Assembly (NCBI RefSeq): GCF_009939295.1
Contig: NZ_WVIC01000028.1
Location: forward strand, 1 to 63,624
Length of the DNA stretch: 63,624 nt
DNA from: Petrachloros mirabilis ULC683
GTDB taxonomy: Bacteria > Cyanobacteriota > Cyanobacteriia > Thermosynechococcales > Thermosynechococcaceae
Direction: 5' to 3'
Shown here: piece after piece, positions 1 through 63,624 of the stretch
Position numbering within the stretch: the first letter of the stretch is position 1
Layout: every line of letters begins with the position of its first letter
Position numbers and translations under genes: made by a program
The notes under the pieces: generated by a model
The model's database searches: none
What the model was told of the DNA's origin: nothing
What the model saw: only the letters and a program-made list of their open reading frames with translations

Positions 1-38
1 TAAGGATGTTAGAGGCTTTTAAATCATCTTCTTAGATT

Positions 39-96
39 TGTGTGTACACCGTAGCCCAGGGCGGGAGAGGGACTTCAATCCGGCTCCCGCCCTGGG
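39..96. repeat. Right end of a small mobile repeat abutting a hairpin
   Basis: Positions 39-54 read TGTGTGTACACCGTAG, identical to the right end of the element at 44561-44759. Immediately after it comes a perfect 13-bp stem: arm 55-67 (CCCAGGGCGGGAG) and arm 84-96 (CTCCCGCCCTGGG). The left part of the element would lie before the window. The rest of 1-305 holds no gene; 97-123 resembles the common cyanobacterial GGGAGAAGGGG...GATGAGGGC tail. Confidence 0.6.
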
Positions 97-305
97 AGAA
101 GGGGCTGGGGGATGAGGGCAAATTTGCAAAACTGGGATGCACCCCTTCAATTTGCCTGTCGTTAGCACAAAGCCTAACAATTCAAATGCAGACGGACAGA
201 TGAAAGCACCTCGTACTATGCTCCAAGTTTTCTGCCGCCGCTGATTTGAGCCATTAGGGAAATCTCAGGATGCCAACCGCCTCAATTACCCTTTCAGACA
301 GACCC

Positions 306-659
306 CTAACGGGGTGCGACTTGAATTTGCAAGCCGCGATCTTGCTCTGGCTTCTCTTGCCCAAAGGGAACAAAGGTGGGTTGAAATTTGAATTCTGTAT
401 TTTGAGTGGGCGGTAAAGTCTCCGAGTACAGAATCGTTTCTGACTCCGATTCAATTTGAACAGCAGAAGACTCAACCGCTATTGAGGTCAAATCAACCTC
501 AACTGGCCCCAAAAGGTGAGCAGCCCCCTGGGCTAGGGCTGTTGGGCTGTCATGATTTAACTCGGCCATGAGTTGACTTTTTGCCTGGGCGGCTGGCATC
601 TGGAAAGGAAAAACGAGGACAAATCCAAGGGAGAGAAAGAATCTTAATCGTTTTAACAT
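306..659 (-). CDS. Small secreted hypothetical protein
   Basis: This 117-residue protein is not recognised. It starts with a positively charged segment (MLKRLRFF), a hydrophobic core to about residue 20 and an AAQA-type cleavage region near residue 26, so a Sec signal peptide is likely. The mature part of roughly 90 residues is rich in Ser, Glu and Gln and has no cysteine or evident domain. It is probably periplasmic or exported. It is transcribed away from the DUF4058 gene, and the 350-bp gap between them (660-1009) shows no further gene. The hydrophobic start and usual codon use make it likely to be real, but the function is unknown. Confidence 0.5.
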   Translation of the reverse strand: MLKRLRFFLSLGFVLVFPFQMPAAQAKSQLMAELNHDSPTALAQGAAHLLGPVEVDLTSIAVESSAVQIESESETILYSETLPPTQNTEFKFQPTFVPFGQEKPEQDRGLQIQVAPR

Positions 660-1009
660 GGCTTTAACTTGCTACAACAAGCAATGGGGAAGACGTAGTC
701 TCACTCCTCACAAGCTAAGCCGTTGTCATCTTTGATGCGGTGTACTAGACTTCACAGCCCGTTTAAGCCAGGAAGTTATACCCCTATTTTAGAGCAATCC
801 TTCATCCGCTGGGAATAAAGACCCCTTATCACCTCCGGTTGTCTTCGTCCCTTTAGCAAGGGAAGATTACAGGGGGTAGGGCAAGGTCTGTAAATTTACC
901 AATTATTATAGGATCGCTATAGTAACGGCTTAAAGTATCAGAAGACTACGATGGTTATAGTTTTCCCCATAAAAATCGTCGTATTACACCCGGTTCCAAA
1001 CTCAGCGTG

Positions 1010-1750
1010 ATGCCGTCTCATTTTCCTGGTATGAACCCCTATCTGGAGCGTCCTGATCTTTGGACGGAGGTTCATGCATGGCTGATTGTGGAACTGGCTC
1101 GCTATCTCAACCCCATGGTGCAGCCCAAGTACCGGGCAGCGGTAGAGCAGCGGGTCTATACTGATTTGCTACTGATCGGCATTCCTGATGTAACGGTGTT
1201 CAAGGGGAGATCGGGACAAGGGCCGGACGTCACTACGGCCACGGTCAGTCAGCCAGTCAAAGTGAACCTACCCATGCCAGAAGAAGTGAAAGAAACCTAC
1301 CTGGAGATTCGGCAGGTGGGCACGGGGCAGGTGGTGACCGTCATAGAGGTACTCTCGCCCAAAAACAAGCGCTCCGGAGAGGGGCGAAATCAGTACAATG
1401 CCAAACGGCTCAAGATCTTAGAAAGCCAGAGTCACCTGGTGGAAATTGATCTGCTCAGAGCCGGAAACCCGATGCCCATGTCGGGCCATCTATCGTCAGA
1501 CTATCGAATTCTCGTCAGTCGAGCCCACGATCGCCCTGAAGCGGAGCTGTATCCATTTAACCTGAGACAGCCCATTCCTCGATTGCCGCTGCCACTCCAG
1601 GCTGGGGATGAGGAGCCTGTTATGGATCTAAAACTACTCCTGCAAGAGATTTATGAAGCCGCTGCCTTGGATGGGGTGATTGACTATAATCAGCAACCGA
1701 CTCCACCCCTTTCTGCGGCTGATGTTGAGTGGATGCAAACCCTAAGGTAA
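1010..1750 (+). CDS. DUF4058 family protein
   Basis: The N-terminus MPSHFPGMNPYLERPDLW is the hallmark of DUF4058, a cyanobacteria-rich family of about 250 residues and unknown function; this product is 246 residues. The conserved internal motif VVTVIEVLSPKNKRSGEGR lies near residue 105, with a downstream R-x-Y region, and resembles a PD-(D/E)XK-like core (E-V-L-S-P-K), so a nuclease-like fold is possible. The ATG at 1010 is chosen over the GTG three bases earlier because family members start with MPS. No partner gene is apparent; aat follows 84 bp downstream on the same strand. Confidence 0.85.
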   Translation: MPSHFPGMNPYLERPDLWTEVHAWLIVELARYLNPMVQPKYRAAVEQRVYTDLLLIGIPDVTVFKGRSGQGPDVTTATVSQPVKVNLPMPEEVKETYLEIRQVGTGQVVTVIEVLSPKNKRSGEGRNQYNAKRLKILESQSHLVEIDLLRAGNPMPMSGHLSSDYRILVSRAHDRPEAELYPFNLRQPIPRLPLPLQAGDEEPVMDLKLLLQEIYEAAALDGVIDYNQQPTPPLSAADVEWMQTLR

Positions 1751-1834
1751 ACCACTGGACAACTCAGAGGCTCGATGGTGCAGTGCTACAGTGACGCTAA
1801 CGATTGAGGAGGAGCAGCCCCCTTAGCGCTGAAC

Positions 1835-2407
1835 ATGATAGCCATTGATGACATTATTGTGGGGTACTGCCAGGGCTATTTTCTGATGGCGGATGCGCCG
1901 GGGCATGACTTGGCCTGGTACGGCACCCGCAAGCGCGCCTTAATTCCTTTAGATGATCGGTTTAGGATGCCGCGATCGCTGCGCCGGGTGCTCAACCAAG
2001 CACGGTTTTCAGTGGCCATCAACCAGGATTTTGCTGGGGTGGTTGCAGGCTGTGCCGATCGGGACTCAACTTGGATTTCGGATGACCTCAAAGAAATTTA
2101 TCAAAGCCTCTATGAAGCGGGTTGGGCCTACAGTTTTGAAACTTGGCAAGATGGCCAACTGGCGGGGGGCATTCTGGGCTTGGTGTTGGGGGGTGCCTTT
2201 ATGGGTGAGTCGATGTTTCATCGGGTGGATGATGCTTCGAAGGTGGCGATGGTGCGGCTGGTAGAGCATCTGCGATCGCGCCACTTTCTGCTCTTTGATG
2301 CCCAGATCATCAATCCTCATCTGGAGCGCTTTGGAGCCTTCACCGTCCCAGATCCCATCTACCGGCAGCTTTTAAGTCAGGCATTACAGCGTCCCTGTCG
2401 ATTTTAA
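1835..2407 (+). CDS. aat: Leucyl/phenylalanyl-tRNA--protein transferase
   Basis: Aat transfers Leu or Phe from aminoacyl-tRNA to the N-terminal Arg or Lys of proteins, creating N-degrons read by ClpS-ClpP. At 190 residues it has the short cyanobacterial length. Family motifs are visible: GYFLMAD near the N-terminus, W-Y-x-x-R-K-R, R-S-L-R-R, ETWQDGQLAGG, G-x-x-F-x-G-E-S-M-F, and D-A-Q-x-x-N-P-H-L-x-R-F-G near the C-terminus. The start is an ATG with a GAGGAGGAG run about 20 bp upstream, farther than usual, so the exact start is uncertain. The same window encodes clpS, clpR and clpP, which could act downstream in the Leu/N-degron route. Confidence 0.92.
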   Translation: MIAIDDIIVGYCQGYFLMADAPGHDLAWYGTRKRALIPLDDRFRMPRSLRRVLNQARFSVAINQDFAGVVAGCADRDSTWISDDLKEIYQSLYEAGWAYSFETWQDGQLAGGILGLVLGGAFMGESMFHRVDDASKVAMVRLVEHLRSRHFLLFDAQIINPHLERFGAFTVPDPIYRQLLSQALQRPCRF

Positions 2408-2500
2408 GCCCAACAATTTCGGCCAGCAGTTGCCAAATTGTTCACAAGCGATACAATTGTGTGGATTTTTGGCGCGACGAGATCGTCGCAGGAGGCTCAG

Positions 2501-3157
2501 ATGCCAGTCGGACTCCCCGAATTTGTTGAGAACCCGGAAAATCGCTGTCCGGTGATTCTACTGCTAGATACCTCAACCTCTATGGCCGGCCCCCCAGTCA
2601 AAGCGCTAAGCCATGGGGTAGGCGTATTCAAAGAAGAGGTACAGCGGGATACGAAAGCAGCCCTCAGTGTCGAGGTGGCCTTGATCACCTTTGGCCCGGT
2701 GACCCTGGTTGAGGATTTCGTCACCATTGATCAGTTCACCCCACCAGAACTGGTGGCCGATGGCTTTACCCCTATGGGCGAAGCCATTCACTATGCCATT
2801 GACCTGCTGGAAGACCGCAAAGAAACCTACAAAAGTAATGGTATTCAATACTACCGCCCCTGGATTTTCCTGATTACGGATGGGGCACCCACCGATGAAT
2901 GGCAGTCTGCTGCTCAACGTCTCCAGGCCGGGGACACCGATGGCAAGTTTTGCTTTTTTGCCGTGGGGGTCGAAGGTGTTGATATGGAAAAACTGAAACA
3001 AATTGCCCCCCCCCATCGCCCCCCGGTACTGCTCAATGGCCTGGACTTTCGGTCACTCTTTGTGTGGCTGAGCAGTTCTATGAAGCGCGTTTCCAGTGGT
3101 CGTGTCGGGGATATGTTGGCACTGCCCCCGGTCGGCTGGGGCAAAATTACCATCTAA
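2501..3157 (+). CDS. VWA-domain protein, TerY-like
   Basis: A 218-residue single-domain von Willebrand factor A protein. The metal-ion-dependent adhesion site is intact: DTSTS at residues 23-27, a Thr in the GFTPMGEA loop and Asp in LITDGAPTDEW. It resembles TerY-type VWA proteins that act with a PP2C phosphatase and a kinase in stress or metal-response systems. The start ATG at 2501 is preceded by GGAGG at the right spacing; a longer in-frame start at 2438 lacks this. The kinase-like gene follows 67 bp downstream on the same strand, suggesting an operon. No PP2C gene lies in the window. Confidence 0.85.
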   Translation: MPVGLPEFVENPENRCPVILLLDTSTSMAGPPVKALSHGVGVFKEEVQRDTKAALSVEVALITFGPVTLVEDFVTIDQFTPPELVADGFTPMGEAIHYAIDLLEDRKETYKSNGIQYYRPWIFLITDGAPTDEWQSAAQRLQAGDTDGKFCFFAVGVEGVDMEKLKQIAPPHRPPVLLNGLDFRSLFVWLSSSMKRVSSGRVGDMLALPPVGWGKITI

Positions 3158-3224
3158 CCGCAGCCAGGACAACCTACTGCTGCGAGCCTATTGCGTACCA
3201 TCCATTTAAATTCAGGGGGCCTTT

Positions 3225-4772
3225 ATGCTCACCATGACCCAATTTAGCTGTGCCTCTACAGGTGAAACCCTTGATCTCACCACCCAATTGGCCACCAGCG
3301 GCGAGGGCGAAGTCTGGCGAACACAGCACCCGCATCTGCTGGCCAAGATCTATCATCACCCCAGCCCAGAGCGGATTCGCAAGCTCACGGTGATGGTTAA
3401 CCATCCCCCCAAAGACCCCAACGCTCACATCAACCACATTTCCTTTGCCTGGCCCAAGTCACTGATTTTGAATGCCCAGGGACAACCTGTAGGATTCTTA
3501 ATGCCGACCATTCAAGGCAGCGTAGACTTGCTCGAAGTTTACAGTCCCCTACGCCGTAACCGCAGTGTGCCGGGGTTTAACTGGCTGTACCTCCATGTCA
3601 CCGCTATGAATTTGGCGTCGATTGTGTGGGCGATTCACGAAGCGGGCTATGTTCTAGGCGACATGAAGCCCCAAAATATTCTGGTCAACACCTGCGCCCT
3701 CCCGGCCATTATCGATACGGACTCGTTTCAGGTGCGCGACCCCGAAACCCAAGCCCTGTATCCTTGCTTAGTGGGTTCCGAGAGTTTTACGCCCGTCGAG
3801 TTGATGGGTAAGGATCTCGATCGCACACCCCAAACCCCGCAGCAAGATTACTTTCGCTTGGGCGTGCTCATTCACCTGCTGCTGTTCTGTGATCATCCCT
3901 ATAAAGGTCAATGGATAGGCAAGGGTGAATCCCCCACGCCTAATGAGTTACTGCGGCGGGGCTATTGGCCCTATGCCGCCAACAGCCTCATTCAACCAGG
4001 TCCCCTAACCATTCCCCTCAATATTGTTCACCCCTCGGTGCAGCGTTGCTTTCAGCGATGTTTTAACCAGGGTCACGCGGCTCCAGAGTTGCGCCCCACG
4101 GCGCAGGCATGGCGACGGGCACTCCAAGAGGCGATTCTTGATCTGCAAACCTGTCGCAAGGTGAAGCACCATGTTTACAGCAAGTCTTATGGGCGGTGCT
4201 ATTGGTGCGATCGCACCACCCAACTCCAGGTTGATATTTTTGCCCTCTCAGCCCCGAAAATCCCCCTGAGCCAGAAGCTACAGACAATACTCAACACCCA
4301 TCTGCCCAGGCTAGCCACCCAACTGCCAGGGTCAAAGGCCGGTCATATGCCATCGCTGCTTCAATTTCGGCCTAAATCATGGCCGCGTCGATCAACCCCT
4401 GTGACTCAACGCCGTCCAGGAGCACCTCAGCCACCCCTCCCCCAATCCCCTAGACAATCTTGGCAACCCCCAGTCACCCGCCCCTTGACTCAGATCCAAT
4501 CTCTGCGCTCTGCCTCGACCTGGAAATCAGCCGTTGCCCAAGCTCCTGAACGGTTGAGTGGCCTCATCAACTGGAGCAGTCAGCACCCTTGGATGCAGTT
4601 GGGAGCCTTGATCGCCGTAGTGGCTGGCAGCGGAGCCTTGCTCCTAGATCTGAGTGGAACTCACCTTGATCCTGCCAACCTGGGCTTAACACTCGTCGGC
4701 GGAGGACTGTGCTTAGGGTTGGTGGGGTTGTGCTACCTGCTAGCACGGGTGAGCCAGTCTTCAAGGATTTAG
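3225..4772 (+). CDS. Membrane-anchored protein kinase-like protein with Zn finger
   Basis: A 515-residue kinase-fold protein partnered with the upstream VWA gene. Visible motifs are the nucleotide-binding region near residue 25 (SGEGEVW), a Lys in LAKIY, a catalytic loop GDMKPQN at about 145-151 (the usual HRD is LGD) and a DTDSFQ metal-binding motif near 164 in place of DFG. This pattern is typical of the kinase group linked to VWA/PP2C operons. A CYWC zinc-finger-like motif lies near 325, a Pro/Gln-rich linker follows, and two C-terminal hydrophobic segments (about 455-510) suggest membrane anchoring. It is probably active because Lys, Asp and Asn are retained, but its substrate is unknown. 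Confidence 0.8.
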   Translation: MLTMTQFSCASTGETLDLTTQLATSGEGEVWRTQHPHLLAKIYHHPSPERIRKLTVMVNHPPKDPNAHINHISFAWPKSLILNAQGQPVGFLMPTIQGSVDLLEVYSPLRRNRSVPGFNWLYLHVTAMNLASIVWAIHEAGYVLGDMKPQNILVNTCALPAIIDTDSFQVRDPETQALYPCLVGSESFTPVELMGKDLDRTPQTPQQDYFRLGVLIHLLLFCDHPYKGQWIGKGESPTPNELLRRGYWPYAANSLIQPGPLTIPLNIVHPSVQRCFQRCFNQGHAAPELRPTAQAWRRALQEAILDLQTCRKVKHHVYSKSYGRCYWCDRTTQLQVDIFALSAPKIPLSQKLQTILNTHLPRLATQLPGSKAGHMPSLLQFRPKSWPRRSTPVTQRRPGAPQPPLPQSPRQSWQPPVTRPLTQIQSLRSASTWKSAVAQAPERLSGLINWSSQHPWMQLGALIAVVAGSGALLLDLSGTHLDPANLGLTLVGGGLCLGLVGLCYLLARVSQSSRI

Positions 4773-4815
4773 CCCCTCTCCCAGCATTAGGAGAGAGGGG
4801 TTGGAGTGAGGGCAG
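4771..4815. repeat. Palindromic cyanobacterial repeat, degenerate copy
   Basis: AGCCCCTCTCCCAGCAT is followed by its near-complement and the tail GGTTGGAGTGAGGGC. This is a degenerate version of the perfect palindrome at 25107-25158; both are followed by GAGCTGTCGA. It directly overlaps the stop of the kinase-like gene and could also end transcription. Confidence 0.7.
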
Positions 4816-4869
4816 AGCTGTCGAGCCCACGTCAATTTGACAGATCACTAGACCAGCAGGGCACTTGAC

Positions 4870-5325
4870 CTACGAGTGGGCAGGATTCAAGCTCACCTTC
4901 ACGACCTTGGTCTTTTCTTCTTCACTCTTGGGCAAGGTCAAATTCAAAATGCCGTCTTTGTAGTCAGCCTTCACTTGGGTATTTTGAATTCGAGCCGGGA
5001 GGGGAATCACCCGTTGAAACTTCCCATAGTAGAATTCAGAGCGGGTCACGCCCTTTTCATCAACAGTCTTTTCAGACTTACGCTCACCACTAATCGAAAC
5101 GGCATTATCAGTGACCTGAACATCTAGATCATCCACATTGATACCGGGCAATTCGATTCGCAGATGTACTGCATCTTCTGACTGTGATAGTTCTGCCGCT
5201 GGGATAGTTGAGAGCTTGCCCATCTCTTGCCATTCATTGGATGCAACCGAGTCATCAAACAAGTGATTGATCTGGCGTTGCAGAGTATCCATTTCACGCC
5301 AAGGATTCCATCGAACTAGTGTCAT
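4870..5325 (-). CDS. hspA: Hsp20/alpha-crystallin small heat shock protein
   Basis: A 151-residue ATP-independent chaperone that holds unfolding proteins. The N-terminal segment (MTLVRWNPWREM) is typical of bacterial class A sHsps. The alpha-crystallin domain spans about residues 45-140, with LRIELPGINVDDLDVQV, the G-E-R-K-S-E loop, F-x-R-x-x-x-L-P and the closing motif GILNLTLPK; the C-terminal tail is short. A GGAGGAAAGGAA run precedes the start codon. No CIRCE element (TTAGCACTC-N9-GAGTGCTAA) was seen upstream, so HrcA control is not evident. Confidence 0.95.
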   Translation of the reverse strand: MTLVRWNPWREMDTLQRQINHLFDDSVASNEWQEMGKLSTIPAAELSQSEDAVHLRIELPGINVDDLDVQVTDNAVSISGERKSEKTVDEKGVTRSEFYYGKFQRVIPLPARIQNTQVKADYKDGILNLTLPKSEEEKTKVVKVSLNPAHS

Positions 5326-5593
5326 TTCCTTTCCTCCAAAGAGTTTAGCTAATATTTAATTAAAGCAGCAGGATGATCATTCAGCCCCATAGAAAATTAG
5401 ATAATTCGTCAAGCTTCTTTTCAAGATTTAGTCCTGAGCGAGATTATCTGCTTAGTTTCATCCTTTGCTTTAGCTACATTCTAGGAAATCCATCTCATCC
5501 TGTAAGTTCGGATGGCAGCACCTCGACTTTCCGGATTTCCCACCCTAGTATTGAAGGGACAGGTCTGTTGGGTTTTCTGTACAGAATTTAATG

Positions 5594-6748
5594 TCACGAC
5601 TCTGGATTTTTGACACAGTTCAGCATTCGCAGCGTTGCCGCCGCCGCATAATTCCTCAGGGCAGACTGATTCGGGGCAAAGGCTTGACCTTGCTCATTGA
5701 GGGCAGAGGCTACACCACAGTAGCCTGACATCTGGCGAATCACATCCGCAGCCCAGTGGGTTGAAGTATCTGTAAAGGAGGCAGGAGTCTGGGTTTGCGC
5801 AAGGGTGGTATCTCGACCTTGGCGGGTCTTGACATATTCTGCTGTACGGCGCAGAACTGCCATCATCTCTGCCCGAGTCACCGTTTGCGTCGGTCGAAAA
5901 CTACCATCTTCATAGCCGCTGACAATTTGATTTTGACGAGCAAACTGAATCTTAGCCGCACTCCAACGTGAAGCCGCCACATCTGGGTAGGGATTGCTTG
6001 AAGTTTGAGTCGGCAGTTGTACGTTCAAATTGGGGATGGTGGTCAGAGATTCCAAAATCATCGAGACTAATTGCTCTCGGGTCAGAGGAGACCGGGGACG
6101 GAAGGTATTATCTTCGCTGAAGCCCGCAATGAATCCCAGTGAAACGGCTTCCCGGATTTCGGCCAAATAGATGTCACCTGCGACATCGGGGAAAGGCAGG
6201 TCACCGGTTTCACGGGTGAGATAAATATGCCCCAACACCCGATCTTCAAAGCTGCGTTTTGTAAACCGCCAGCCTGGATCGAGTCTCAACTTGGCAAATC
6301 CCTGGGTGAAGCCGTTGGCGCGACCAATTTCAATTTCTTCTTGGCCAGAGCGTGAAGGGGCAGCCACCAGCACCAGATCATTGTCCCGACGTCTGACCCG
6401 CAAACTATATTGCAGCCCCAAATCTTCACCATCAATGCGTAGCGAATAACCATTGCTATCGACACTGCGACCACAAATTCCTGTGAAATCAAAATTTACC
6501 AGCAGCGGTTCAACCACGACTGGGTTGCTGCCACTGGTCTCCCAGCAGGGACGGGCATCTGAAATTTGCTCAATAACGAGTAGTTGGTGAAATTGGGTGC
6601 CTACTGGAGCCGCCACAGCAATAAATCGGGATTGATCGACTTCTTGCTGGCCAAAGGTCACAGCGGTAGCCGGAGAAAGGGATATGGCGGAGCCCGCGAC
6701 CAGGACTCCGAGGCCAGTTAGGGCGTGAGAAAAAAAATTGTGCGACAT
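5594..6748 (-). CDS. DUF3747 and S-layer-homology (SLH) domain protein
   Basis: A 384-residue exported protein. A signal peptide (hydrophobic 12-28) precedes a cyanobacterial DUF3747 domain (about 30-180: F-x-x-x-E-V-D-Q-S-R-F and C-W, with Cys pairs near 72 and 90). Two SLH-type modules follow (about 190-250 and 255-315: FPDVAGDIYLAEI, FRPRSPLTREQLV, YPDVAASRWSAAKI, FRPTQTVTRAEMM), plus a partial third with FTDTSTHWAADVI. SLH modules usually bind secondary cell-wall polymer or link the outer membrane to peptidoglycan, so a cell-envelope surface role is likely. It is transcribed alone; 6749-7019 holds no gene. Confidence 0.85.
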   Translation of the reverse strand: MSHNFFSHALTGLGVLVAGSAISLSPATAVTFGQQEVDQSRFIAVAAPVGTQFHQLLVIEQISDARPCWETSGSNPVVVEPLLVNFDFTGICGRSVDSNGYSLRIDGEDLGLQYSLRVRRRDNDLVLVAAPSRSGQEEIEIGRANGFTQGFAKLRLDPGWRFTKRSFEDRVLGHIYLTRETGDLPFPDVAGDIYLAEIREAVSLGFIAGFSEDNTFRPRSPLTREQLVSMILESLTTIPNLNVQLPTQTSSNPYPDVAASRWSAAKIQFARQNQIVSGYEDGSFRPTQTVTRAEMMAVLRRTAEYVKTRQGRDTTLAQTQTPASFTDTSTHWAADVIRQMSGYCGVASALNEQGQAFAPNQSALRNYAAAATLRMLNCVKNPES

Positions 6749-7019
6749 AGTTCGGAAATATTTGGCGATGGGTGCTGAACGAAAAAGAGGTCAAAGCTGT
6801 TTACAATCCTTGACTGAGCCTTGATTGCTTTGCAGCAGACTTATTCTAGAAGAGTGGCGGCTCAAAATAACTTAGAGGTTCGACTCAGATCGGTAGGACG
6901 CATCTATCTCAAAAATAGTGCCCTAGACGCTAACTAAAATCTTGAACCGGAGTTGACTCTGCCAAGCAGGTCATGATCTCCATCGCGTCACCGCAATCGT
7001 AATACAGGAATATTTCTCT

Positions 7020-7766
7020 ATGCAGCGGATTGCTGAACCGGAATTGATGGATGGGGTAGAGCAGGCTTTTGCCTATACCCAGGCCGATTTTGAGGCTCCC
7101 CATCAGCACTGCTTGGATTGTTTGCGTCAGGTTTTGCCCGATTTGCCCAGGGCGGGAACGGCATTGGATCTGGGGTGTGGGCCAGGGGATATTACCCTAC
7201 GGTTTGCGAAAGCGTATCCTCACTGGCAGGTGCATGGCTTAGAGGGGGCACCGGCAATGCTCGCCCAAGGCATGGCAGCGGTGACCCGAGCAGGACTTGA
7301 GGGGCGGGTAAAGTTGGTTCAGGCTTACTTACCCCAGGGGGAGGCACCCCTGGCACAATACGATTTGGTCTTTTCCAATAGTCTGCTCCACCATTTGGCA
7401 GATCCGATGGTTTTGTGGCAATCGGTTCATCGCTGGGCGGCTCCCGGTGCTGGGGTGTTTATGATGGACTTGATGCGACCTGAGGGGGCTGCGATCGCAC
7501 AAGCTCTCGTCGATCAATATGCCGCTGACGAACCCGAAATTTTGCGACGAGACTTTTACCAATCTCTCTGTGCCGCCTACCGCATCCCCGAAGTGCAGCA
7601 ACAACTTCAAGCTTCAGGGCTAGGACACCTACAGATCAAGCCTGTGAGTGACCGACACTGGATTGTCTGGGGACGCCACAGCCAGGGGTCTGCTACCATA
7701 AACTCTGCCAATTGCAATCTCAAGGAACCGAATAGCATGTGCTACGTGCCCTCTGCAAAGGTCTAG
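7020..7766 (+). CDS. Class I SAM-dependent methyltransferase with altered C-terminus
   Basis: A 248-residue Rossmann-fold methyltransferase. Motif I is LDLGCGPGD at residues 49-57, motif II-like acidic residue in VHGLEGA, and motif IV YDLVFSNSLLHHLADP; substrate unknown. The natural domain appears to end near DRHWIVWGRH at about residue 220. The last 27 or so residues are encoded by DNA that matches the livF leader at 18374-18421 (42 of 48 bases) and then shares 15 bases with the livF coding region, so the C-terminus looks like read-through into a foreign fragment. No neighbour suggests a pathway. Confidence 0.8.
   Translation: MQRIAEPELMDGVEQAFAYTQADFEAPHQHCLDCLRQVLPDLPRAGTALDLGCGPGDITLRFAKAYPHWQVHGLEGAPAMLAQGMAAVTRAGLEGRVKLVQAYLPQGEAPLAQYDLVFSNSLLHHLADPMVLWQSVHRWAAPGAGVFMMDLMRPEGAAIAQALVDQYAADEPEILRRDFYQSLCAAYRIPEVQQQLQASGLGHLQIKPVSDRHWIVWGRHSQGSATINSANCNLKEPNSMCYVPSAKV
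7686..7751 (+). repeat. Copy of the livF leader plus a livF internal fragment
   Basis: 7686-7733 matches 18374-18421, which leads into the livF start, at 42 of 48 bases. The next bases from 7737 (ATGTGCTACGTGCCC) equal 18678-18692 inside livF, where they encode MCYVP. The copy therefore looks like a livF relic with an internal deletion, fused in frame to the methyltransferase tail. Confidence 0.55.
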
Positions 7767-7818
7767 AGGTCAAGGCATATTGTCCAGAGGTGCTTCATAG
7801 ACAAATTCTGCCCTATCA

Positions 7819-7959
7819 GAGGCCGTCTTTAAAGTCTTCACATGCTCTAGATTTTCACCCTAAGTCCCCCATTCTGGGGGGCTTAAGCGTGATCCAAGCT
7901 TCCCACAATGGGGGGTTAGAGGGCGGGTGCAAAGCGTTAGAAACTTTTCAAACCGCCTC
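7819..7959. repeat. MITE-like element, type A
   Basis: This 141-bp element begins GAGGCCGTCTTTAAAGTC and ends with CTTTTCAAACCGCCTC, imperfect terminal inverted repeats. The centre holds inverted C-run/G-run arms (CCCCCATTCTGGGGGG). It is flanked by TCA on the left and TTA on the right, compatible with a decayed TNA target duplication. Related copies lie at 29393, 55749 and 56867. Confidence 0.75.
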
Positions 7960-8755
7960 TTAGCCCCTGATCGCGAATGAAGATGCTGGATTATGTTGAC
8001 GTGAAGCATTTGGCAAGATCAGAAAAACCTCATAATCTGCATATTTTTTATCTCTAGACCATAAATTAATCCAACCTAAAAAGCAGAATCGGGTCGCTTG
8101 ATTTTCAAGCAATCACAAAATTTTCCAGGGCACTCCAACCATAATTGTAAAGTTTCAATAATTTAGACTTGCACATCTTTTTATGCTGGTTTATTTTCGT
8201 GATTAGCGCAACTTTTCCATAAGCCAAGACACATCACCAGCATCAAAATCATTTCAAAACTTGAAATCAAAGGAGGGCAAGTTACACATCTTCGATTGAA
8301 CTTTAATTGAAGATAGATTTTGATTCCTGATGTATCTTGCAGTCATCCGCCTCATTTTGATATGTCCGTAGAATTTTCTGCCTGACAAATCGTTCCAACA
8401 GGTAGAGTTTTCAGTATTACTTAACTTTCAGATATAGGGATTTCTGGCCAAGTGTGGTGTGCCAGATTCCTGCTCCCTATGGATTTGAGTCATCCATCTG
8501 TACTTCATCCAGATGGATGACACTATTACACAACTCAAAGATTAATCTCTTGAGTTAAGTCCATTGATATTGTGCTGGAAGCACTCATTAGTGGTGTGAA
8601 GATTTAATTCATATTGCAAGACCCCTATTTTGGCAGGCGGTATTGCCAAGCAACAAAAAATTCTCTTGTCGGGTACTAAACGCTTTAGGCGAAGTGTTTT
8701 ACAGTCGCCCCAAACAGTGCTTCAGACCTATTAAGCGCCACTTTTTTGATGTCAT
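7960..8755. other. AT-rich gene-free stretch
   Basis: No credible gene is seen in about 800 bp between a MITE copy and another repeat. The DNA is clearly more AT-rich than its surroundings and carries two strong hairpins near 8489-8556. It may be the long leader of the operon that begins at 8950 or a decayed insertion site. Confidence 0.5.
8489..8556. other. Two consecutive hairpins upstream of the peptide operon
   Basis: 8489-8500 (GTCATCCATCTG) pairs perfectly with 8510-8521 across a 9-base loop. Just after it, 8532-8556 forms an imperfect palindrome, AACTCAAAGATT with AATCTCTTGAGTT. Neither is followed by a clear T-tract. They could be RNA structure in a leader or protein-binding sites. 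Confidence 0.5.
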
Positions 8756-8865
8756 ATATGGCGGTTTACAGATCAATGAAGTACATGGGGTGCAGGGGGC
8801 AGTGACCTCTGAGTGGGGGTTCCACCTCCACACCCCTTACCTGACTCAGGTGAGAACCGCTATAT
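8756..8865. repeat. Type C palindromic repeat, copy 1
   Basis: A 110-bp element bounded by ATATGGCGGTTTAC and the complementary-type end AACCGCTATAT, containing GGGGTGCAGGGGGCAGTGAC and GTGGGGGTTCCACCTCCAC. Related copies are at 51566-51610 (partial) and 52159-52266. It ends 84 bp before the phosphoribosyltransferase start. Confidence 0.75.
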
Positions 8866-8949
8866 CAGAAAAGTTAGGCATCTTGTGAATCATGACAAGC
8901 TCCATGATTCAGGCTTCATCTCATCAATACAGAGTAAATTGAGACGCTT

Positions 8950-9522
8950 ATGAATACAGAGACGGTGCCAGATCTGGAAGTTCAAAAAGCCCTCAGCTTA
9001 GACCTTCAGTCTGCCTTTCTAGAACATGTCCATGAAATTGAGCATTTTCCCATCGAAAACATTCTATTCAAGGATATTGCGCCCGTTCTGGCACAGCCAG
9101 GGATGCTAAACCGGGCCGTCTCCACCATTAGTCCAGTGGTGACAGCATTGCAGCCAGATAAGATCTTGGCGGTAGATGCACGGGGTTTCATCCTCGGTGC
9201 TGCCTTGGCCGATCGCTCTGAAGCCGGGCTGGTCATGGTTCGCAAGCCAGGTAAGCTGCCAGGTTCTGTGCATCGCTTTGCTTACACATGCGAATACAGT
9301 AGTGGACACCTGGAGGTTACCTATGGCGTTGTTAAACCGGGAGATCGCTGTCTAATCGTCGATGACCTATTGGCAACAGGAGGGACTGCACGGGCAACGG
9401 CTGACTTCACCCTTGAGTGTGGTGCAGCGGTTCTGGGCTACTGCTTCATGGTGGAGATTGAAGCACTGGAGGGGCGAAAACGCCTGCACGATGGCCCCGT
9501 TCATACTATTTTTCGCTGTTAA
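8950..9522 (+). CDS. Adenine phosphoribosyltransferase-like protein
   Basis: A 190-residue type I phosphoribosyltransferase, first gene of the peptide operon. The APRT pattern FPIENILFKDIAPVL lies near residue 33, and the PRPP-binding loop is VDDLLATGGT at 137-146. These enzymes join PRPP to a base (adenine in APRT) with loss of pyrophosphate. The PRPP loop is canonical, so catalysis is likely, but the substrate may not be adenine because the gene lies in an operon with a second PRPP-related protein, a radical SAM enzyme and small peptides. It could also be a transferred salvage apt gene. The radical SAM gene starts 39 bp downstream. Confidence 0.85.
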   Translation: MNTETVPDLEVQKALSLDLQSAFLEHVHEIEHFPIENILFKDIAPVLAQPGMLNRAVSTISPVVTALQPDKILAVDARGFILGAALADRSEAGLVMVRKPGKLPGSVHRFAYTCEYSSGHLEVTYGVVKPGDRCLIVDDLLATGGTARATADFTLECGAAVLGYCFMVEIEALEGRKRLHDGPVHTIFRC

Positions 9523-9561
9523 TTGGCCTGGTCATTAAACCCTTTTGAAGGAGAACATTGC

Positions 9562-10803
9562 ATGGAAGCATTAACCTGGCTGAGAGCACCCGTAGACGAA
9601 GACGTCACTCGCTTACGTCTACAGACCATGATTGATCATGAGTTTAGTCAGAGAACCGACACCACAGATCTCAAGACTATTTACTTATTCCTAACTCGAA
9701 AGTGCAATCTTGGTTGCCAGCATTGCTACATTGAAGGAGTAGGCCCCAATGCCAAGGGAGTTGACTTTAACTTTGAAACGATCCATGGTCTGATTGAGCA
9801 GGCACGCCCCGATGGCTTGCGGAAAGTCAAGGTCTCAGGGGGTGAGCCCATGATCCATAAAGAGTTTCGCATGATTATGGAGTATCTGGGCTCCATTGGT
9901 TTGAAGGAGATTGTTCTGGAAACCAACGGCACACTTTTTAGGGATGACACAATCGAATGGCTAGAAAAAATTCCCAACCTAACTGTTTTTATTAGCCTTG
10001 ATCATTTTGATCCAAAGGCACATGACGACTTCCGAGGAAGGACAGGTGCTTTCACCAGAACTGTTGAGGTGCTTCAGGAGCTCGGCCAGACCAATATTGA
10101 CAGCGTTGTCACTACAACTGCCTATCGAAGCAACTACAATAAAATTCCGCAGATCATCGATTTGGTTCTCAGTTGGGGGATTAATCGACACCGTACACTC
10201 CTCAATATTCATCCCATTGGCAACGCTCGGGGATATCTCGACAATGCGATTACACTTGATGAATGTGAAGTATTAATTGACAACTTACTAGCGCTGGAAA
10301 GTTTCCGAAATGGACGGGCCTACATGACGCTTCCGCCAGCACTCATGCCGCTCAAGTATCTGAATGGCGTACACACCTGCGGTTGGGGGGACAATGTCTT
10401 AGGGATTCTCTCCAACGGTGATATTTCTATGTGCAGTGCTTCCTATGATGACGCTGAGATGATTGGCGGCAACGCCTTTGACCGCTCTCTTTTGGATATT
10501 TGGCACGACAGTCCTTTCTTTGAAGAGTTGCGTCAGATTGGCAAGGGAAGCGTAAAGGGGGTGTGTGGGAACTGCATCTTTTATAAAGTCTGTCGCGGTG
10601 TTTGCAAGATGAGTAGCTATGGACACTACGGTGAAAAAGATGCACCCTATCCACTCTGCCAGGAAATCTATAACAGTGGCCGCTTTCCACGCTATGCTCT
10701 GGTCGATCCAGACAAGGACTCGACCTACAAGCGCGGCGTCATTCGCGAGAACCGAGTTCATGAAGAGCCTATAGAAACTAAATTGGAGGCAGTGCATGGG
10801 TAA
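9562..10803 (+). CDS. Radical SAM/SPASM enzyme, probable peptide maturase
   Basis: A 413-residue protein. The radical SAM 4Fe-4S motif CNLGCQHC lies at residues 48-55, followed by the SAM-binding KVSGGEP stretch. The C-terminal SPASM domain shows Cys at 273, 291, 335, 338, 344, 348 and 366, enough for two auxiliary 4Fe-4S clusters. SPASM proteins commonly carry out C-C or C-S bond formation, epimerisation or similar changes on ribosomal peptides. The start ATG at 9562 follows GAAGGAGAA at good spacing. Two small peptide genes lie in the same operon, so these are the likely substrates. The precise reaction cannot be read from the sequence. Confidence 0.92.
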   Translation: MEALTWLRAPVDEDVTRLRLQTMIDHEFSQRTDTTDLKTIYLFLTRKCNLGCQHCYIEGVGPNAKGVDFNFETIHGLIEQARPDGLRKVKVSGGEPMIHKEFRMIMEYLGSIGLKEIVLETNGTLFRDDTIEWLEKIPNLTVFISLDHFDPKAHDDFRGRTGAFTRTVEVLQELGQTNIDSVVTTTAYRSNYNKIPQIIDLVLSWGINRHRTLLNIHPIGNARGYLDNAITLDECEVLIDNLLALESFRNGRAYMTLPPALMPLKYLNGVHTCGWGDNVLGILSNGDISMCSASYDDAEMIGGNAFDRSLLDIWHDSPFFEELRQIGKGSVKGVCGNCIFYKVCRGVCKMSSYGHYGEKDAPYPLCQEIYNSGRFPRYALVDPDKDSTYKRGVIRENRVHEEPIETKLEAVHG

Positions 10804-10809
10804 GATGAC

Positions 10810-11571
10810 ATGACGGACTGGAGCCCCTTAGTGCCTCGGCAAGAAGACTGGCAAGATTTGCAGAAGCACGATTTACGTTTTACTTCGGTTCTGACAGTGG
10901 TGCGGTCTCGCTACGAACAAGCTGATGATCCTGGCCATGATTGGCTGCATGTCATCCGGGTATTGAGAAGCTGTCTGTATATCGGTGCTTTGGTAGGTGC
11001 AGATCGAAAAATTCTGGCTCCATCTGCCCTTCTCCACGACTGGGTTAATGTTCCCAAGAACAGCCCAAAGCGCCTGGAAGCGAGCCGAGCCTCAGCGGCA
11101 GCTTCCGTTGAAATTCTCCGAGACGCTGGCTATGACGATCTCGAAGTGCAGTGCATCCAGAGCGTGATTATTGAGCATAGTTATTCTCTGGGATGCCCAC
11201 CCTCATCGATTGAGTCCGCAGTTCTGCAAGACGCTGATCGATTGGATGCGTTGGGAGCCATTGGGATTTTTCGGGCTGCAACCTGTGGATGCCGACTGGG
11301 TGCTTCTTACTACCATCTCCAGGATCCGTTCGCCACCCATCGGGTTACAGACGACAGCCGTTACACGGTTGACCACTTCTTCACGAAGTTGCTCGACCTT
11401 GGAAATCAGATGAATACTGCTCCTGCGCGGGCGATCGCACAGCACCGCCTAGCCTTCATCCATACTTTTCTATCTGAGTTGCAGCTTGAAATTGGTGAGA
11501 ACCCTGAAGAAATTACCCTGAAAAACATAGGAGAAAACGAAAATGCAAGACATCGTAGACTTTGTTTCTAA
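10810..11571 (+). CDS. HD-domain phosphohydrolase
   Basis: A 253-residue HD-superfamily protein resembling the YedJ-like group. Metal ligands are H47 (in HDWLH), the HD pair H76-D77 (SALLHD) and D141 (DADRLDALGAIG), giving an intact H...HD...D set. Members hydrolyse nucleotides or other phosphate esters. It begins 6 bp after the radical SAM gene, and its last 29 bases overlap the first peptide gene in another frame, so translation is likely coupled. Its role in the operon may be to process a phosphorylated or nucleotide-like moiety. Confidence 0.85.
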   Translation: MTDWSPLVPRQEDWQDLQKHDLRFTSVLTVVRSRYEQADDPGHDWLHVIRVLRSCLYIGALVGADRKILAPSALLHDWVNVPKNSPKRLEASRASAAASVEILRDAGYDDLEVQCIQSVIIEHSYSLGCPPSSIESAVLQDADRLDALGAIGIFRAATCGCRLGASYYHLQDPFATHRVTDDSRYTVDHFFTKLLDLGNQMNTAPARAIAQHRLAFIHTFLSELQLEIGENPEEITLKNIGENENARHRRLCF

Positions 11572-11782
11572 AACCATCCAGGACATGGGTGGTGGTGAGA
11601 TGGACAAGGTTAAGCTTGCCGATGCTTCAGCAACCCTGGTTTCTGAGGTGACGCAAGAAATTAGTGCGGAATCAGCCAGTGAAGCAGCTGTGGAGGCGGC
11701 TGCGGAAGCATCCAACGAGGCCATTGCAGAAGCTGCCGCCGAGACAGGATTTGGGGCACCCCGCTTTGGCGGGTTTCGCTGA
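11543..11782 (+). CDS. Candidate RiPP precursor peptide 1
   Basis: A 79-residue peptide preceded by a good ribosome site (AGGAGAAAACGAA), overlapping the HD gene's end. The N-terminus MQDIVDFVSKTIQ looks like a helical recognition leader; a long Ala/Glu/Ser-rich middle follows (about 35-67), then the abrupt C-terminus GFGAPRFGGFR. The paralogue downstream keeps the N-terminal block and the same C-terminal end, the pattern expected of a leader plus modified core. No hydrophobic secretion signal and no double-Gly site at a clear position are seen. Recognised only by context and not matched to a named family. Confidence 0.8.
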   Translation: MQDIVDFVSKTIQDMGGGEMDKVKLADASATLVSEVTQEISAESASEAAVEAAAEASNEAIAEAAAETGFGAPRFGGFR

Positions 11783-11826
11783 GAGGTGCATCTATCCTTA
11801 ATCAGATGGCTCCATCCCATCAACCC

Positions 11827-11853
11827 TTTCCAAGGGTTTTTAACCCTTGGAAA
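11827..11853. other. Perfect 12-bp hairpin between the two peptide genes
   Basis: TTTCCAAGGGTT (11827-11838) and AACCCTTGGAAA (11842-11853) form a perfect stem with a TTT loop. No T-run follows. It lies 44 bp after the first peptide stop and 30 bp before the second start, and may act as an mRNA-stability or partial termination element setting peptide-to-enzyme ratios. Confidence 0.7.
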
Positions 11854-11882
11854 TTACTCTGACAAAACCAGGAGAAAAAGCA

Positions 11883-12134
11883 ATGCAGGACATCGTAGAC
11901 TTCGTTTCTAGAACCATTCAGGAAACGGGCGGCGGCACTGTTGATAAGGGAAGGCTGACGGATGCTGCGGCAACCATTGTGTCGGAAATTTCCCAGGAAG
12001 TCAGCGCTGAATCCGCCAGTGAGGCGGCTATGGAGTCGGCGGCTGAGGCATCCAGTGAGATCGCGGCTGAGGCGGCTATGGAGTCGGCGGCTGAGGCAGG
12101 GTTTGGGGCACCCCGCTTCGGAACATTTCGCTGA
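11883..12134 (+). CDS. Candidate RiPP precursor peptide 2
   Basis: An 83-residue paralogue of the first peptide, starting at the ATG at 11883 after CCAGGAGAAAAA; a longer start at 11847 would overlap the hairpin. It shares MQDIVDFVS, the ESASEAA block and the end GFGAPRFG-x-FR (Thr in place of Gly at the variable position). The middle contains an exact 30-nt direct repeat encoding EAAMESAAEA at 12021-12050 and 12069-12098, which explains its greater length. Conservation at both ends with a variable middle suggests leader and core are under selection. Confidence 0.8.
   Translation: MQDIVDFVSRTIQETGGGTVDKGRLTDAAATIVSEISQEVSAESASEAAMESAAEASSEIAAEAAMESAAEAGFGAPRFGTFR
12021..12098 (+). repeat. 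Internal 30-nt direct repeat in peptide gene 2
   Basis: 12021-12050 and 12069-12098 are identical (30 nt, 48-nt period, 16 codons). They encode EAAMESAAEA twice. The first peptide gene has no such duplication, so it probably arose by slippage in this copy. Confidence 0.9.
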
Positions 12135-12154
12135 GTTTGGCCACGGGTATAGCT

Positions 12155-13639
12155 ATGTCCCATGAGAATGAGCAGCACATTACCTCTCCCGAAGCATTTT
12201 CGGGCGAGATTCTCGCTCGTTTGAGGGACATAGAGGTCATCGATCCCGATTCCCTGGCAAAGTTATTCGCCATGAGCTTCGGGGTCGATGCCTATTCCCG
12301 GACATTGTTTCTATCACTGCAAACGGCCTTGCTCTGGCGAACGGTTGAGCATGCTCGACGCCATACTCGCTATTACAAAGAGCGAGCTGCTTATGCCGCT
12401 TGGCAGGAGGGGCCAGCAACGAAGCGGATGCGTCTGGATAGCTGGCCCACCCTTGACCGTGCCACGATCACCCACCACTTCAGTGAGTTTATGGCGGATG
12501 ATGTTCACCTCCGCTCGGTCTGCCACACCTCAGGGACGACCGGTCAACCCCTGGAGATTTATAAATCCTTCGAGGAGGTCAATTTCCTCAGCCGATTTTT
12601 CACCCAGTTGTTTCAGCCAGCCTTTACCGTACCGAGCCGTCCCCTCACCTTGAGCTTTCCAACGCCGCACCATGGTGTGCCCGTGCCAATGCCTAGCCCT
12701 GGCATTAGCTTTGTGGGAGGGGTTACAGATGATACCCTCATCCGGGATGCCTTGCGCGTCCTGTCTACTGAGTATGAGGTTGCCAATCACGACCGACGCA
12801 TCTCCATCCTTAGCGGTATGGCCTTTCAGGTGCTCTTCTTCACTAGCTTTCTTCTAGAGCAGCAGATTGATCCCAAGGGCTTTCATCTCAGCTCAATTAA
12901 TATTGCGGGGGGCTTTGTCCCTTGGCATTGGCGACAGTTCCTTGGCAATGCCTGGGGCTGCGCGATCAATGACCGCTTTTCACTCACCGAGACGGTAGGG
13001 GGTGCCTCGTGCTGTCAGACCTGCCAGTGGTTCAAACCCGATCCACAGGTCTTTTTTGAAGTGGTTGAGGTTGATTCTGAGGCGACTATTGATGAAGGAA
13101 TTGGCCGTCTGGTGGTCACGAACTTGTATCCATTCGCCCAAATGATGCCCCTAATTCGATATGCCACTGGTGACCTGGTGCGTTGCCGCTCCTGTCACTG
13201 CATGCCTTCGCCAGTCTTTCAGTTTTTGGGGCGATCGCGGAATGCTGTCAGCTCAGGCAAGGGTCAGAATCGCCGGTGGTTCATCTTCTCAGCGGAATTG
13301 CATGAGATTCTGGCGCAAATTCCTGATCTGAATGTGTACGAATGGTTCTCCAATGTTCGTGAGGTGAAGGATCGAACCGTGGGGTCGCTGCCCATTGTCT
13401 CTCTGAAAAGCCTGGAAAATGCCAATGGCCAGCTTGAAATTCATCTGTCGGCGGAACTGAAATATGCGCCGCACTGTTACCCGGAACGGTTGCGTCAGCT
13501 TGAAGACCTCATTGTTGGACATCTCAGAACGGTGGAAGGCAGTGAATTTGCTACAGCTCAGGACAATGGGGAAATGACGTTCACGATTCACTTTTTGCCC
13601 CCTAGTGGACTTAAGGATCCCTATATCATCAAGATTTAG
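12155..13639 (+). CDS. PaaK/CapK-like adenylate-forming ligase
   Basis: A 494-residue member of the phenylacetate-CoA ligase-like adenylating superfamily. The phosphate-binding loop is SGTTGQP at about 126-132, the middle A-motif is FSLTETVGG, and the Y-ATGDLV motif precedes a Cys-rich zinc-type segment (C-R-S-C-H-C). These enzymes activate carboxylates as acyl-AMP. The start is placed at the ATG at 12155; TTG at 12137 is an alternative. It lies 20 bp after the second peptide. It may activate a carboxylate donor, or the peptide's C-terminus, for ligation, but the substrate is unknown. Confidence 0.8.
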   Translation: MSHENEQHITSPEAFSGEILARLRDIEVIDPDSLAKLFAMSFGVDAYSRTLFLSLQTALLWRTVEHARRHTRYYKERAAYAAWQEGPATKRMRLDSWPTLDRATITHHFSEFMADDVHLRSVCHTSGTTGQPLEIYKSFEEVNFLSRFFTQLFQPAFTVPSRPLTLSFPTPHHGVPVPMPSPGISFVGGVTDDTLIRDALRVLSTEYEVANHDRRISILSGMAFQVLFFTSFLLEQQIDPKGFHLSSINIAGGFVPWHWRQFLGNAWGCAINDRFSLTETVGGASCCQTCQWFKPDPQVFFEVVEVDSEATIDEGIGRLVVTNLYPFAQMMPLIRYATGDLVRCRSCHCMPSPVFQFLGRSRNAVSSGKGQNRRWFIFSAELHEILAQIPDLNVYEWFSNVREVKDRTVGSLPIVSLKSLENANGQLEIHLSAELKYAPHCYPERLRQLEDLIVGHLRTVEGSEFATAQDNGEMTFTIHFLPPSGLKDPYIIKI

Positions 13640-13666
13640 CTTGGCTCTGTGCCCTAGGAGGGGCCT

Positions 13667-14581
13667 GTGTGGGTGCTGACAACCTCATCTGCCGTCGAGA
13701 TAGCCAGTCGCGTTGCCACTCGATTGAACCTGTCTGCTGAGGTGCTGGTCACCCACTGTTTTCCCAACGGACAAATCGAGGTGGTTCCGCCAAGGCCGCG
13801 CTCCGGTATTGACGAGATCTGCCTGTTTCAGTGCTTCCCAGATCGGGTCAATGATCGACTGGTTGAGTTGTTGTTGGCGTTGCAGGCAATCAGCTTTTTA
13901 AGCCCTCGCCAGCTCACGATTGTGCTTCCTTACCTTCCGTACACTCGATCGGACAAGCCAGTGTCTGAAGGGGCATTCATTCCGTTTACGGCGATCGCAC
14001 ACTGTTTGCAGCAATTTGGCATTACGCGCCTGGTAACGGCAGAACTCCATGTCCCCCAACTTTCGGCAGCCTTTGGTTTCCCTGTGGTCGAGGTTGATAT
14101 GATGCCAATCTTTGCCCAACATCTGCACCCAGTTGATGGGGGAGCGACGGTTGTGGTCAGTCCTGATCTAGGGGGGGCAAAGCGAGCCGAGCGGCTGGCA
14201 ACTGCCTTGGGAGTGCCCATGGCGGTGATGCGTAAAACCCGGCACGGTAGCGTTAAGGAAAGTATTGAAATTCTCGGACAGGTCAAGCATAAGTGCGCCA
14301 TTCTTGTTGATGACGAAGTGAATTCGGGTGAATCTCTGATCTCCGCAGCCCAGCTTGCCCTCAGAGCCGGGGCAACGGCGGCGATCGCCGTCGTAGTTCA
14401 TCCCCTATTGACCCCGGAGGCCATTGGCCGGATTGAGCAATCGCCCTTACAGCACATTTTTATGAGTGATAGCATCCCTTTGATCTCGGCTTCTACGCAG
14501 ACGAGCAAGATGAAGGTTCTTTCCCTGGCCGAAGTGCTGGCGGAGGTGCTTCATCCCGTGGCCAAATTCGCTGCATCTTGA
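13667..14581 (+). CDS. Divergent PRPP-synthetase (ribose-phosphate pyrophosphokinase) homologue
   Basis: A 304-residue protein with the two-domain PRPP-synthetase fold. Visible motifs are PYLPYTRSDKPV (compare PYxxYARQD in true synthetases), PDLGGAKRAE, the K-x-R catalytic pair in MRKTRHG and the ribose-phosphate loop VDDEVNSGES at 214-223 (usual D-D-x-x-D/N-T-G-G-T). The replaced loop residues suggest altered activity. GTG at 13667 is chosen because TAGGAGGGG lies just upstream. Together with the APRT-like gene it implies phosphoribosyl chemistry in this operon. A housekeeping prs gene is not in the window, so a simple second synthetase remains possible. Confidence 0.8.
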   Translation: MWVLTTSSAVEIASRVATRLNLSAEVLVTHCFPNGQIEVVPPRPRSGIDEICLFQCFPDRVNDRLVELLLALQAISFLSPRQLTIVLPYLPYTRSDKPVSEGAFIPFTAIAHCLQQFGITRLVTAELHVPQLSAAFGFPVVEVDMMPIFAQHLHPVDGGATVVVSPDLGGAKRAERLATALGVPMAVMRKTRHGSVKESIEILGQVKHKCAILVDDEVNSGESLISAAQLALRAGATAAIAVVVHPLLTPEAIGRIEQSPLQHIFMSDSIPLISASTQTSKMKVLSLAEVLAEVLHPVAKFAAS

Positions 14582-15615
14582 GAGAAAGCGAGCAGGACGC
14601 GATTGAATTCCGGGCTGAGGGCACACCCCAAAGCTTCCTCGCCCTGGGTGCTGGGAAATACCAGGCGCTGAATACTGTCGAAGCGGGGAGCATGATGGGA
14701 GAGAATCGACACTGCGGCTCGAAAATTATCAGCGCTTTGGGCAATTGACCCCACAAGCTGAACTTCCCGGTAGTGCAGGTCGTTGGCGCTAAAGCGCACC
14801 TCATCGGCGTCTAAGAGTGACTGATAGAGGACAACTCGCCCGTTGCGAGCGGCGCTCCAAATGGCCCATTCAATTGCCACACTGCCGCCACGGGTACAAA
14901 AAACGGCCTGCGCTCCCCAACCCTGGGTCAGATCGCTGACAGTCTCCGTCAGGGTTGCGTTGAGTGGGCCAGCGTGGTCTGCGCCAGCAGCACAGGCTCG
15001 TTCCAGTCCGGTAACGTCATTGTCGAAGACAAGAACGCGCACTCCCCTCAAAGTCAGCAAAATCACGTGCAGAAGCCCCATTGTGCCACTGCCCATCACC
15101 ACGGCTGTTTCCCCTGGCTGGACTGCCCCACGCTCGACGCTGCGAAGGGCACAGGCTACTGGCTCCGCCAGCGCCCCAGTGAGCAGGTTGATGCTTTCAG
15201 GCATGGGAAAGACCTGATACCGGGGCACGATGATGCGATCGCTGAACCCCCGTGGCCCCTGGGGCAGATCCGTCCTCGGTTTGGGATTTAAGTAGGCGCA
15301 ATGGTTGTCCAGTCCTCGCCGACAGGCTTCGCAGAAGCCACATCGAGGCATCAGCGCGATCGCAACCGGGGTTCCGGGTGCCAGTGGCGATAGGGTGTCA
15401 CTCCTATCTTCTGCGACCCGACCACACAGTTCATGGCCGCCCCAGTAAGGATAGGTTTTTCGGGCACCCCGAAAAACCCGTTGTTCAGGGGTGCAAACCC
15501 CACAGAGATCAACATTGACCGTGACCCAGTCTGCCTGGCAGGGAATCTTGATGTCTTGCAATGTGGCTTTGTATGGAGCAGTGATTACTAAACCCGTGAC
15601 AGACGTATGATCCAT
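14551..15615 (-). CDS. Zinc-dependent alcohol dehydrogenase-family (MDR) protein
   Basis: A 354-residue medium-chain dehydrogenase. The catalytic-zinc Cys lies in DLCGVCTPEQ, with GGHELCG after it; the structural-zinc set is C-G-F-C-E-A-C-x7-C; the nucleotide-binding loop is GSGTMGLLHV. It acts on alcohol, polyol or aldehyde substrates with NAD(P). Its 3' end overlaps that of the PRPP-synthetase homologue by 31 bp in convergent orientation, so it may or may not belong to the peptide operon. ATG at 15615 is used; TTG at 15624 has a better-placed GGGGAGG. The substrate is unknown. Confidence 0.85.
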   Translation of the reverse strand: MDHTSVTGLVITAPYKATLQDIKIPCQADWVTVNVDLCGVCTPEQRVFRGARKTYPYWGGHELCGRVAEDRSDTLSPLAPGTPVAIALMPRCGFCEACRRGLDNHCAYLNPKPRTDLPQGPRGFSDRIIVPRYQVFPMPESINLLTGALAEPVACALRSVERGAVQPGETAVVMGSGTMGLLHVILLTLRGVRVLVFDNDVTGLERACAAGADHAGPLNATLTETVSDLTQGWGAQAVFCTRGGSVAIEWAIWSAARNGRVVLYQSLLDADEVRFSANDLHYREVQLVGSIAQSADNFRAAVSILSHHAPRFDSIQRLVFPSTQGEEALGCALSPEFNRVLLAFSQDAANLATG

Positions 15616-15803
15616 AAGGGCCAAGACTGAGCCTCCCCATATCAAACCCCAGAGATTCTGTTGTTACTCTACTACAAGCATTCGTTGAACCACACAGAGT
15701 GACGGTAGGAGACCCAAACTCTACTTTCTGCACCGTTAAGGTTCACCTGTCACAATGGAATCACAGGCTACCTCCATCCGGATTCACGGCAGGAGAATAC
15801 GTC

Positions 15804-16385
15804 ATGACTTCCCGTCACGGTGGCTCCCAGAGCCAGTTCTTGACTGCTGCCAAATGGACTCTTGAGCAATACCACCAGATGATTGCGGCAGGTATTCTTG
15901 ATGGTTGCCCCGTGGAGCTATTGAACGGAGAAATTATTGAAATGTCTCCAGAGGGGGAACCTCATGCTTACTCTGTCAGCACAGTCAGCGATTACCTGAA
16001 AACCTTGCTGGTAAATCGTGCTCAAGTTCGAGAGGGCCACCCAATTACTCTGCCTACGACTCAATCTGAACCAGAGCCTGACATTGCCGTGGTACAACCG
16101 TTGAAGCAAGCCTATCGAAACCATCATCCCTATCCAGAGAATATTTTCTGGCTGATTGAATTTGCCAACACCAGCCTGAAGAAAGATTTAGACCCTAAAG
16201 CCAACGCCTATGCTGCTGCGGGCATTCCTGAATACTGGATTGTCAATCTCCAATCTATGGAACTGATCGTCCTGCGGTATCCCAGTCAGGGCGCTTATCA
16301 GTCCCAAGCCACATTGACGTCAGGCACGATTACCTCCCTGGCGTTTCCTGATGTTGCGATCGCAGTTTCACAGTTGTTGAACTAA
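15804..16385 (+). CDS. Uma2 family (DUF820) endonuclease-like protein
   Basis: A 193-residue Uma2 protein with the restriction-endonuclease-like PD-(D/E)XK fold common in cyanobacteria. Motifs include ELLNGEIIEMSPEGEPH, EPEPDIAVV (the PD box) and FWLIEFANTSLKKDLDPKANAYAAAGIPEYWIV (given in parts: IEFANTSL, KDLDPKANAYA, GIPEYWIV). The ATG at 15804 with GCAGGAGAA just upstream is used; longer in-frame starts reach into the leader. Cellular function is not established for most members. The adh gene is divergent, sharing the 188-bp gap. Confidence 0.85.
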   Translation: MTSRHGGSQSQFLTAAKWTLEQYHQMIAAGILDGCPVELLNGEIIEMSPEGEPHAYSVSTVSDYLKTLLVNRAQVREGHPITLPTTQSEPEPDIAVVQPLKQAYRNHHPYPENIFWLIEFANTSLKKDLDPKANAYAAAGIPEYWIVNLQSMELIVLRYPSQGAYQSQATLTSGTITSLAFPDVAIAVSQLLN

Positions 16386-16415
16386 GTCAAGCATCTGCGA
16401 AGCAAGGCATCAAGC

Positions 16416-18287
16416 CTATCGGAGCTGAAATTCATCGAACTTCACCCCTGCCGATTCCGGCTGACGGGTATCAAAATAGTAGCTGCTCACCGTACCGCTA
16501 CCAGTGTCCAGAATACTGAAAGCCGTGATGTCGTTGCTGGCCAGATAGGGTAATGGCCGCCCCGCTGCATCAACTAGAGGAGGGGCAACTGTGGGTACAA
16601 TGGGCTCCAGTCCGTTGGGATCGCCCTGAGGAATGTAGTGGCTGGGGTGAAAGCCACCCAATGTGTCTGTTCCTTGGGCTGGGGGTACCGGGCGGCTGCT
16701 CTCTTTCCAGAAAGCACCGTAGGAATTTCCCACGTTGGAGGTTTCCAGGTAGTGGGTACCCGCTGGCGAAACAAAGCGATTCCAGAGATGGGAGTGGCCA
16801 AAGAAGACTAAATGCACCCCCGCCTGCTCGAGTAGCGGTACCAGGTCATGGGCAATGTAATCGGCCTCTAGGGGGTATTCGTACCGTACCGCTGTCAGGC
16901 TGCCGTCAGGGTTGCGATCGTACACCGGCACTGGCGTTGTAAAGGGGGGCACAATGTTATCCCCCAGGGTGTGGGGTGGATGGTGTAGCATTACCACTTT
17001 ATACCGGGCATTTTGGAAGGCGTCACTGGCCAGTTCTTGCATCAGCCACTGGTACTGGGGGCTGCCCCGCTCAATGGGCTCAAAAATATGCTGGCCGTAG
17101 CCCCAGTTTTGGGGGGTGTTGAGATCGGCTTCGCGTTCCTGGTAGCGACCGCGAACCGTGGGGGCTAGGTGGGGCGATCGCCAGATCTGAGTCACATAGA
17201 GGGTCACCAGGCGAATATCTCCCAGACTAACCGCATAGTAGCGAGATGTGGCTTCGGACTGTTCCGGGTTAGGTACGGTGCTGATGGGCAGGCTAAAAAT
17301 TTCCTCGTAGGTTTGGGTATTGAATGAGTTGTCCATCACCCAGCGGTGGCGCAGGCTCTGCTTGCCCCTGGGGTTGAACAGATCGGTATGGGACTCATAC
17401 CACTGTTCGGCCGTGGCCCTGGGAATGGGGGTATTGAACTGCTCATTGAGGGGTGCCGTGTGGGAGAAGCGCCCCATCACCTCATGATTGCCCAGGGCTG
17501 GAAACAGGGGGGCGTGCTGAATAATCTCACCGCCCTGGTAATGAGTTGTGTGGCCATGGCGCTCCAGGGCATAGTCAGCTCGACCTTGAAGGCAGGGGAA
17601 AAAGCCATTCCCCCGACTGTCGTCAAACCACTCAGAGGCGCGATCGGGAACGTTGACCAGATCGCCTGCCAAAAATACCGCATCGACGCGACCCACGGTT
17701 TCCTGCACCTTTTGCAAATTGGCCGCCGTCATGGGCATATTCTGGTGATCCGACGTGAGCAAAATCTTGAGTGCCTGTCCGGGGGGTGGGGCAGCCGCCA
17801 GGGTAAAGATGCGGCTTTCTATGACCGCACCATCCTCGGATTGGCTCACCACCCGATAGGGAACGCGCTGTCCAGGAATCAGCCCTGTTACAGTAGCCTC
17901 ATGTCGCCAGATAGGGCGGGGAACTGTCCCTTGGGGTTCTGGAAAATCGGGATGTTTGAGGTGCGATCGGGCATCTTCACGAGTGCGACTGAGTTGGGTT
18001 GTCACCGCTGGTACCGGGTTAGATAGTATCTCCAATCGGGGGGACTGTCCCGGCTGGCCCCAGTTGATGCGATGCGCTTTGCCCTCAAACTCAGTGAACC
18101 AGACCACCTGGACTGAACTGGGGGTGGGATTCTGTAAAAACGGGTCGGTCAAAAGTGAGCGAGACACAACGGATAGCCTTGGTGGTGGGGATAGAGAAGA
18201 CGATTGGGGGATGAGAACAATCAAGGTGGTTATCCCTAAGCCCCACAGCAAACCTGAAGCCAGGACTGTCCAGCGTTTTTTCCACAT
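16416..18287 (-). CDS. Calcineurin-like metallophosphatase, purple acid phosphatase-like
   Basis: A 623-residue exported phosphoesterase. A signal anchor (about 9-26) precedes a fibronectin-III-like domain ending near the LKILLTSDHQN start of the metallophosphatase core. Core metal motifs are GDLVNVPD, GNHEVM, a HHPPHTL segment and GHSHLWNR, the D-x-H/GD/GNHE/H/GHxH pattern of PAP-type enzymes. The first D-x-H is DHQN. It probably hydrolyses phosphate esters outside the cytoplasm and may take part in phosphate scavenging. The gene is divergent from livF, with about 130 bp between them. Confidence 0.85.
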   Translation of the reverse strand: MWKKRWTVLASGLLWGLGITTLIVLIPQSSSLSPPPRLSVVSRSLLTDPFLQNPTPSSVQVVWFTEFEGKAHRINWGQPGQSPRLEILSNPVPAVTTQLSRTREDARSHLKHPDFPEPQGTVPRPIWRHEATVTGLIPGQRVPYRVVSQSEDGAVIESRIFTLAAAPPPGQALKILLTSDHQNMPMTAANLQKVQETVGRVDAVFLAGDLVNVPDRASEWFDDSRGNGFFPCLQGRADYALERHGHTTHYQGGEIIQHAPLFPALGNHEVMGRFSHTAPLNEQFNTPIPRATAEQWYESHTDLFNPRGKQSLRHRWVMDNSFNTQTYEEIFSLPISTVPNPEQSEATSRYYAVSLGDIRLVTLYVTQIWRSPHLAPTVRGRYQEREADLNTPQNWGYGQHIFEPIERGSPQYQWLMQELASDAFQNARYKVVMLHHPPHTLGDNIVPPFTTPVPVYDRNPDGSLTAVRYEYPLEADYIAHDLVPLLEQAGVHLVFFGHSHLWNRFVSPAGTHYLETSNVGNSYGAFWKESSRPVPPAQGTDTLGGFHPSHYIPQGDPNGLEPIVPTVAPPLVDAAGRPLPYLASNDITAFSILDTGSGTVSSYYFDTRQPESAGVKFDEFQLR

Positions 18288-18373
18288 ACCCTTGATGGAT
18301 TGATTGCTGAGTCCATTTTCCAGCTATCGACTTGCCAGCGATAGTAAGACGGACACAACTCCCCAGGCAGGAA

Positions 18374-18421
18374 GGGTCTGGTACCATAAACTCTGCTGAC
18401 TGCAATCCCAAGGAATCGAAT
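18374..18421 (+). repeat. livF leader segment duplicated at 7686-7733
   Basis: This 48-nt block ends at the livF ATG (18420) and matches 7686-7733 at 42 of 48 bases. It contains TACCATAAAC, a plausible minus-10-like region. A copy elsewhere suggests the promoter region or the whole gene start was duplicated. Confidence 0.65.
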
Positions 18422-19154
18422 GACCACAGAGGGCGGAGCGCCATTATTGACTGTCGAGTCTGTGTATGCAGGTTATGTTGCCGGTTTGGATATTCTGCAA
18501 GGGGTCAATCTGCGCCTGGCTGCGGGGGAATTGATTGCGATCATTGGACCCAACGGAGCAGGCAAATCGACCCTGGCCAAAACCATCGCCGGACTCCTTG
18601 CCCCCCACATGGGCAAAATTATTTTTCAGGGCAAAGCCATTGCAGGTCTCAAACCCAGTCAAATCGTGAGCCGTGGTATGTGCTACGTGCCCCAGCTCGC
18701 CAATGTGTTTCGCTCCCTCACCGTCGAAGACAACCTAGAGATGGGGGCGTTTATCCGTAACGTGCCCCTAGCAGGTCTCAAGGCTCACATCTACGACACC
18801 TTTCCTAAGCTCTATGAGCGCCGTCACCAGCGGGCAGGTACCCTTTCCGGGGGGGAACGACAGATGCTGGCCATGGGACGAGCCATGATGCTAGAGCCCC
18901 AGCTCTTGATTTTAGACGAACCCTCAGCGGCACTCTCCCCCATCCTAGTCGATGATATTTTCACCAAAATCCGCGAAATTAATCAGCGGGGAATTGCAAT
19001 TATTCTGGTGGAGCAAAATGCTCGCAAGGCGCTAGCAATGGCAGATCGAGGTTATGTGCTAGATGCAGGGTGCGATCGCATCGAAGGCTCCGGCCCAGAA
19101 CTGCTCAACAACCCCCAAGTCGGTGCCCTGTACCTTGGCATCCAGCCCTCTTGA
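18420..19154 (+). CDS. livF: Branched-chain/neutral amino-acid ABC transporter ATPase, LivF/NatE-like
   Basis: A 244-residue ABC ATPase of the HAAT class. Walker A is GPNGAGKST, the signature LSGGERQML, Walker B LLILDEPSAAL, and the H-loop region is replaced by VEQNARKA typical of LivF. In cyanobacteria this family is used by the Nat-type permease for neutral amino acids. The partner genes (livG, membrane subunits, binding protein) are not adjacent, so it must assemble with proteins encoded elsewhere. Start ATG at 18420. Confidence 0.88.
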   Translation: MTTEGGAPLLTVESVYAGYVAGLDILQGVNLRLAAGELIAIIGPNGAGKSTLAKTIAGLLAPHMGKIIFQGKAIAGLKPSQIVSRGMCYVPQLANVFRSLTVEDNLEMGAFIRNVPLAGLKAHIYDTFPKLYERRHQRAGTLSGGERQMLAMGRAMMLEPQLLILDEPSAALSPILVDDIFTKIREINQRGIAIILVEQNARKALAMADRGYVLDAGCDRIEGSGPELLNNPQVGALYLGIQPS

Positions 19155-19159
19155 GCGCG

Positions 19160-20932
19160 CTACTCTTGCAGTTGCAGCTCATGGATATTCCACAGGGCTC
19201 CCCCTAAAGCGGAGTACTGCACCCCCTGAATCTTGTTAGAGACCGCCGTCATCGACAGCGGGTTGATCAAGTAAATAAACGGCAAATTCTCCTGAACCAA
19301 CATCTGGGCACGGCCATAGATTTCTTTGCGCTCATCCTCATCGAGAGTTTGCGCCCCATCAATGTAAAGCTGATCAATTTGCGCTTCCCAGTCAGCGACT
19401 TCTCGACCCTCCAAGGGCGGCTGACCCGGCCGGGGCTGCTGGTTAAAGTTATGAAGCCCCCCATCCACGCGCCAGATATTGGCGCTGCTGTTGGGTTCAA
19501 CCCCACCCCCACTGAATCCCAGCAAATAACACTCAAATTGCAACGAATTGGAGAGCCGCTCCACCAGAGTATTAAACGCAATGGGTGTAAAGTCTACTTG
19601 CATCCCCATCCGGCTCAGATCTTGACGAATTTGAGCCCCCATGGCTTCGCGGATCTTATTTCCCGCATTGGTCATTAAAGTAAATCGAACCCGATTACCC
19701 TCAGCATCTAATAGTTGCCCACTGCTGTTATAAGTAAAACCAGCCCCTAGAAGCAGCTCTCTCGCCTTATCAGGGTCGTAATCATAAGTCCTTAACCCGT
19801 CTTCCGGAGCCAAATAGTAGGGACTTTGCACCGGAATTGGAGAGTTTTCGGGTTCACCAATCCCCTGAAAAATATTATTGAGCATTTGCTGGCGGTTGAT
19901 AGCGTAGGCCACCGCCTGCCGAAATGCCACCGTATTAAACCAGCGAGACTTGATCGGATCAACCAGCGGTCGTCCGTTTCGCCGTCCTTTGTTGAGATTA
20001 AACGAAATAAAGCTGGAACTCAGCGTCGGCCCTCCCTCGTAAATGCTGAAATCCAACCGATCCTCTTCCCGCTTCAGCAGCGAAAAATATTCGGGCGAAA
20101 CGCTGAGTAAATCGAGTCCTCGGGAGCGAAATTGAATCAGCGCAGTGTCGGCTGATTCCACAATTTGCACGACCATGCGCTCAATATAGGGTTGAGGTTG
20201 CCCTTGATCATCTCGTCGCCAGTAATAGGGATTACGCTCTAGCACCACCCGCTGGGAGGTGGCATAGTTCACCATCCGATAGGGACCGCTGCCCACAATA
20301 TCTTGCGGGTTACTGTCTGTACCCCACATCCCCAGAAATCTAGATCTGCCCTCGGGGTCTTTCTCTCGCACCGAGACTTCTAGAATGTGCCGGGGCAAAA
20401 TTGGCACACCGGCATTGCGTAAAAAAGGTGCAAAGGGTTCGGACACCCGTAAGGCTACCCGTCGCCCATCAATTTTTGATATCGTTGGCAGAGTTCCTTC
20501 CTCTCCAACTCGTAAAATATCGCGGGCATCCGTTGGTATATCCGGGTTGAGATACAGATCGTTATAGGTGAACACCACATCATCCACCGTGAGCGGTTCC
20601 CCATCTGACCACTTCAACCCCGCCCGCAGCGTAAAGATAATTTGTTGACCATCCTCAGAAACCTGCCAAGACTCAGCCAGATCTGGCTCTATTTCCCCTG
20701 TGAGGCCATTGGTCGTAACCAGTCCCTCAAACAAGTAGCCGAAGACTGGCGACACCTCCTGGCTGATCACCGGATTAAACGTGCGTGGGTCGCTGAGAGA
20801 ACTTACGACAATTTGCCCCGCTCGGGCTGATTGCACCCGAAACTGCTCTAATCTGCAACCTGCCAGAACGACTATCAACAGACCGGCTAGAGCCCATACC
20901 AGCCCCTTTCGCAAGAGTCTTTTGATCCTCAT
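19160..20932 (-). CDS. Oligopeptide/dipeptide-type ABC transporter substrate-binding lipoprotein
   Basis: A 590-residue family-5 extracellular solute-binding protein. The N-terminus has a lipobox ending LAGC near residue 25, so it is a lipoprotein. Family signatures include PDLAESWQVSEDGQQI, FTLRAGLKWSDGEPLT and DVVFTYN. It captures peptides, nickel or other solutes for a permease in the membrane. No permease or ATPase of this class is adjacent; the neighbouring livF-like gene is of another class and convergent. ATG at 20932 follows GGAGG at good spacing; the GTG at 20944 is too close to that site. Confidence 0.88.
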   Translation of the reverse strand: MRIKRLLRKGLVWALAGLLIVVLAGCRLEQFRVQSARAGQIVVSSLSDPRTFNPVISQEVSPVFGYLFEGLVTTNGLTGEIEPDLAESWQVSEDGQQIIFTLRAGLKWSDGEPLTVDDVVFTYNDLYLNPDIPTDARDILRVGEEGTLPTISKIDGRRVALRVSEPFAPFLRNAGVPILPRHILEVSVREKDPEGRSRFLGMWGTDSNPQDIVGSGPYRMVNYATSQRVVLERNPYYWRRDDQGQPQPYIERMVVQIVESADTALIQFRSRGLDLLSVSPEYFSLLKREEDRLDFSIYEGGPTLSSSFISFNLNKGRRNGRPLVDPIKSRWFNTVAFRQAVAYAINRQQMLNNIFQGIGEPENSPIPVQSPYYLAPEDGLRTYDYDPDKARELLLGAGFTYNSSGQLLDAEGNRVRFTLMTNAGNKIREAMGAQIRQDLSRMGMQVDFTPIAFNTLVERLSNSLQFECYLLGFSGGGVEPNSSANIWRVDGGLHNFNQQPRPGQPPLEGREVADWEAQIDQLYIDGAQTLDEDERKEIYGRAQMLVQENLPFIYLINPLSMTAVSNKIQGVQYSALGGALWNIHELQLQE

Positions 20933-21169
20933 GGTGCTGCCCACCTCCTCATTACCAGCGCCGCATTCCTAGCTATCCAGTTGTGTTGTTAGCTTACCTT
21001 GGGCACTCTCACAGTGCCAAAAGAAGATGACAGCGTAGCCTATCAACACTAGCAAAGGCGCGACACCCGATCTGGTCAGTCTATGGGTTCGTCAGCAACG
21101 GGCAATACATACCCTGGAGGCTTGTTTGCGTTGAATTTGAGGGGTTTCAACTCATCAAAATGCTCTTGA

Positions 21170-21421
21170 CTAGACGGTTTCGAGCCAAGCAAAAATCTGG
21201 TTTAGCTGCTTTAGGTTGACCAGACCATACTGCCACAAGACAACGGGTAAGGCATGACACCGAGATTCACCCTGCTTGGTAGCCAAGCGAATAGCGGCAT
21301 CGGGAAGGGCTAGCTCTTTTTCTAAAAATGTAATCAATCGACTCAGGCGCGTGGGTTGCATAGGACTAAAAGAACGTGACTGCTGGAGCAAAGGCGTCAT
21401 GTCCCTTTTTCGGGAACTCAA
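21170..21421 (-). CDS. DUF2949 family protein
   Basis: An 83-residue product matching the cyanobacterial DUF2949 family by the conserved stretch L-x-x-FLEKELALPDAAI and the ending LPVVLWQYGLVNLKQLNQIF. No function is known. The conserved part begins near residue 25, so the true start may be a later Met (for example the one in SFSPMQPTRL). It lies alone between the solute-binding gene and the metallopeptidase gene. Confidence 0.75.
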   Translation of the reverse strand: MSSRKRDMTPLLQQSRSFSPMQPTRLSRLITFLEKELALPDAAIRLATKQGESRCHALPVVLWQYGLVNLKQLNQIFAWLETV

Positions 21422-21617
21422 CGCCGCATCACTGATGCGCGTCTGTGAATAAATGTAACAAATCGTTTCGTATTTCGCTACATTTCTCAGAAAAAATGGA
21501 TCAAAAAGACCTGTGACGGTCAGGTCAGGTTTAACTTATATGGAAATCTAAATGAGTTTCATCATTCTAGAGGGGAATCTAGCAGCTCTCAGATTCGTTT
21601 CAATTTTTGACACGAAT

Positions 21618-22247
21618 TTACTGTAGGCGTGAGTAGGCAAGGCAGCTAGCAAAGCCACGGCTATAGCCCAGGTAGTAAGCCCGAGCCCTTTGATCGCGGG
21701 TGCCATGGGTTTGAGCATGAAATCTAAGATGACCACTGGCGTAAGACTGAAGATAGCCGTGTTGAGCATCTTGAGGGCGGAGGAGTCCCCGGCGACTTGC
21801 ATCTCGGGCGTAGGCACCTGCAAAGCAGTCTGCCTGCAACTCTTCTTGCACCAAATATTGATGGAGGCGGCTTAACCCCAACTGTCGCTGGGCGGCATGA
21901 CCGTATTCATGAGCCAGAATAGTGATTGCTGCAAAGTCTCCCAACCGCTGGCTGACATGTACCAGCAGAGGGATATTGAGATAGATGGAGTGATTTAGGC
22001 CGCAGTATAGGGCGTTAAATCGTTGAGCCATGCCACAGGGCGTCTGTGCTCTAGAGGTATATTCAAATGCCCTAGGGGTGCGCCACTCTCGGTTAAAGCT
22101 CCGAAATTTTTGAATCCAGAAGTTGTTGATGTCGGCGTTGGCAGCATGAACTTTTTGTCTTAGGGCTTGACTTTGGGCTATCGGCTGACAGGAGAGTGCC
22201 AAGATAGACCCCAATAGCAGTCCCCGCTTCAATGCGCGGCAATACAT
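21618..22247 (-). CDS. Putative neutral zinc metallopeptidase (YpfJ-like)
   Basis: A 209-residue secreted-type peptidase. After a short hydrophobic N-terminus (residues 5-25), the zinc motif HEYGH lies near residue 115, with a downstream E in EELQADCFAGAYA, the third ligand region of the neutral zinc metallopeptidase family. The Cys pair C-G-M and LYCGLN may form a disulfide. The shorter start (MYCRALKRG) is used because it puts the signal-like segment at the beginning. It is probably periplasmic; the substrate is unknown. Confidence 0.75.
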   Translation of the reverse strand: MYCRALKRGLLLGSILALSCQPIAQSQALRQKVHAANADINNFWIQKFRSFNREWRTPRAFEYTSRAQTPCGMAQRFNALYCGLNHSIYLNIPLLVHVSQRLGDFAAITILAHEYGHAAQRQLGLSRLHQYLVQEELQADCFAGAYARDASRRGLLRPQDAQHGYLQSYASGHLRFHAQTHGTRDQRARAYYLGYSRGFASCLAYSRLQ

Positions 22248-22394
22248 CAATTGCAAATGAATAATGGTCTTTGCAATAGTACCGCAATGCTCAGAAAGCA
22301 CATGCACTCTGGGTCAAATCAGCTATCCCAGATGCATGCAAGTTGGGGAGACGTTTTGCTTGCCTCTGCTGCCAATCTGTAAATTGAGACAAAA

Positions 22395-22439
22395 AAAAGC
22401 CCTTGGGCGTCTGTCCGTGTTTCGACTCCAAGAGCTTTT
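22395..22439. terminator. Probable bidirectional terminator
   Basis: AAAAGCCCTTGG and CCAAGAGCTTTT form a stem with one mismatch and a 21-base loop, preceded by an A-run that acts as a T-run on the minus strand. It lies downstream of the Uma2 gene at 22529-23212, which is read toward it. Confidence 0.55.
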
Positions 22440-22528
22440 CTATAATCACTCCTCACTAGAACCTAATATAGCGCCTTTGTGTCTTGGGGGGGTAGGTTGA
22501 GTGCCACTTTGCAAAGTGTCCCTTCTAA

Positions 22529-23212
22529 TTAGGTGCTGCTTTCGCGCTGCTGCTCTATGTGCTGTAGCTGTTGGAGTAGCCAAGTCGCAGCGGCGGTATT
22601 CGCTTCGGTCTCTAGTCTTGTCAGGGTTTGCTCCAGTAGGGCGATGGGCAAACCGGGCAAGACCTGGGAATTTTCGATGATGCCATAGCGACCTGAGGCC
22701 AGCAAGCTAAAGGCAAAAATTTGGTTTCCTTTGACATCAATAACCCAATATTCGGCAATGCCTAGGCTGGCATAAAGTTGTTTTTGCTCATCTAGATCTA
22801 GGCTCAGGGTGGTGTCGGCAATTTCGCCCACCAGATCTGGCAAACGGTGGCGATTGAGGATTAGCCGGCGCGGCTCACCCAGTTGCCATTTGGGAATATT
22901 GTCGCCTTTATACAGCACCAGGTCTGGCGCACAGGCGTGGGTGTCGGGGCGTTCGATCAGGCAGCGGCCATAGGATTGTAGGGGAATTTCCGGATGCAGA
23001 AATGCCCAAAACCCAAAAATCATCGTAATTAAATCGCTGAAAGAGGCATGACTTGGCCCTTCTGTACCCATATCGACCCATAACCACCCTTGATGAAAAG
23101 AAATTTTTCGCCAGTCGATGTCAGAGCTATCCCGGATGGCTACGTAGTCTTGCCAAGTCGCATCATGACGCTGAAGGATGCTTGGGATGAGGGTGTCTAG
23201 GGAGAGGGTCAT
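22529..23212 (-). CDS. Uma2 family (DUF820) protein
   Basis: A 227-residue Uma2-type protein. PD-(D/E)XK-like motifs are visible in ACAPDLVLY, DLVGEIADTTLSLDLDEQK (read in parts: LVGEIADT and DLDEQKQLYA) and GIAEYWVIDVKGNQI. The C-terminus is Ala/Glu/Gln-rich (LEQQRESST-type helix). It differs from the Uma2 copy at 15804 and carries a longer C-terminus. Function unknown. It starts from a good context with the gene read alone; queE is divergent about 230 bp away. Confidence 0.8.
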   Translation of the reverse strand: MTLSLDTLIPSILQRHDATWQDYVAIRDSSDIDWRKISFHQGWLWVDMGTEGPSHASFSDLITMIFGFWAFLHPEIPLQSYGRCLIERPDTHACAPDLVLYKGDNIPKWQLGEPRRLILNRHRLPDLVGEIADTTLSLDLDEQKQLYASLGIAEYWVIDVKGNQIFAFSLLASGRYGIIENSQVLPGLPIALLEQTLTRLETEANTAAATWLLQQLQHIEQQRESST

Positions 23213-23445
23213 TGATGGCTACCCAGAGGCAATGGCATTGAGGCAATCACATGTTCATTGTAAAGGTATGCAAGTGATCCCTAGGTCGTTGACTTGGGAG
23301 CATCCCTGTTGCGTGGATCTCTGGCTCTTTGGGAGAAGAAGGGGTTGGGGATGAGGAAAAAAGATGTGTCAGTCAACCAGGTGAAAGGCATAGACTTTTG
23401 TTAGTCAATCAGACTTCAATGACACACAATAGCTGAGAGTTTGTT

Positions 23446-24261
23446 ATGCCTTTGCCAAATCTACAGGTTATCCCTGGGGCGGTTCAGAAAAATATTGATG
23501 TAACGGCTAACTTGGTTGAGGTGTTTTCGGCAATTCAGGGTGAAGGGCTAAATGTGGGCACGCGCCAAATTTTTCTAAGATTTGGTGGCTGCGATTTGCG
23601 TTGCCGCTTTTGTGATAGCGTCCATACTTGGCACCCCTCGAACCTCTGCCGTGTTGAGCAAGCGCCTGGGGCTCGTGACTTTATCACACACCCCAACCCG
23701 GTTGCTATTGCCCCACTCTTAGACTGGGTAGCGCGTCAACACCAACCGCCCAACCTCCACGACAGTATTAGTCTGACCGGGGGTGAGCCGTTGCTGCAAG
23801 CTCCCTTTTTGGCTGCATTCTTGCCCCAAGTTCGCGATCGCACCCCACTGCCTATTTACCTAGAAACTGGGGGGCATCTGCCAGAGGCTTTAGATCTGGT
23901 GCTTCCCTATCTCAATAGTGTTGGCATGGATCTCAAGCTCCCTAGCGTCAGCGGTGAAGCGCACTGGGAGGCTCATGATCAATTTTTGCGCCGCTGTGTG
24001 GATGCCCGGATGGAGGTGTTTTGTAAGCTGATTGTGTCCAATGAGACTGCGATCGCAGATCTTGACCAAGCCACAGCCCTCATTGGCGCAGTCGATCCCA
24101 GGCTGCCAGTATATTTGCAGCCCGTCACCCCCACCAGCAGTGCCAGCCCATGGCTCCCCCCTAGCCCGGAGCAGGTTTTAGCATGGCAAGCTCAGATGAA
24201 ACAAACCTTGATCCAAGTGCGAGTGGTGCCCCAAACTCACAAAGCCATTGGCCAACTTTAG
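23446..24261 (+). CDS. queE: 7-carboxy-7-deazaguanine synthase
   Basis: A radical SAM enzyme of 271 residues that makes 7-carboxy-7-deazaguanine, the third step of preQ0/queuosine synthesis. The start VEVFSAIQGEGLNVG and FGGCDLRCRFCDS match QueE; the cluster Cys form CDLRCRFC (C-x3-C-x2-C). The Gly-rich SAM motif is SLTGGEPLLQ. It is longer than E. coli QueE and resembles cyanobacterial and Bacillus forms. The gene converges on, and overlaps by 4 bp, a secreted-protein gene. Other queuosine genes are not in the window. Confidence 0.9.
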   Translation: MPLPNLQVIPGAVQKNIDVTANLVEVFSAIQGEGLNVGTRQIFLRFGGCDLRCRFCDSVHTWHPSNLCRVEQAPGARDFITHPNPVAIAPLLDWVARQHQPPNLHDSISLTGGEPLLQAPFLAAFLPQVRDRTPLPIYLETGGHLPEALDLVLPYLNSVGMDLKLPSVSGEAHWEAHDQFLRRCVDARMEVFCKLIVSNETAIADLDQATALIGAVDPRLPVYLQPVTPTSSASPWLPPSPEQVLAWQAQMKQTLIQVRVVPQTHKAIGQL

Positions 24262-24968
24262 CGGAGCGGGCCGTTGTACGTAACATTGGCCATATTATCA
24301 GGGGTGACAATCACCACCGACTCTATGGTGGGCGGAGCCCCACCCGGAGCGCCCCCTCGAAACGTAAAGGTAATACTCCCATCAGGATTGATCACATGGG
24401 GAGAGCCTGACGAAGGTCCAAACATATTGGCCTCAGGGCGATATTGGCTGAGTCCACCATTGAGAGTGATTGCGGTTTGGCGGGCAATATTCCGTGCCCG
24501 GGCAAGAAACATATCCTCATCCACAAATCCTAAGCGCTCAGGCAGCGAAGGCTGAGAAATGGGGCTGGTTCCAGGGGGCAGGTCAGAAATTGGCCCGTTG
24601 TAAGTAAGATTCACAGTCGCATCGGGCATGACCACAGCGACCGTGCGAATCGTGGGGACTTGGCCCGGTGTTCCCCCCACAAAAGAAAAGGTAATGCTGC
24701 CATCTGCATTGCGCTGAAAAGGGCTTTTGACGGCTGGGCCGTACATCACATCTTCAGCGCGGTAACTGTTGAGCCCACCATTAGCATTGATCGCAGCCTG
24801 CCGCGCCAAATTTTTAGCGCGACTCAAAAAGAACGGATCTTCGGCAGGGCTACCAACCGGACTCTGAACTGGGACTCCAGGGCTGACCTCCTGAGCTTGA
24901 ACCGCACTGGATATGAAACCCATCCCCACACATGAAGTGATTCCCAATAGCACGAGCAAATGGCGCAT
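24258..24968 (-). CDS. Secreted protein with two tandem repeats
   Basis: A 236-residue protein with a signal peptide (hydrophobic 4-24, AQA cleavage). The mature part contains two repeats of about 90 residues. Each has FLSRAKNLARQ-type helix, A-I-N/L-NGGL-x-x-Y-R-x-E, M-x-GP, a D-G-S-I-T-F-x-F strand, a GGTPG-type turn and a V-N/A-x-T-Y-N-GP ending. The repeats are clearly homologous, so it arose by internal duplication. No named domain is recognised. It is probably periplasmic or surface bound. Its 3' end overlaps queE by 4 bp. Confidence 0.7.
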   Translation of the reverse strand: MRHLLVLLGITSCVGMGFISSAVQAQEVSPGVPVQSPVGSPAEDPFFLSRAKNLARQAAINANGGLNSYRAEDVMYGPAVKSPFQRNADGSITFSFVGGTPGQVPTIRTVAVVMPDATVNLTYNGPISDLPPGTSPISQPSLPERLGFVDEDMFLARARNIARQTAITLNGGLSQYRPEANMFGPSSGSPHVINPDGSITFTFRGGAPGGAPPTIESVVIVTPDNMANVTYNGPLR

Positions 24969-25106
24969 AAAATCCTCCCACTCAAAACGGTTAATTGGAT
25001 GAAACAGTTAAAGTCCAATTCTGAAATCGGGCAACTCATCCCTTAGGGATAAGACCTAAGTGCTGACTCAACAGGCTTAAGATCACCTGAGGTCAACGGC
25101 TTATTC

Positions 25107-25158
25107 GCCCTCACCCCAACCCCTCTCCCAATATTGGGAGAGGGGTTGGGGTGAGGGC
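25107..25158. repeat. Perfect 52-bp palindrome (cyanobacterial palindromic repeat)
   Basis: Arms 25107-25132 and 25133-25158 are exact reverse complements with no spacer, beginning GCCCTCACCCCAACCCC. A degenerate copy lies at 4771-4815 and both are followed by GAGCTGTCGA. It lies just past the histidine-kinase stop codon and would form a very stable hairpin in RNA, so it may end transcription. Confidence 0.9.
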
Positions 25159-25236
25159 AGGCGAGAGCTGTCGAACTCAAGTCAAGATCCATTTGGCATC
25201 TCAGAATTAGAGCATTTCTACGATTATCCTAGCGAA

Positions 25237-26643
25237 TTAGACAGATTTTGCAGTTTCTGAGGGCAAACTGACCTCTGTTTTAAAGCCAGGAAAAGTGACC
25301 GTAAAGGTGGTTCCCACTTGGGGCTGACTCTCGACCCGAATGGTTCCCTGGTGATTTTGGGCAATGGCTTGGGCAATGGCTAAACCCAACCCAGTGCCAG
25401 TGCTACTGCCAGATGAAGGGGTGGGGTCTCGCTGTCGGGATGGGTCAGCGCGATAAAAGCGATCAAAAAGTCGGGGTAGGGCATCAGCAGGCACACCCAC
25501 GCCACTGTCTTGCACCAAAACTTGCAATTCAGATAGCCCTTGACGTTGGGTGTGGATCAGGTGGATCGAGATCGAGCCGCCAGGGGGTGTATACACAATG
25601 CTGTTGCCGACCAAATTGGTGAACAAACGCACCAGTTGGTCATAGTCTCCCAAAAGGGTAAACGGCTCTGACCCAGGCAGCTCGGCTTGCCGCTCAGACC
25701 CCAGGTCAAGGGTGAGCTGGAGAGACTTGGCTGCTGCGATCGCACCTTGCTCTTCCACCACTGCCATCAGCACCGCATCCAACGGACAGGGTTGGAACTG
25801 GGTCTGAACCATGCCACTGTCCTGACGCGCCAAAAACAAGAGATCATCCACCAACCGCCCCAAACGCTGAGTCAGACGCTCAATCACCTCCAACTGCTGC
25901 CGTTGCTCCTGCAAATCCGGAGTCGGATCAGCCAGAGCCACCTGCACATTGGTTTGGATCAAAGCAATCGGATTCCGCAATTCGTGGGACGCATCCGCCG
26001 TAAACTGCTTAAGTTGTTGGTAAGATGCCCGAATCGGCTCAATCGCCAAACGCGACAAAAACCAGCCAATCGCCGCCACCAGACCCACCATTAGACTAAT
26101 GCCCCCAGCCAAATCAATCCCTAACTGACGCGTGGGCTTCGTGACCTCAAACCAGGGATGACTGATGCGCAGATACCCCAGCACCTCACCATTTACCTCT
26201 AAGCGATCGGTCAACTGACGCAGCCAAACATCCGGAGAAATTTCGACTGTTTCCCCACCAGCATCTAGATGAATCGGAATTGTCAAAACCTCACTCCAGG
26301 TTGACCAGAGTAGCTCACCCGTGGGATTAAACCACTCCAGATCAATACGATCATCTTCCACCGCCTCTGGGGGATTGCGAAAGCTGGCTTCCACATTAAC
26401 CTGATACCCAGTCCAATTGGGAGAAGGCAGCGCAGGTTCCAACACCAGGGAACGCTCCACCACCTCCGCCACATGGCTGAGAGTATCATCCACCCGCTCA
26501 ATCAGCGTTCCCCGCACATAGAGATAAAAGCCACTGGCAAACAGCAGCAGCAGCACTGCGGTCACCCCGGTATACCACCATGCCAATCGTCGCCGGGTGG
26601 TTTGAAATTGGGGCGGAATTTCGGAGAACGGCGCAACCGCCAT
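25237..26643 (-). CDS. Two-component sensor histidine kinase
   Basis: A 468-residue membrane sensor kinase. The layout is TM1 about 21-44, a periplasmic domain of about 125 residues, TM2 about 176-198, a HAMP-like linker, DHp with phospho-acceptor His220 (DASHELRNP) and HATPase_c with the N-box LVGNSIVYTPPG, DSGVGVP, FDRFYRADP and GTGLGLAIAQ. No response regulator is adjacent, so its partner is elsewhere. The gene starts 2 bp after hemJ ends on the same strand, so hemJ and this gene form an operon. The signal sensed is unknown. Confidence 0.9.
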   Translation of the reverse strand: MAVAPFSEIPPQFQTTRRRLAWWYTGVTAVLLLLFASGFYLYVRGTLIERVDDTLSHVAEVVERSLVLEPALPSPNWTGYQVNVEASFRNPPEAVEDDRIDLEWFNPTGELLWSTWSEVLTIPIHLDAGGETVEISPDVWLRQLTDRLEVNGEVLGYLRISHPWFEVTKPTRQLGIDLAGGISLMVGLVAAIGWFLSRLAIEPIRASYQQLKQFTADASHELRNPIALIQTNVQVALADPTPDLQEQRQQLEVIERLTQRLGRLVDDLLFLARQDSGMVQTQFQPCPLDAVLMAVVEEQGAIAAAKSLQLTLDLGSERQAELPGSEPFTLLGDYDQLVRLFTNLVGNSIVYTPPGGSISIHLIHTQRQGLSELQVLVQDSGVGVPADALPRLFDRFYRADPSRQRDPTPSSGSSTGTGLGLAIAQAIAQNHQGTIRVESQPQVGTTFTVTFPGFKTEVSLPSETAKSV

Positions 26644-26645
26644 AC

Positions 26646-27215
26646 TTATTCAGCAGTAGAATCCAATGCCATTTTTTCCTGATCGAGGCGGCGCTTGCGA
26701 GCATAAAGCTGAATGGTCACCGCCATCAAGACAATCATGGCAAATACAGCCCAGGCCGTCAGGTCGGTGGGCAAGCTACTCTTAAACACCGCCAGCATCA
26801 CAATCACCACCAGCATCACGGTGGGGGCTTCATTTAAAGCTCGTAACTGCTTACTACTCCAGCGACAAGTGCCCGCTTCGAGCTGTTTCATGAGCCGCTT
26901 ACAGTAGTGGTGATACCCCAACAGCAAAACAACAAAGGCCAGCTTGGCATGGAGCCACCCTTGATGGATCAGCTCGGGCTCGATGACCAACAGGCCAATG
27001 GCCATGGCCACCGTGACCAACATGCCTGGAGTGGTGATGATCGAATAGAGGCGCTTCTCCATCAGGTGGTATTGGGTTTTGAGAATGCTGCGGGCGGGTT
27101 CCGGCTCGGCCTCTGCTTCGACATCGTAGATAAACAGCCGCACCAGATAAAACAGACCCGCAAACCAAACCACCACGCCAACAATGTGAAATGCCTTAAA
27201 CCAAAAATACGCCAT
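26646..27215 (-). CDS. hemJ: Protoporphyrinogen oxidase HemJ
   Basis: A 189-residue membrane protein of the HemJ (UPF0093) family, which oxidises protoporphyrinogen IX in heme and chlorophyll synthesis in most cyanobacteria. The start MAYFWFKAFHIVGVVVWFAG carries the conserved His in the first helix; LITTPGM-type and HxKLxLV-type motifs (ITTPGMLVTV, LHAKLAFVVLLLGYHH) follow, with four or five TM segments. ATG at 27215 fits the family start; upstream in-frame codons are not conserved-looking. It is the first gene of an operon with the sensor kinase. Confidence 0.9.
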   Translation of the reverse strand: MAYFWFKAFHIVGVVVWFAGLFYLVRLFIYDVEAEAEPEPARSILKTQYHLMEKRLYSIITTPGMLVTVAMAIGLLVIEPELIHQGWLHAKLAFVVLLLGYHHYCKRLMKQLEAGTCRWSSKQLRALNEAPTVMLVVIVMLAVFKSSLPTDLTAWAVFAMIVLMAVTIQLYARKRRLDQEKMALDSTAE

Positions 27216-27370
27216 AAGCCTCTCGTGAGTGGGGATGCAATTCATCCCAAATTTTGCCACTGGTGCGCCAGGCAAGGCTGCGAATCGCAGCAACTTGTAA
27301 CATCCATTGTGCCGACCGAAAATTGTTAGAGTGAGTGCAGTGTCATCAACAAGTCAGGCCATCAGACTCC

Positions 27371-28066
27371 ATGGACTCATCAATTCAAGCTGTTCAGGCA
27401 CCCTATAGCGGCGGCGACGCCTACTATCGCACTCCCCCCCCTGATCTAGCATCCCTGTTATTGAAAGAGCGCATTATCTATTTGGGGCTTCCCCTGGTTT
27501 CTGCTGATGAATACAAGCGCCAATTGGGGGTTGATGTCACCAAGCTGATCATTGCTCAGTTGCTTTACCTGCAATTTGATGACCCTGATAAGCCCATCTA
27601 TTTCTACATCAACTCTACAGGAACCTCCTGGTATGGCGGCGATGCCATTGGCTATGAGACCGAAGCCTTTGCCATCTGTGACACCATCAACTACATCAAA
27701 CCTCCAGTACACACCATTTGTATTGGCCAAGCCATGGGCACAGCGGTGATGATTTTGTCTGCCGGTACTCAAGGCTGTCGCGCCAGTCTGCCCCATGCCA
27801 CCATCGTGCTCAACCAAAATCGTTCCGGGGTCGGGCGAGGACAGGCCAGTGACATTCAAATTCGAGCCAAAGAAGTTTTGGTCAACAAAACCGCCATGCT
27901 AGATATTCTGGCCAAAAATACCGGCCAAACCCCCGAAAAAATTGCCAAAGACACCGACCGCATGTTGTATATGACCCCCGAAGAGGCGAAAGCCTATGGC
28001 GTCATTGATCGCGTCCTCGCCAGTACCAAAGATCTACCCACGCCTCTGCCGGCTGGCGTATCGTAA
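27371..28066 (+). CDS. clpR: Catalytically inactive Clp subunit ClpR
   Basis: A 231-residue ClpP-family subunit typical of cyanobacterial ClpR. The Ser nucleophile region reads [10 protein letters not shown] in place of [10 protein letters not shown] (Ser replaced by Gly), the His region reads [10 protein letters not shown] in place of [10 protein letters not shown] (His replaced by Asn), and the catalytic Asp region reads DRMLYM in place of DRDYFM. ClpR forms a mixed ring with ClpP3 and is structural. The ATG at 27371 (MDSSIQAVQ) is used rather than upstream in-frame codons. Followed by a second inactive paralogue and then clpP. Confidence 0.92.
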
Positions 28067-28082
28067 GTGGGGGCAACAAACC

Positions 28083-28742
28083 GTGGATGAACTCTTACGT
28101 GTTCCTTATAGTGTGCCAGGGAGTCCCTACTGGCAGTGGATCAATATCTACACCCGACTCAGCCAGGAACGGATCATTTTTCTGAATCAGCCGATTACCT
28201 CTGGACTGGCCAATTCCATTGTTTCGGCCTTACTCTATCTCGACTCCGAGGATCAAACCAAGCCCATTTATCTGTACATCAACTCCTTAGGAGATCCGGT
28301 GCTGGCAGGCATGGCCAACCCCGAGGCGGGCATGATGCCTGTCACCGCCACCTTAGCGATTTACGATACCATCCAGCACATCAAGTCTGAGGTCGTTACC
28401 GTCTGCCTAGGACAAGCCGTGGGCATGGCTGCCTTGCTGCTCTCCTGCGGCACACCCGGTAAACGGGGGGCACTGCCCCATGCCATGATTGCCTTCAACC
28501 ATCCCCAATCTGGTATGCAAGGACAGGCGACAGATATTCAGACCAGTGCCAAGGAAGTGCTTGCGAAACAGCACCTTCTGCTTGAGATCTTTGCTCACAC
28601 CACGGGACAATCCATCGACAAGCTCTCCCATGATATGAATCGCATGTATTATTTAACCCCCCCCGAAGCTAGGGCCTACGGCCTTATTGATCAAGTTCTT
28701 GAGAGCGGCAAGGCGTCTACCTCGCTTCTAGTAACTACCTAA
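28083..28742 (+). CDS. Second ClpP-family subunit lacking the catalytic triad
   Basis: A 219-residue ClpP-like protein placed between clpR and clpP. It too lacks all three catalytic residues: [13 protein letters not shown] (Ser to Gly), [10 protein letters not shown] (His to Asn) and [12 protein letters not shown] (Asp to Met). The start is uncertain; GTG at 28083 ([13 protein letters not shown]) is the best in-frame choice, and a longer frame reaches back over the clpR end. The sequence is closer to ClpP ([16 protein letters not shown]) than to ClpR. An extra inactive subunit may alter ring composition. It is probably functional because the frame is intact. Confidence 0.8.
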
Positions 28743-28798
28743 GATTGATTTTTCTAACCTGTTCAAGATCGTTCAGATTGTTTTTGGAGGGAGTTTCA

Positions 28799-29392
28799 AT
28801 GCCTATTGGTGTACCCAGCGTTCCCTACCGCCTTCCCGGTAGTCCCTACGAGCAGTGGATCGGGATTTACGAACGACTGTTCCGTGAGCGCATTATTTTC
28901 CTATCTGAGGAGGTCGATGATGGCATTGCCAATGCCATTGTTGCCTATTTGCTGTACCTGGACTCAGACGATCAAACCAAGCCAATCTATCTCTATATCA
29001 ACTCTCCAGGGGGTTCGGTCACAGCCGGAATGGCTATCTATGACACCATGCAACACATTAAGTCAGAGGTGGTGACCATCTGTGTGGGACTGGCGGCCTC
29101 CATGGGATCCTTTCTGCTGGCAGCAGGCACTAAGGACAAGCGCATGGCATTGCCACACTCTCGAATTATGATTCACCAGCCCTCTGGGGGAACTCGGGGA
29201 CAGGCTAGTGATATTCAAATTGAGGCCAAAGAAATCATTCGGGTGCGCCAGCAGCTCAACAATATTTATGTGGAAATGACTGGACAGCCTCTCAAAAAAA
29301 TTGAAAAGGATATGGATCGGGACTATTTTATGTCCGCAGAAGAGGCTCAGACCTATGGGTTGATCGACAAAGTGATTGCCACCAAAAACTAA
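28799..29392 (+). CDS. clpP: ATP-dependent Clp protease proteolytic subunit, ClpP3-like
   Basis: A 197-residue serine protease subunit. The triad is complete: Ser in [13 protein letters not shown], His in [11 protein letters not shown] and Asp in [10 protein letters not shown]. The N-terminus [14 protein letters not shown] matches cyanobacterial ClpP3, which pairs with ClpR and works with ClpC and ClpS in protein turnover. The start at 28799 has GGAGGG nearby. Its stop codon TAA (29390-29392) is the left boundary of a MITE-like element. Confidence 0.95.
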
Positions 29393-29532
29393 GCGACTGT
29401 CTTTAAAGTCTTCCCATGCTCTAGATTTGCCCCCCAACCCCCCATTCTGGGGGGCTTTAATCACTCTTAAGTCCCCCAGAATGGGGGATTTAGAGGGCAG
29501 GTGCAAGGCGTTAGAAACATTTCAATCGCCTC
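29393..29532. repeat. MITE-like element, type A, abutting the clpP stop
   Basis: This 140-bp copy begins GCGACTGTCTTTAAAGTC and ends CATTTCAATCGCCTC, with internal C-run/G-run hairpins. The left flank is TAA (the clpP stop) and the right flank TGA, a decayed TNA duplication. Confidence 0.75.
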
Positions 29533-29564
29533 TGAGGGCGATGAGTTTTGTCAATCACCCAAGG

Positions 29565-30005
29565 CTAGGCGTTGGTTTGAGCTAGCAACAATTCCTTGAG
29601 CTTTTCGAGGTCATCTGCCCAACGCGGATCAGGCTGCTGGGATGAGTCTGCCCCACTAGAACCGTAGCTGGCCGTGGTGGCTTGACGCCCCTTGTTCTTG
29701 CGACGGGGGGCACTGCTTGCGGTCGAACTGGAGGGCTGAGTAGTGGCTTCTTTGCTTTTGGGTAGCGCCTTTTCAATTTTCAAGGCACTGTCCTTAAACA
29801 CATGGCCGTTTAATTTTTCAATGACTTGGTCGGCCTGCTCTTCAGTGGCAACGGTCACAAACCCGAACCCACGGCACTTGCCAGTTTTACGGTCGGTCAC
29901 AACCTTTGTGGAGGCTGATTCCCCGACCTCCTGGGTGAATAGGTTTTCTAGCTCCTGACGCTCAAGCTCTTTAGGCAAGTTGCCAACATAGAGACGCACA
30001 GACAT
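29565..30005 (-). CDS. RRM-type RNA-binding protein, Rbp-like
   Basis: A 146-residue single-RRM protein of the cyanobacterial Rbp group. RNP2 is LYVGNLP and RNP1 is RGFGFVTV; the domain covers about residues 2-80. The C-terminus is Ser/Thr/Gln-rich with a small basic patch (APRRKNKGRQ). Such proteins bind mRNA, are often cold-regulated and can affect thylakoid mRNA localisation. The leader upstream is unusually long (30006-30610 without genes). Confidence 0.88.
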   Translation of the reverse strand: MSVRLYVGNLPKELERQELENLFTQEVGESASTKVVTDRKTGKCRGFGFVTVATEEQADQVIEKLNGHVFKDSALKIEKALPKSKEATTQPSSSTASSAPRRKNKGRQATTASYGSSGADSSQQPDPRWADDLEKLKELLLAQTNA

Positions 30006-30610
30006 TCAAGTTACCTCCAGATGTAATATAAGCAAACTTCAATGACAATGATTCTCACGTAATCATTGCTAGCCTCTTGGCTCTGTAGTCCTTGGCCAAC
30101 ACAGTAACTCAATGGTCATTTGGCCGTGGATTCATGTCTGCCTCGGGAATCGATCACTGAGCGTTCAGATCTCCAACGAACGGTATTGCAACAGAGATGA
30201 CATCACAGATGAGGCTCAAAAATAATTTTATCCGCCAGTGAAGCGACATAATCGACTCAGGTGAGTTCGACCCACTGACTTTTTACTTCAATCATGATGC
30301 TTGTGGCACAGAAATAGATGCACCATTGTTAAACCTAGCACAGCCTTTGACCATAAAACATGCGCCTTGCTAGTGAGAGGTTATCTTTAATCATGGCGCA
30401 AGTCTACATCCTGTACACGGGAAAGCCAGCCGCTAACGCGACTGGCAAGTCTTGCTGTGTTGGGAGGAGGAAACCCTGATTTGAACGCAATCTGCGAACT
30501 GGGATTTCGCTAACTGTAAATAAATGTAACATCTCCGGAGCGTATCTGCAACGTTTGTTAACAATTTTCCTAGGGACTGATCTTGGTCTGATATGGTTGG
30601 TTCAGGCTTA
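30006..30610. other. Gene-free leader region, nothing firmly identified
   Basis: Six hundred bases upstream of the rbp gene hold no gene. A small hairpin (GCCAG...CTGGC at about 30427-30449) and purine-rich AGGAGGAAACC near 30463 are visible, but no known RNA family is recognised. It may be a long 5' leader, as found for some rbp genes. Confidence 0.4.
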
Positions 30611-30761
30611 GAGGCCGTCTGAAAAGCCTCATTCATCCCTGCATTAGCCCCCCCGACCCCCCAAAATTGGGGGGAGAAAGCCAAAAACGCTGCTCATTTC
30701 CCCCCAGAATTGGGGGGCTAGGGGGCAAGCGCAAGGTCTAAGCAACTTCTCAAACTGCCTC
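30611..30761. repeat. MITE-like element, type B
   Basis: This 151-bp copy begins GAGGCCGTCTGAAAAGCC and ends CTTCTCAAACTGCCTC, flanked on both sides by TTA (30608-30610 and 30762-30764). The two ends are inverted repeats and the middle holds C-run/G-run hairpins. Confidence 0.85.
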
Positions 30762-30825
30762 TTAAGCTTTAATAATAGAGTTAGACCCAGCTCGCTGTAA
30801 TTAGCGGATTGATACACTAAAATTC

Positions 30826-31527
30826 ATGGAAGATCGGCATAGCTCTCGAGATGTAAAGATAGATGCGGAGTTGCGTGCCTTACCATTTTTTGAAGGGCTA
30901 TCTGAAGAAACCATCAGCCTAGCGCTGGCTCATGTGGTGACTCGAGAGCATCCGGCCAATCGAGTGATTTTATTGGAGAATGACTGGGGAGGCTCGGTTT
31001 ATTTTATTTTGAGTGGCTGGGTCAAAATTCGCACTTACAATATTGATGGCAAAGAGGTAACCCTCAATATTGTCGGCAAGGGGGAAGTGTTTGGAGAAAT
31101 GGCTCCCCTAGATGAGGTGCCTCGCTCAACCGATGTCTTGACGTTGACGCCGACTAGGGTGGCCAATATGCCGGCTGCTGATTTTGTCCGGTTGGTGCAG
31201 TCTGAGCCCCAGGTGGGGATTCGCTTGGCAAAGCTGATGGCTCGCCGCTTGCGACAACTCAATCGTCGGCTACGGCTGCGTGAGTCGGATAGCACGTCTA
31301 GAGTGGCTGACATTTTGATATTTTTGGCTGAGGGTCAGGGCACCCGCAGTTCCAGCGGCATCCGCATTCCGAATTTGCCCCATCGAGAATTGAGTAGCTT
31401 GAGTGGTATGGCACGGGAGACTGTGACTCGGGTGTTGGGTAAGTTAGAGAAGAAAAAACTGATTGAACGCGACCAGGACACCCTCAATATTGTTGACATT
31501 GATGCTTTAGAGGACTTGATTCTCTAG
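30826..31527 (+). CDS. Crp/Fnr family transcriptional regulator
   Basis: A 233-residue regulator with an N-terminal cyclic-nucleotide-binding-like domain (about 15-135) and C-terminal winged helix (LSSLSGMARETVTRVLGKL recognition helix). The effector motif reads FGEMAPLDEVPRSTDV, where cAMP-type proteins have R-S-A; the change may alter ligand binding. There are no Fnr-type Cys residues. DUF2232 and CobT-like genes follow, but 185 bp separate them, so co-transcription is uncertain. Target unknown. Confidence 0.85.
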   Translation: MEDRHSSRDVKIDAELRALPFFEGLSEETISLALAHVVTREHPANRVILLENDWGGSVYFILSGWVKIRTYNIDGKEVTLNIVGKGEVFGEMAPLDEVPRSTDVLTLTPTRVANMPAADFVRLVQSEPQVGIRLAKLMARRLRQLNRRLRLRESDSTSRVADILIFLAEGQGTRSSSGIRIPNLPHRELSSLSGMARETVTRVLGKLEKKKLIERDQDTLNIVDIDALEDLIL

Positions 31528-31712
31528 GGTTAGATTCAGAGCATGAAAGGCATTGCCCCTTGAGAATAGCGAACTGTACATCGGCAGGTGCTTTTTGCGC
31601 TAGTGGAGCTATGCTGGCAGAGACTAGGATCCAGGAATTCCCTGTGTTGGGGGAAGACTGGGAAGCTATATGCCAGGGTTGATAAGGTTGACGTTGCCTG
31701 GGTTGCCAATTG

Positions 31713-32438
31713 ATGAGTGATCACGAATCTTCTGAGTGGGTCGAATTTGACGTTGGGCCACTCCCGCCCCGACCCTCTGCTCTTGCGGCTCAGGCGCAAC
31801 GACAGCGAATTAAGGGGCCTTTAGTGATGGTTGAGTCTGCCTTTTTTGCCAGCACTTCGGCATTAATTGGGCTGATCAGTGTGTATTTTCCAGCGGCTCC
31901 TGTGTTGAGTATGCTGCGCACGTTTTTCCCAATTCCTATTGCTCTGGCTTATCTGCGCTGGGGGCGACGGGCAGCCTGGATGACGACGGTGGTGACCGCG
32001 CTGCTCTTGGCGGTGTTGATGGGGCCGCCGCGCAGCCTTCAACTTTTTATTCCCTATGGACTTTTGGGTGTGGTTTTGGGAGGGCTATGGCGGGCTCAGG
32101 CGGGCTGGGGGGTGTCTATGGGGTGGAGTGTCTTGGTGACAACGGCGGGATTGTTTTTTCAAATTGGATTGCTCTCGCTGCTCTTGGGTACAAATGTCTG
32201 GCTGTATGTGAATCGGCAAATTACTAGCCTCTTGGAGTGGATATTTGTGAAGTTGGGGCTGTTGATTGAGCCGAGTTTCTGGGTTGTCCAAATTTTTGCG
32301 GTGGGGATGGTGTGTCTGAATGCCATTCTCTATCTGTTGCTGGTTCACCTCGTCTCATGGACGTTGCTGGAGCGGGTGGGCAATCCGATTCCAGCGCCAC
32401 CTCGGTGGTTGCAGGTACTTTTGGACTATGACGAATGA
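31713..32438 (+). CDS. DUF2232 membrane protein
   Basis: A 241-residue cyanobacterial DUF2232 protein with about six membrane helices starting near residue 40 (ALIGLISVYFPAAPVLSML) and ending near 225. The N-terminal 35 residues are hydrophilic. The family is related in topology to YbaL/ECF-S-like integral proteins, but function is unknown. The stop codon overlaps the start of the CobT-like gene by 4 bp (ATGA), so the two are translated together. ATG at 31713 is used; the adjacent TTG is less likely. Confidence 0.8.
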   Translation: MSDHESSEWVEFDVGPLPPRPSALAAQAQRQRIKGPLVMVESAFFASTSALIGLISVYFPAAPVLSMLRTFFPIPIALAYLRWGRRAAWMTTVVTALLLAVLMGPPRSLQLFIPYGLLGVVLGGLWRAQAGWGVSMGWSVLVTTAGLFFQIGLLSLLLGTNVWLYVNRQITSLLEWIFVKLGLLIEPSFWVVQIFAVGMVCLNAILYLLLVHLVSWTLLERVGNPIPAPPRWLQVLLDYDE

Positions 32439-33613
32439 TTGATGTCTATACCCAGAAAGCCCTGGGCGAAGCTTGGTTGGCTCAATACCGAGGGGTGTTG
32501 CCTGAGTTTGCCTGTGTGTTGGGTTTTACGGAAACAGGGGTGTTACCTGGAATTTCAGCGGCGGGGGCTACGCCTGAGGCTCGACGATCGACTGCGATCG
32601 CAGATGCTGAATTTTTAATCACCGGGCCCCAGGCAATACCCCGTCATCCGCTCCCCCCGCTAACCGCTGGCGCTTCCCCGGTGCTGATTTCCCGAGCCAT
32701 CACGGCTGAGTTGGGCATTCCTATCACCCTCCTCAATGCTGGCTTGCCCGTGGCACTGCCCCTCCCGAGTGTTGACTTGGGCGGACAGTCGGCTCAGTGT
32801 GTGACCACGGGTGAAGCCCTGCCCCTGAGGAGCGTTCAAACCTTAATGCAGAAGGGTTTAGCCTGGGGAGAGCAGTGGGCGCAGGCCCATCCTCATCGAT
32901 ACTTGATTTTGGGCGAATGCGTGGTGGGGGGCACGACCACCGCCCTGGCTCTGTTGACGGCTCTCGGAATTGCCGCAGCCGGTAAGGTGAACAGCAGCCA
33001 TCCAACCTGTAATCATGCTCAAAAGTGGCAGGTGGTGCAACAAGGGCTCGCCCAAACCGCAGGGGTAGAGTCGCTGATGCGCCAACCGTTGCGAGCGGTG
33101 GCAGCGGTGGGAGATCCAACCCAAGTGGCCATCGCTGCCATTGCCTTGGCCGTCAGCCGTACCTGTGGGGTGCTCTTGGCAGGGGGCACCCAGATGCTAG
33201 CTATTTATGCGCTCATGGAGGCTCTAGCTGAACGCGAACAGATTCCCTGGGTGCCCGCGCGCATCGTGGTGGGGACAACCCGGTGGGTAGTGGCAGATCC
33301 GACCGGGGATGCCGTCGGGCTGGCCAAGCTGATCGGGGGTGTACCGCTGATGGCCACTGCGCTCAGCTTTGCGGCCTCCAGTCATGAAGCCCTACGGGTT
33401 TATGAGCAGGGATTTGTTAAAGAGGGCGTTGGGGCAGGGGGGTGTGCGATCGCAGCCCACCTCTATCAAAGCTGGGGGCAAACCCAACTTTTAGCCGCCA
33501 TAGACTCCTTATGGTGCAGAACCTTAGCGGTGCGTCAGTCGAACCCCGAGGAACCGAAATTGGCTCCCAGCGACCCCCCCCACCACTTTGCAAGGCCAAA
33601 ATATCAGCGTTAA
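32435..33613 (+). CDS. CobT-like nicotinate-nucleotide phosphoribosyltransferase family protein
   Basis: A 392-residue protein of the UPF0284/CobT-like group. Visible traits include FTETGVLPGISAAGATPE near the N-terminus, VLGECVVGGTTTALALL with a Gly-rich loop, AVGDPTQVAIAAIAL and LLAGGTQMLA. CobT activates lower-ligand bases in cobamide synthesis, but this longer group is only distantly related and has not been assigned biochemically. It is translationally coupled to DUF2232. The clpS gene is 56 bp downstream. Confidence 0.8.
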   Translation: MIDVYTQKALGEAWLAQYRGVLPEFACVLGFTETGVLPGISAAGATPEARRSTAIADAEFLITGPQAIPRHPLPPLTAGASPVLISRAITAELGIPITLLNAGLPVALPLPSVDLGGQSAQCVTTGEALPLRSVQTLMQKGLAWGEQWAQAHPHRYLILGECVVGGTTTALALLTALGIAAAGKVNSSHPTCNHAQKWQVVQQGLAQTAGVESLMRQPLRAVAAVGDPTQVAIAAIALAVSRTCGVLLAGGTQMLAIYALMEALAEREQIPWVPARIVVGTTRWVVADPTGDAVGLAKLIGGVPLMATALSFAASSHEALRVYEQGFVKEGVGAGGCAIAAHLYQSWGQTQLLAAIDSLWCRTLAVRQSNPEEPKLAPSDPPHHFARPKYQR

Positions 33614-33669
33614 AATACACATCTACAAGATCAGTTGCCCCCTGAGCCTTGTTCATAGAGGATAAGCCC

Positions 33670-33951
33670 ATGTCTGTTGAAACCCTAGAAAAACGCTCAA
33701 CCGTCCGTAAGCTTGCCCCGCGATATCGCGTTCTGCTACATAACGACGACCTCAACTCCATGGAATATGTCGTTGAGGTGTTACTGAAGACGGTGCCCAG
33801 CTTGACCCAGCCCCAGGCCGTGAGCGTCATGATGGAAGCGCATACCAACGGGATGGCTCTCGTGATTACCTGTGCTCTCGAACATGCAGAATTTTACTGT
33901 GAGACCCTCAAAATGCATGGCCTCAGCAGCACCATCGAGCCAACCGAATAA
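33670..33951 (+). CDS. clpS: ATP-dependent Clp protease adaptor ClpS
   Basis: A 93-residue adaptor that delivers N-degron substrates to ClpC/ClpP. Core motifs are YRVLLHNDDLNSMEYVVEV, MMEAHTNGMAL and CALEHAEFYCETL, including the NDD motif and the His of the binding pocket (AHTNG). The ATG at 33670 is used; an upstream in-frame codon at 33649 lacks support. The aat gene in the same window makes substrates for ClpS. Confidence 0.92.
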   Translation: MSVETLEKRSTVRKLAPRYRVLLHNDDLNSMEYVVEVLLKTVPSLTQPQAVSVMMEAHTNGMALVITCALEHAEFYCETLKMHGLSSTIEPTE

Positions 33952-34082
33952 CATCAGCAGCTTGTAGTCAGGAGCACTCAAGGGTGAGGGTGTGATCTGC
34001 GTTGCCCCCCCCATCGAATCCCCTTGCTATAATTCCTGACTAGATTGAAAGATGAACCAGACCTGATACTTACGGAGGACTA

Positions 34083-34517
34083 ATGGTTTCACAGCGGCGA
34101 TGCGATCGTAATCGAAAGCGTTCCAAACGAAGAGCCATTTTTTGCCCGATTCATAATTGCCACCTCGACAGTGCCAGCCAGAAATTTGCCCTCTATGCTG
34201 ATCAGCCAGGGCAGCTACAAAGCCGAGGTATTGGACGTCGTCCCGCCCTCTTGCTGATTCAGACGATGACGGCTGTGCCCTTGACAGGTGAATGGTTAGA
34301 GCTGTTCTGGTGTGAGCAGTGCCAAGAAACGACCTGGTATCACGTTCATCGCCACGAAGACCGCACCTACTCGATTAGCCCAGCCCCCATCGAGTTATGG
34401 CAACAGGCCACCGGGGTCATCAACCCCAACGGCAATCCCTCAGTGGGTGAGTTTACCCGGCGTCAAGCTCGACAGGTGAAGTGGCAGGGTATCAAGGACT
34501 TTCGCAATCTCGGTTAA
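34083..34517 (+). CDS. Conserved cyanobacterial hypothetical protein with zinc-binding motifs
   Basis: A 144-residue protein with basic N-terminus (RKRSKRR) and two Cys-containing motifs, CPIHNCH near residue 21 and CEQC near 77, plus H-x-H residues after it (YHVHRHEDR), suggesting a zinc site. ATG at 34083 follows TACGGAGGAC. No function is known. A strong terminator follows at 34583-34614. Confidence 0.7.
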   Translation: MVSQRRCDRNRKRSKRRAIFCPIHNCHLDSASQKFALYADQPGQLQSRGIGRRPALLLIQTMTAVPLTGEWLELFWCEQCQETTWYHVHRHEDRTYSISPAPIELWQQATGVINPNGNPSVGEFTRRQARQVKWQGIKDFRNLG

Positions 34518-34582
34518 ACATTCTAGTGATCTGTCAGCTTTGGTTTGCAGGGTAGATTGAGTGAGATAAGAAGAATGGGGTT

Positions 34583-34614
34583 AAATTTTGAGGGTCTTCG
34601 CCCCTCAAAATTTT
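34583..34614 (+). terminator. Rho-independent terminator
   Basis: AAATTTTGAGGG pairs with CCCTCAAAATTT across a short loop, followed by a T-run. It ends the preceding hypothetical gene. Confidence 0.7.
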
Positions 34615-34629
34615 CCTGACGGCACACTA

Positions 34630-34685
34630 GGGATGTCACCCCTGGTCTCAGGTTGGTCGTACAATTGAGATCAGGGGTGCATCCC
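34630..34685. repeat. Long imperfect hairpin upstream of ndhO
   Basis: 34630-34650 (GGGATGTCACCCCTGGTCTCA) faces 34666-34685 (TGAGATCAGGGGTGCATCCC) with one or two mismatches over about 20 bp. The motif GGGATGCACCCC also occurs at about 135-147. It lies 34 bp before the ndhO start and could structure its leader. Confidence 0.65.
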
Positions 34686-34718
34686 CCACAGAACTGGACT
34701 CAACAATTGGGAAGTGGT

Positions 34719-34937
34719 ATGGCCATCAAAAAAGGAGATTGGGTTCAACTCGTTTTGGACAAATTTGAACATAGCGTCGAGGCTCAGGCGAGCGATCCCA
34801 GATTGCCGGCCTATCTCTTTGAGGGCACAGGTGAAGTTGTCGAGTTGGCTGGGGATTATGTCCAGGTAAAGTTTCGGGTGCCCACTCCCACAGTCTGGCT
34901 GCGCATGGATCAACTTGAGGTTGCTCCTAAATCTTAG
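34719..34937 (+). CDS. ndhO: NAD(P)H-quinone oxidoreductase subunit O
   Basis: A 72-residue NDH-1 subunit. The start [12 protein letters not shown] and the ends [21 protein letters not shown] and [13 protein letters not shown] are the NdhO pattern. In cyanobacteria it is a small cytoplasmic-arm subunit of the photosynthetic NDH-1 complex and limits cyclic electron flow. The ATG at 34719 is chosen by the conserved start. mdh begins 12 bp after its stop, so the two are probably co-transcribed. Confidence 0.92.
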
Positions 34938-34949
34938 ATAGGTGTTGCC

Positions 34950-35924
34950 ATGGAAAGCCCCCGAGATCGCGTCAAAGGTTGCCAAGTTGCCCAGGTGACG
35001 GTCATTGGTGCTGGCAATGTGGGCAGCACCCTGGGACAGCGTCTCGCCGAAAAAAATCTGGCCGATGTGATACTGCTGGATGTCCAACCCGGACGACCCC
35101 AAGGCTTAGCCCTAGACTTAATGGAGGCGCGAGGCGTCGAGCATCATGATCGTCGCATCCTGGGCACCGCCGACTATGGCGATACCCAGGACTCTGATGT
35201 GATTGTGGTCACCGCAGGCTTGCCCCGCAAACCGGGCATGAGTCGAGATGATTTACTCCAAATCAATGGGCAAATTGTGGCTGATGTCACCCAGCGGGCA
35301 GTGGAGGTTTCACCTGATGCCATTGTGATGGTGGTGACTAACCCCCTCGATGTGATGACCTATGTGGCCTGGAAAGCCAGTGGCTTGCCTCCAGAACGGG
35401 TCATAGGTATGGCTGGGGTTCTGGATGCGGCTCGCTTTGAAACCTTTATTGCCCTAGAGTTACAGATTTCTACCCGCGATGTTCACGCCATGGTTTTGGG
35501 AGGGCATGGGGATTTGATGGTGCCCCTACCTCGGTACACAACGGTCAGCGGTATTCCGATTACCGAGCTGCTCAGCGCTGAGGTGATTGCACGATTGGTG
35601 GCGCGGACACGCAATGGGGGTGCTGAAATCGTGGGTCTTATGAAGGCAGGAAGTGCCTACTATGCCCCGGCCTCTTCTGCTTGCTCCATGGTTGAGTCCA
35701 TCCTTTATAACCGCAGACGGATCGTTCCTGCGGCGGTGTACCTCCAGGGGGAATATGGTCTGTCCAATTTATTCCTGGGGGTGCCTGCTTGCCTAGGGCG
35801 TCTGGGGGTCACTAAGGTGCTTGAGTTAAAGCTCTCTGAGGTGGAGCAGCAGGCGCTGCATACTTCAGCCCAGGCGGTTCAGCAGAGTATTGACGTGATC
35901 CAGCCATTGCTTGCGGCCTTGTAA
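34950..35924 (+). CDS. mdh: Malate dehydrogenase
   Basis: A 324-residue LDH-like malate dehydrogenase. The N-terminal NAD loop is VIGAGNVGS, the specificity loop [10 protein letters not shown] has Arg where lactate dehydrogenases have Gln, and the active-site His is in GGHGDLMVP. It interconverts malate and oxaloacetate with NAD(H). The gene follows ndhO closely. Start ATG at 34950; the family start near ATGAQVTVIG would be nearly the same. Confidence 0.92.
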
Positions 35925-35959
35925 CCCAAACGTTGATTGTTCTCAAGGCTGACAAAGCA

Positions 35960-37810
35960 CTAGTTGCTGGCCATATAGTCTAAGATGCCTTGGGCAATGG
36001 CGGCGGCCATCTGGCGCTGCCAGTTAGGATCCCGCAGGCGAGGGGCATCTTCGGCTCCTGTGACAAATCCGGTTTCGACGAGCACTGCTGGCATGGAGGT
36101 TTGTCTGAGGACATAAAATCGGGCTGAGCGGACACCGCGATCGCGAATATTTAACCGTCGCAGAATGCTGTTGTGAATGGCCTGGGCCAACCGATTCCCT
36201 GTGGTGGATCCGGGTGCATGATAGGTTTCAAGACCATTCACATCGGGCCGGCTCATACTGATGGCATTGGCATGGATGCTCACAAATACATTGGCATTTG
36301 TCCGCTCCGCCAACGAAACTCGGGGTTGGAGCTCGACATTCACTTCACTCTGGCGGGTGAGGTGCACCTGTACCCCTTGTTGTTGCAGCAGCCGCGCCAC
36401 CTCTAGACTGATGGGCAGCACCACATCGGTCTCTCGTAACCCGCCAATTCCCACCGCTCCAGGATCTGGCCCCCCATGGCCTGGATCAATCACCACGACC
36501 CGGCGACCCATGGGTTGACTGCCTGGAGACATGACCGGTGCGCTGGATGGCGTGGAAGGGGTTGGGATATTGGCAGTTCCACCCACCCGAGCCAGATTCA
36601 CGACCACAGATTGGGCGTCAAGGCGTTGCACCCCGGTAATCCGCACTCCAGTGGTTGGCGTTGCCAAGATATTGACGGTCTGTGCATCCACACTGCGGAT
36701 CTCAACCCTGGAGAAAGGACTTCCTGAACCAACCCGAGGCGGTTGCAGTCCCGGGGCCAGTTGTGCCGAGCGCAAGGTAATGCGATAGGCAGAGCGCTCC
36801 CAGCCAGTCGTAAAGGAAATGGGCTGATTTGCCCGAATCAACAGTTGGCTACCGCCCAAGTCGATGGAGTTAATGGTGGCGACCCGCGATCCCTGGGCCA
36901 GCATGGTTGTGCCTTGGGGACTGCCCCCTGCCACCAAGCTGACGGTGCCATTGGGGCGATTGCCCCGCGTGGCCGCAGAGCCCCCTTGGGGGAGAAGCAC
37001 AACCCCCCCCAGACCACTCACGGTTGCATTCCAGTCTGGGCTATTGCGATCAACTCGTAATTGCACCTGAGTCTGGGAAGAAGAGGTGCGGGCTACACTG
37101 ATTTCTTCAATCCCGTGAAACTGGGGCTGAAACTTCTTTTGATGGAGTGTATCCGCGAGGGGAACCCCTTGTAGCTCTAAGGTAATGGTTCTGCGATCGC
37201 GACTGCGATTGACCTTAACCGTGGGCGTCCTCCCCCGAGTGGGTAAAAACAATCCATCAGCAGTGACCAAAATATCACTCAGACCCGCGAAGGCAGAAGG
37301 AGCCGGAGTCGTGCGAGACACTGGTGTCGCCGTCGGCCTAGAAACCGGAGTACTACTCTGGGAGGTCACCTGAACGCGCTGGGGGGTTGGCAACGTAATC
37401 GACCATTGTGAAGGAGACTGACCCTCAACCTTCACCTGTTGTGGATCCACCGTATAATCAGGTGCCAACTCTACGACAATGCGAGTGGTTTGAGGGTCAA
37501 ACTGCCCCACTCGAACACTGCGAATAGCCGTCCCAATGGTTTGATTGATGGCCGGACGCCCCAGGACAATCCCCGGTAAATCCACTACCAAACGGGTGGG
37601 ATCCGGAATCAGTTGCACTCGCGGCCGAACATCAATATCGGTTCTAAATTCCAGGGCATTTTGATTGCGGTTAAACTGCCAAAACTCTAGACTCGCCGCT
37701 GCCGCAGGCGCGATCCCAGCCAGCCAGGCAAACAGAGACAGGGTTAGCCCACCTGTCGCAATCACCTGACCCCACCGGACAGGAATCTGAAGCCCATGAT
37801 ATTGCCGCAT
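35960..37810 (-). CDS. amiC: N-acetylmuramoyl-L-alanine amidase with AMIN domain
   Basis: A 616-residue exported peptidoglycan hydrolase. A signal segment (about 14-34) precedes an AMIN domain (about 37-120) that binds septal or junctional peptidoglycan, a Pro/Thr/Ser-rich linker, a second beta-rich AMIN-like region, and an amidase_3 catalytic domain (about 435-610). Catalytic motifs are VVIDPGHGGPDPGA, E in GLRETDVVL, SIHANAI and VLVETGFV. It cleaves the lactyl-Ala bond. It could act in cell separation or septal junctions. The gene is read alone, convergent with mdh. Confidence 0.92.
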   Translation of the reverse strand: MRQYHGLQIPVRWGQVIATGGLTLSLFAWLAGIAPAAAASLEFWQFNRNQNALEFRTDIDVRPRVQLIPDPTRLVVDLPGIVLGRPAINQTIGTAIRSVRVGQFDPQTTRIVVELAPDYTVDPQQVKVEGQSPSQWSITLPTPQRVQVTSQSSTPVSRPTATPVSRTTPAPSAFAGLSDILVTADGLFLPTRGRTPTVKVNRSRDRRTITLELQGVPLADTLHQKKFQPQFHGIEEISVARTSSSQTQVQLRVDRNSPDWNATVSGLGGVVLLPQGGSAATRGNRPNGTVSLVAGGSPQGTTMLAQGSRVATINSIDLGGSQLLIRANQPISFTTGWERSAYRITLRSAQLAPGLQPPRVGSGSPFSRVEIRSVDAQTVNILATPTTGVRITGVQRLDAQSVVVNLARVGGTANIPTPSTPSSAPVMSPGSQPMGRRVVVIDPGHGGPDPGAVGIGGLRETDVVLPISLEVARLLQQQGVQVHLTRQSEVNVELQPRVSLAERTNANVFVSIHANAISMSRPDVNGLETYHAPGSTTGNRLAQAIHNSILRRLNIRDRGVRSARFYVLRQTSMPAVLVETGFVTGAEDAPRLRDPNWQRQMAAAIAQGILDYMASN

Positions 37811-38013
37811 GAATGCCGTTCTCCGTGGAAAATCAGTTCGTCTATCTACCTAACGTCTCAGGTCTGAGTCGATCCATCCCTGGCCGCGAACCGAATTGCA
37901 AACCTGTCTGTTGAGGATACACCTGTCGGGACGAAAAACTGACGAGCAAGGTTGCGAAAAGCATACAGGCGTCAGCAACAATGGTTTACCTATCGAAACA
38001 AACGCCCCACCGG

Positions 38014-39495
38014 TTAAGACTCTTGCTGTAGCCCCTCAATTTCCACTTCATTCGCCACCGTCACAGGGGACACCTCCTGGGGCTTTTCGCCCTGAGATTC
38101 AGAGGGGCTATCCCCAGGAGGATCGCCCCGAAAAGCCACTCGCAGCAAGGGAGGTGCCAGAAATGTCGTCAAAATAACCATGACAATAATGCCAGCTTGC
38201 AGGGGGCGCGATAGGGCACCGCTGGCGGCTCCCACCCCAGCAAACACCAAGCCCACTTCCCCACGAGGCACCATGCCAACGCCAATGGCCATACGATTCA
38301 GTTCAGGCTGCCCAAATACGGTAAATCCTGTAACCACCTTACCGAGAATGGCCACCACCACTAAAAAGGCTGCAATCACCAACCCCTCACGATTTTCAGC
38401 CACAAAGGGGTTCAAAACACTGACATCGGTTCTGGCCCCCACGCAAACAAAGAAAATGGGCACAAACATGTCCGCGATGGGGATGACCTGCTTTTCTAGA
38501 TCTTCTCGTTTTTCCGTTTCAGCTAAGACCAGTCCTGCTGTAAACGCCCCCAAAATCGCCTCTAGATGGATCACCGTAGCAATGTAGGCCAGGACAAAGG
38601 CAAAAATAAGCGAAACCAGTAATAAATCGCCGCGAGTTTGGAGATTGTTGACCAAGGACACAAAGTAAGGGCTTAGAAATCGACCTAGAACAATGGCTCC
38701 CACCAGAAAAACAAGAGAGCTCACCATCAAATAGAGAATGTTGGCAATTTCTACCTCGCCTGTTTTGGCCAAGCTAGCGACCACGGCCAGGATGATAATT
38801 CCCAAAATATCGTCTAAAACGGCTGCCCCAATGATAATTTGTCCCTCCTTAGAGTTGAGGCGCTGCAGTTCGGCAAGAACCTTGGCAGTAATCCCAATAC
38901 TGGTAGCGGTCAGGGCGGCTCCCGCAAAAATGGCAGGCACCGCTGTCATATGAAATAGGTAAATCAACCCCAGGGTTCCAGCCATGAATGGAGCTGCTAC
39001 CCCGACAACCGCAACGATCGCTGCTTGAGGTCCAACTTTGATCAGCTCTTGCAAGTCTGACTCTAGGCCAATTTCAAACAACAGGATAACCACCCCAAGT
39101 TCGGATAGCACAGAGATGACTTCACTGTAGGCGCCTGAAACAGCAACTACCGTTTCAGGGGGCGTACCCGCAGTGGTCTGCAAAATTTGAGTGAGCAAAG
39201 AAGGAGTTGCTGCCGCTGCCCCTTCCCCCGGAAACATCAGCAGGTGTAGAGCTGAAACCCCAATCGCTACCCCACCAATCAATTCTCCGAGGACAGGGGG
39301 CAGGTTAATTCGAGAGCAAAGTTCTCCCCCCACCTTGCTAGCCAAATAAATCACAATTAAGCTGAGCAAAACCCCAGCAAGAACAAGGGGGGCATCCTCG
39401 GCACTGACACCAGCTTCCGCGGCAGCCAGCGGCAGTAAACCAGTGTGGAAGTGCCAACCAAGCACAGAAGTCCAGGACAGTGTTGCATTCACCAT
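38014..39495 (-). CDS. Cation:proton antiporter, NhaS3/Kef-like
   Basis: A 493-residue CPA2-type antiporter with about 12 membrane helices. Key motifs are LPPVLGELIGGVAIG, LFEIGLES (the helix-break region), DDILGIIILA with the Asp pair, and MVPRGEVGLVFAGVG. It resembles NhaS3 of cyanobacteria, which is in the thylakoid membrane and exchanges Na+ for H+. The C-terminal tail is short and acidic (SQGEKPQEV). The start ATG at 39495 gives an extra 40-residue lead. Ion specificity is inferred only. Confidence 0.82.
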   Translation of the reverse strand: MVNATLSWTSVLGWHFHTGLLPLAAAEAGVSAEDAPLVLAGVLLSLIVIYLASKVGGELCSRINLPPVLGELIGGVAIGVSALHLLMFPGEGAAAATPSLLTQILQTTAGTPPETVVAVSGAYSEVISVLSELGVVILLFEIGLESDLQELIKVGPQAAIVAVVGVAAPFMAGTLGLIYLFHMTAVPAIFAGAALTATSIGITAKVLAELQRLNSKEGQIIIGAAVLDDILGIIILAVVASLAKTGEVEIANILYLMVSSLVFLVGAIVLGRFLSPYFVSLVNNLQTRGDLLLVSLIFAFVLAYIATVIHLEAILGAFTAGLVLAETEKREDLEKQVIPIADMFVPIFFVCVGARTDVSVLNPFVAENREGLVIAAFLVVVAILGKVVTGFTVFGQPELNRMAIGVGMVPRGEVGLVFAGVGAASGALSRPLQAGIIVMVILTTFLAPPLLRVAFRGDPPGDSPSESQGEKPQEVSPVTVANEVEIEGLQQES

Positions 39496-39653
39496 GATTT
39501 GTGCCGTGTCATTTATTCACAAGAAAAACAGGAGAGAGTTTCTGGCAATCTTAGACCCTCTCACCCAATGTGGCCAGCAAAACATGCTAGCTGAGTCTTA
39601 AAGACTGGTTTAATCGCTCTTCACGCAGATGGTTGGCTGAGCTTGTCCCATCT

Positions 39654-40466
39654 TCATACAAAAAACCGATGCTGCAAACAGGGCATCTGTCGGCGCACTT
39701 GCGCGAGCCGGGAAGGCTCAATCGCAGCAATCGCCACCCCTGGTTTTTCCCCAGCATCTGCCAGAATGCCCCCCCACGGATCCACGATCAAGGCATGACC
39801 GTGAGATTGACGCCGGGAGTTGTGAAAGCCAGTCTGGGCAGGGGCAATGACATAGCTGGTATTTTCAATGGCTCGGGCTTGCAGCAAAATTTGCCAATGA
39901 TCTTTGCCCGTAAAAGCCGTAAACGCAGCAGGCACAAACAAGACATTCGCGCCACGATGGGTCAGAGATCGGTATAACTCGGGGAAGCGAACATCATAGC
40001 AAACTGAGAGCCCTAAGACCCCCAGGTTTTCGGATTGATAAACGGGTGCCTGCTGATCGCCGGGTACCACCAACTGAGACTCGTAATAAATGTTGCCATC
40101 GGGCAAATCGACGTCAAACAGATGCACCTTGGCGTAGCGTGCCAACTCTTGACCACTGGGGTCAACTAACAAGGCGGTGTTATAGACCTTGCCATCCCCT
40201 GCGGGGACTGGAAACCCACCCCCTAACAGCGTGACTTGAAAGCGCTGAGCCATGGTCTTTAAAAACTGCTCGCTTTTGGGGCCAATGACATCGGCTTGTG
40301 CGACCTTGGCTTCTTCATCCCCTAAAAACGAAAAATTTTCTGGCAATCCAATTAACTCAGCCCCTTGGCGCACAGCCAAGTCAATCAAATCCTCTGCCTG
40401 CTCTAAGTTCTGGCGCAGGTCGGGCACACTATTCATCTGGACAGCCGCAGCTAGGTAAGACTTCAT
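39654..40466 (-). CDS. Nitrilase-superfamily carbon-nitrogen hydrolase
   Basis: A 270-residue Nit protein with the E-K-C triad: Glu in LPENFSFLG, Lys in YAKVHLFD, Cys in SVCYDVRFPE. The sequence resembles Nit1/omega-amidase-like members (deaminated glutathione amidase or ureidopropionase-type), so it may repair metabolites; the substrate is not certain. The N-terminus MKSYLAAAVQMNS is typical. It is read alone. Confidence 0.85.
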   Translation of the reverse strand: MKSYLAAAVQMNSVPDLRQNLEQAEDLIDLAVRQGAELIGLPENFSFLGDEEAKVAQADVIGPKSEQFLKTMAQRFQVTLLGGGFPVPAGDGKVYNTALLVDPSGQELARYAKVHLFDVDLPDGNIYYESQLVVPGDQQAPVYQSENLGVLGLSVCYDVRFPELYRSLTHRGANVLFVPAAFTAFTGKDHWQILLQARAIENTSYVIAPAQTGFHNSRRQSHGHALIVDPWGGILADAGEKPGVAIAAIEPSRLAQVRRQMPCLQHRFFV

Positions 40467-40559
40467 GGGGGCGGATCGCTGGAAAAATATTCAGTAAGCT
40501 CATCCATCCTAAAGCCTCTGAAGCGGTTCGCTCAAGAGAGATCTTTGCTGGGGGACCCC

Positions 40560-40625
40560 CTTCACGTGACATACTCCCGACATCGACCGCTTAGGCGGTA
40601 CGACGCGGGCTTCTCCTCCGGGTTA
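40560..40625 (-). mobile_element. IS200/IS605-type right end without tnpB
   Basis: Reading the minus strand gives GAAGCCCGCG, a stem ACCGCCTAAGCGGT and GTCGGGAGTATGTCAC, close to the usual 3' end of tnpB-type elements and the omega-RNA scaffold. No tnpA or tnpB gene lies next to it, so it is a relic or a very small non-autonomous element. Confidence 0.5.
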
Positions 40626-40647
40626 CCCCAGATTCGCGTTTTATACT

Positions 40648-40687
40648 AAAACGGGAGGTGACCCTTTAGGGTGATTCCTCCCGTTTT
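40648..40687. terminator. Bidirectional terminator after ftsH
   Basis: AAAACGGGAGG (40648-40658) pairs with CCTCCCGTTTT (40677-40687). The inner part has a smaller stem. It lies 47 bp past the ftsH stop and carries T-runs on both strands. Confidence 0.75.
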
Positions 40688-40733
40688 GACCCTATGAACT
40701 TGTTTTTGGGGCGGGGGTTGTCCCAGACGCTGA

Positions 40734-42629
40734 CTAGAGTTGAGGCACAAACCGCTCTTTTTCAGGAACGACCGTGTACTCTGCCACGATTTGTCGGAAC
40801 TCTTCGCCGTCGATGGTTTCTTTGTCAACCAAGAGATCGACAAGACGATCTACGACAGCTCGATTTTCCCGCATCAGCCGAATGGCTTCTTCGTAGGCGT
40901 GCTGAATTAACTCGCGCACTTGAGCGTCAATCCGAGAGGCAATTTCATCAGAATATTCTGAACGGGTCATCAAATCGCGCCCCAAAAAGACCTCGCTAGA
41001 TTGTCCTTCTAGGGATAGTGGACCTAGGTCAGACATGCCAAAGCGAGTTACCATTTGCCGCGCCATGTTCGTCACCTGTTGCAGGTCGCTCCCGGCTCCG
41101 GTGGTCACTTCTGAATCCCCAAAGACGACATACTCAGCAGCGCGCCCGCCCAGGGCACCGGCCATGCGAGCCATGATCTGCGATCGCGAGATCAAACTCT
41201 GGTCATCGGCGGGCGTAAACCAGGTCAACCCCCGTGCCTGTCCCCGGGGAATCAAGGTCACTTTCTGCACCGGATCGTGATCCTTGAGCAGCGTTCCCAC
41301 AATGGCGTGACCGACTTCGTGGTAAGCAATCAGGCGCTTACTCTTGCTGTCTACCAAAGGCGTGCCTTCCATCCCAGCCACCACCCGATCCACAGCATCG
41401 TCAATTTCGAGCATGGTGATCGCCTCTTTACGGCGTCGAGCTGTTAGAATTGCGGCTTCATTGAGCAGGTTGGCCAGATCTGCCCCCGTGAATCCGGGGG
41501 TGCGGCGGGCAATGGCTTTTAGCGAGACGGTATCAGATAGTTTTTTGTCTCGCGCATGTACCGAGAGAATTTCTAGACGACCTTTGATGTCGGGGGCATC
41601 TACAGACACCTGGCGGTCAAATCGACCGGGACGCAGCAGGGCACTGTCTAATACATCAGGCCGGTTGGTGGCGGCGATGATGATAATCCCTGTATTACCT
41701 TCGAACCCGTCCATTTCGGTGAGCAACTGATTTAGGGTTTGCTCCCGCTCGTCGTTGCCGCCGCCAATGCCAGCACCGCGCTGGCGACCAACCGCATCAA
41801 TTTCATCAATAAAGATGATGCAAGGGGCATTTTCCTTAGCCTTCTTGAACAGGTCACGCACCCGCGAGGCACCCACGCCCACAAACATCTCTACAAACTC
41901 AGACCCCGAGATGCTAAAGAATGGCACCCCCGCTTCCCCGGCAATGGCTTTGGCCAGCAGGGTTTTACCCGTTCCTGGAGGCCCAACCAGCAGCACTCCC
42001 TTGGGAATTCGGGCACCCACTGCGGTAAAGCGCTCTGGCTTTTTCAAGAAGGTGACCACCTCTTGCAGTTCTTCTTTGGCTTCTTCAATGCCAGCTACAT
42101 CATCAAACATGACGCCAGTTTTGGCTTCCATTTGGAAGCGGGCACGGGACTTACCAAAGTTCATGGCTTGGCCGGGGCCGCCGGGCACGTTGCTGGAGCG
42201 CCGAAACAAAAAGAACAGCCCCGCAATTAAAAAGATGGGGAAAATCAAGTTCCCCAATAGCCCCCAAACCGCACCGTTGTTTCGAGAGGGATGCACGTCG
42301 AGGTCGATGTTTTTGGCGCGAATCTTGGTGACCAATTCAGGCGCAGAACCCGGCAAGTCCACCCGCGCCCGTTGCATGCCCCCTTGTCCGAGGCTATCAG
42401 TATCGGCAATTTCGACGATGGCGGTGCGACCCCCATCGAATAGATCCACGCGATCAATTTTGCCTGCATCCAGGTAGGTCAAGAAGCGACCATAGGTCAT
42501 CCGGGCACTGGCAGCATTTTTGGCCGTCGTGTCCACAGAACCGGTCGCAAATGCGCCTTGCCAGACAAAGAAGGCAATCAAGAGCGCAGGCAGGGTCCAC
42601 AACAGAATTGTTTTCCAAGAAGATTTCAT
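40734..42629 (-). CDS. ftsH: ATP-dependent zinc metalloprotease FtsH
   Basis: A 631-residue AAA+ membrane protease. TM1 about 8-26 and TM2 about 125-142 flank a lumenal/periplasmic domain; Walker A GPPGTGKT is at 216-223, Walker [14 protein letters not shown] near [20 protein letters not shown] (read in parts), and zinc motif HEVGH near residue 434 with a downstream D in GSDLQQV. In cyanobacteria FtsH2/FtsH3 repair photosystem II by degrading D1; the N-terminal layout fits that group. Confidence 0.95.
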
Positions 42630-42898
42630 AAAACGTTTTTCCCTTTATTCGATTTATTCGATACAACGCACTCAAGGGGGCTTAAGCGCTGGGTGGTGGG
42701 TTGGTCACAAACTAGAGGCGACCGCAGTGGCTTCAGGTGGGCTAGAAGCTGAAAGGGGTGGTTGAGCTAGACAAAGATTCCAAAATCGTGAAGCAATCTT
42801 AACTAAATTTAACGTAATTCTCAGGAAGGCAGCAAGAGTGGGGGAGGGCAGATAGAAAAATGATCGATTTTGGAGCCTTCAGCCCACCTGTCTATCGG

Positions 42899-44344
42899 CT
42901 ATGCCACCGAGGTATAGGTTAAGGCTTGGGTTAAGCGATCTCGATCTACCTGGCGCTGGTGCAGCAAATCCCACGATTGAATTAAATCGGGGCCATGTAG
43001 GTCACCGGTGAGGGCGGCGCGTAGAGACTTCATCACCAGACCTTTCTTAACCCCTTGGGCTTTAACCACCTGGTTGATCAGGGTTTTAGCTGTTTCGGGG
43101 GTGAGTTGTGCGGGGAGCGCATCCAACACAGCCCTTAAGCAAGGGGCGACGTCGGGCTGTTGCAGTTGGGTCTGGGCGTCTTCGCTCCACTCAATTTGGG
43201 GCTCGAATAAAAAGCGACTCATCTGCACGGCTTCGGATAAGCGGGTTAAGCTCGGGCCAATGAGGGCGCTTAACTCCTCTAGCCAGGGGCGTTCTGCTTC
43301 GGGGTCAAAGCGGTAACCAGCGTCTCGCCAATAGGGAATCAGCACATCAGTTAGCACTGTTGGGGTTAAGTCATGGAGGTATTGGCTGTTGAGCCAGTCT
43401 AGTTTGTCCCAGTCGAACTTGGCTCCGGCCTTGTTCACTCGCTGAAAGTCAAACTGCTGGGCAGCCTCGGCTAGGGTGAAACGCTCGGCATCTGGGGGCG
43501 ACCAGCCTAGCAAGGTCATGTAGTTGGCTAGGGCGGCAGCAATAAAGCCCATTTTCTCAAAGTCAGAAATCGAAGTGACGCCATCGCGCTTCGAGAGCTT
43601 GCGGCCTTCGGCATTCAAAATCAGAGGCGTATGGGCGAAGTCTGGCACCGCTGCCCCAAAGGCTTCGTAGAGCAAAATTTGCTTGGCGGTGTTGGCAATG
43701 TGATCTTCGCCCCGAATCACATGACTGATCGCCATGTCCATATCGTCAACGACAACTGCCAGGTTGTAGAGGGGCTGCCCAATGTCTGAGGGGGTGGTGC
43801 TGGTGCGCGCAATCACCATGTCACCGCCCAAGTCACCACCCCGCCAAGTCATTGTGCCGCGCACTAGATCTTGCCAGACAATTTGGCGCTCGTCGTCAAT
43901 TTTGAACCGAATCACGGGCTGACGCCCTTGGGCTTGAAAGGCGGCTTCCTGTTTTGGGGTCAGATGACGGTGGCGATTGTCGTAGCGGGGAGCTTCGCCC
44001 CGAGCTTTTTGGGCACTGCGCAGTTCATCTAGCTCAGCCTCGGTACAGTAGCAGCGATAGGCCAGTCCTTTATCTAGAAGTTGCTGGATAGCCTCTCGGT
44101 AGAGAGACAATCGCTCAGACTGAAAATAGGGGCCTTCGTCCCAGATCAGACCCAGCCAGGTGAGTCCATCGAGAATGTTTTGGGTATATTGGGGCTGCGA
44201 TCGCGCCGTATCTGTATCTTCAATTCGCAGAATAAACGTGCCTTGGTGATGGCGGGCAAACAGCCAGTTGAAGACCGCTGTGCGGGCAGTGCCAATATGT
44301 AAATTTCCAGTAGGACTGGGGGCAATACGAACTCGAACGCTCAC
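42899..44344 (-). CDS. gltX: Glutamyl-tRNA synthetase
   Basis: A 481-residue class I aminoacyl-tRNA synthetase that charges tRNA-Glu (and supplies tetrapyrrole synthesis). HIGH motif reads HIGTART after APSPTGNL near the start; the KMSKS motif reads KLSKRDG. The zinc-binding CYC segment is in [12 protein letters not shown]. The GTG at 44344 ([13 protein letters not shown]) matches the usual start and length; an upstream Met would add 24 non-conserved residues. It is read alone. Confidence 0.93.
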
Positions 44345-44560
44345 AGAAATTCTCTTAACTCGTAGGGTATGCAGTGACTTGAACAGGAGGACTAGACTGG
44401 ATAGATTGCGGCTCATTCACCTAAAGCTGCAAGGCAGCCTGGAATCATCTCGTCCTTCTACTTTTGACTCTAGCGTATTGGCTGGGTCACGCTGAGCCCA
44501 ACCGGTGTTCTGTGACATCCTGAAGCTCACCTCCCCTTGACATCTTCTCTATCCCATTCC

Positions 44561-44759
44561 CTACCGTGTATACATAAGTCTTGAAAAATTCAAAATCTTT
44601 GCACTCGCCCCCCTAGCCCCCCCTCGCGCAGCGTGCCCGCAGGGCGTAATTCTGGGGGGAACTAGTTCTAACTTTCGGATTTCTCCCCCCAATTTTGGGG
44701 GGTTGGGGGGGCTAATGCAGCTTGGAACACGGAGAACTAGAGATGTGTGTACACCGTAG
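44561..44759. mobile_element. Small repeat element inserted in a hairpin loop
   Basis: This 199-bp element has inverted ends: CTACCGTGTATACA at left and, reading inward from the right, CTACGGTGTACACACA. It is flanked by a direct repeat CTATCCCATTCCCT (44549-44562 and 44760-44773), with a CT overlap. Removing it and one repeat restores a perfect hairpin, CTATCCCATTCC...GGAATGGGATAG. It carries a decayed type B MITE inside. The same right end lies at 39-54. Confidence 0.7.
44578..44735. repeat. Decayed MITE-like element, type B, nested
   Basis: The core (TTGCACTCGCCCCCCTAG and the matching GGGGGGGCTAATGCAG) follows type B, but both ends have decayed. A 22-base palindromic insertion (44625-44646, CGCGCAGCGTGCCCGCAGGG and two more bases) interrupts the left arm. 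Confidence 0.55.
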
Positions 44760-44787
44760 CTATCCCATTCCCTCGGGAATGGGATAG
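44760..44787. terminator. Terminator-like hairpin next to the element
   Basis: CTATCCCATTCC pairs with GGAATGGGATAG over a 4-base loop. The first arm is the right copy of the direct repeat that flanks the inserted element. It lies between gltX and rpsF. Confidence 0.6.
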
Positions 44788-44956
44788 AGCTTTGGGTAGA
44801 CAAGACCTCGATGTAGTGGACTTGTCTAGACTGGAGCCTAGACTGAATTATTAGGGAAGTGACCTGGAGTTGATTTACAATGAAAGATCCTTGCTTCTCA
44901 GCCAGTGCCTTGCACCTCATTGAGAGGCCCTATAGTCCAAAAGGAATATTTGCGTG

Positions 44957-45271
44957 ATGACGACTGCTTACGAAACCATGTATATTCTTCGCCCAGACAT
45001 TGGAGAAGAGCTAACCGAACAGGCCATTGGCAAGTATCAAGCCCTGCTCCAAGAGCAAGGCGCTGAAAACCTAGAAATTCAGCACCGTGGCAAGCGCCGA
45101 CTGGCCTATGAAATTCGCCGATTTCGAGAGGGCGTGTATATTCAAATGAATTACCACGCTGCTGGCAAGGCCGTGGAAGTTGTCGAGCGAGCCATGCGCA
45201 TCAGCGACGAGGTGATTCGCTACATGACGCTCAAAGATCCAGTGGTTGCTGCTGAGGCTGTAGCCGAGTAG
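44957..45271 (+). CDS. rpsF: 30S ribosomal protein S6
   Basis: A 104-residue ribosomal protein that binds 16S rRNA with S18. The sequence [18 protein letters not shown], with [16 protein letters not shown] and Y-x-x-M-N-Y, is the S6 signature. ATG at 44957 follows GTG at 44954; the ATG is the usual start. It is not part of an rpsF-ssb-rpsR operon here, as in many cyanobacteria. The following gene encodes a coiled-coil protein. Confidence 0.95.
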
Positions 45272-45382
45272 TCCCAAGGCAGGCTAAAGTGTGGCCGGGT
45301 GGTGGGGCTATGAAGGGTGTCATCGCTCAGATCTAACCTTGAAGTCCCGATCTCAGCTCAGGTAAAACCGGAGTTCTCAGCT

Positions 45383-45943
45383 ATGGATCAACCCCCATCT
45401 CCCGATGTTCAGGCAGAGGTGTTGCAATTGCGACAACAGCTAGAGCTGCGCGATCAATTAGTTGAACAACTCTCTGGGGAGTTGTTTCGGATGATTCGGA
45501 CTCAACCCTTAGCACTGCCTCCGGGTGCGCCCCTATCTGAGATGGCGGCACTCCCCCCCGCTACCCCCTCGAAACGGCACCTCGATGAGGTTCAAGAGCT
45601 GGAGCAGCAAATTTCCTTTTATCAGGCTCAAATTGATCGCCAAGATGCCGAAATTCGGCAGCTTCAAATCAGTTGTCAAGAGCTGCGCGATCGCAACCAA
45701 ATGCTAGAGCAGTTAATTCAGGATTTGCCAGAGGTCTATCGTCAACAGTTTAGTGAACGATTAGCCCAAATCAGAGCCCAAGTACAGTCGCTCCAACAGG
45801 AAAATCGACGGCTCTATGCTGAGATTCAAACCGCTCACCAAGCCCTAAGTGGCGACAAACGCAGTTTAATCCAGCGCTTGTCCCTCCCCTCTTTTGGAGC
45901 TAATGGCTCCGGCAAGCCCACACCTGATCCAAGTCCAGATTAG
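45383..45943 (+). CDS. Coiled-coil hypothetical protein
   Basis: A 186-residue protein with long predicted coiled coils (about 15-40 and 80-160; heptads LEQQISFYQAQIDRQ, LRDRNQMLEQLIQDL, LQQENRRLYAEIQ) and a Pro-rich segment between them. No membrane segment or named domain is seen. The ATG at 45383 is preferred; the frame is open further upstream. It follows rpsF by 110 bp on the same strand. It may be a scaffolding or cell-structure protein, but this is only inference. Confidence 0.6.
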   Translation: MDQPPSPDVQAEVLQLRQQLELRDQLVEQLSGELFRMIRTQPLALPPGAPLSEMAALPPATPSKRHLDEVQELEQQISFYQAQIDRQDAEIRQLQISCQELRDRNQMLEQLIQDLPEVYRQQFSERLAQIRAQVQSLQQENRRLYAEIQTAHQALSGDKRSLIQRLSLPSFGANGSGKPTPDPSPD

Positions 45944-46048
45944 GCGATTGCCAGCGCTCATCATGTTTCCCTCATTGTGTTCCCCTCAAAAGAATGCTCC
46001 CACCGCATTCAACTCCGTTGATTTGAAGCAGGTAAAATAAGGCATTCC

Positions 46049-46678
46049 GTGGATATAATCAACTTTTTTAATGGTTTTTCTCAGGCGCAGCCTCCACCAG
46101 GGCGCGCTTCCCATGGACAACATCCTAGACACAGGCTGTGGCTTGCTAGAGTGCTAGCACTTGTGCTGTGCCTCAGCCTGTGTCTACTAACGGCCAACCC
46201 GGTCTGGGCTGGCATCAAAGACGATCACTTTGATGGCAATATTTTTGCCCTCTACGCGGGCAATGGCTCTTTGGTGCCCCCCAAGACCACCCTGGCCAAC
46301 TCTCTACGCAGCGATCGCCCCACTCTGTTGACCTTCTACGTCGATGACAGCCGGGATTGCAAACAGTTTTCAGCGGTCATTTCCCAGTTGCAGTCCTACT
46401 ATGGTCGTGTTGCCGACTTTATTCCCGTGATCTTAGATGCCATCCCCTTGCAGACCCAAGATGATCCGACAGAACCAGCCTTTTACTACAAAGGCTACTT
46501 GCCCCAGACCGTAATTTTTGATGTCGCCGGTCAAGTCGTCTTTGAGGGCGCTGGCCAAGTCCCCTTTGAAGACCTAGATGATGCGTTTCGGACTGTATTT
46601 GATTTACTGCCTCGGAGCGAATCCCTAGACCTAAAACGGCGTCCCCTCAACGAAGTGAATGCAGAACTGGTGCGCTAG
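46049..46678 (+). CDS. Thylakoid PSI accumulation factor-like thioredoxin-fold protein
   Basis: A 209-residue protein with a signal anchor (about 31-53) and a soluble domain starting GIKDDHFDGNIFALYAGNGSLVPP. It has the FYVDDSRDCKQF segment in place of a CXXC motif and the ending LPQTVIFDVAGQVVF, a thioredoxin-like fold conserved in cyanobacteria and annotated as thylakoid membrane PSI accumulation factor. It may help assembly or stability of photosystem I. The GTG at 46049 is the best start found. A small membrane protein gene lies convergent, 3 bp past its stop. Confidence 0.7.
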   Translation: MDIINFFNGFSQAQPPPGRASHGQHPRHRLWLARVLALVLCLSLCLLTANPVWAGIKDDHFDGNIFALYAGNGSLVPPKTTLANSLRSDRPTLLTFYVDDSRDCKQFSAVISQLQSYYGRVADFIPVILDAIPLQTQDDPTEPAFYYKGYLPQTVIFDVAGQVVFEGAGQVPFEDLDDAFRTVFDLLPRSESLDLKRRPLNEVNAELVR

Positions 46679-46681
46679 GGG

Positions 46682-46840
46682 CTAGTAGGCAACATTGAGC
46701 GCATTTTTGACGGGCGGGGGCTCTTCGTGTGAATAGGGCTGAAATCCGCCCATGAGCCATAAAAAGGGAATCAGGAAGACTCCAAAAGCAACCATGTGGA
46801 GCACCATTACCAGGCTGCTGTTGTTGAGGAACTTGAACAT
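46682..46840 (-). CDS. 52-residue single-pass membrane protein
   Basis: Starting at ATG 46840, after GGAGAAAAACA, the frame encodes MFKFLNNSSLVMVLHMVAFG, a TM helix (about 9-31, VMVLHMVAFGVFLIPFLWLM), and a tail with the PP-rich EEPPPVKNALNVAY. The size and layout recall small photosystem subunits, and it faces the PSI accumulation factor-like gene end to end, 3 bp apart. No named family is matched with certainty. Confidence 0.6.
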   Translation of the reverse strand: MFKFLNNSSLVMVLHMVAFGVFLIPFLWLMGGFQPYSHEEPPPVKNALNVAY

Positions 46841-47048
46841 TGTTTTTCTCCAGGGGCAAGGGACGTTGGGTCAGGCTCTATCTGCTGAATTACAGCATCC
46901 TGGAAAACCCCTTCTCAAGCAGTGATCCTGCGGTCACTGGACTGTGTGCCAGATCACTCGGCTACCCCAGCCAGGGAATTCATTCCCCTAGCTACTGCAA
47001 CTGGGAAGCAACACGGTATGGTTAAACCAAAAGCACTCAAGAGCGATT

Positions 47049-48635
47049 ATGGATGCAGTTTCTCTCTGGCAACGCTATCAGAATTGGCTTTATTACCACT
47101 CAGCATTAGGCATTTATATCGACATCAGCCGCATGCGGTTCACCGATGCCGATGTTGCCGCGCTCACCTCCAAATTTGACCAAGCCTTTACCGATATGGT
47201 GGCTCTAGAAGCCGGAGCCATTGCCAACCCAGATGAAAACCGCATGGTAGGCCACTATTGGCTACGGGATCCAGATCGGGCACCGACCCCAGAACTGCGC
47301 TCAGAAATTATAGACACCCTGAAGCAAGTGGAAAATTTTGCTCAGGGGGTGATGTTTGGCTCTGTGAAGCCGCCCTATGCCGAGCGGTTTACCGATGTCA
47401 TTTCCATTGGCATTGGCGGATCTGCCCTTGGCCCTCAATTTGTCTCCCAAGCCCTAGCGCCGCCGGATGCCCCGCTCCAGCTCCACTTTTTAGATAATAG
47501 CGACCCAACTGGCATTGATCAGGTGCTCGATGCCCTCCAAGATCGCTTGGCGACGACTCTGGTGCTGACGATTTCTAAATCTGGGGGGACACCAGAAACC
47601 CGGAATGGCATGCTCGAAGTTCGCCATCGCTTTGAGTCTGAGGGGTTTCATTTTCCTAACCACGCCGTGGCGATTACAGGGGTCGGTAGTCAGCTTGATC
47701 AAATTGCCCAGGCTGAAGGCTGGTTAGCTTCGTTTCCCATGCAGGATTGGGTGGGGGGACGCACTTCAGAGCTGTCAACGGTGGGTCTGGTGCCAGCAGC
47801 ACTCCAGGGAATTGCCATTCACGAAATGCTGGCCGGAGCCAAGCAAATGGATGAGGCCACCCGCGTAGCTGACCTCAAGCACAACCCGGCGGCACTGCTG
47901 GCGTTGTCTTGGTATGTCGCTGGAGGGGGGCGGGGTCAAAAAGACATGGTGGTGTTGCCTTACAAGGACAGTTTGCTGTTGTTTAGTCGCTATTTGCAAC
48001 AACTGGTGATGGAATCTCTCGGCAAGGAGCGAGATTTAGAGGGTAGAGTCGTCCATCAGGGGATCGCGGTCTACGGCAACAAGGGCTCGACGGATCAACA
48101 TGCCTATGTCCAGCAGTTACGGGATGGCTTGCCCAATTTCTTTCTCACTTTTATCGAGGTTCTCAAGGATCGAGGGGGGCAGTCCCCAGAACTGGAGCCG
48201 GGCATTACGTCTGGAGACTACCTGAGCGGGTTTCTCCTGGGTACTCGGGAGGCACTCTATGACAATGAGCGGGATTCGATCACGATCACGCTGCCCGAGG
48301 TGACCCCTAGGATGGTGGGGGCATTGATTGCACTCTATGAGCGGGCAGTGGGGCTATATGCCTCACTGATTCACGTCAATGCCTATCATCAACCGGGTGT
48401 GGAAGCAGGTAAAAAAGCAGCTGCGGCAACCCTGGCACTGCAACAGCAGGTGATGCATGTGCTGAAAACGGCTCAAGAGCCTTTGCTGCTGCAAGAGATT
48501 GCTGAACAAGCCCAGGCTGGCGATCGCGTCGAAACAGTATACAAAATCTTGCGACACCTCCATGCCAATGAACGGGGAATTGTATTATCAGGAGACCTCA
48601 GCCAACCGGATCAACTCCGAATCACCCTGTCATAG
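47049..48635 (+). CDS. pgi: Glucose-6-phosphate isomerase
   Basis: A 528-residue phosphoglucose isomerase of the long cyanobacterial type. The conserved sugar-phosphate motif is [13 protein letters not shown], the C-terminal motif [15 protein letters not shown] (reads [14 protein letters not shown]), and [13 protein letters not shown] carries the SGGT loop. It interconverts glucose-6-P and fructose-6-P in glycolysis and the oxidative pentose-phosphate path. Start ATG at 47049. A small membrane-protein gene follows. Confidence 0.94.
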
Positions 48636-48653
48636 ACAGGCGTTTCTACGCCC

Positions 48654-48980
48654 ATGCTCTCTCTACTTCGACCCACTGGCTGGCGACTCTTCTGGTTTGG
48701 GGCGCTCGTTGTCTTGACCCTAGGTGCGGGCGTTCAGGGTTGGACACCCCCGCACTTAGCGCCTAAACCTCCCCTTTATGACCTGTTGCGCCCTCTTCCC
48801 CTCTGGCCATTGTGGGTGTTTTTGATGCTGCCGATCATGATCCCCTTTAGCCTGATGCAGCGCTTTATTAGCCAATGGGGAATCGATCTGCGGGGCGGAT
48901 GGTGGCTGGTGCAGCTTTCTTACTACTATTTGGCGGCTGGCTTGCTCACTGCGGGCATGGGTCGTCTGCGTCGACGCTGA
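48654..48980 (+). CDS. Small membrane protein of unknown function
   Basis: A 108-residue protein with three hydrophobic segments (about 12-28, 48-68, 85-104) and a basic end (GRLRRR). The segment LMLPIMIPFSLMQRF may be an amphipathic helix. It starts 19 bp after pgi and may be co-transcribed. No family was recognised. Confidence 0.6.
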   Translation: MLSLLRPTGWRLFWFGALVVLTLGAGVQGWTPPHLAPKPPLYDLLRPLPLWPLWVFLMLPIMIPFSLMQRFISQWGIDLRGGWWLVQLSYYYLAAGLLTAGMGRLRRR

Positions 48981-49005
48981 TCTCAAATATCAAGCTCTAA
49001 TCGGT

Positions 49006-49031
49006 GAAATGCCCTCCCCTGAAGGCATTTC
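49006..49031. terminator. Possible terminator
   Basis: GAAATGCC (49006-49013) and GGCATTTC (49024-49031) form a perfect 8-bp stem with a 10-base loop, just past the small membrane-protein gene. There is only a weak T-run. Confidence 0.45.
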
Positions 49032-49105
49032 ATCTAGGTCAGCCATTTTTGGTAAATTCAACTATAATTCAAAGAACAGAATTGTAAGTTTGCTGCCTAC
49101 CTGAC

Positions 49106-50068
49106 ATGTTTACGACCCTCGCGCGTCCCCAAGTATGGGATGTTCCCATTGATTTAGAAGCTGCGATCGCCGCTCTCAAGCGTGAGCTCAACGCAGTAAT
49201 TTTGGCGCACTATTACCAAGAGTCTGGCATTCAAGACATCGCTGACTACATCGGAGACTCCCTGGGGCTCTCTCGGCAGGCCGCCAGCACAGAGGCCGAA
49301 GTCATTGTGTTTGCAGGGGTTCACTTCATGGCTGAAACTGCCAAAATTCTTAACCCCACCAAACAAGTGCTACTGCCTGATCTCGAAGCAGGCTGCTCCC
49401 TGGCCGACAGTTGTCCCCCCGCAGCATTTGCCGCCTTCAAGGCAGCCCATCGCGATCACCTGGTGATTTCCTACATCAACTGTACCGCCGAGATCAAAGC
49501 CCTGAGCGACATTATTTGCACCAGCGCCAATGCCGTTGATATTGTGCGGCAGATTCCAGCCGATCAGCCGATCATTTTCGCCCCAGACCAAAACCTAGGC
49601 CGCTATGTGATCGCCCAGACTGGCCGCGAAATGGTTCTATGGCAGGGAAGTTGCATTGTCCATGAAACCTTTTCCGAGCGCAAACTCATTGAACTAAAGG
49701 TACAACATCCCCACGCCGAAATCATTGCGCACCCAGAATGTGAAGCTGCGATCTTGAGCCATGCAGACTTTGTAGGATCAACGACAGCCTTACTAAAATA
49801 CGCTCAAGCCAGTGCCGCCCCTGCCCTGATCGTGGCCACTGAGTCGGGCATTTTGCACCAAATGCAAAAACAAGTGCCCCAGAAAACCTATATTCCAGCT
49901 CCTCCGACTGGCCCCTGTGCCTGCAATGAGTGCCCCTATATGCGCCTGAATACCTTGGAAAAGCTCTACTGGGCAATGAAACACCGTCAGCCTGAAATCA
50001 CCCTACCAGAAGCGACCCGACGGGCTGCACTCAAACCGATTCAGCGCATGTTAGCCATGAGTCGTTAG
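49106..50068 (+). CDS. nadA: Quinolinate synthase
   Basis: A 320-residue [4Fe-4S] enzyme that condenses iminoaspartate with DHAP to quinolinate for NAD synthesis. Motifs: [63 protein letters not shown] and the C-terminal ligand region CACNECPYM. Cluster Cys lie in [15 protein letters not shown] and CNECPY. Its 3' end overlaps ddl by 18 bp in convergent orientation. Confidence 0.94.
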
Positions 50069-51103
50069 ACGCGCTAAGGCTAATTGCACCAACCGATCTA
50101 CCAACTCCGGAAAAGGAACCCCCGTGGCCGCCCATAGTTGGGGATACATGCTGGTAGCAGTGAACCCTGGCAAGGTGTTGACTTCGTTAATCAACACTTC
50201 ACCTGTAGCCTCTACATAGAAAAAGTCCACCCGCGCTAAACCTGCCAGATCCAGGGTGAGCGCTGCCTCAACAGCCATAGATTGGATGGTTTCAGTCACC
50301 GTATCTGGCAGCTCTGCTGGAATCCATAAGTCAGCGCGACCTTCGGTATATTTGGTTTCGTAGTCGTAGAAATCGCTATCGTAGGTGATCTCGCCCACAA
50401 CCGAAGCTTTGGGTCGATCATTGCCCAGCACTGCGCACTCCACTTCCCGCGCCACCACACCCGCTTCGACAATAATACGGCGGTCATAGCTGGCAGCACT
50501 ATCTAAGGCGGCTTCTAGTTCTACTCGCGTGCGCACCTTGGCAATGCCCACAGAAGAGCCCAGGTTGGCAGGCTTCACAAAGCAGGGATAGCCCAGTTCT
50601 GCCTCAAGTTGGTCACAGAGCTTTGTGAATACACAGGGATCTGACCAGACTTGGGCACGTGTGACCGCCTTATACTTGACCTGGGGCAACCCTGCTGTGG
50701 CAAAGGCCATCTTCATGGCCAGCTTGTCCATGCCCACGGCAGAAGCTAACACCCCTGACCCCACATAGGGCACCTGCATCAGCTGCAACAACCCTTGGAC
50801 GGTGCCATCTTCCCCATTGGGGCCATGGAGGATGGGGAACCAGACTTCAACCTGTGCGGCTTCCAGCGGAAACACCCAGCGCTGTGGTTCAGAGTCAGCG
50901 GCTAGCGGTTGGGCAGTATCGAGAACTCGCTGAGCCTCCGCCCCGCCAAACCAGCCCCCCTGTTTATCAATATAGAAAGGCAGCATCTCGTACTTGTCCG
51001 CATTGGCCTGGAGGCCGCGGGCAATGGCTTGAGCAGAAACAATCGATACCTCATGCTCACCGGAGCATCCCCCAAATAGCAGTCCCACCTTGAGCGTTGC
51101 CAC
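50051..51103 (-). CDS. ddl: D-alanine--D-alanine ligase
   Basis: A 350-residue ATP-grasp ligase making D-Ala-D-Ala for peptidoglycan. The start [20 protein letters not shown] (GTG at 51103, with GGGGAGG six bases upstream) and motifs [24 protein letters not shown], and [15 protein letters not shown] are [14 protein letters not shown]. The earlier GTG at 51121 is less well placed. murA in the same window is in the same pathway. Convergent with nadA. Confidence 0.94.
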
Positions 51104-51204
51104 AGTTGCCTCCCCAGACACTTGATGTAGGCCAGATTTATGCCAGACAGACTACCACATCTGCCCAATCGACCCACAAATTAGGCGGGAATCCACTGGT
51201 GAAT

Positions 51205-51558
51205 TCAACTCTCTGGCTCTTGCACAAATGCTTCTAAGAGATCGGGTCGTTGCAGGGTCAACCAAGGCAGAGCCTCTTGCTGGGGCAGGGCGCGGTCTGC
51301 CAAGTAGCGCAAAATCATCACCTGCCGCTGCCATTCCTGGGGGCTTTCTACGGGCTGAACATACTGGGCGAGAACCTGTTGCCCGAGTAACAAGGGGTCG
51401 TAGGAGTGATCGTCCGAGAAAAAGTCTGGGGGCAGAACGGTATAAAACAATGAAGGCCGATAGGAAAAGGGGGATTGTTCGCAAAAATGAGCCACCCGAG
51501 CTTCGGCACCGGAAATATTGGCTTCGTGGTTGGCAGCCTGCCAAAGGGGTGTCTGCAA
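51205..51558 (-). CDS. Conserved cyanobacterial hypothetical protein, 5' end probably truncated
   Basis: A 117-residue frame beginning TTG (LQTPLWQAANH). The reading frame continues upstream (YNHWLQTPLW) into the type C repeat at 51566-51610 where it meets a stop, so the original start may have been lost when the repeat inserted. Conserved-looking parts are CEQSPFSYRPSLFYTVLPPDFF and QYVQPVES. No domain or function is known. Confidence 0.5.
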   Translation of the reverse strand: MQTPLWQAANHEANISGAEARVAHFCEQSPFSYRPSLFYTVLPPDFFSDDHSYDPLLLGQQVLAQYVQPVESPQEWQRQVMILRYLADRALPQQEALPWLTLQRPDLLEAFVQEPES

Positions 51559-51565
51559 CCAGTGA

Positions 51566-51610
51566 TTATAGCGGTTTACAGATCAATGGAGTAGATGGGG
51601 TGCAGGGGGC
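51566..51610. repeat. Type C palindromic repeat, truncated copy
   Basis: The left end GCGGTTTACAGATCAATGGA and GGGGTGCAGGGGGC match the full copies at 8756 and 52159, but the copy stops where a type B element begins. Confidence 0.7.
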
Positions 51611-51777
51611 ACTTGTTTGAGAAGTTGCTTAGACCTTGCACTTGCCCCCCTATCCCCCAATTCTGAAGGGAAGTGATCAGAGTTTTTGGGTTTCTCCCCC
51701 CAAAATTACGCCCTGCGGGCACGCTGCGCGAGGGGGGCGGGGGGCTAAGGGATCAATGAGGCTTTTCAGACGGCCCC
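51611..51777. repeat. MITE-like element, type B, with an extra 22-bp insert
   Basis: The copy begins with a decayed end (ACTTGTTTGAGAAGTTGC) and ends CTTTTCAGACGGCCCC, then TAA. A palindromic insert at 51709-51730 (reverse complement of that at 44625-44646) sits in the opposite arm. The element is inserted at a truncated type C repeat. Confidence 0.65.
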
Positions 51778-51939
51778 TAAGAAGATTGGTCAGTCAACTA
51801 GCTCTCTACCTGTAGAGTGACTCCTATCTCTAACATAGGTCAGATGTTTTATGCAGAAAGAAATTCTATGTTGGATTCATAAGCAGCCAAGTTTTCTTTT
51901 GCGTAGTCTAAAGAAAATTTAAGTAGAGAGGTAGTTTTT

Positions 51940-52128
51940 ATGACTCACTTAATGATGGACGTTTCCTCAGGTGCTCCCCACTTTCCAGTGGCTGCTTCTG
52001 TTGTGCTAGGCGCAGGTTTCCTAACTGCTGTGATATTAGGGTCTGTAGCTTGGTATAACTCTCGACGACCAGTGGGTTGGGAAGACAAGGAGCGTCCTGA
52101 CTTTGTGCCTGAGATAAAAGAAGAGTAG
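51940..52128 (+). CDS. psb35: Psb35-like photosystem II assembly protein
   Basis: A 62-residue protein with one TM helix (about 16-40, AASVVLGAGFLTAVILGSVAW) and the conserved ending WYNSRRPVGWEDKERPDFVPE. This matches my memory of the cyanobacterial Psb35 (Ssl2148) group, linked with CP47 assembly and high-light-inducible proteins. ATG at 51940 follows GAGAGG at 8-base spacing. The 5' region is preceded by repeats, so its promoter lies in about 51780-51935. Confidence 0.6.
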   Translation: MTHLMMDVSSGAPHFPVAASVVLGAGFLTAVILGSVAWYNSRRPVGWEDKERPDFVPEIKEE

Positions 52129-52158
52129 TCCATTAATTTCTTCTCACAGGCATTGATT

Positions 52159-52266
52159 TACAGCGGTTTACAGATCAATGGAGTACATGGGGTGCAGGGG
52201 GCAGTGCCCCCTGCGTGGGGGTTCCACCCCCACACCCCGTACCTCACTCAGGTAAGCACCGCTATA
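52159..52266. repeat. Type C palindromic repeat, full copy
   Basis: Bounded by TTACAGCGGTTTAC and its partner GTAAGCACCGCTATA, with hairpin arms GGGGGCAGTGCCCCC and GTGGGGGTTCCACCCCCAC. It lies 25 bp upstream of the next gene's start. Confidence 0.8.
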
Positions 52267-52292
52267 GTTGATTGTAATTTCGGAGTTTTTAC

Positions 52293-52541
52293 ATGGCTGA
52301 TCGAACCAAAAACCCTAGTGAGTACGAAAGTGCCAACTACGATCGCAATATTGTGTCAGCGGAAACTGCCGCGCGACAAGAGCGTGAGGGTGAGGAGTTT
52401 AAGCAAACTCCTGAATCAAATGATGATTCTATGGATACGACGGGTGGCTTTACCGTTGATCGAGAAGGATTAACCAATAACTACGCCATTGAGCCTGAGA
52501 TGTATGTTGAAGAGCCAGGTGACTTGTCTGGAGATCAATAA
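52293..52541 (+). CDS. Conserved small hydrophilic protein
   Basis: An 82-residue acidic protein. The end TTGGFTVDREGLTNNYAIEP is a conserved cyanobacterial pattern, and the start is Asn/Tyr/Glu-rich. No membrane segment or named domain. The start ATG at 52293 has CGGAG upstream. Function unknown. Confidence 0.65.
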   Translation: MADRTKNPSEYESANYDRNIVSAETAARQEREGEEFKQTPESNDDSMDTTGGFTVDREGLTNNYAIEPEMYVEEPGDLSGDQ

Positions 52542-52625
52542 TGGTGGTTTTGATCCGTCAAACTCTTCTAGAATCATGACTACTCAGGGATAAATCAAGG
52601 GATTTTCTTGAGCTGAGTTTTTAAG

Positions 52626-52647
52626 CCCCGCTACGTCAGCGGGGTTT
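52626..52647 (+). terminator. Rho-independent terminator
   Basis: CCCCGCT (52626-52632) pairs with AGCGGGG (52638-52644), followed by TTT. It lies 85 bp past the small acidic protein gene. Confidence 0.65.
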
Positions 52648-52738
52648 CTGGCTTGTCAATCCCAGGGACAGTCTGCTGGAGAGGCACTCTAGAAAAAGCG
52701 GCTCTAGCATCGATTGTGTTTTAAATAGGGACTTACAA

Positions 52739-55735
52739 TTGAAACCAACACTCAAGTCCCTGTACCCTCCCTTGAAGGTTGACGTGAATCTGCAAAAGCC
52801 TGACGCTAATTCTCCCACGATACTCCTTGTGGATGGTCATTCCCTGGCCTTTCGAGCCTACTATGCTTTTGCTAAGGGGCGAGAGGGGGGGTTGAGAACT
52901 TCCACAGGTATCCCCACCAGTGTCAGCTATGGGTTTCTGAAAAGTCTGCTGGAGGTGATTACAGCCGAGCAGCCCAGTGCCCTGGCGATTGCTTTTGATG
53001 TGGGAGACCCCACCTTCCGCCATGAAGCGGATGCTACTTACAAAGAAGGCCGCCCAGAGACTCCTGAAGACTTTATTCCGGATATGCAAAATCTTCAGGA
53101 GCTTTTGAGTGCGATGAACTTACCCTTGGTGATGGCACCAGGGTATGAGGCTGATGATGTAATTGGCACCTTAGCCCATCAAGCGCGTGCGGGGGGCTAT
53201 CGGGTGAAGATTTTAAGCGGCGATCGCGACTTGTTTCAACTGGTTGATGATCACAACCAAGTTCAGGTTTTGTACCTCAGCAATATATATGGTTCGGCAG
53301 CACGCAGGGGAAGTGCGCCCCAAGCTTTTGGGCCGGCAGAGGTCAAAGCCAAGTTGGGGGTTACTCCCGAGCAGGTTGTTGACTACAAAGCCCTCTGTGG
53401 AGATAAGTCTGACAATATTCCAGGGGTAAAGGGGATTGGCGAGAAAACCGCTGTGAAGCTGCTCAACCAATTTGGCTCTCTTGAGAACATTTACGCTTCG
53501 CTAGATCAAATTACCGGAGCCGTTCACCAGCGCCTAGCGGACGGCAAAGAAGCCGCCTGTCACTCTCAATACCTGGCTCAGATTGCCTTGAATGTGCCGC
53601 TCACGATCGCTGCTGCTGACTGCCAGTTGCAAGGCTTTGCCGTGGAGTCTGTGGTTCCCATTCTAGAGAAACTGGAGTTTCAGTCTTTCCTCAAGCAAAT
53701 CCAGATCCTGCGCCAGCAATTAGGTGGAGCCGGTGTGGCTGCCAGCGCACCAGAGGTGGTAGCAGACGCAGCAGAATCAGATGATCTCTGGTTTTTTAGC
53801 TCAGAAGAAACGGACGCTGCTCAGCGCCCAGAATCAGATGTCTTGATGCCTGAAATTATTGATACTCCAGAGAAGCTAGATCGTCTGGTGACGCTGCTCA
53901 AGAGCCATACCAACCCCAACAAGCCTGTGGCATGGGATACCGAAACCGATAGTTTGTCGCCCCGCGATGCTCAACTGGTGGGGCTTGGCTGCTGTTGGGA
54001 TGTGCCTAACCAAGATCAAGGCGCTGAAGCTCCTGTTCCTGGGGTGCCATCTATGGCCTACATTCCTGTCGGTCATCGCACAGGGAAAAACTTGCCGTTG
54101 CAGAAGGTCTTAGAGGCTCTGCGCCCAATTCTGGAAGATGAGCAGTATCCGAAAGCCCTGCAAAATGCCAAATTTGATCGCTTGGTTTTACAGTTTCAAG
54201 GCATTCATCTAGCGGGGGTGGTGTTTGATACGATGCTGGCCAGCTATGTGCTTAATCCTGACGCCAGCCACAATCTCACAGACTTATCACGTCAATATTT
54301 GTCGGTCACGGCTCAGAGCTACACCGATTTGGTGCCCAAGGGGCGCACCATGGCGGATGTGCCGATTCCCAAGGCGGCGGGCTACTGTGGTTTGGATGTG
54401 TATACCACTCGGCTGCTAGTAGAAAAGCTCCGAAAGGCTTTGGCTCAGTCTCCCCAGTTGCTGGCGCTGCTCTTAGAGGTGGAGCAACCCCTAGAGCCCG
54501 TGTTGGCCGCGATGGAAACTCGGGGCATTCGCATTGATCAAGACTATCTGCGATCGCTCTCTCTACAGTTGGCTCAAGACCTAGCAAGCTTGGAAGCTCA
54601 GGCTCACCAACTGGCTGGTGAGTCCTTTAACCTGGCCTCTCCCAAACAGCTCAGCGAGATTTTGTTTGGGAAACTGGGGTTAGACACCCAAAAAACTCGC
54701 CCCACCAAATTGGGCTACTCAACGGATGCAGCTACTCTTGAAAAACTTCAGGGTGATCATCCCTTGGTTGATATTTTGCTGGAGTACCGCACCCTGGCTA
54801 AACTAAAATCAACCTATGTAGATGCCTTGCCTGCCCTGGTGAGAACCGACACTCACCGAGTTCATACCGACTTTAACCAAGCCATTACAGCCACCGGCAG
54901 GCTGTCTTCCTCCAATCCAAATTTGCAGAACATTCCCATTCGTACTGAATTTAGTCGTCGGATTAGAGCCGCCTTTATCCCCGAACCTGGCTGGCAATTA
55001 GTGACTGCTGACTACTCTCAAATCGAGCTGCGAATTTTGGCTCACCTTAGTGAAGAACCCCGACTGTTAACAGCCTACCGCCAAGGGCAAGATGTTCATA
55101 TCTTAACCGCCCAGTTGTTGTGGGAGAAAGACTCAATTACCTCCGAAGAGCGTCGTTTAGCCAAAATCATCAACTTTGGCGTCATTTACGGGATGGGCCC
55201 CCACCGATTTGCCCGGGAAGCGGGAGTCAGCTACGGGGAGGCCAAGCAGTTTATCGAGCGCTTTTACGAGCGCTACCCCGGAGTGTTTGCCTACCTACAG
55301 CGGATGGAGCGACAGGCTGTTACCCAGGGATACGTTGAGACCCTCTTAGGGCGTCGTCGCTACTTCCAGTTTGATAGTCGAAGTCTAAAAAAGTATCAGG
55401 GGCAAGATCCTGAAGACATGAAGGCGGTGAATCTCAATGGGGTCAAAATGAGTGCCTATGATCGGGGCTTACTGCGCGCGGCGGCCAACGCTCCGATTCA
55501 AGGATCCAGTGCTGATTTGATCAAGGTTGCCATGGTGCAACTCTATGAAGCTTTGCGAGGATACCGGGCCCAGCTTTTGATTCAGGTGCATGATGAACTC
55601 GTCTTAGAAGTGCCTCCCGAAGAACTAGAAGCGGTACAGACCCATATCCAGGCCATCATGGAATCGGCTCTGTCACTCAAGGTGCCTCTCGTGGCTGAGG
55701 TGCATGTGGGTGCCAACTGGATGGAGGCCAAATAG
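52739..55735 (+). CDS. polA: DNA polymerase I
   Basis: About 998 residues. Three domains: 5'-3' exonuclease (about 25-315; LLVDGHSLAFRAYYAF, GYEADDVIGTLA, GDRDLFQLV, GDKSDNIPGVKGIG); 3'-5' exonuclease (about 370-560) with the D-x-E pair in WDTETDSL, so proofreading is probably retained; and polymerase (about 590-998; QTKPTKLGYS-type, DYSQIELRILAH, FGVIYGMG, and the final QVHDELVLEVP). It fills gaps and removes RNA primers. The start is uncertain: TTG at 52739, or GTG at 52784. Confidence 0.93.
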   Translation: MKPTLKSLYPPLKVDVNLQKPDANSPTILLVDGHSLAFRAYYAFAKGREGGLRTSTGIPTSVSYGFLKSLLEVITAEQPSALAIAFDVGDPTFRHEADATYKEGRPETPEDFIPDMQNLQELLSAMNLPLVMAPGYEADDVIGTLAHQARAGGYRVKILSGDRDLFQLVDDHNQVQVLYLSNIYGSAARRGSAPQAFGPAEVKAKLGVTPEQVVDYKALCGDKSDNIPGVKGIGEKTAVKLLNQFGSLENIYASLDQITGAVHQRLADGKEAACHSQYLAQIALNVPLTIAAADCQLQGFAVESVVPILEKLEFQSFLKQIQILRQQLGGAGVAASAPEVVADAAESDDLWFFSSEETDAAQRPESDVLMPEIIDTPEKLDRLVTLLKSHTNPNKPVAWDTETDSLSPRDAQLVGLGCCWDVPNQDQGAEAPVPGVPSMAYIPVGHRTGKNLPLQKVLEALRPILEDEQYPKALQNAKFDRLVLQFQGIHLAGVVFDTMLASYVLNPDASHNLTDLSRQYLSVTAQSYTDLVPKGRTMADVPIPKAAGYCGLDVYTTRLLVEKLRKALAQSPQLLALLLEVEQPLEPVLAAMETRGIRIDQDYLRSLSLQLAQDLASLEAQAHQLAGESFNLASPKQLSEILFGKLGLDTQKTRPTKLGYSTDAATLEKLQGDHPLVDILLEYRTLAKLKSTYVDALPALVRTDTHRVHTDFNQAITATGRLSSSNPNLQNIPIRTEFSRRIRAAFIPEPGWQLVTADYSQIELRILAHLSEEPRLLTAYRQGQDVHILTAQLLWEKDSITSEERRLAKIINFGVIYGMGPHRFAREAGVSYGEAKQFIERFYERYPGVFAYLQRMERQAVTQGYVETLLGRRRYFQFDSRSLKKYQGQDPEDMKAVNLNGVKMSAYDRGLLRAAANAPIQGSSADLIKVAMVQLYEALRGYRAQLLIQVHDELVLEVPPEELEAVQTHIQAIMESALSLKVPLVAEVHVGANWMEAK

Positions 55736-55748
55736 TTTCTGAGCTTGA

Positions 55749-55882
55749 GAGGCGGTTTGAAAAGTTTATAACGCCTTGCACCCGCCCCCTAAATCCCCCA
55801 TTCTGGGGGACTTAAGAGTGATCAAAGCCCTCCAGAATGGGGGGTTGGGGGCGAATGTAGGGCAAGACTTTAAGACAGCCTG
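55749..55882. repeat. MITE-like element, type A
   Basis: This 134-bp copy begins GAGGCGGTTTGAAAAGTT and ends ACTTTAAGACAGCCTG, flanked on both sides by TGA (55746-55748 and 55883-55885). It is in the opposite orientation to the copy at 56867. Confidence 0.85.
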
Positions 55883-56041
55883 TGAACTTATCCGAGGTCA
55901 TCAGCACATAACTGGCTTTGGAGACGCACAAGCTCCAGACCCAAAAGGAACGCCCTCTTATTGGCTCTGAAGGGTGTTATTCTGCCTTCTAGTTCTGTGA
56001 CTAGAGTGCCTCGCAATGCTCAGAAATATAGGATACATCGA

Positions 56042-56866
56042 ATGCTGAGAGATGCTTTGATTACGTTACTGCGACGCGATCGCGGTCTACGGCGATTTTT
56101 TTGGTACCTGTTCTATCAGGTATTGGCTGGCGGAACATCAGGCCAAACGTCATGGGGCTTTATGAACTATGGCTATATGCCTGTTGACGTAGCAGAGCCT
56201 GCTCTCATCTTAAAACCAGAGGATGAACCCGAGCGCTTTTGCATTCAGCTCTATCATCATCTTGCAAGTGCGACTCAGCTCAAAGAGAAAGATGTTTTGG
56301 AAGTGGGGAGTGGCCGTGGTGGCGGAGCCAGTTACCTCAAGCGCTATTTTGAGCCGAAATCTTTGGTGGGTGTTGATTTTTCTTCTAAGGCAGTTACCTT
56401 TTGCCGGGATAATTATGCAGTGGATGGGTTAGCGTTTCAAGTTGGAGATGCAGAAGCCCTAGCCTTTGCGGATGAGTCTTTTGACGTGGTGTTAAATGTA
56501 GAATCTTCCCATTGTTATGGTGACTTAGATGCCTTTTTCTCGGAGGTTAAACGAGTCTTGCGTCCCGGTGGATACTTTTTGTATACGGATAGTCGCACAG
56601 ATTTTCAGTGGGATGATCATTATCAACACTTACAGAATTCAGGACTAAACATTATTAAAACAGAAGATATTACCCAAAATGTTTTAGCTGCCCTTGACAA
56701 GGATCATGAACGAAAAAGCCACCTGATCCAGGCCAAAATTCCCAAGATATTAGCCAAGCCCCTTCAGGAATTTGCGGGGATGAAGGGGTCAACATTTTAT
56801 GAAAATCTTAAAGCTGGCAAAATTATATATTTTGTTTTTATATTACGCAAAGCGATACCAGCTTAA
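56042..56866 (+). CDS. SAM-dependent methyltransferase
   Basis: A 274-residue class I methyltransferase. Motif I is LEVGSGRGGG (about 86-95), with D-F-S-S in motif II and the long VLNVESSHCYGDLDAF segment, typical of phthiotriol/sterol-type small-molecule methyltransferases. The substrate is unknown; a lipid or polyketide-like metabolite is likely from the family. ATG at 56042 is used. Its TAA stop is the left boundary of a type A element. Confidence 0.82.
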   Translation: MLRDALITLLRRDRGLRRFFWYLFYQVLAGGTSGQTSWGFMNYGYMPVDVAEPALILKPEDEPERFCIQLYHHLASATQLKEKDVLEVGSGRGGGASYLKRYFEPKSLVGVDFSSKAVTFCRDNYAVDGLAFQVGDAEALAFADESFDVVLNVESSHCYGDLDAFFSEVKRVLRPGGYFLYTDSRTDFQWDDHYQHLQNSGLNIIKTEDITQNVLAALDKDHERKSHLIQAKIPKILAKPLQEFAGMKGSTFYENLKAGKIIYFVFILRKAIPA

Positions 56867-57002
56867 GAGGCTATCTTTATAGTCTTGCTCTACATTCGCT
56901 CCCCAACCCTCCATTGTGGGGGACTTAAGAGTGATCAAAGTCTCCCACAATGGGGGATTTAGGGGGCGGGTGCAAGGCGTTATAAACTTTTCAAACCGCC
57001 TC
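56867..57002. repeat. MITE-like element, type A, at the methyltransferase stop
   Basis: This 136-bp copy begins GAGGCTATCTTTATAGTC and ends CTTTTCAAACCGCCTC, flanked by TAA on each side (56864-56866, which is the stop codon, and 57003-57005). Confidence 0.85.
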
Positions 57003-57022
57003 TAAGCAAGGGCTGACGATGC

Positions 57023-59230
57023 TCAAGGAGCTAAACTGGGGGCATATCCAACTGCATCCTGGAACTGCTGCTGGATGGCTGGATTGTAAAGCCGTAAATA
57101 ATTCCAGTAGTTGCCAAATACCGCCTTGACATAATTGCGGGTTTCCGGAAACGGAATCGCCTCGATAAAGGCGTCTACATCCTCTCTGGGTAGGGTTTGC
57201 AGCCAGCGATCTACGTTTCCCGGCCCCGCGTTGTAGCTGGCGATGGCCAGCATGGAGTTATCTTCGTAAGTGCGGTGGGTGAAGTCTAGGTACCAGGTGC
57301 CGAGATTCAAATTGTCGGCTACATCTTCGAGATCATAGTCTTCGAGTTGGAGGGTGGCTTGAATTTCCTCAGCGGTTTCGGGCATGACTTGCATTAGCCC
57401 CACTGCCCCAGCCACTGAGCGAATTCGGGTTTGAAAGCGAGACTCCTGACGAATTAGAGACAAGACCAGCAGTGGGTTGAGTTGGCGTTGCTCTGCCCAA
57501 GGCCATAACTCTGCCGCGAAGGCCAGTGGATATTTAGCCTGCCAGAATCCGAGGGATTGTTGCCATTGCTCGTAGTCTTCACGCTGATTGGGCTTCTCCT
57601 GCACTCGTGTCTGGAGATGGGTCAGCATAAAAATGCCATCTAAATAGTCTCCGACGCCGATCCGCAGCAGCCCGTCTGTATATTGATCCGCTAGACTCGG
57701 CTCTTGGCGATTGCTGAATTCCCATTGCCAGCGCTCCCATGCCGGACGATCTTGTCCTAGGAGATACAGTTCTTGGAGGGCAGGAGAACCGCTTTCCAGG
57801 GGAGGACGCTGGCGAACTGGGTAAACTGTGGGTTGGCGCGATCGCACCGAATTAAAGTCTCCCACATCCCAGCCAGAGAGGGCAGCCGCTCGCCAAGCAT
57901 AGTATGAATCAGGGTGCTGCTGCCAAAGCTGCTGAAAAGCCTGGACTCGCTCTTGGGTTTGTCCGAGCTGCTCTGACCATTTGCCAGCCCAAAAAGCAGC
58001 AACGTCTGCCACATTGCTATCTGAATTGGATTCAAGCACTTGAAAGGCCCAGTCTTTAGCTTCAGAAAGATTTCCCGCCTTGGCTGCCCCTTGTGCCTGT
58101 TCCCATCGCCAGGTGGCTGCTGCTTCAGTGTCGCCATAGTCTTGAAGTAAGGTTTGCTGCGCTTGGGTTTGGGGCTGATTGGTACGACTGAGGCGGTTAA
58201 TTTGTTGTAGAAGTGCTTCGCCTGACCGCTGAGACTGGCCTTGGGTTTGAGCCACCTCAATGGCCTGATCCAGCAACGCCAAAGCGGCTGGGGTGTCATC
58301 GCTCAGATCAGCCAGTCGCATCAGTGCTAGAGCGGTCTCTGGACTCTCTGGAAAGTCGCGGATCATTTGCTCATAGGCTGCGATCACTTCAGCTCGCTCC
58401 ACATCGGTGCCAAGCTGTAGACCCCGAGCGACTCGATAGGCGTGGGTAGCTGTGCGAGGGGCGCGAGCATAGGCACGAGCTGCGGGCTCATATTTCAGGG
58501 TTTCCCAATAGCCAAAGCCAATATTTTGCCAGTCTTCTGGGGTCAACTGCTCAGCGTACATCTGGGTGAGCCGATCCAGATAGGTGGTGTAGTTGGGCAA
58601 CCACAGGCCAAATTCAGCAATCTGGCGCAACAAAGGCAGCGGCTCAGAGCTGTTCGCCAATTGGGCGACGGCCACCTCAACCGCGCGGGGATGGCTGGGA
58701 AAGTCTGTCAGAAGTTGATCCCAATATTGAGGTTGTGTACGCCCCAAAACATACAGTGCTTCGGCAGTTGCAGGTGCTTCAGGATGCTGGCCTAGAAGTG
58801 TTTCCCAGGTGTCTTGAGCCTGCTGGGTTTCTTCGGCTTGGGTTTGAGCCCTGGCCTGCAATACCAGCACTTCTGGTGCCAGAAGGGGGTAGTCTTGGTC
58901 GAGGTTTTGGAGCCAGGGTAAGGCGGCTGCCCCTTGCTGCTGATTGATGTTGTCGGCGGCCAGTAAGAATCGCGCTTGGGTTTGCTCTGCATCCGATCCG
59001 GCGCGCGCTAGCCGAGTTAGCTCTGAAGCCCTTGCTGAGGGTGACTTTCCCACCAGATCGGCAATATTCTGGCTGAGGGCGAGAGATTGCGGCTCGACTA
59101 GAGGGGGGGGTTGAGGGGACTGTCGAGAGTGCCACTCAACGATACCGACGGCAATGGCGGTGCCGATTACCGCTGCGCTGATCAGCACCACTGAGTACTG
59201 AAGGTTTTTGGAAAATTCTGGCTGCATCAC
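57023..59230 (-). CDS. Soluble lytic murein transglycosylase (SLT) with TPR-like repeats
   Basis: A 735-residue enzyme cleaving glycan strands of peptidoglycan. A membrane anchor (about 14-30) precedes a long alpha-solenoid (about 40-560; many AxxxYxxG-type helices). The SLT domain is at about 590-730: catalytic Glu in SLIRQESRF, then AVGLMQVMP and ASYNAGPGNV. It resembles E. coli Slt70. The gene is read with the M48 peptidase gene upstream of it (66 bp apart). Confidence 0.9.
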   Translation of the reverse strand: MMQPEFSKNLQYSVVLISAAVIGTAIAVGIVEWHSRQSPQPPPLVEPQSLALSQNIADLVGKSPSARASELTRLARAGSDAEQTQARFLLAADNINQQQGAAALPWLQNLDQDYPLLAPEVLVLQARAQTQAEETQQAQDTWETLLGQHPEAPATAEALYVLGRTQPQYWDQLLTDFPSHPRAVEVAVAQLANSSEPLPLLRQIAEFGLWLPNYTTYLDRLTQMYAEQLTPEDWQNIGFGYWETLKYEPAARAYARAPRTATHAYRVARGLQLGTDVERAEVIAAYEQMIRDFPESPETALALMRLADLSDDTPAALALLDQAIEVAQTQGQSQRSGEALLQQINRLSRTNQPQTQAQQTLLQDYGDTEAAATWRWEQAQGAAKAGNLSEAKDWAFQVLESNSDSNVADVAAFWAGKWSEQLGQTQERVQAFQQLWQQHPDSYYAWRAAALSGWDVGDFNSVRSRQPTVYPVRQRPPLESGSPALQELYLLGQDRPAWERWQWEFSNRQEPSLADQYTDGLLRIGVGDYLDGIFMLTHLQTRVQEKPNQREDYEQWQQSLGFWQAKYPLAFAAELWPWAEQRQLNPLLVLSLIRQESRFQTRIRSVAGAVGLMQVMPETAEEIQATLQLEDYDLEDVADNLNLGTWYLDFTHRTYEDNSMLAIASYNAGPGNVDRWLQTLPREDVDAFIEAIPFPETRNYVKAVFGNYWNYLRLYNPAIQQQFQDAVGYAPSLAP

Positions 59231-59296
59231 GGCTTCCTCAGCAGAGTCTGAACGTGAATGGGAACAAGCGAACTATTACTGCATGGATGGCCTGCC

Positions 59297-60163
59297 TTAC
59301 CAGTGTCGCCAGCCAATGCCTGCTTCTGTTGAACGACTATGGTTCTGGAGCAGTTTTAAATACTCGCGGCTGTGAGCCCAGCGGTCAATTTCCCGCGCCC
59401 GCAAGACGGGCAGGGGATGGGTGAGATCAGCGCTGCGCAACTCTTTGATCATTAAACCCAGCTCATCATCGATGTGATCATAGGCGCGGGCTTGGGCAAT
59501 AAAGGCATCTACATTCAGCAAGGGCGCTAGTTTGGGAGAGCCACCCGCTAATTTCATTAGCACTGAAGCCATGACTTTGGCATCTTGGGTGACCAGTAGG
59601 CCAGCGCGATCGCAGGTAAATTCAGCACAGCGCACCCAGGCCAAAATTTGTGCCTGGAGGCTTTGGGCTAACACCTCACCCAGGCGGGGCAACTGCCCCG
59701 CAGCCAGCATAATAAGGTTCGCCAGCGTCAGGTATACCCCATGTTCACACTTGAGGTGCCCCAGCTCATGAGCCAGTACCGCTTGAATTTCTCCAGGCTC
59801 CAGCAAGTCCAGCAGCGACGTATGCACCACAATAAAGGGTTGCTTCCCCCGCATGGCAAAGGTGTAGGCATTGGGCATGGGGTGCTGGCGAACGTAAAGC
59901 TGGGGCACCTCTAAATCCAGAATTTGGCAGGCATCGCGCAGCAGGTGGTCAAGCTCTGGGAGCTGCTGCTCACTCACCAATACACTGGCGGCAATATTAT
60001 CCAGATAAAAAATTTGCTCAGCCATGGAACCCAGCAGGGCGCGCACCAGCCAATCTAACCCAGGCAATTGCTTTAGCGCTGCCGTGGCTTCTAAATCCAG
60101 GGGGTGCCGAAACTGATTGGACTTGAGACCAATTAGTGAAGTTTTGGCAGTTAGAGAATTCAT
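59297..60163 (-). CDS. M48 family metallopeptidase
   Basis: A 288-residue peptidase with the zinc motif HELGHLKCEH near residue 140. Third ligand Glu is in CAEFTCDRAGLLV. It is like HtpX/OMA1-type but lacks clear multiple TM helices; two hydrophobic stretches (around 160-185) may touch the membrane. It may process misfolded membrane or envelope proteins. It lies just upstream of the SLT gene on the same strand. Confidence 0.85.
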   Translation of the reverse strand: MNSLTAKTSLIGLKSNQFRHPLDLEATAALKQLPGLDWLVRALLGSMAEQIFYLDNIAASVLVSEQQLPELDHLLRDACQILDLEVPQLYVRQHPMPNAYTFAMRGKQPFIVVHTSLLDLLEPGEIQAVLAHELGHLKCEHGVYLTLANLIMLAAGQLPRLGEVLAQSLQAQILAWVRCAEFTCDRAGLLVTQDAKVMASVLMKLAGGSPKLAPLLNVDAFIAQARAYDHIDDELGLMIKELRSADLTHPLPVLRAREIDRWAHSREYLKLLQNHSRSTEAGIGWRHW

Positions 60164-60213
60164 GGTGGGGTGATGGAGTGAATGGGCGGCGGTGTCAGTG
60201 CAGAATGAAAATT

Positions 60214-60951
60214 CTATTCAATCGATAAATCAATTAGTGGTTTTAAATCAAAGTACATGGTTCGATATGGAGCAGTTCTAGAGACTGTTTCATCGGAGTT
60301 AACGAACTGAAAACCAAATTTTTTATAAAACCCAGAAGCATCATACGGTGGCTCTTCATCAGGATCATAAAGTGCATCAACCGTCATAAATCGGATTCCT
60401 ACGGCACTTGCCAACTCTATTGCTACATATTCTAAGGCCCATTCAACCAGGATAGAGCCTGTACCTTTTGCCCTTGTATCAGCAGCCAGCAAACCAATCT
60501 TGATTGCGGGAAAGGTACGATAGCGTACACCTTCTTCTTCTAATAGCTGCACATCAACTTCTAGTTTGTCAGCTAAGAGCGTGTTTTAAAAGTCTCATCA
60601 ACCCTGCATTAGCCCCCCCCGACCCCCCAAATTTGGGGGGGGAAAGGCGAGAACTCTGACCCTATTCCCCCCAGAATTGGGGGGCTAGGGGAGCGAGTGC
60701 AAGATCTAAGCACCTTTTCAAACACTCTCTAAAAGCGTAATGTAGCCTGCTAGTGCATCATTATGCCTCAAAATCCAACAGTGACATATACAGGCATTCA
60801 CTTCACGCTGGATTCGGCCTTGTTTCCAATATGTAACAAATTCACCTCTTTTACATCGAAAACCCTGCCCTGATAGGTCTTGGGCAGGGTTTAATTTTTC
60901 TATGGGAATTTCTGAGAAATTTACGCCTGCAAATTTACCGCCTTGTGACAT
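60214..60951 (-). pseudogene. GNAT acetyltransferase (toxin-like), split by a MITE
   Basis: The N-terminal part (60951 down to 60730) ends LAGYITLL and the C-terminal part resumes at 60573 as ADKLEVDVQLLEEEGVRYRT. Deleting 60577-60729 and one TAA copy joins them in frame, giving a GNAT domain of about 194 residues (acetyl-CoA loop region LLAADTRAKGTGSILV). A GNAT protein next to a short upstream gene is the layout of acetylating toxin-antitoxin pairs. As it stands the gene should not give a full protein. Confidence 0.8.
60577..60729. mobile_element. MITE-like element, type B, inserted in the GNAT gene
   Basis: 153 bp with inverted ends GAGCGTGTTTTAAAAG and, reading inward from the right, GAGAGTGTTTGAAAAG. 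It is flanked by TAA at 60574-60576 and 60730-60732. This copy has the clearest boundary and target duplication because the host gene's frame is known. Confidence 0.9.
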
Positions 60952-61108
60952 CAGCTAACTCACGAGCTTTACGACGCTCGGCGATACGTTGCACTGTAGC
61001 CATAGCAGCATCATTCGTCACATAGTCATCTTTTTCGATGGCGCTGATAAGTTTCTGCGCTTCACAACCCACAACAGGCATAGATTGGGTGTGGAAAGGA
61101 TATTTCAT
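60935..61108 (-). CDS. Short upstream partner of the GNAT gene, antitoxin candidate
   Basis: A 57-residue protein starting MKYPFHTQSMPVVGCEAQ and rich in charged residues (IAERRKARELADVTRR). Its 3' end overlaps the GNAT start by 17 bp. Position and size fit an antitoxin-type partner, though it lacks an obvious ribbon-helix-helix. An in-frame start 19 codons earlier exists. Confidence 0.5.
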   Translation of the reverse strand: MKYPFHTQSMPVVGCEAQKLISAIEKDDYVTNDAAMATVQRIAERRKARELADVTRR

Positions 61109-61218
61109 GACCTCGCGCCTCGAAAAAGACTTAGTGCACATTTGCACTACTAACAATAATAACAAACTATTGTTGTTTTTGCCAGTTCAGATAGAACGCA
61201 GAGCCTCCCGCGAACCAG

Positions 61219-62559
61219 CTAAAGCGGTAGTGGAATTCCAATGTCTGTGGGAATTTCCGGCACAATCCGCTCAATCTGGGCACCCAGCTTCAACAGCTTA
61301 TGCTCAATGCCATCGTAGCCGCGATCTAGGTGTTGTAGTCCTTGAATCGTGGTTTTACCCTCGGCGGCAAGAGCAGCAACCACCAGCGCGGCAGATGCGC
61401 GTAAGTCTGTGCCCGTGACCGGTGCCCCAGAGAGCTGGGGCACCCCCTGAATGAAGGCGTGATTGCCCTTAATGCGAATGTCAGCGCCCATGCGCAGTAA
61501 CTCGGGGACATGGCCTAAGCGATTCTCAAACACCGTTTCGCTAATGACACTATTGCCTTCGCTGATGGTGAGTAATGTCATAAACAAGGCTTGCATGTCA
61601 GTGGGAAATCCAGGATGAGGGCGGGTTTCAATGTCAGCGCCACGGTACATAGGTGCAGGCAGAACTCGCAGGCAATCTGGGGCATCGGCCACCACCTGCA
61701 CCCCAATTTCGCGCAATTTGGCAATCACCGGAATCAGGTGCTCGGGTACGACAGGTGCAATCTGGATTTCAGAGCGGGTAATGGCTCCGGCCACCAAAAA
61801 GGTGCCGGCTTCAATGCGGTCAGGAATGATGCGGTAATCAGCTCCATGGAGTTTGGAGACGCCTTCAATGGTGATGGTATTGGTACCTGCGCCAAAGATA
61901 TTAGCGCCAAGGGCACGACAGAAGTTAGCCAAATCTTCGACTTCTGGTTCTTGGGCTGCATTTTTGATGGTGGTGGTGCCATCGGCTAAGGTGGCTGCCA
62001 TCATCAGGGTCTCAGTGGCACCGACGCTAGGATAGTCAAGATAAATCTTCGCGCCTTTGAGTCTCCGGGCATGGGCACGAACGACGCCATGCTCGATATA
62101 GATATCGGCACCCATTTGTTGCAGGCCGCGAACATGCAGCTCAACTGGGCGAGCACCAATGGCACAGCCACCGGGTAGGGGCATTTGAGCCACTCCAGTC
62201 CGAGCCAGCAGAGGGCCTAAAGCAAAAAAGCTGGCGCGCAGTTGGCTGACCAGCTCATAGGGGGCTTGAGTTTCGCTGATATGACGGGCGTCAATATCGA
62301 GGGTATTGCCATCGAGGCTTAGCTTGACACCCAGGGCTGATAAAATGTCGCCCATCGATTTAATGTCTGCTAAAGCGGGTACATTATGCAGACGGCAAGG
62401 CTCTGATGCCAGGAGCGCCCCGGTCATTAAAACTAAGGCTGAGTTTTTGGCACCGCTGATGCGAACTTGTCCCTGTAAGGGTTGTTTGCCCCAAATTTGG
62501 AGAACGGGTTTGCTCTCCAAGAGGTTGGGGATCTGGTTTGGTAAGCTTTGAGTAAGCAC
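61219..62559 (-). CDS. murA: UDP-N-acetylglucosamine 1-carboxyvinyltransferase
   Basis: A 446-residue MurA, which adds enolpyruvate to UDP-GlcNAc in the first committed step of peptidoglycan synthesis. [13 protein letters not shown] is the phosphate loop, and the [14 protein letters not shown] loop keeps the active-site Cys, so fosfomycin sensitivity is expected. GTG at 62559 is used, preceded by GCAGGAGTACGG; a longer frame begins at 62628. The C-terminal [19 protein letters not shown] is typical. Confidence 0.93.
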
Positions 62560-62751
62560 CGTGTTTCCGTACTCCTGCACTTTATTCACCACAATTTTGA
62601 CAATTTTGGTCTCGATTTTACACGACAATTCCCATTTTCGAGCATTTTTATGGTTAGAAACGGTGATTGTTTCGGCTGAACTGGTTTGAGCGAATCAGGA
62701 AGGATATGCTGAAAAGAGCGCTGCAAAGCTGGGTAGGACGCCATCGTGGGG

Positions 62752-63537
62752 ATGAAAGTTACAATTCAGCAGTTAAAACAATGGAAACAGCAAGGTCGCC
62801 CTATTACTGTGCTCACTGCTTGGGACTATGCCCTGGGAACCATCCTCGATCAATCTGGCGTAGATGTTTTATTGGTGGGGGATTCTTTGGCCATGGTGGC
62901 TTTGGGCTATGACAATACCCTGCCTTTGCAACTCGATGACATGATTCACCATGCTCAGGCGGTTTGCCGGGGAGCGAAGCGGGCACTGGTTGTGTGTGAC
63001 TTGCCCTTTTTGAGCTACCAGTCTAGTCCTCAGCAAGCTTTAGAGAGTGCAGGGCAAATCCTGAAGCGCACAGGTGTCCAGGGGGTAAAGCTGGAGGGTG
63101 GGTATCCTGATATGGCAGAGACGGTGAATTTTTTGGTGATGCGTGGCATTCCGGTCATGGGGCATGTGGGGCTTACCCCCCAGTCTGTGCATCAGCTTGG
63201 GGGCTATCGTCGTCAGGGGCGCTCAGCCGCACAAGCTGCCGAAATTTTGCAGGCAGCCCTATCTTTAGAGCAGGCTGGCGCTTTTGCCATTGTTCTTGAG
63301 CATATCCCAGCAGATTTGGCAGCTACGATTACGCAGAAGTTGAGTATTCCTACAATTGGAATTGGGGCTGGTTTAGCCTGTGACGGTCAGGTCTTGGTGA
63401 CTGCGGATATTTTGGGACTCTCGGATTGGCAGCCGCCTTTTGCCAAGGTTTATCTGGAGATGCGATCGCAGATCACCGATGCAGTAGAGCGCTATTGTGC
63501 AGACGTGAAGCAGCGGCGATTTCCAACTCAGGAGTGA
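62752..63537 (+). CDS. panB: 3-methyl-2-oxobutanoate hydroxymethyltransferase
   Basis: A 261-residue PanB, which makes ketopantoate in pantothenate synthesis. [16 protein letters not shown] has the metal-binding Asp, [15 protein letters not shown] the second, and GVKLEGG and [16 protein letters not shown] the later motifs. The ATG at 62752 is used; GTG two codons earlier is possible. It is read alone and divergent from murA. Confidence 0.94.
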
Positions 63538-63573
63538 TTGCAGCAGCAACAATAGCTTTCACCAGCCATCTCA

Positions 63574-63624
63574 GAGCTTGTTTGAGAAGTCGCTTAGACC
63601 TTGCACTTGCCCCCCTAGCCCCCC
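63574..63624. repeat. MITE-like element, type B, cut by the window end
   Basis: GAGCTTGTTTGAGAAGTCGC follows TCA at 63571-63573, then the C-run arm TTGCACTTGCCCCCCTAGC. The right end is outside the window. Confidence 0.75.

Follow-up and report, generated by a model that had tools for sequence, protein, structure and literature searches.

A Petrachloros operon combining nucleotide-type enzymes with precursor peptides and a PaaK-like ligase: a candidate source of peptide-nucleoside conjugates

In the 63,624-nt stretch of Petrachloros mirabilis ULC683 DNA (the window), eight protein genes form an operon at 8950-15645 that, judged from its gene content, is a chimera of two modules occurring apart in other genomes. 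Module N comprises an APRT-like phosphoribosyltransferase, a SPASM radical SAM enzyme, a PRPP-synthetase-like (PRS-like) enzyme and an MDR dehydrogenase; module P is a precursor-type peptide followed by a PaaK-like ligase. With moderate confidence, we propose that the operon makes a peptide-nucleoside conjugate and represents a fusion of two exchangeable modules. This proposal draws on the partner genes of the peptide/ligase module, which belong to nucleoside pathways, on the occurrence of each module without the other, on the precedent of AgmC and AgmE for a PRS-like/APRT-like pair yielding an unusual adenine nucleotide, and on the presence of CoA-free synthetases among the relatives of the PaaK-like protein. 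It is also consistent with the existence of peptide-nucleotide RiPPs as a kind (PMC12250964).

Organization of the operon

A sequence-only reading of this DNA had listed APRT-like, radical SAM, HD, ligase and PRS-like genes, two peptide genes and a converging MDR gene, and every one of them is present:

8950..9522, plus strand: APRT-like phosphoribosyltransferase (module N; NF002636)
9562..10803, plus strand: radical SAM/SPASM enzyme (module N; PF04055 and PF13186)
10810..11571, plus strand: HD-domain phosphohydrolase (PF01966), a candidate nucleotide phosphatase or pyrophosphatase
11543..11782, plus strand: pepA, precursor peptide A, 79 aa, with an Ala/Glu/Ser-rich leader and the tail GFGAPRFGGFR
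11883..12134, plus strand: pepB, precursor peptide B, 83 aa, with the tail GFGAPRFGTFR
12155..13639, plus strand: PaaK/F390-synthetase-like adenylate-forming ligase (module P; remote PaaK/DVU_1553 similarity)
13667..14581, plus strand: PRPP-synthetase-like pyrophosphokinase (module N; TIGR01251)
14551..15645, minus strand, convergent: Zn-type MDR dehydrogenase (module N; PF08240 and PF00107)

In gene order the spacings are 39, 6, -29, 100, 20, 27 and -31 bp; the same reading had described a tight operon with gaps of at most 39 bp, which holds at every junction except the 100 bp between pepA and pepB. No transporter or immunity gene adjoins the operon, no Rfam match falls in its region, and promoter and terminator scans of the region returned fewer sites than shuffled sequence. 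The GC content of the operon genes is about that of the flanks, so base composition gives no sign of recent transfer. Upstream of the operon (7767-8949) lies a 1.2 kb stretch of low GC (0.42 vs 0.52) without a recognised gene.

The two small frames had been read as paralogous peptides, and their paralogy (75% identity in alignment), a shared AGGAGA-type ribosome-binding sequence and purifying selection (dS ~1.57, dN 0.16, dN/dS ~0.1) establish them as true genes. The GAPRF motif assigned to their ends is present in both, the actual ends being the longer tails given above. The HD protein scores 148 bits against NF007515, below the cut-off of 286, and no homologue of it was found at the other loci tested by cross-search.

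Two operon enzymes have housekeeping counterparts in the same genome. The APRT-like protein reaches 187.9 bits against NF002636 (cut-off 125 bits) and retains an intact PRPP loop (DDLLATGGTA), identifying it as a predicted adenine phosphoribosyltransferase; it shares 56-58% identity with its counterparts in Rhizobium and Myxacorys and 41% with the housekeeping APRT encoded elsewhere in the genome (C23). The PRS-like protein, above the TIGR01251 cut-off at 214.6 bits, is 44-45% identical to its module-N relatives in Rhizobium and Myxacorys and 31% identical to the housekeeping PRS; its catalytic KxR and conserved His are intact. In all three module-N copies, the ribose-5-P loop DDxxDTGGT of the PRS-like enzyme reads DDExN[ST]G[EQ][ST] and the base-binding stretch FRD of the APRT-like enzyme reads FKD; we infer that these changes may affect function. 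Since the genome encodes separate housekeeping APRT and PRS enzymes, those in the operon are additional and presumably specialised, and housekeeping purine salvage was rejected as an explanation of the operon.

Distribution of the two modules

The sequence-only reading had asked whether the enzymes recur together or are scattered and whether the small frames are conserved. Conservation holds for the four-enzyme core (module N) and, separately, for the peptide/ligase pair, whereas the full combination has so far been seen once, in this window; recurrence of the core in Rhizobium and Myxacorys indicates that the operon is more than a chance set. Module N occurs as a unit on symbiotic plasmids from Rhizobium strains that nodulate bean; genomes of other Rhizobium species carry it too, as does the cyanobacterium Myxacorys californica. 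A survey of 72,556 plasmid records gave the same 36 for the MDR dehydrogenase as for the radical SAM enzyme (>38% identity); the one other plasmid match to the radical SAM enzyme is 26% identical and annotated as a mycofactocin maturase. In samples of 390 and 386 cyanobacterial genomes, each enzyme is limited to the same two. A genome scan with the radical SAM protein as sole query gave no match, and one with a four-row alignment recovered 11 Rhizobium loci, Myxacorys and one unrelated archaeal protein. Neither the radical SAM nor the MDR alignment found a relative in viral contigs, and in phage records the radical SAM matches were all remote.

In R. etli and Myxacorys, proteins of 164-187 aa and 109-111 aa together with an NTP_transf_5 nucleotidyltransferase take the place of the HD enzyme, peptides and ligase. 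A reduced module N is found on a Parabacteroides distasonis plasmid, where genes for the radical SAM enzyme, MDR dehydrogenase, an HPRT, a CMP-kinase-like protein and a NadR-like kinase form one tight operon.

Several features of these loci were noted in passing. On bean-nodule Rhizobium plasmids (L006, 8416-14315; L009; 35 Rhizobium records), module N with the nucleotidyltransferase and two small proteins adjoins repABC; in R. etli CFN42 the nucleotidyltransferase is interrupted by an IS66 element. A sigma-54-like site with one mismatch (L009, 10469-10484), not clearly above chance there, lies upstream of a phasin gene that precedes the APRT gene. The Myxacorys 187-aa small protein (L018, 11224-11784) contains an internal tandem duplication of GYYVQMVGxQPxHRGGPRAADTGLVG, which is single-copy in the Rhizobium relative, and the reduced Parabacteroides operon (L008, 9618-14625; two P-loop kinase genes) adjoins polysaccharide genes. 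R. leguminosarum plasmids (L046, 8563-11186) carry a distant NTP_transf_5 protein (38%) and a 109-aa-type partner without module N.

The radical SAM enzyme is the best-conserved enzyme of module N, which would fit a single small-molecule substrate in all these bacteria. Its identity is 69-71% with the orthologues of Myxacorys and Rhizobium and 40% with that of Parabacteroides; the corresponding values for the MDR dehydrogenase are 48-49% (Rhizobium and Myxacorys) and 37%. The CxxxCxxC motif (C48, C52, C55) is invariant across four lineages, as are the seven SPASM cysteines (C273, C291, C335, C338, C344, C348, C366), in agreement with the seven auxiliary-cluster cysteines originally counted. 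When compared with SPASM maturases, as had been suggested, the protein fell below the cut-off of every named NCBIfam class, the best being ScmF (171.8 of 400 bits); a SynChlorMet cassette was rejected on this score. An AlphaFold2 model from a six-row alignment (pLDDT 51) was too poor for a fold search.

Module P was found in R. leguminosarum, Aminobacter, Mesorhizobium and the Hyphomicrobiales genome G968. The PaaK-like ligase is 44-49% identical to the ligases that follow peptide genes in these bacteria, and the SGTTG, TE and RYxxGDLV motifs are invariant. Among 380 cyanobacterial genomes (threshold 1e-20) no further relative appeared, and 347 Hyphomicrobiales genomes yielded a single one. 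Weak family matches include BagE/FevW and F390 synthetase, which are PaaK-like synthetases that act without CoA. A single-sequence AlphaFold2 model of the ligase (pLDDT 34.5) was likewise too poor for a fold search.

The peptides of the window, R. leguminosarum, Aminobacter, Mesorhizobium and G968 are, by sequence, one family. The N-terminal 40 residues of pepA align with peptides of loci L044 and L045 and of G968 at z values of 4.3-6.2, and pairwise comparisons of N-termini between distant members gave z values of 4.3-6.3, with 0-1 of 1000 shuffles scoring as high. All members share an architecture of a common N-terminal segment, an Ala/Glu/Ser repeat block and a short tail, and four of the five tails contain Arg and an aromatic residue (GFGAPRFGGFR, GFGAPRFGTFR, VVGVRRPY, GIPGTFRFGR). 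An HMM built from three N-terminal sequences missed the window peptides, and the remainder of the peptide is of low complexity; kinship therefore rests on the pairwise tests, architecture and position. In all five module-P lineages a conserved putative leader and a short variable putative core lie beside a predicted modifying enzyme, as is general for RiPPs. The claim that no named RiPP class has this gene set also stands: none matched, and the operon is RiPP-like with real precursors.

The genes that accompany module P belong to recognisable nucleotide-type pathways. On R. leguminosarum pRL23b2 (NZ_CP050089.1), an 88-aa peptide gene is followed by the PaaK-like ligase and then by an S8 peptidase, FolE, PurA and PurB, alongside QueE, an IMPDH-like protein, nitrile hydratase alpha, QueC, a HAD hydrolase, a phosphoribosyltransferase and QueD. 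In Aminobacter pANY103c, Mesorhizobium MesoLjLa4 and G968, an 83-94 aa peptide precedes the PaaK-like ligase and a beta-RFAP-synthase-like gene, and these clusters also include S8 peptidase, PurC-like, PurH and PRAI-like genes. From this content they resemble clusters for formycin-type C-nucleosides, whose enzyme ForT we take to be a member of the beta-RFAP synthase family. In the formycin-type pathway, ForT forms a C-C bond using PRPP (PMC9832568, PMC8183095), and the pRL23b2 set fits the toyocamycin/sangivamycin gene list (PMC12648386). As separate observations, a complete-looking 7-deazapurine pathway in an alphaproteobacterium (L049, 3941-15621) is partly co-operonic with peptide, PaaK-like ligase and S8 peptidase genes, and formycin-like clusters with BtpA and the peptide/ligase module lie on Lotus-associated rhizobial plasmids (L051, 15664-29461; L050) and in G968 (L052/L053).

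In cross-searches, R. etli, Myxacorys and (with its reduced version) Parabacteroides had module N but no PaaK-like gene, and R. leguminosarum, Aminobacter and G968 had the PaaK-like gene but no module N. R. etli/phaseoli plasmids carry module N without the peptide and ligase, and Mesorhizobium shows the converse. Loci with module N alone yielded no Ala/Glu/Ser peptide. This double dissociation argues that the radical SAM enzyme is independent of the peptides and the peptides of the radical SAM enzyme, and it speaks against the original proposal that the radical SAM enzyme modifies the C-terminus of the peptide. SPASM enzymes do often mature peptides, and here the two kinds of gene share one operon, so a classical radical SAM RiPP to which the nucleotide enzymes add a further group was weighed; it appears unlikely, because genomes with small proteins that bear no relation to pepA/pepB encode the radical SAM enzyme at ~70% identity, the tight Parabacteroides operon with this enzyme shows no peptide gene, and relatives of pepA/pepB occur without such an enzyme.

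A proposed route to a peptide-nucleoside conjugate

That the peptide may receive a nucleotide-derived group, the other half of the original proposal, remains the best reading, since related peptides and ligase sit in 7-deazapurine and C-nucleoside operons. In the pathway we envisage, the radical SAM and MDR enzymes would modify a sugar phosphate or nucleotide, for instance oxidising, epimerising or deoxygenating it; the PRS-like enzyme would pyrophosphorylate the pentose phosphate, which may by then be altered; and the APRT-like enzyme would couple the pyrophosphorylated pentose to adenine or a related base. The best reading of the module N product is thus an adenine nucleotide whose sugar has been altered. 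The HD enzyme would then strip phosphate from the nucleotide, and the PaaK-like enzyme would activate a carboxylate, most likely the C-terminus of pepA/pepB, and ligate the nucleoside there. Finally, a protease encoded elsewhere would cut off the Ala/Glu/Ser-rich leader, leaving a short Arg/aromatic peptide bearing the nucleoside, perhaps a "Trojan horse" compound. A search of the genome for homologues of the R. leguminosarum S8 enzyme, run without a positive control, turned up no such protease.

The peptide might instead be a carrier, on whose C-terminus the nucleoside is built or modified before being released as a small molecule. A long Ala/Glu/Ser-rich peptide could serve as such a tether, the pepA and pepB tails are nearly identical, and S8 peptidases are encoded in the R. 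leguminosarum and Aminobacter sister clusters. We nevertheless think it improbable that the peptide is discarded in this way: the tails differ by pathway (GFGAPRFGGFR, VVGVRRPY, GIPGTFRFGR), as expected if the tail belongs to the product, and module N operates elsewhere without any such peptide. Still less probable is that the modules are unrelated neighbours, module N making a free nucleoside and the peptide/PaaK pair acting independently, for example in acyl-CoA formation or in modification of its own peptide. Their separability in evolution would allow this, as would the different partners (NTP_transf_5 and 164- and 109-aa proteins) carried in R. etli and Myxacorys. However, the peptide/ligase pair adjoins three different nucleotide-type pathways, and in R. 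leguminosarum the ligase, peptidase and FolE genes are consecutive, at most 30 bp apart or overlapping.

Relation to known nucleoside and peptide systems

The proposed conjugate would resemble microcin C-type RiPPs, in which a ribosomal peptide carries a C-terminal nucleotide or nucleoside. In microcin C biosynthesis a ThiF-like enzyme, MccB, acts on a short precursor, usually of 7 aa (PMC12250964, PMC6495379). Our operon differs in having a PaaK-like ligase, precursors of ~80 aa and dedicated nucleoside-building genes, and no member of the MccB-type ThiF family is among its eight proteins; by analogy, its logic is best read as microcin-C-like but built from unrelated enzymes. In angustmycin biosynthesis, PRS-like AgmC and APRT-like AgmE make an adenine nucleotide with an unusual sugar and a phosphatase finishes the product (PMC8599513). 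The operon shares this pair alone among the PRS/APRT pair, epimerase, phosphoribohydrolase and dehydratase that mark the angustmycin type: no homologue of the agm epimerase, AgmA or AgmF was recognised among its genes, and it has radical SAM, MDR and peptide genes instead. Rhizobiales clusters of both the toyocamycin/sangivamycin and formycin types contain the peptide/ligase relatives, whereas the window lacks deazapurine and C-nucleoside genes; a review in which neither "peptide" nor "RiPP" occurs describes the Streptomyces clusters with neither a peptide nor a ligase of the PaaK type (PMC12648386).

More tentatively, and at somewhat under even chances, these operons may define a class, the PaaK-type nucleoside peptides, whose PaaK-like ligase attaches interchangeable unusual nucleosides (a radical SAM-altered adenine nucleoside, sangivamycin-type or formycin-type) to the C-terminus of common Ala/Glu/Ser-rich precursors, and which has spread between cyanobacteria and rhizobial plasmids through module exchange. 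The open-access literature on RiPPs with APRT/PRS, deazapurine RiPPs, nucleopeptides with phenylacetate-CoA ligase and CoF synthetase describes no such class, which is weak evidence of novelty. Peptide-nucleotide RiPPs are already known, and those described depend on a ThiF-like enzyme (PMC12250964); PaaK-type ligation with dedicated nucleoside genes would be new, and possibly a new class. If so, dedicated nucleoside antibiotics would be attached modularly to ribosomal peptides by an ANL-type rather than a ThiF-like enzyme, the peptide/PaaK-like pair would provide a search handle for new Trojan-horse antibiotics, and the radical SAM/dehydrogenase pair would be a new one acting on nucleotides. 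Module N would also gain interest as a conserved set on the symbiotic plasmids of bean-nodulating Rhizobium. A further likeness is to pAgK84, which we take to be an adenine-nucleoside antibiotic plasmid (agrocin 84) and which carries radical SAM, SDR and nucleotidyltransferase genes; its radical SAM protein (L058, 38297-39331), encoded near SDR genes, is only remotely similar to the operon enzyme, at 25% identity over 171 aa.
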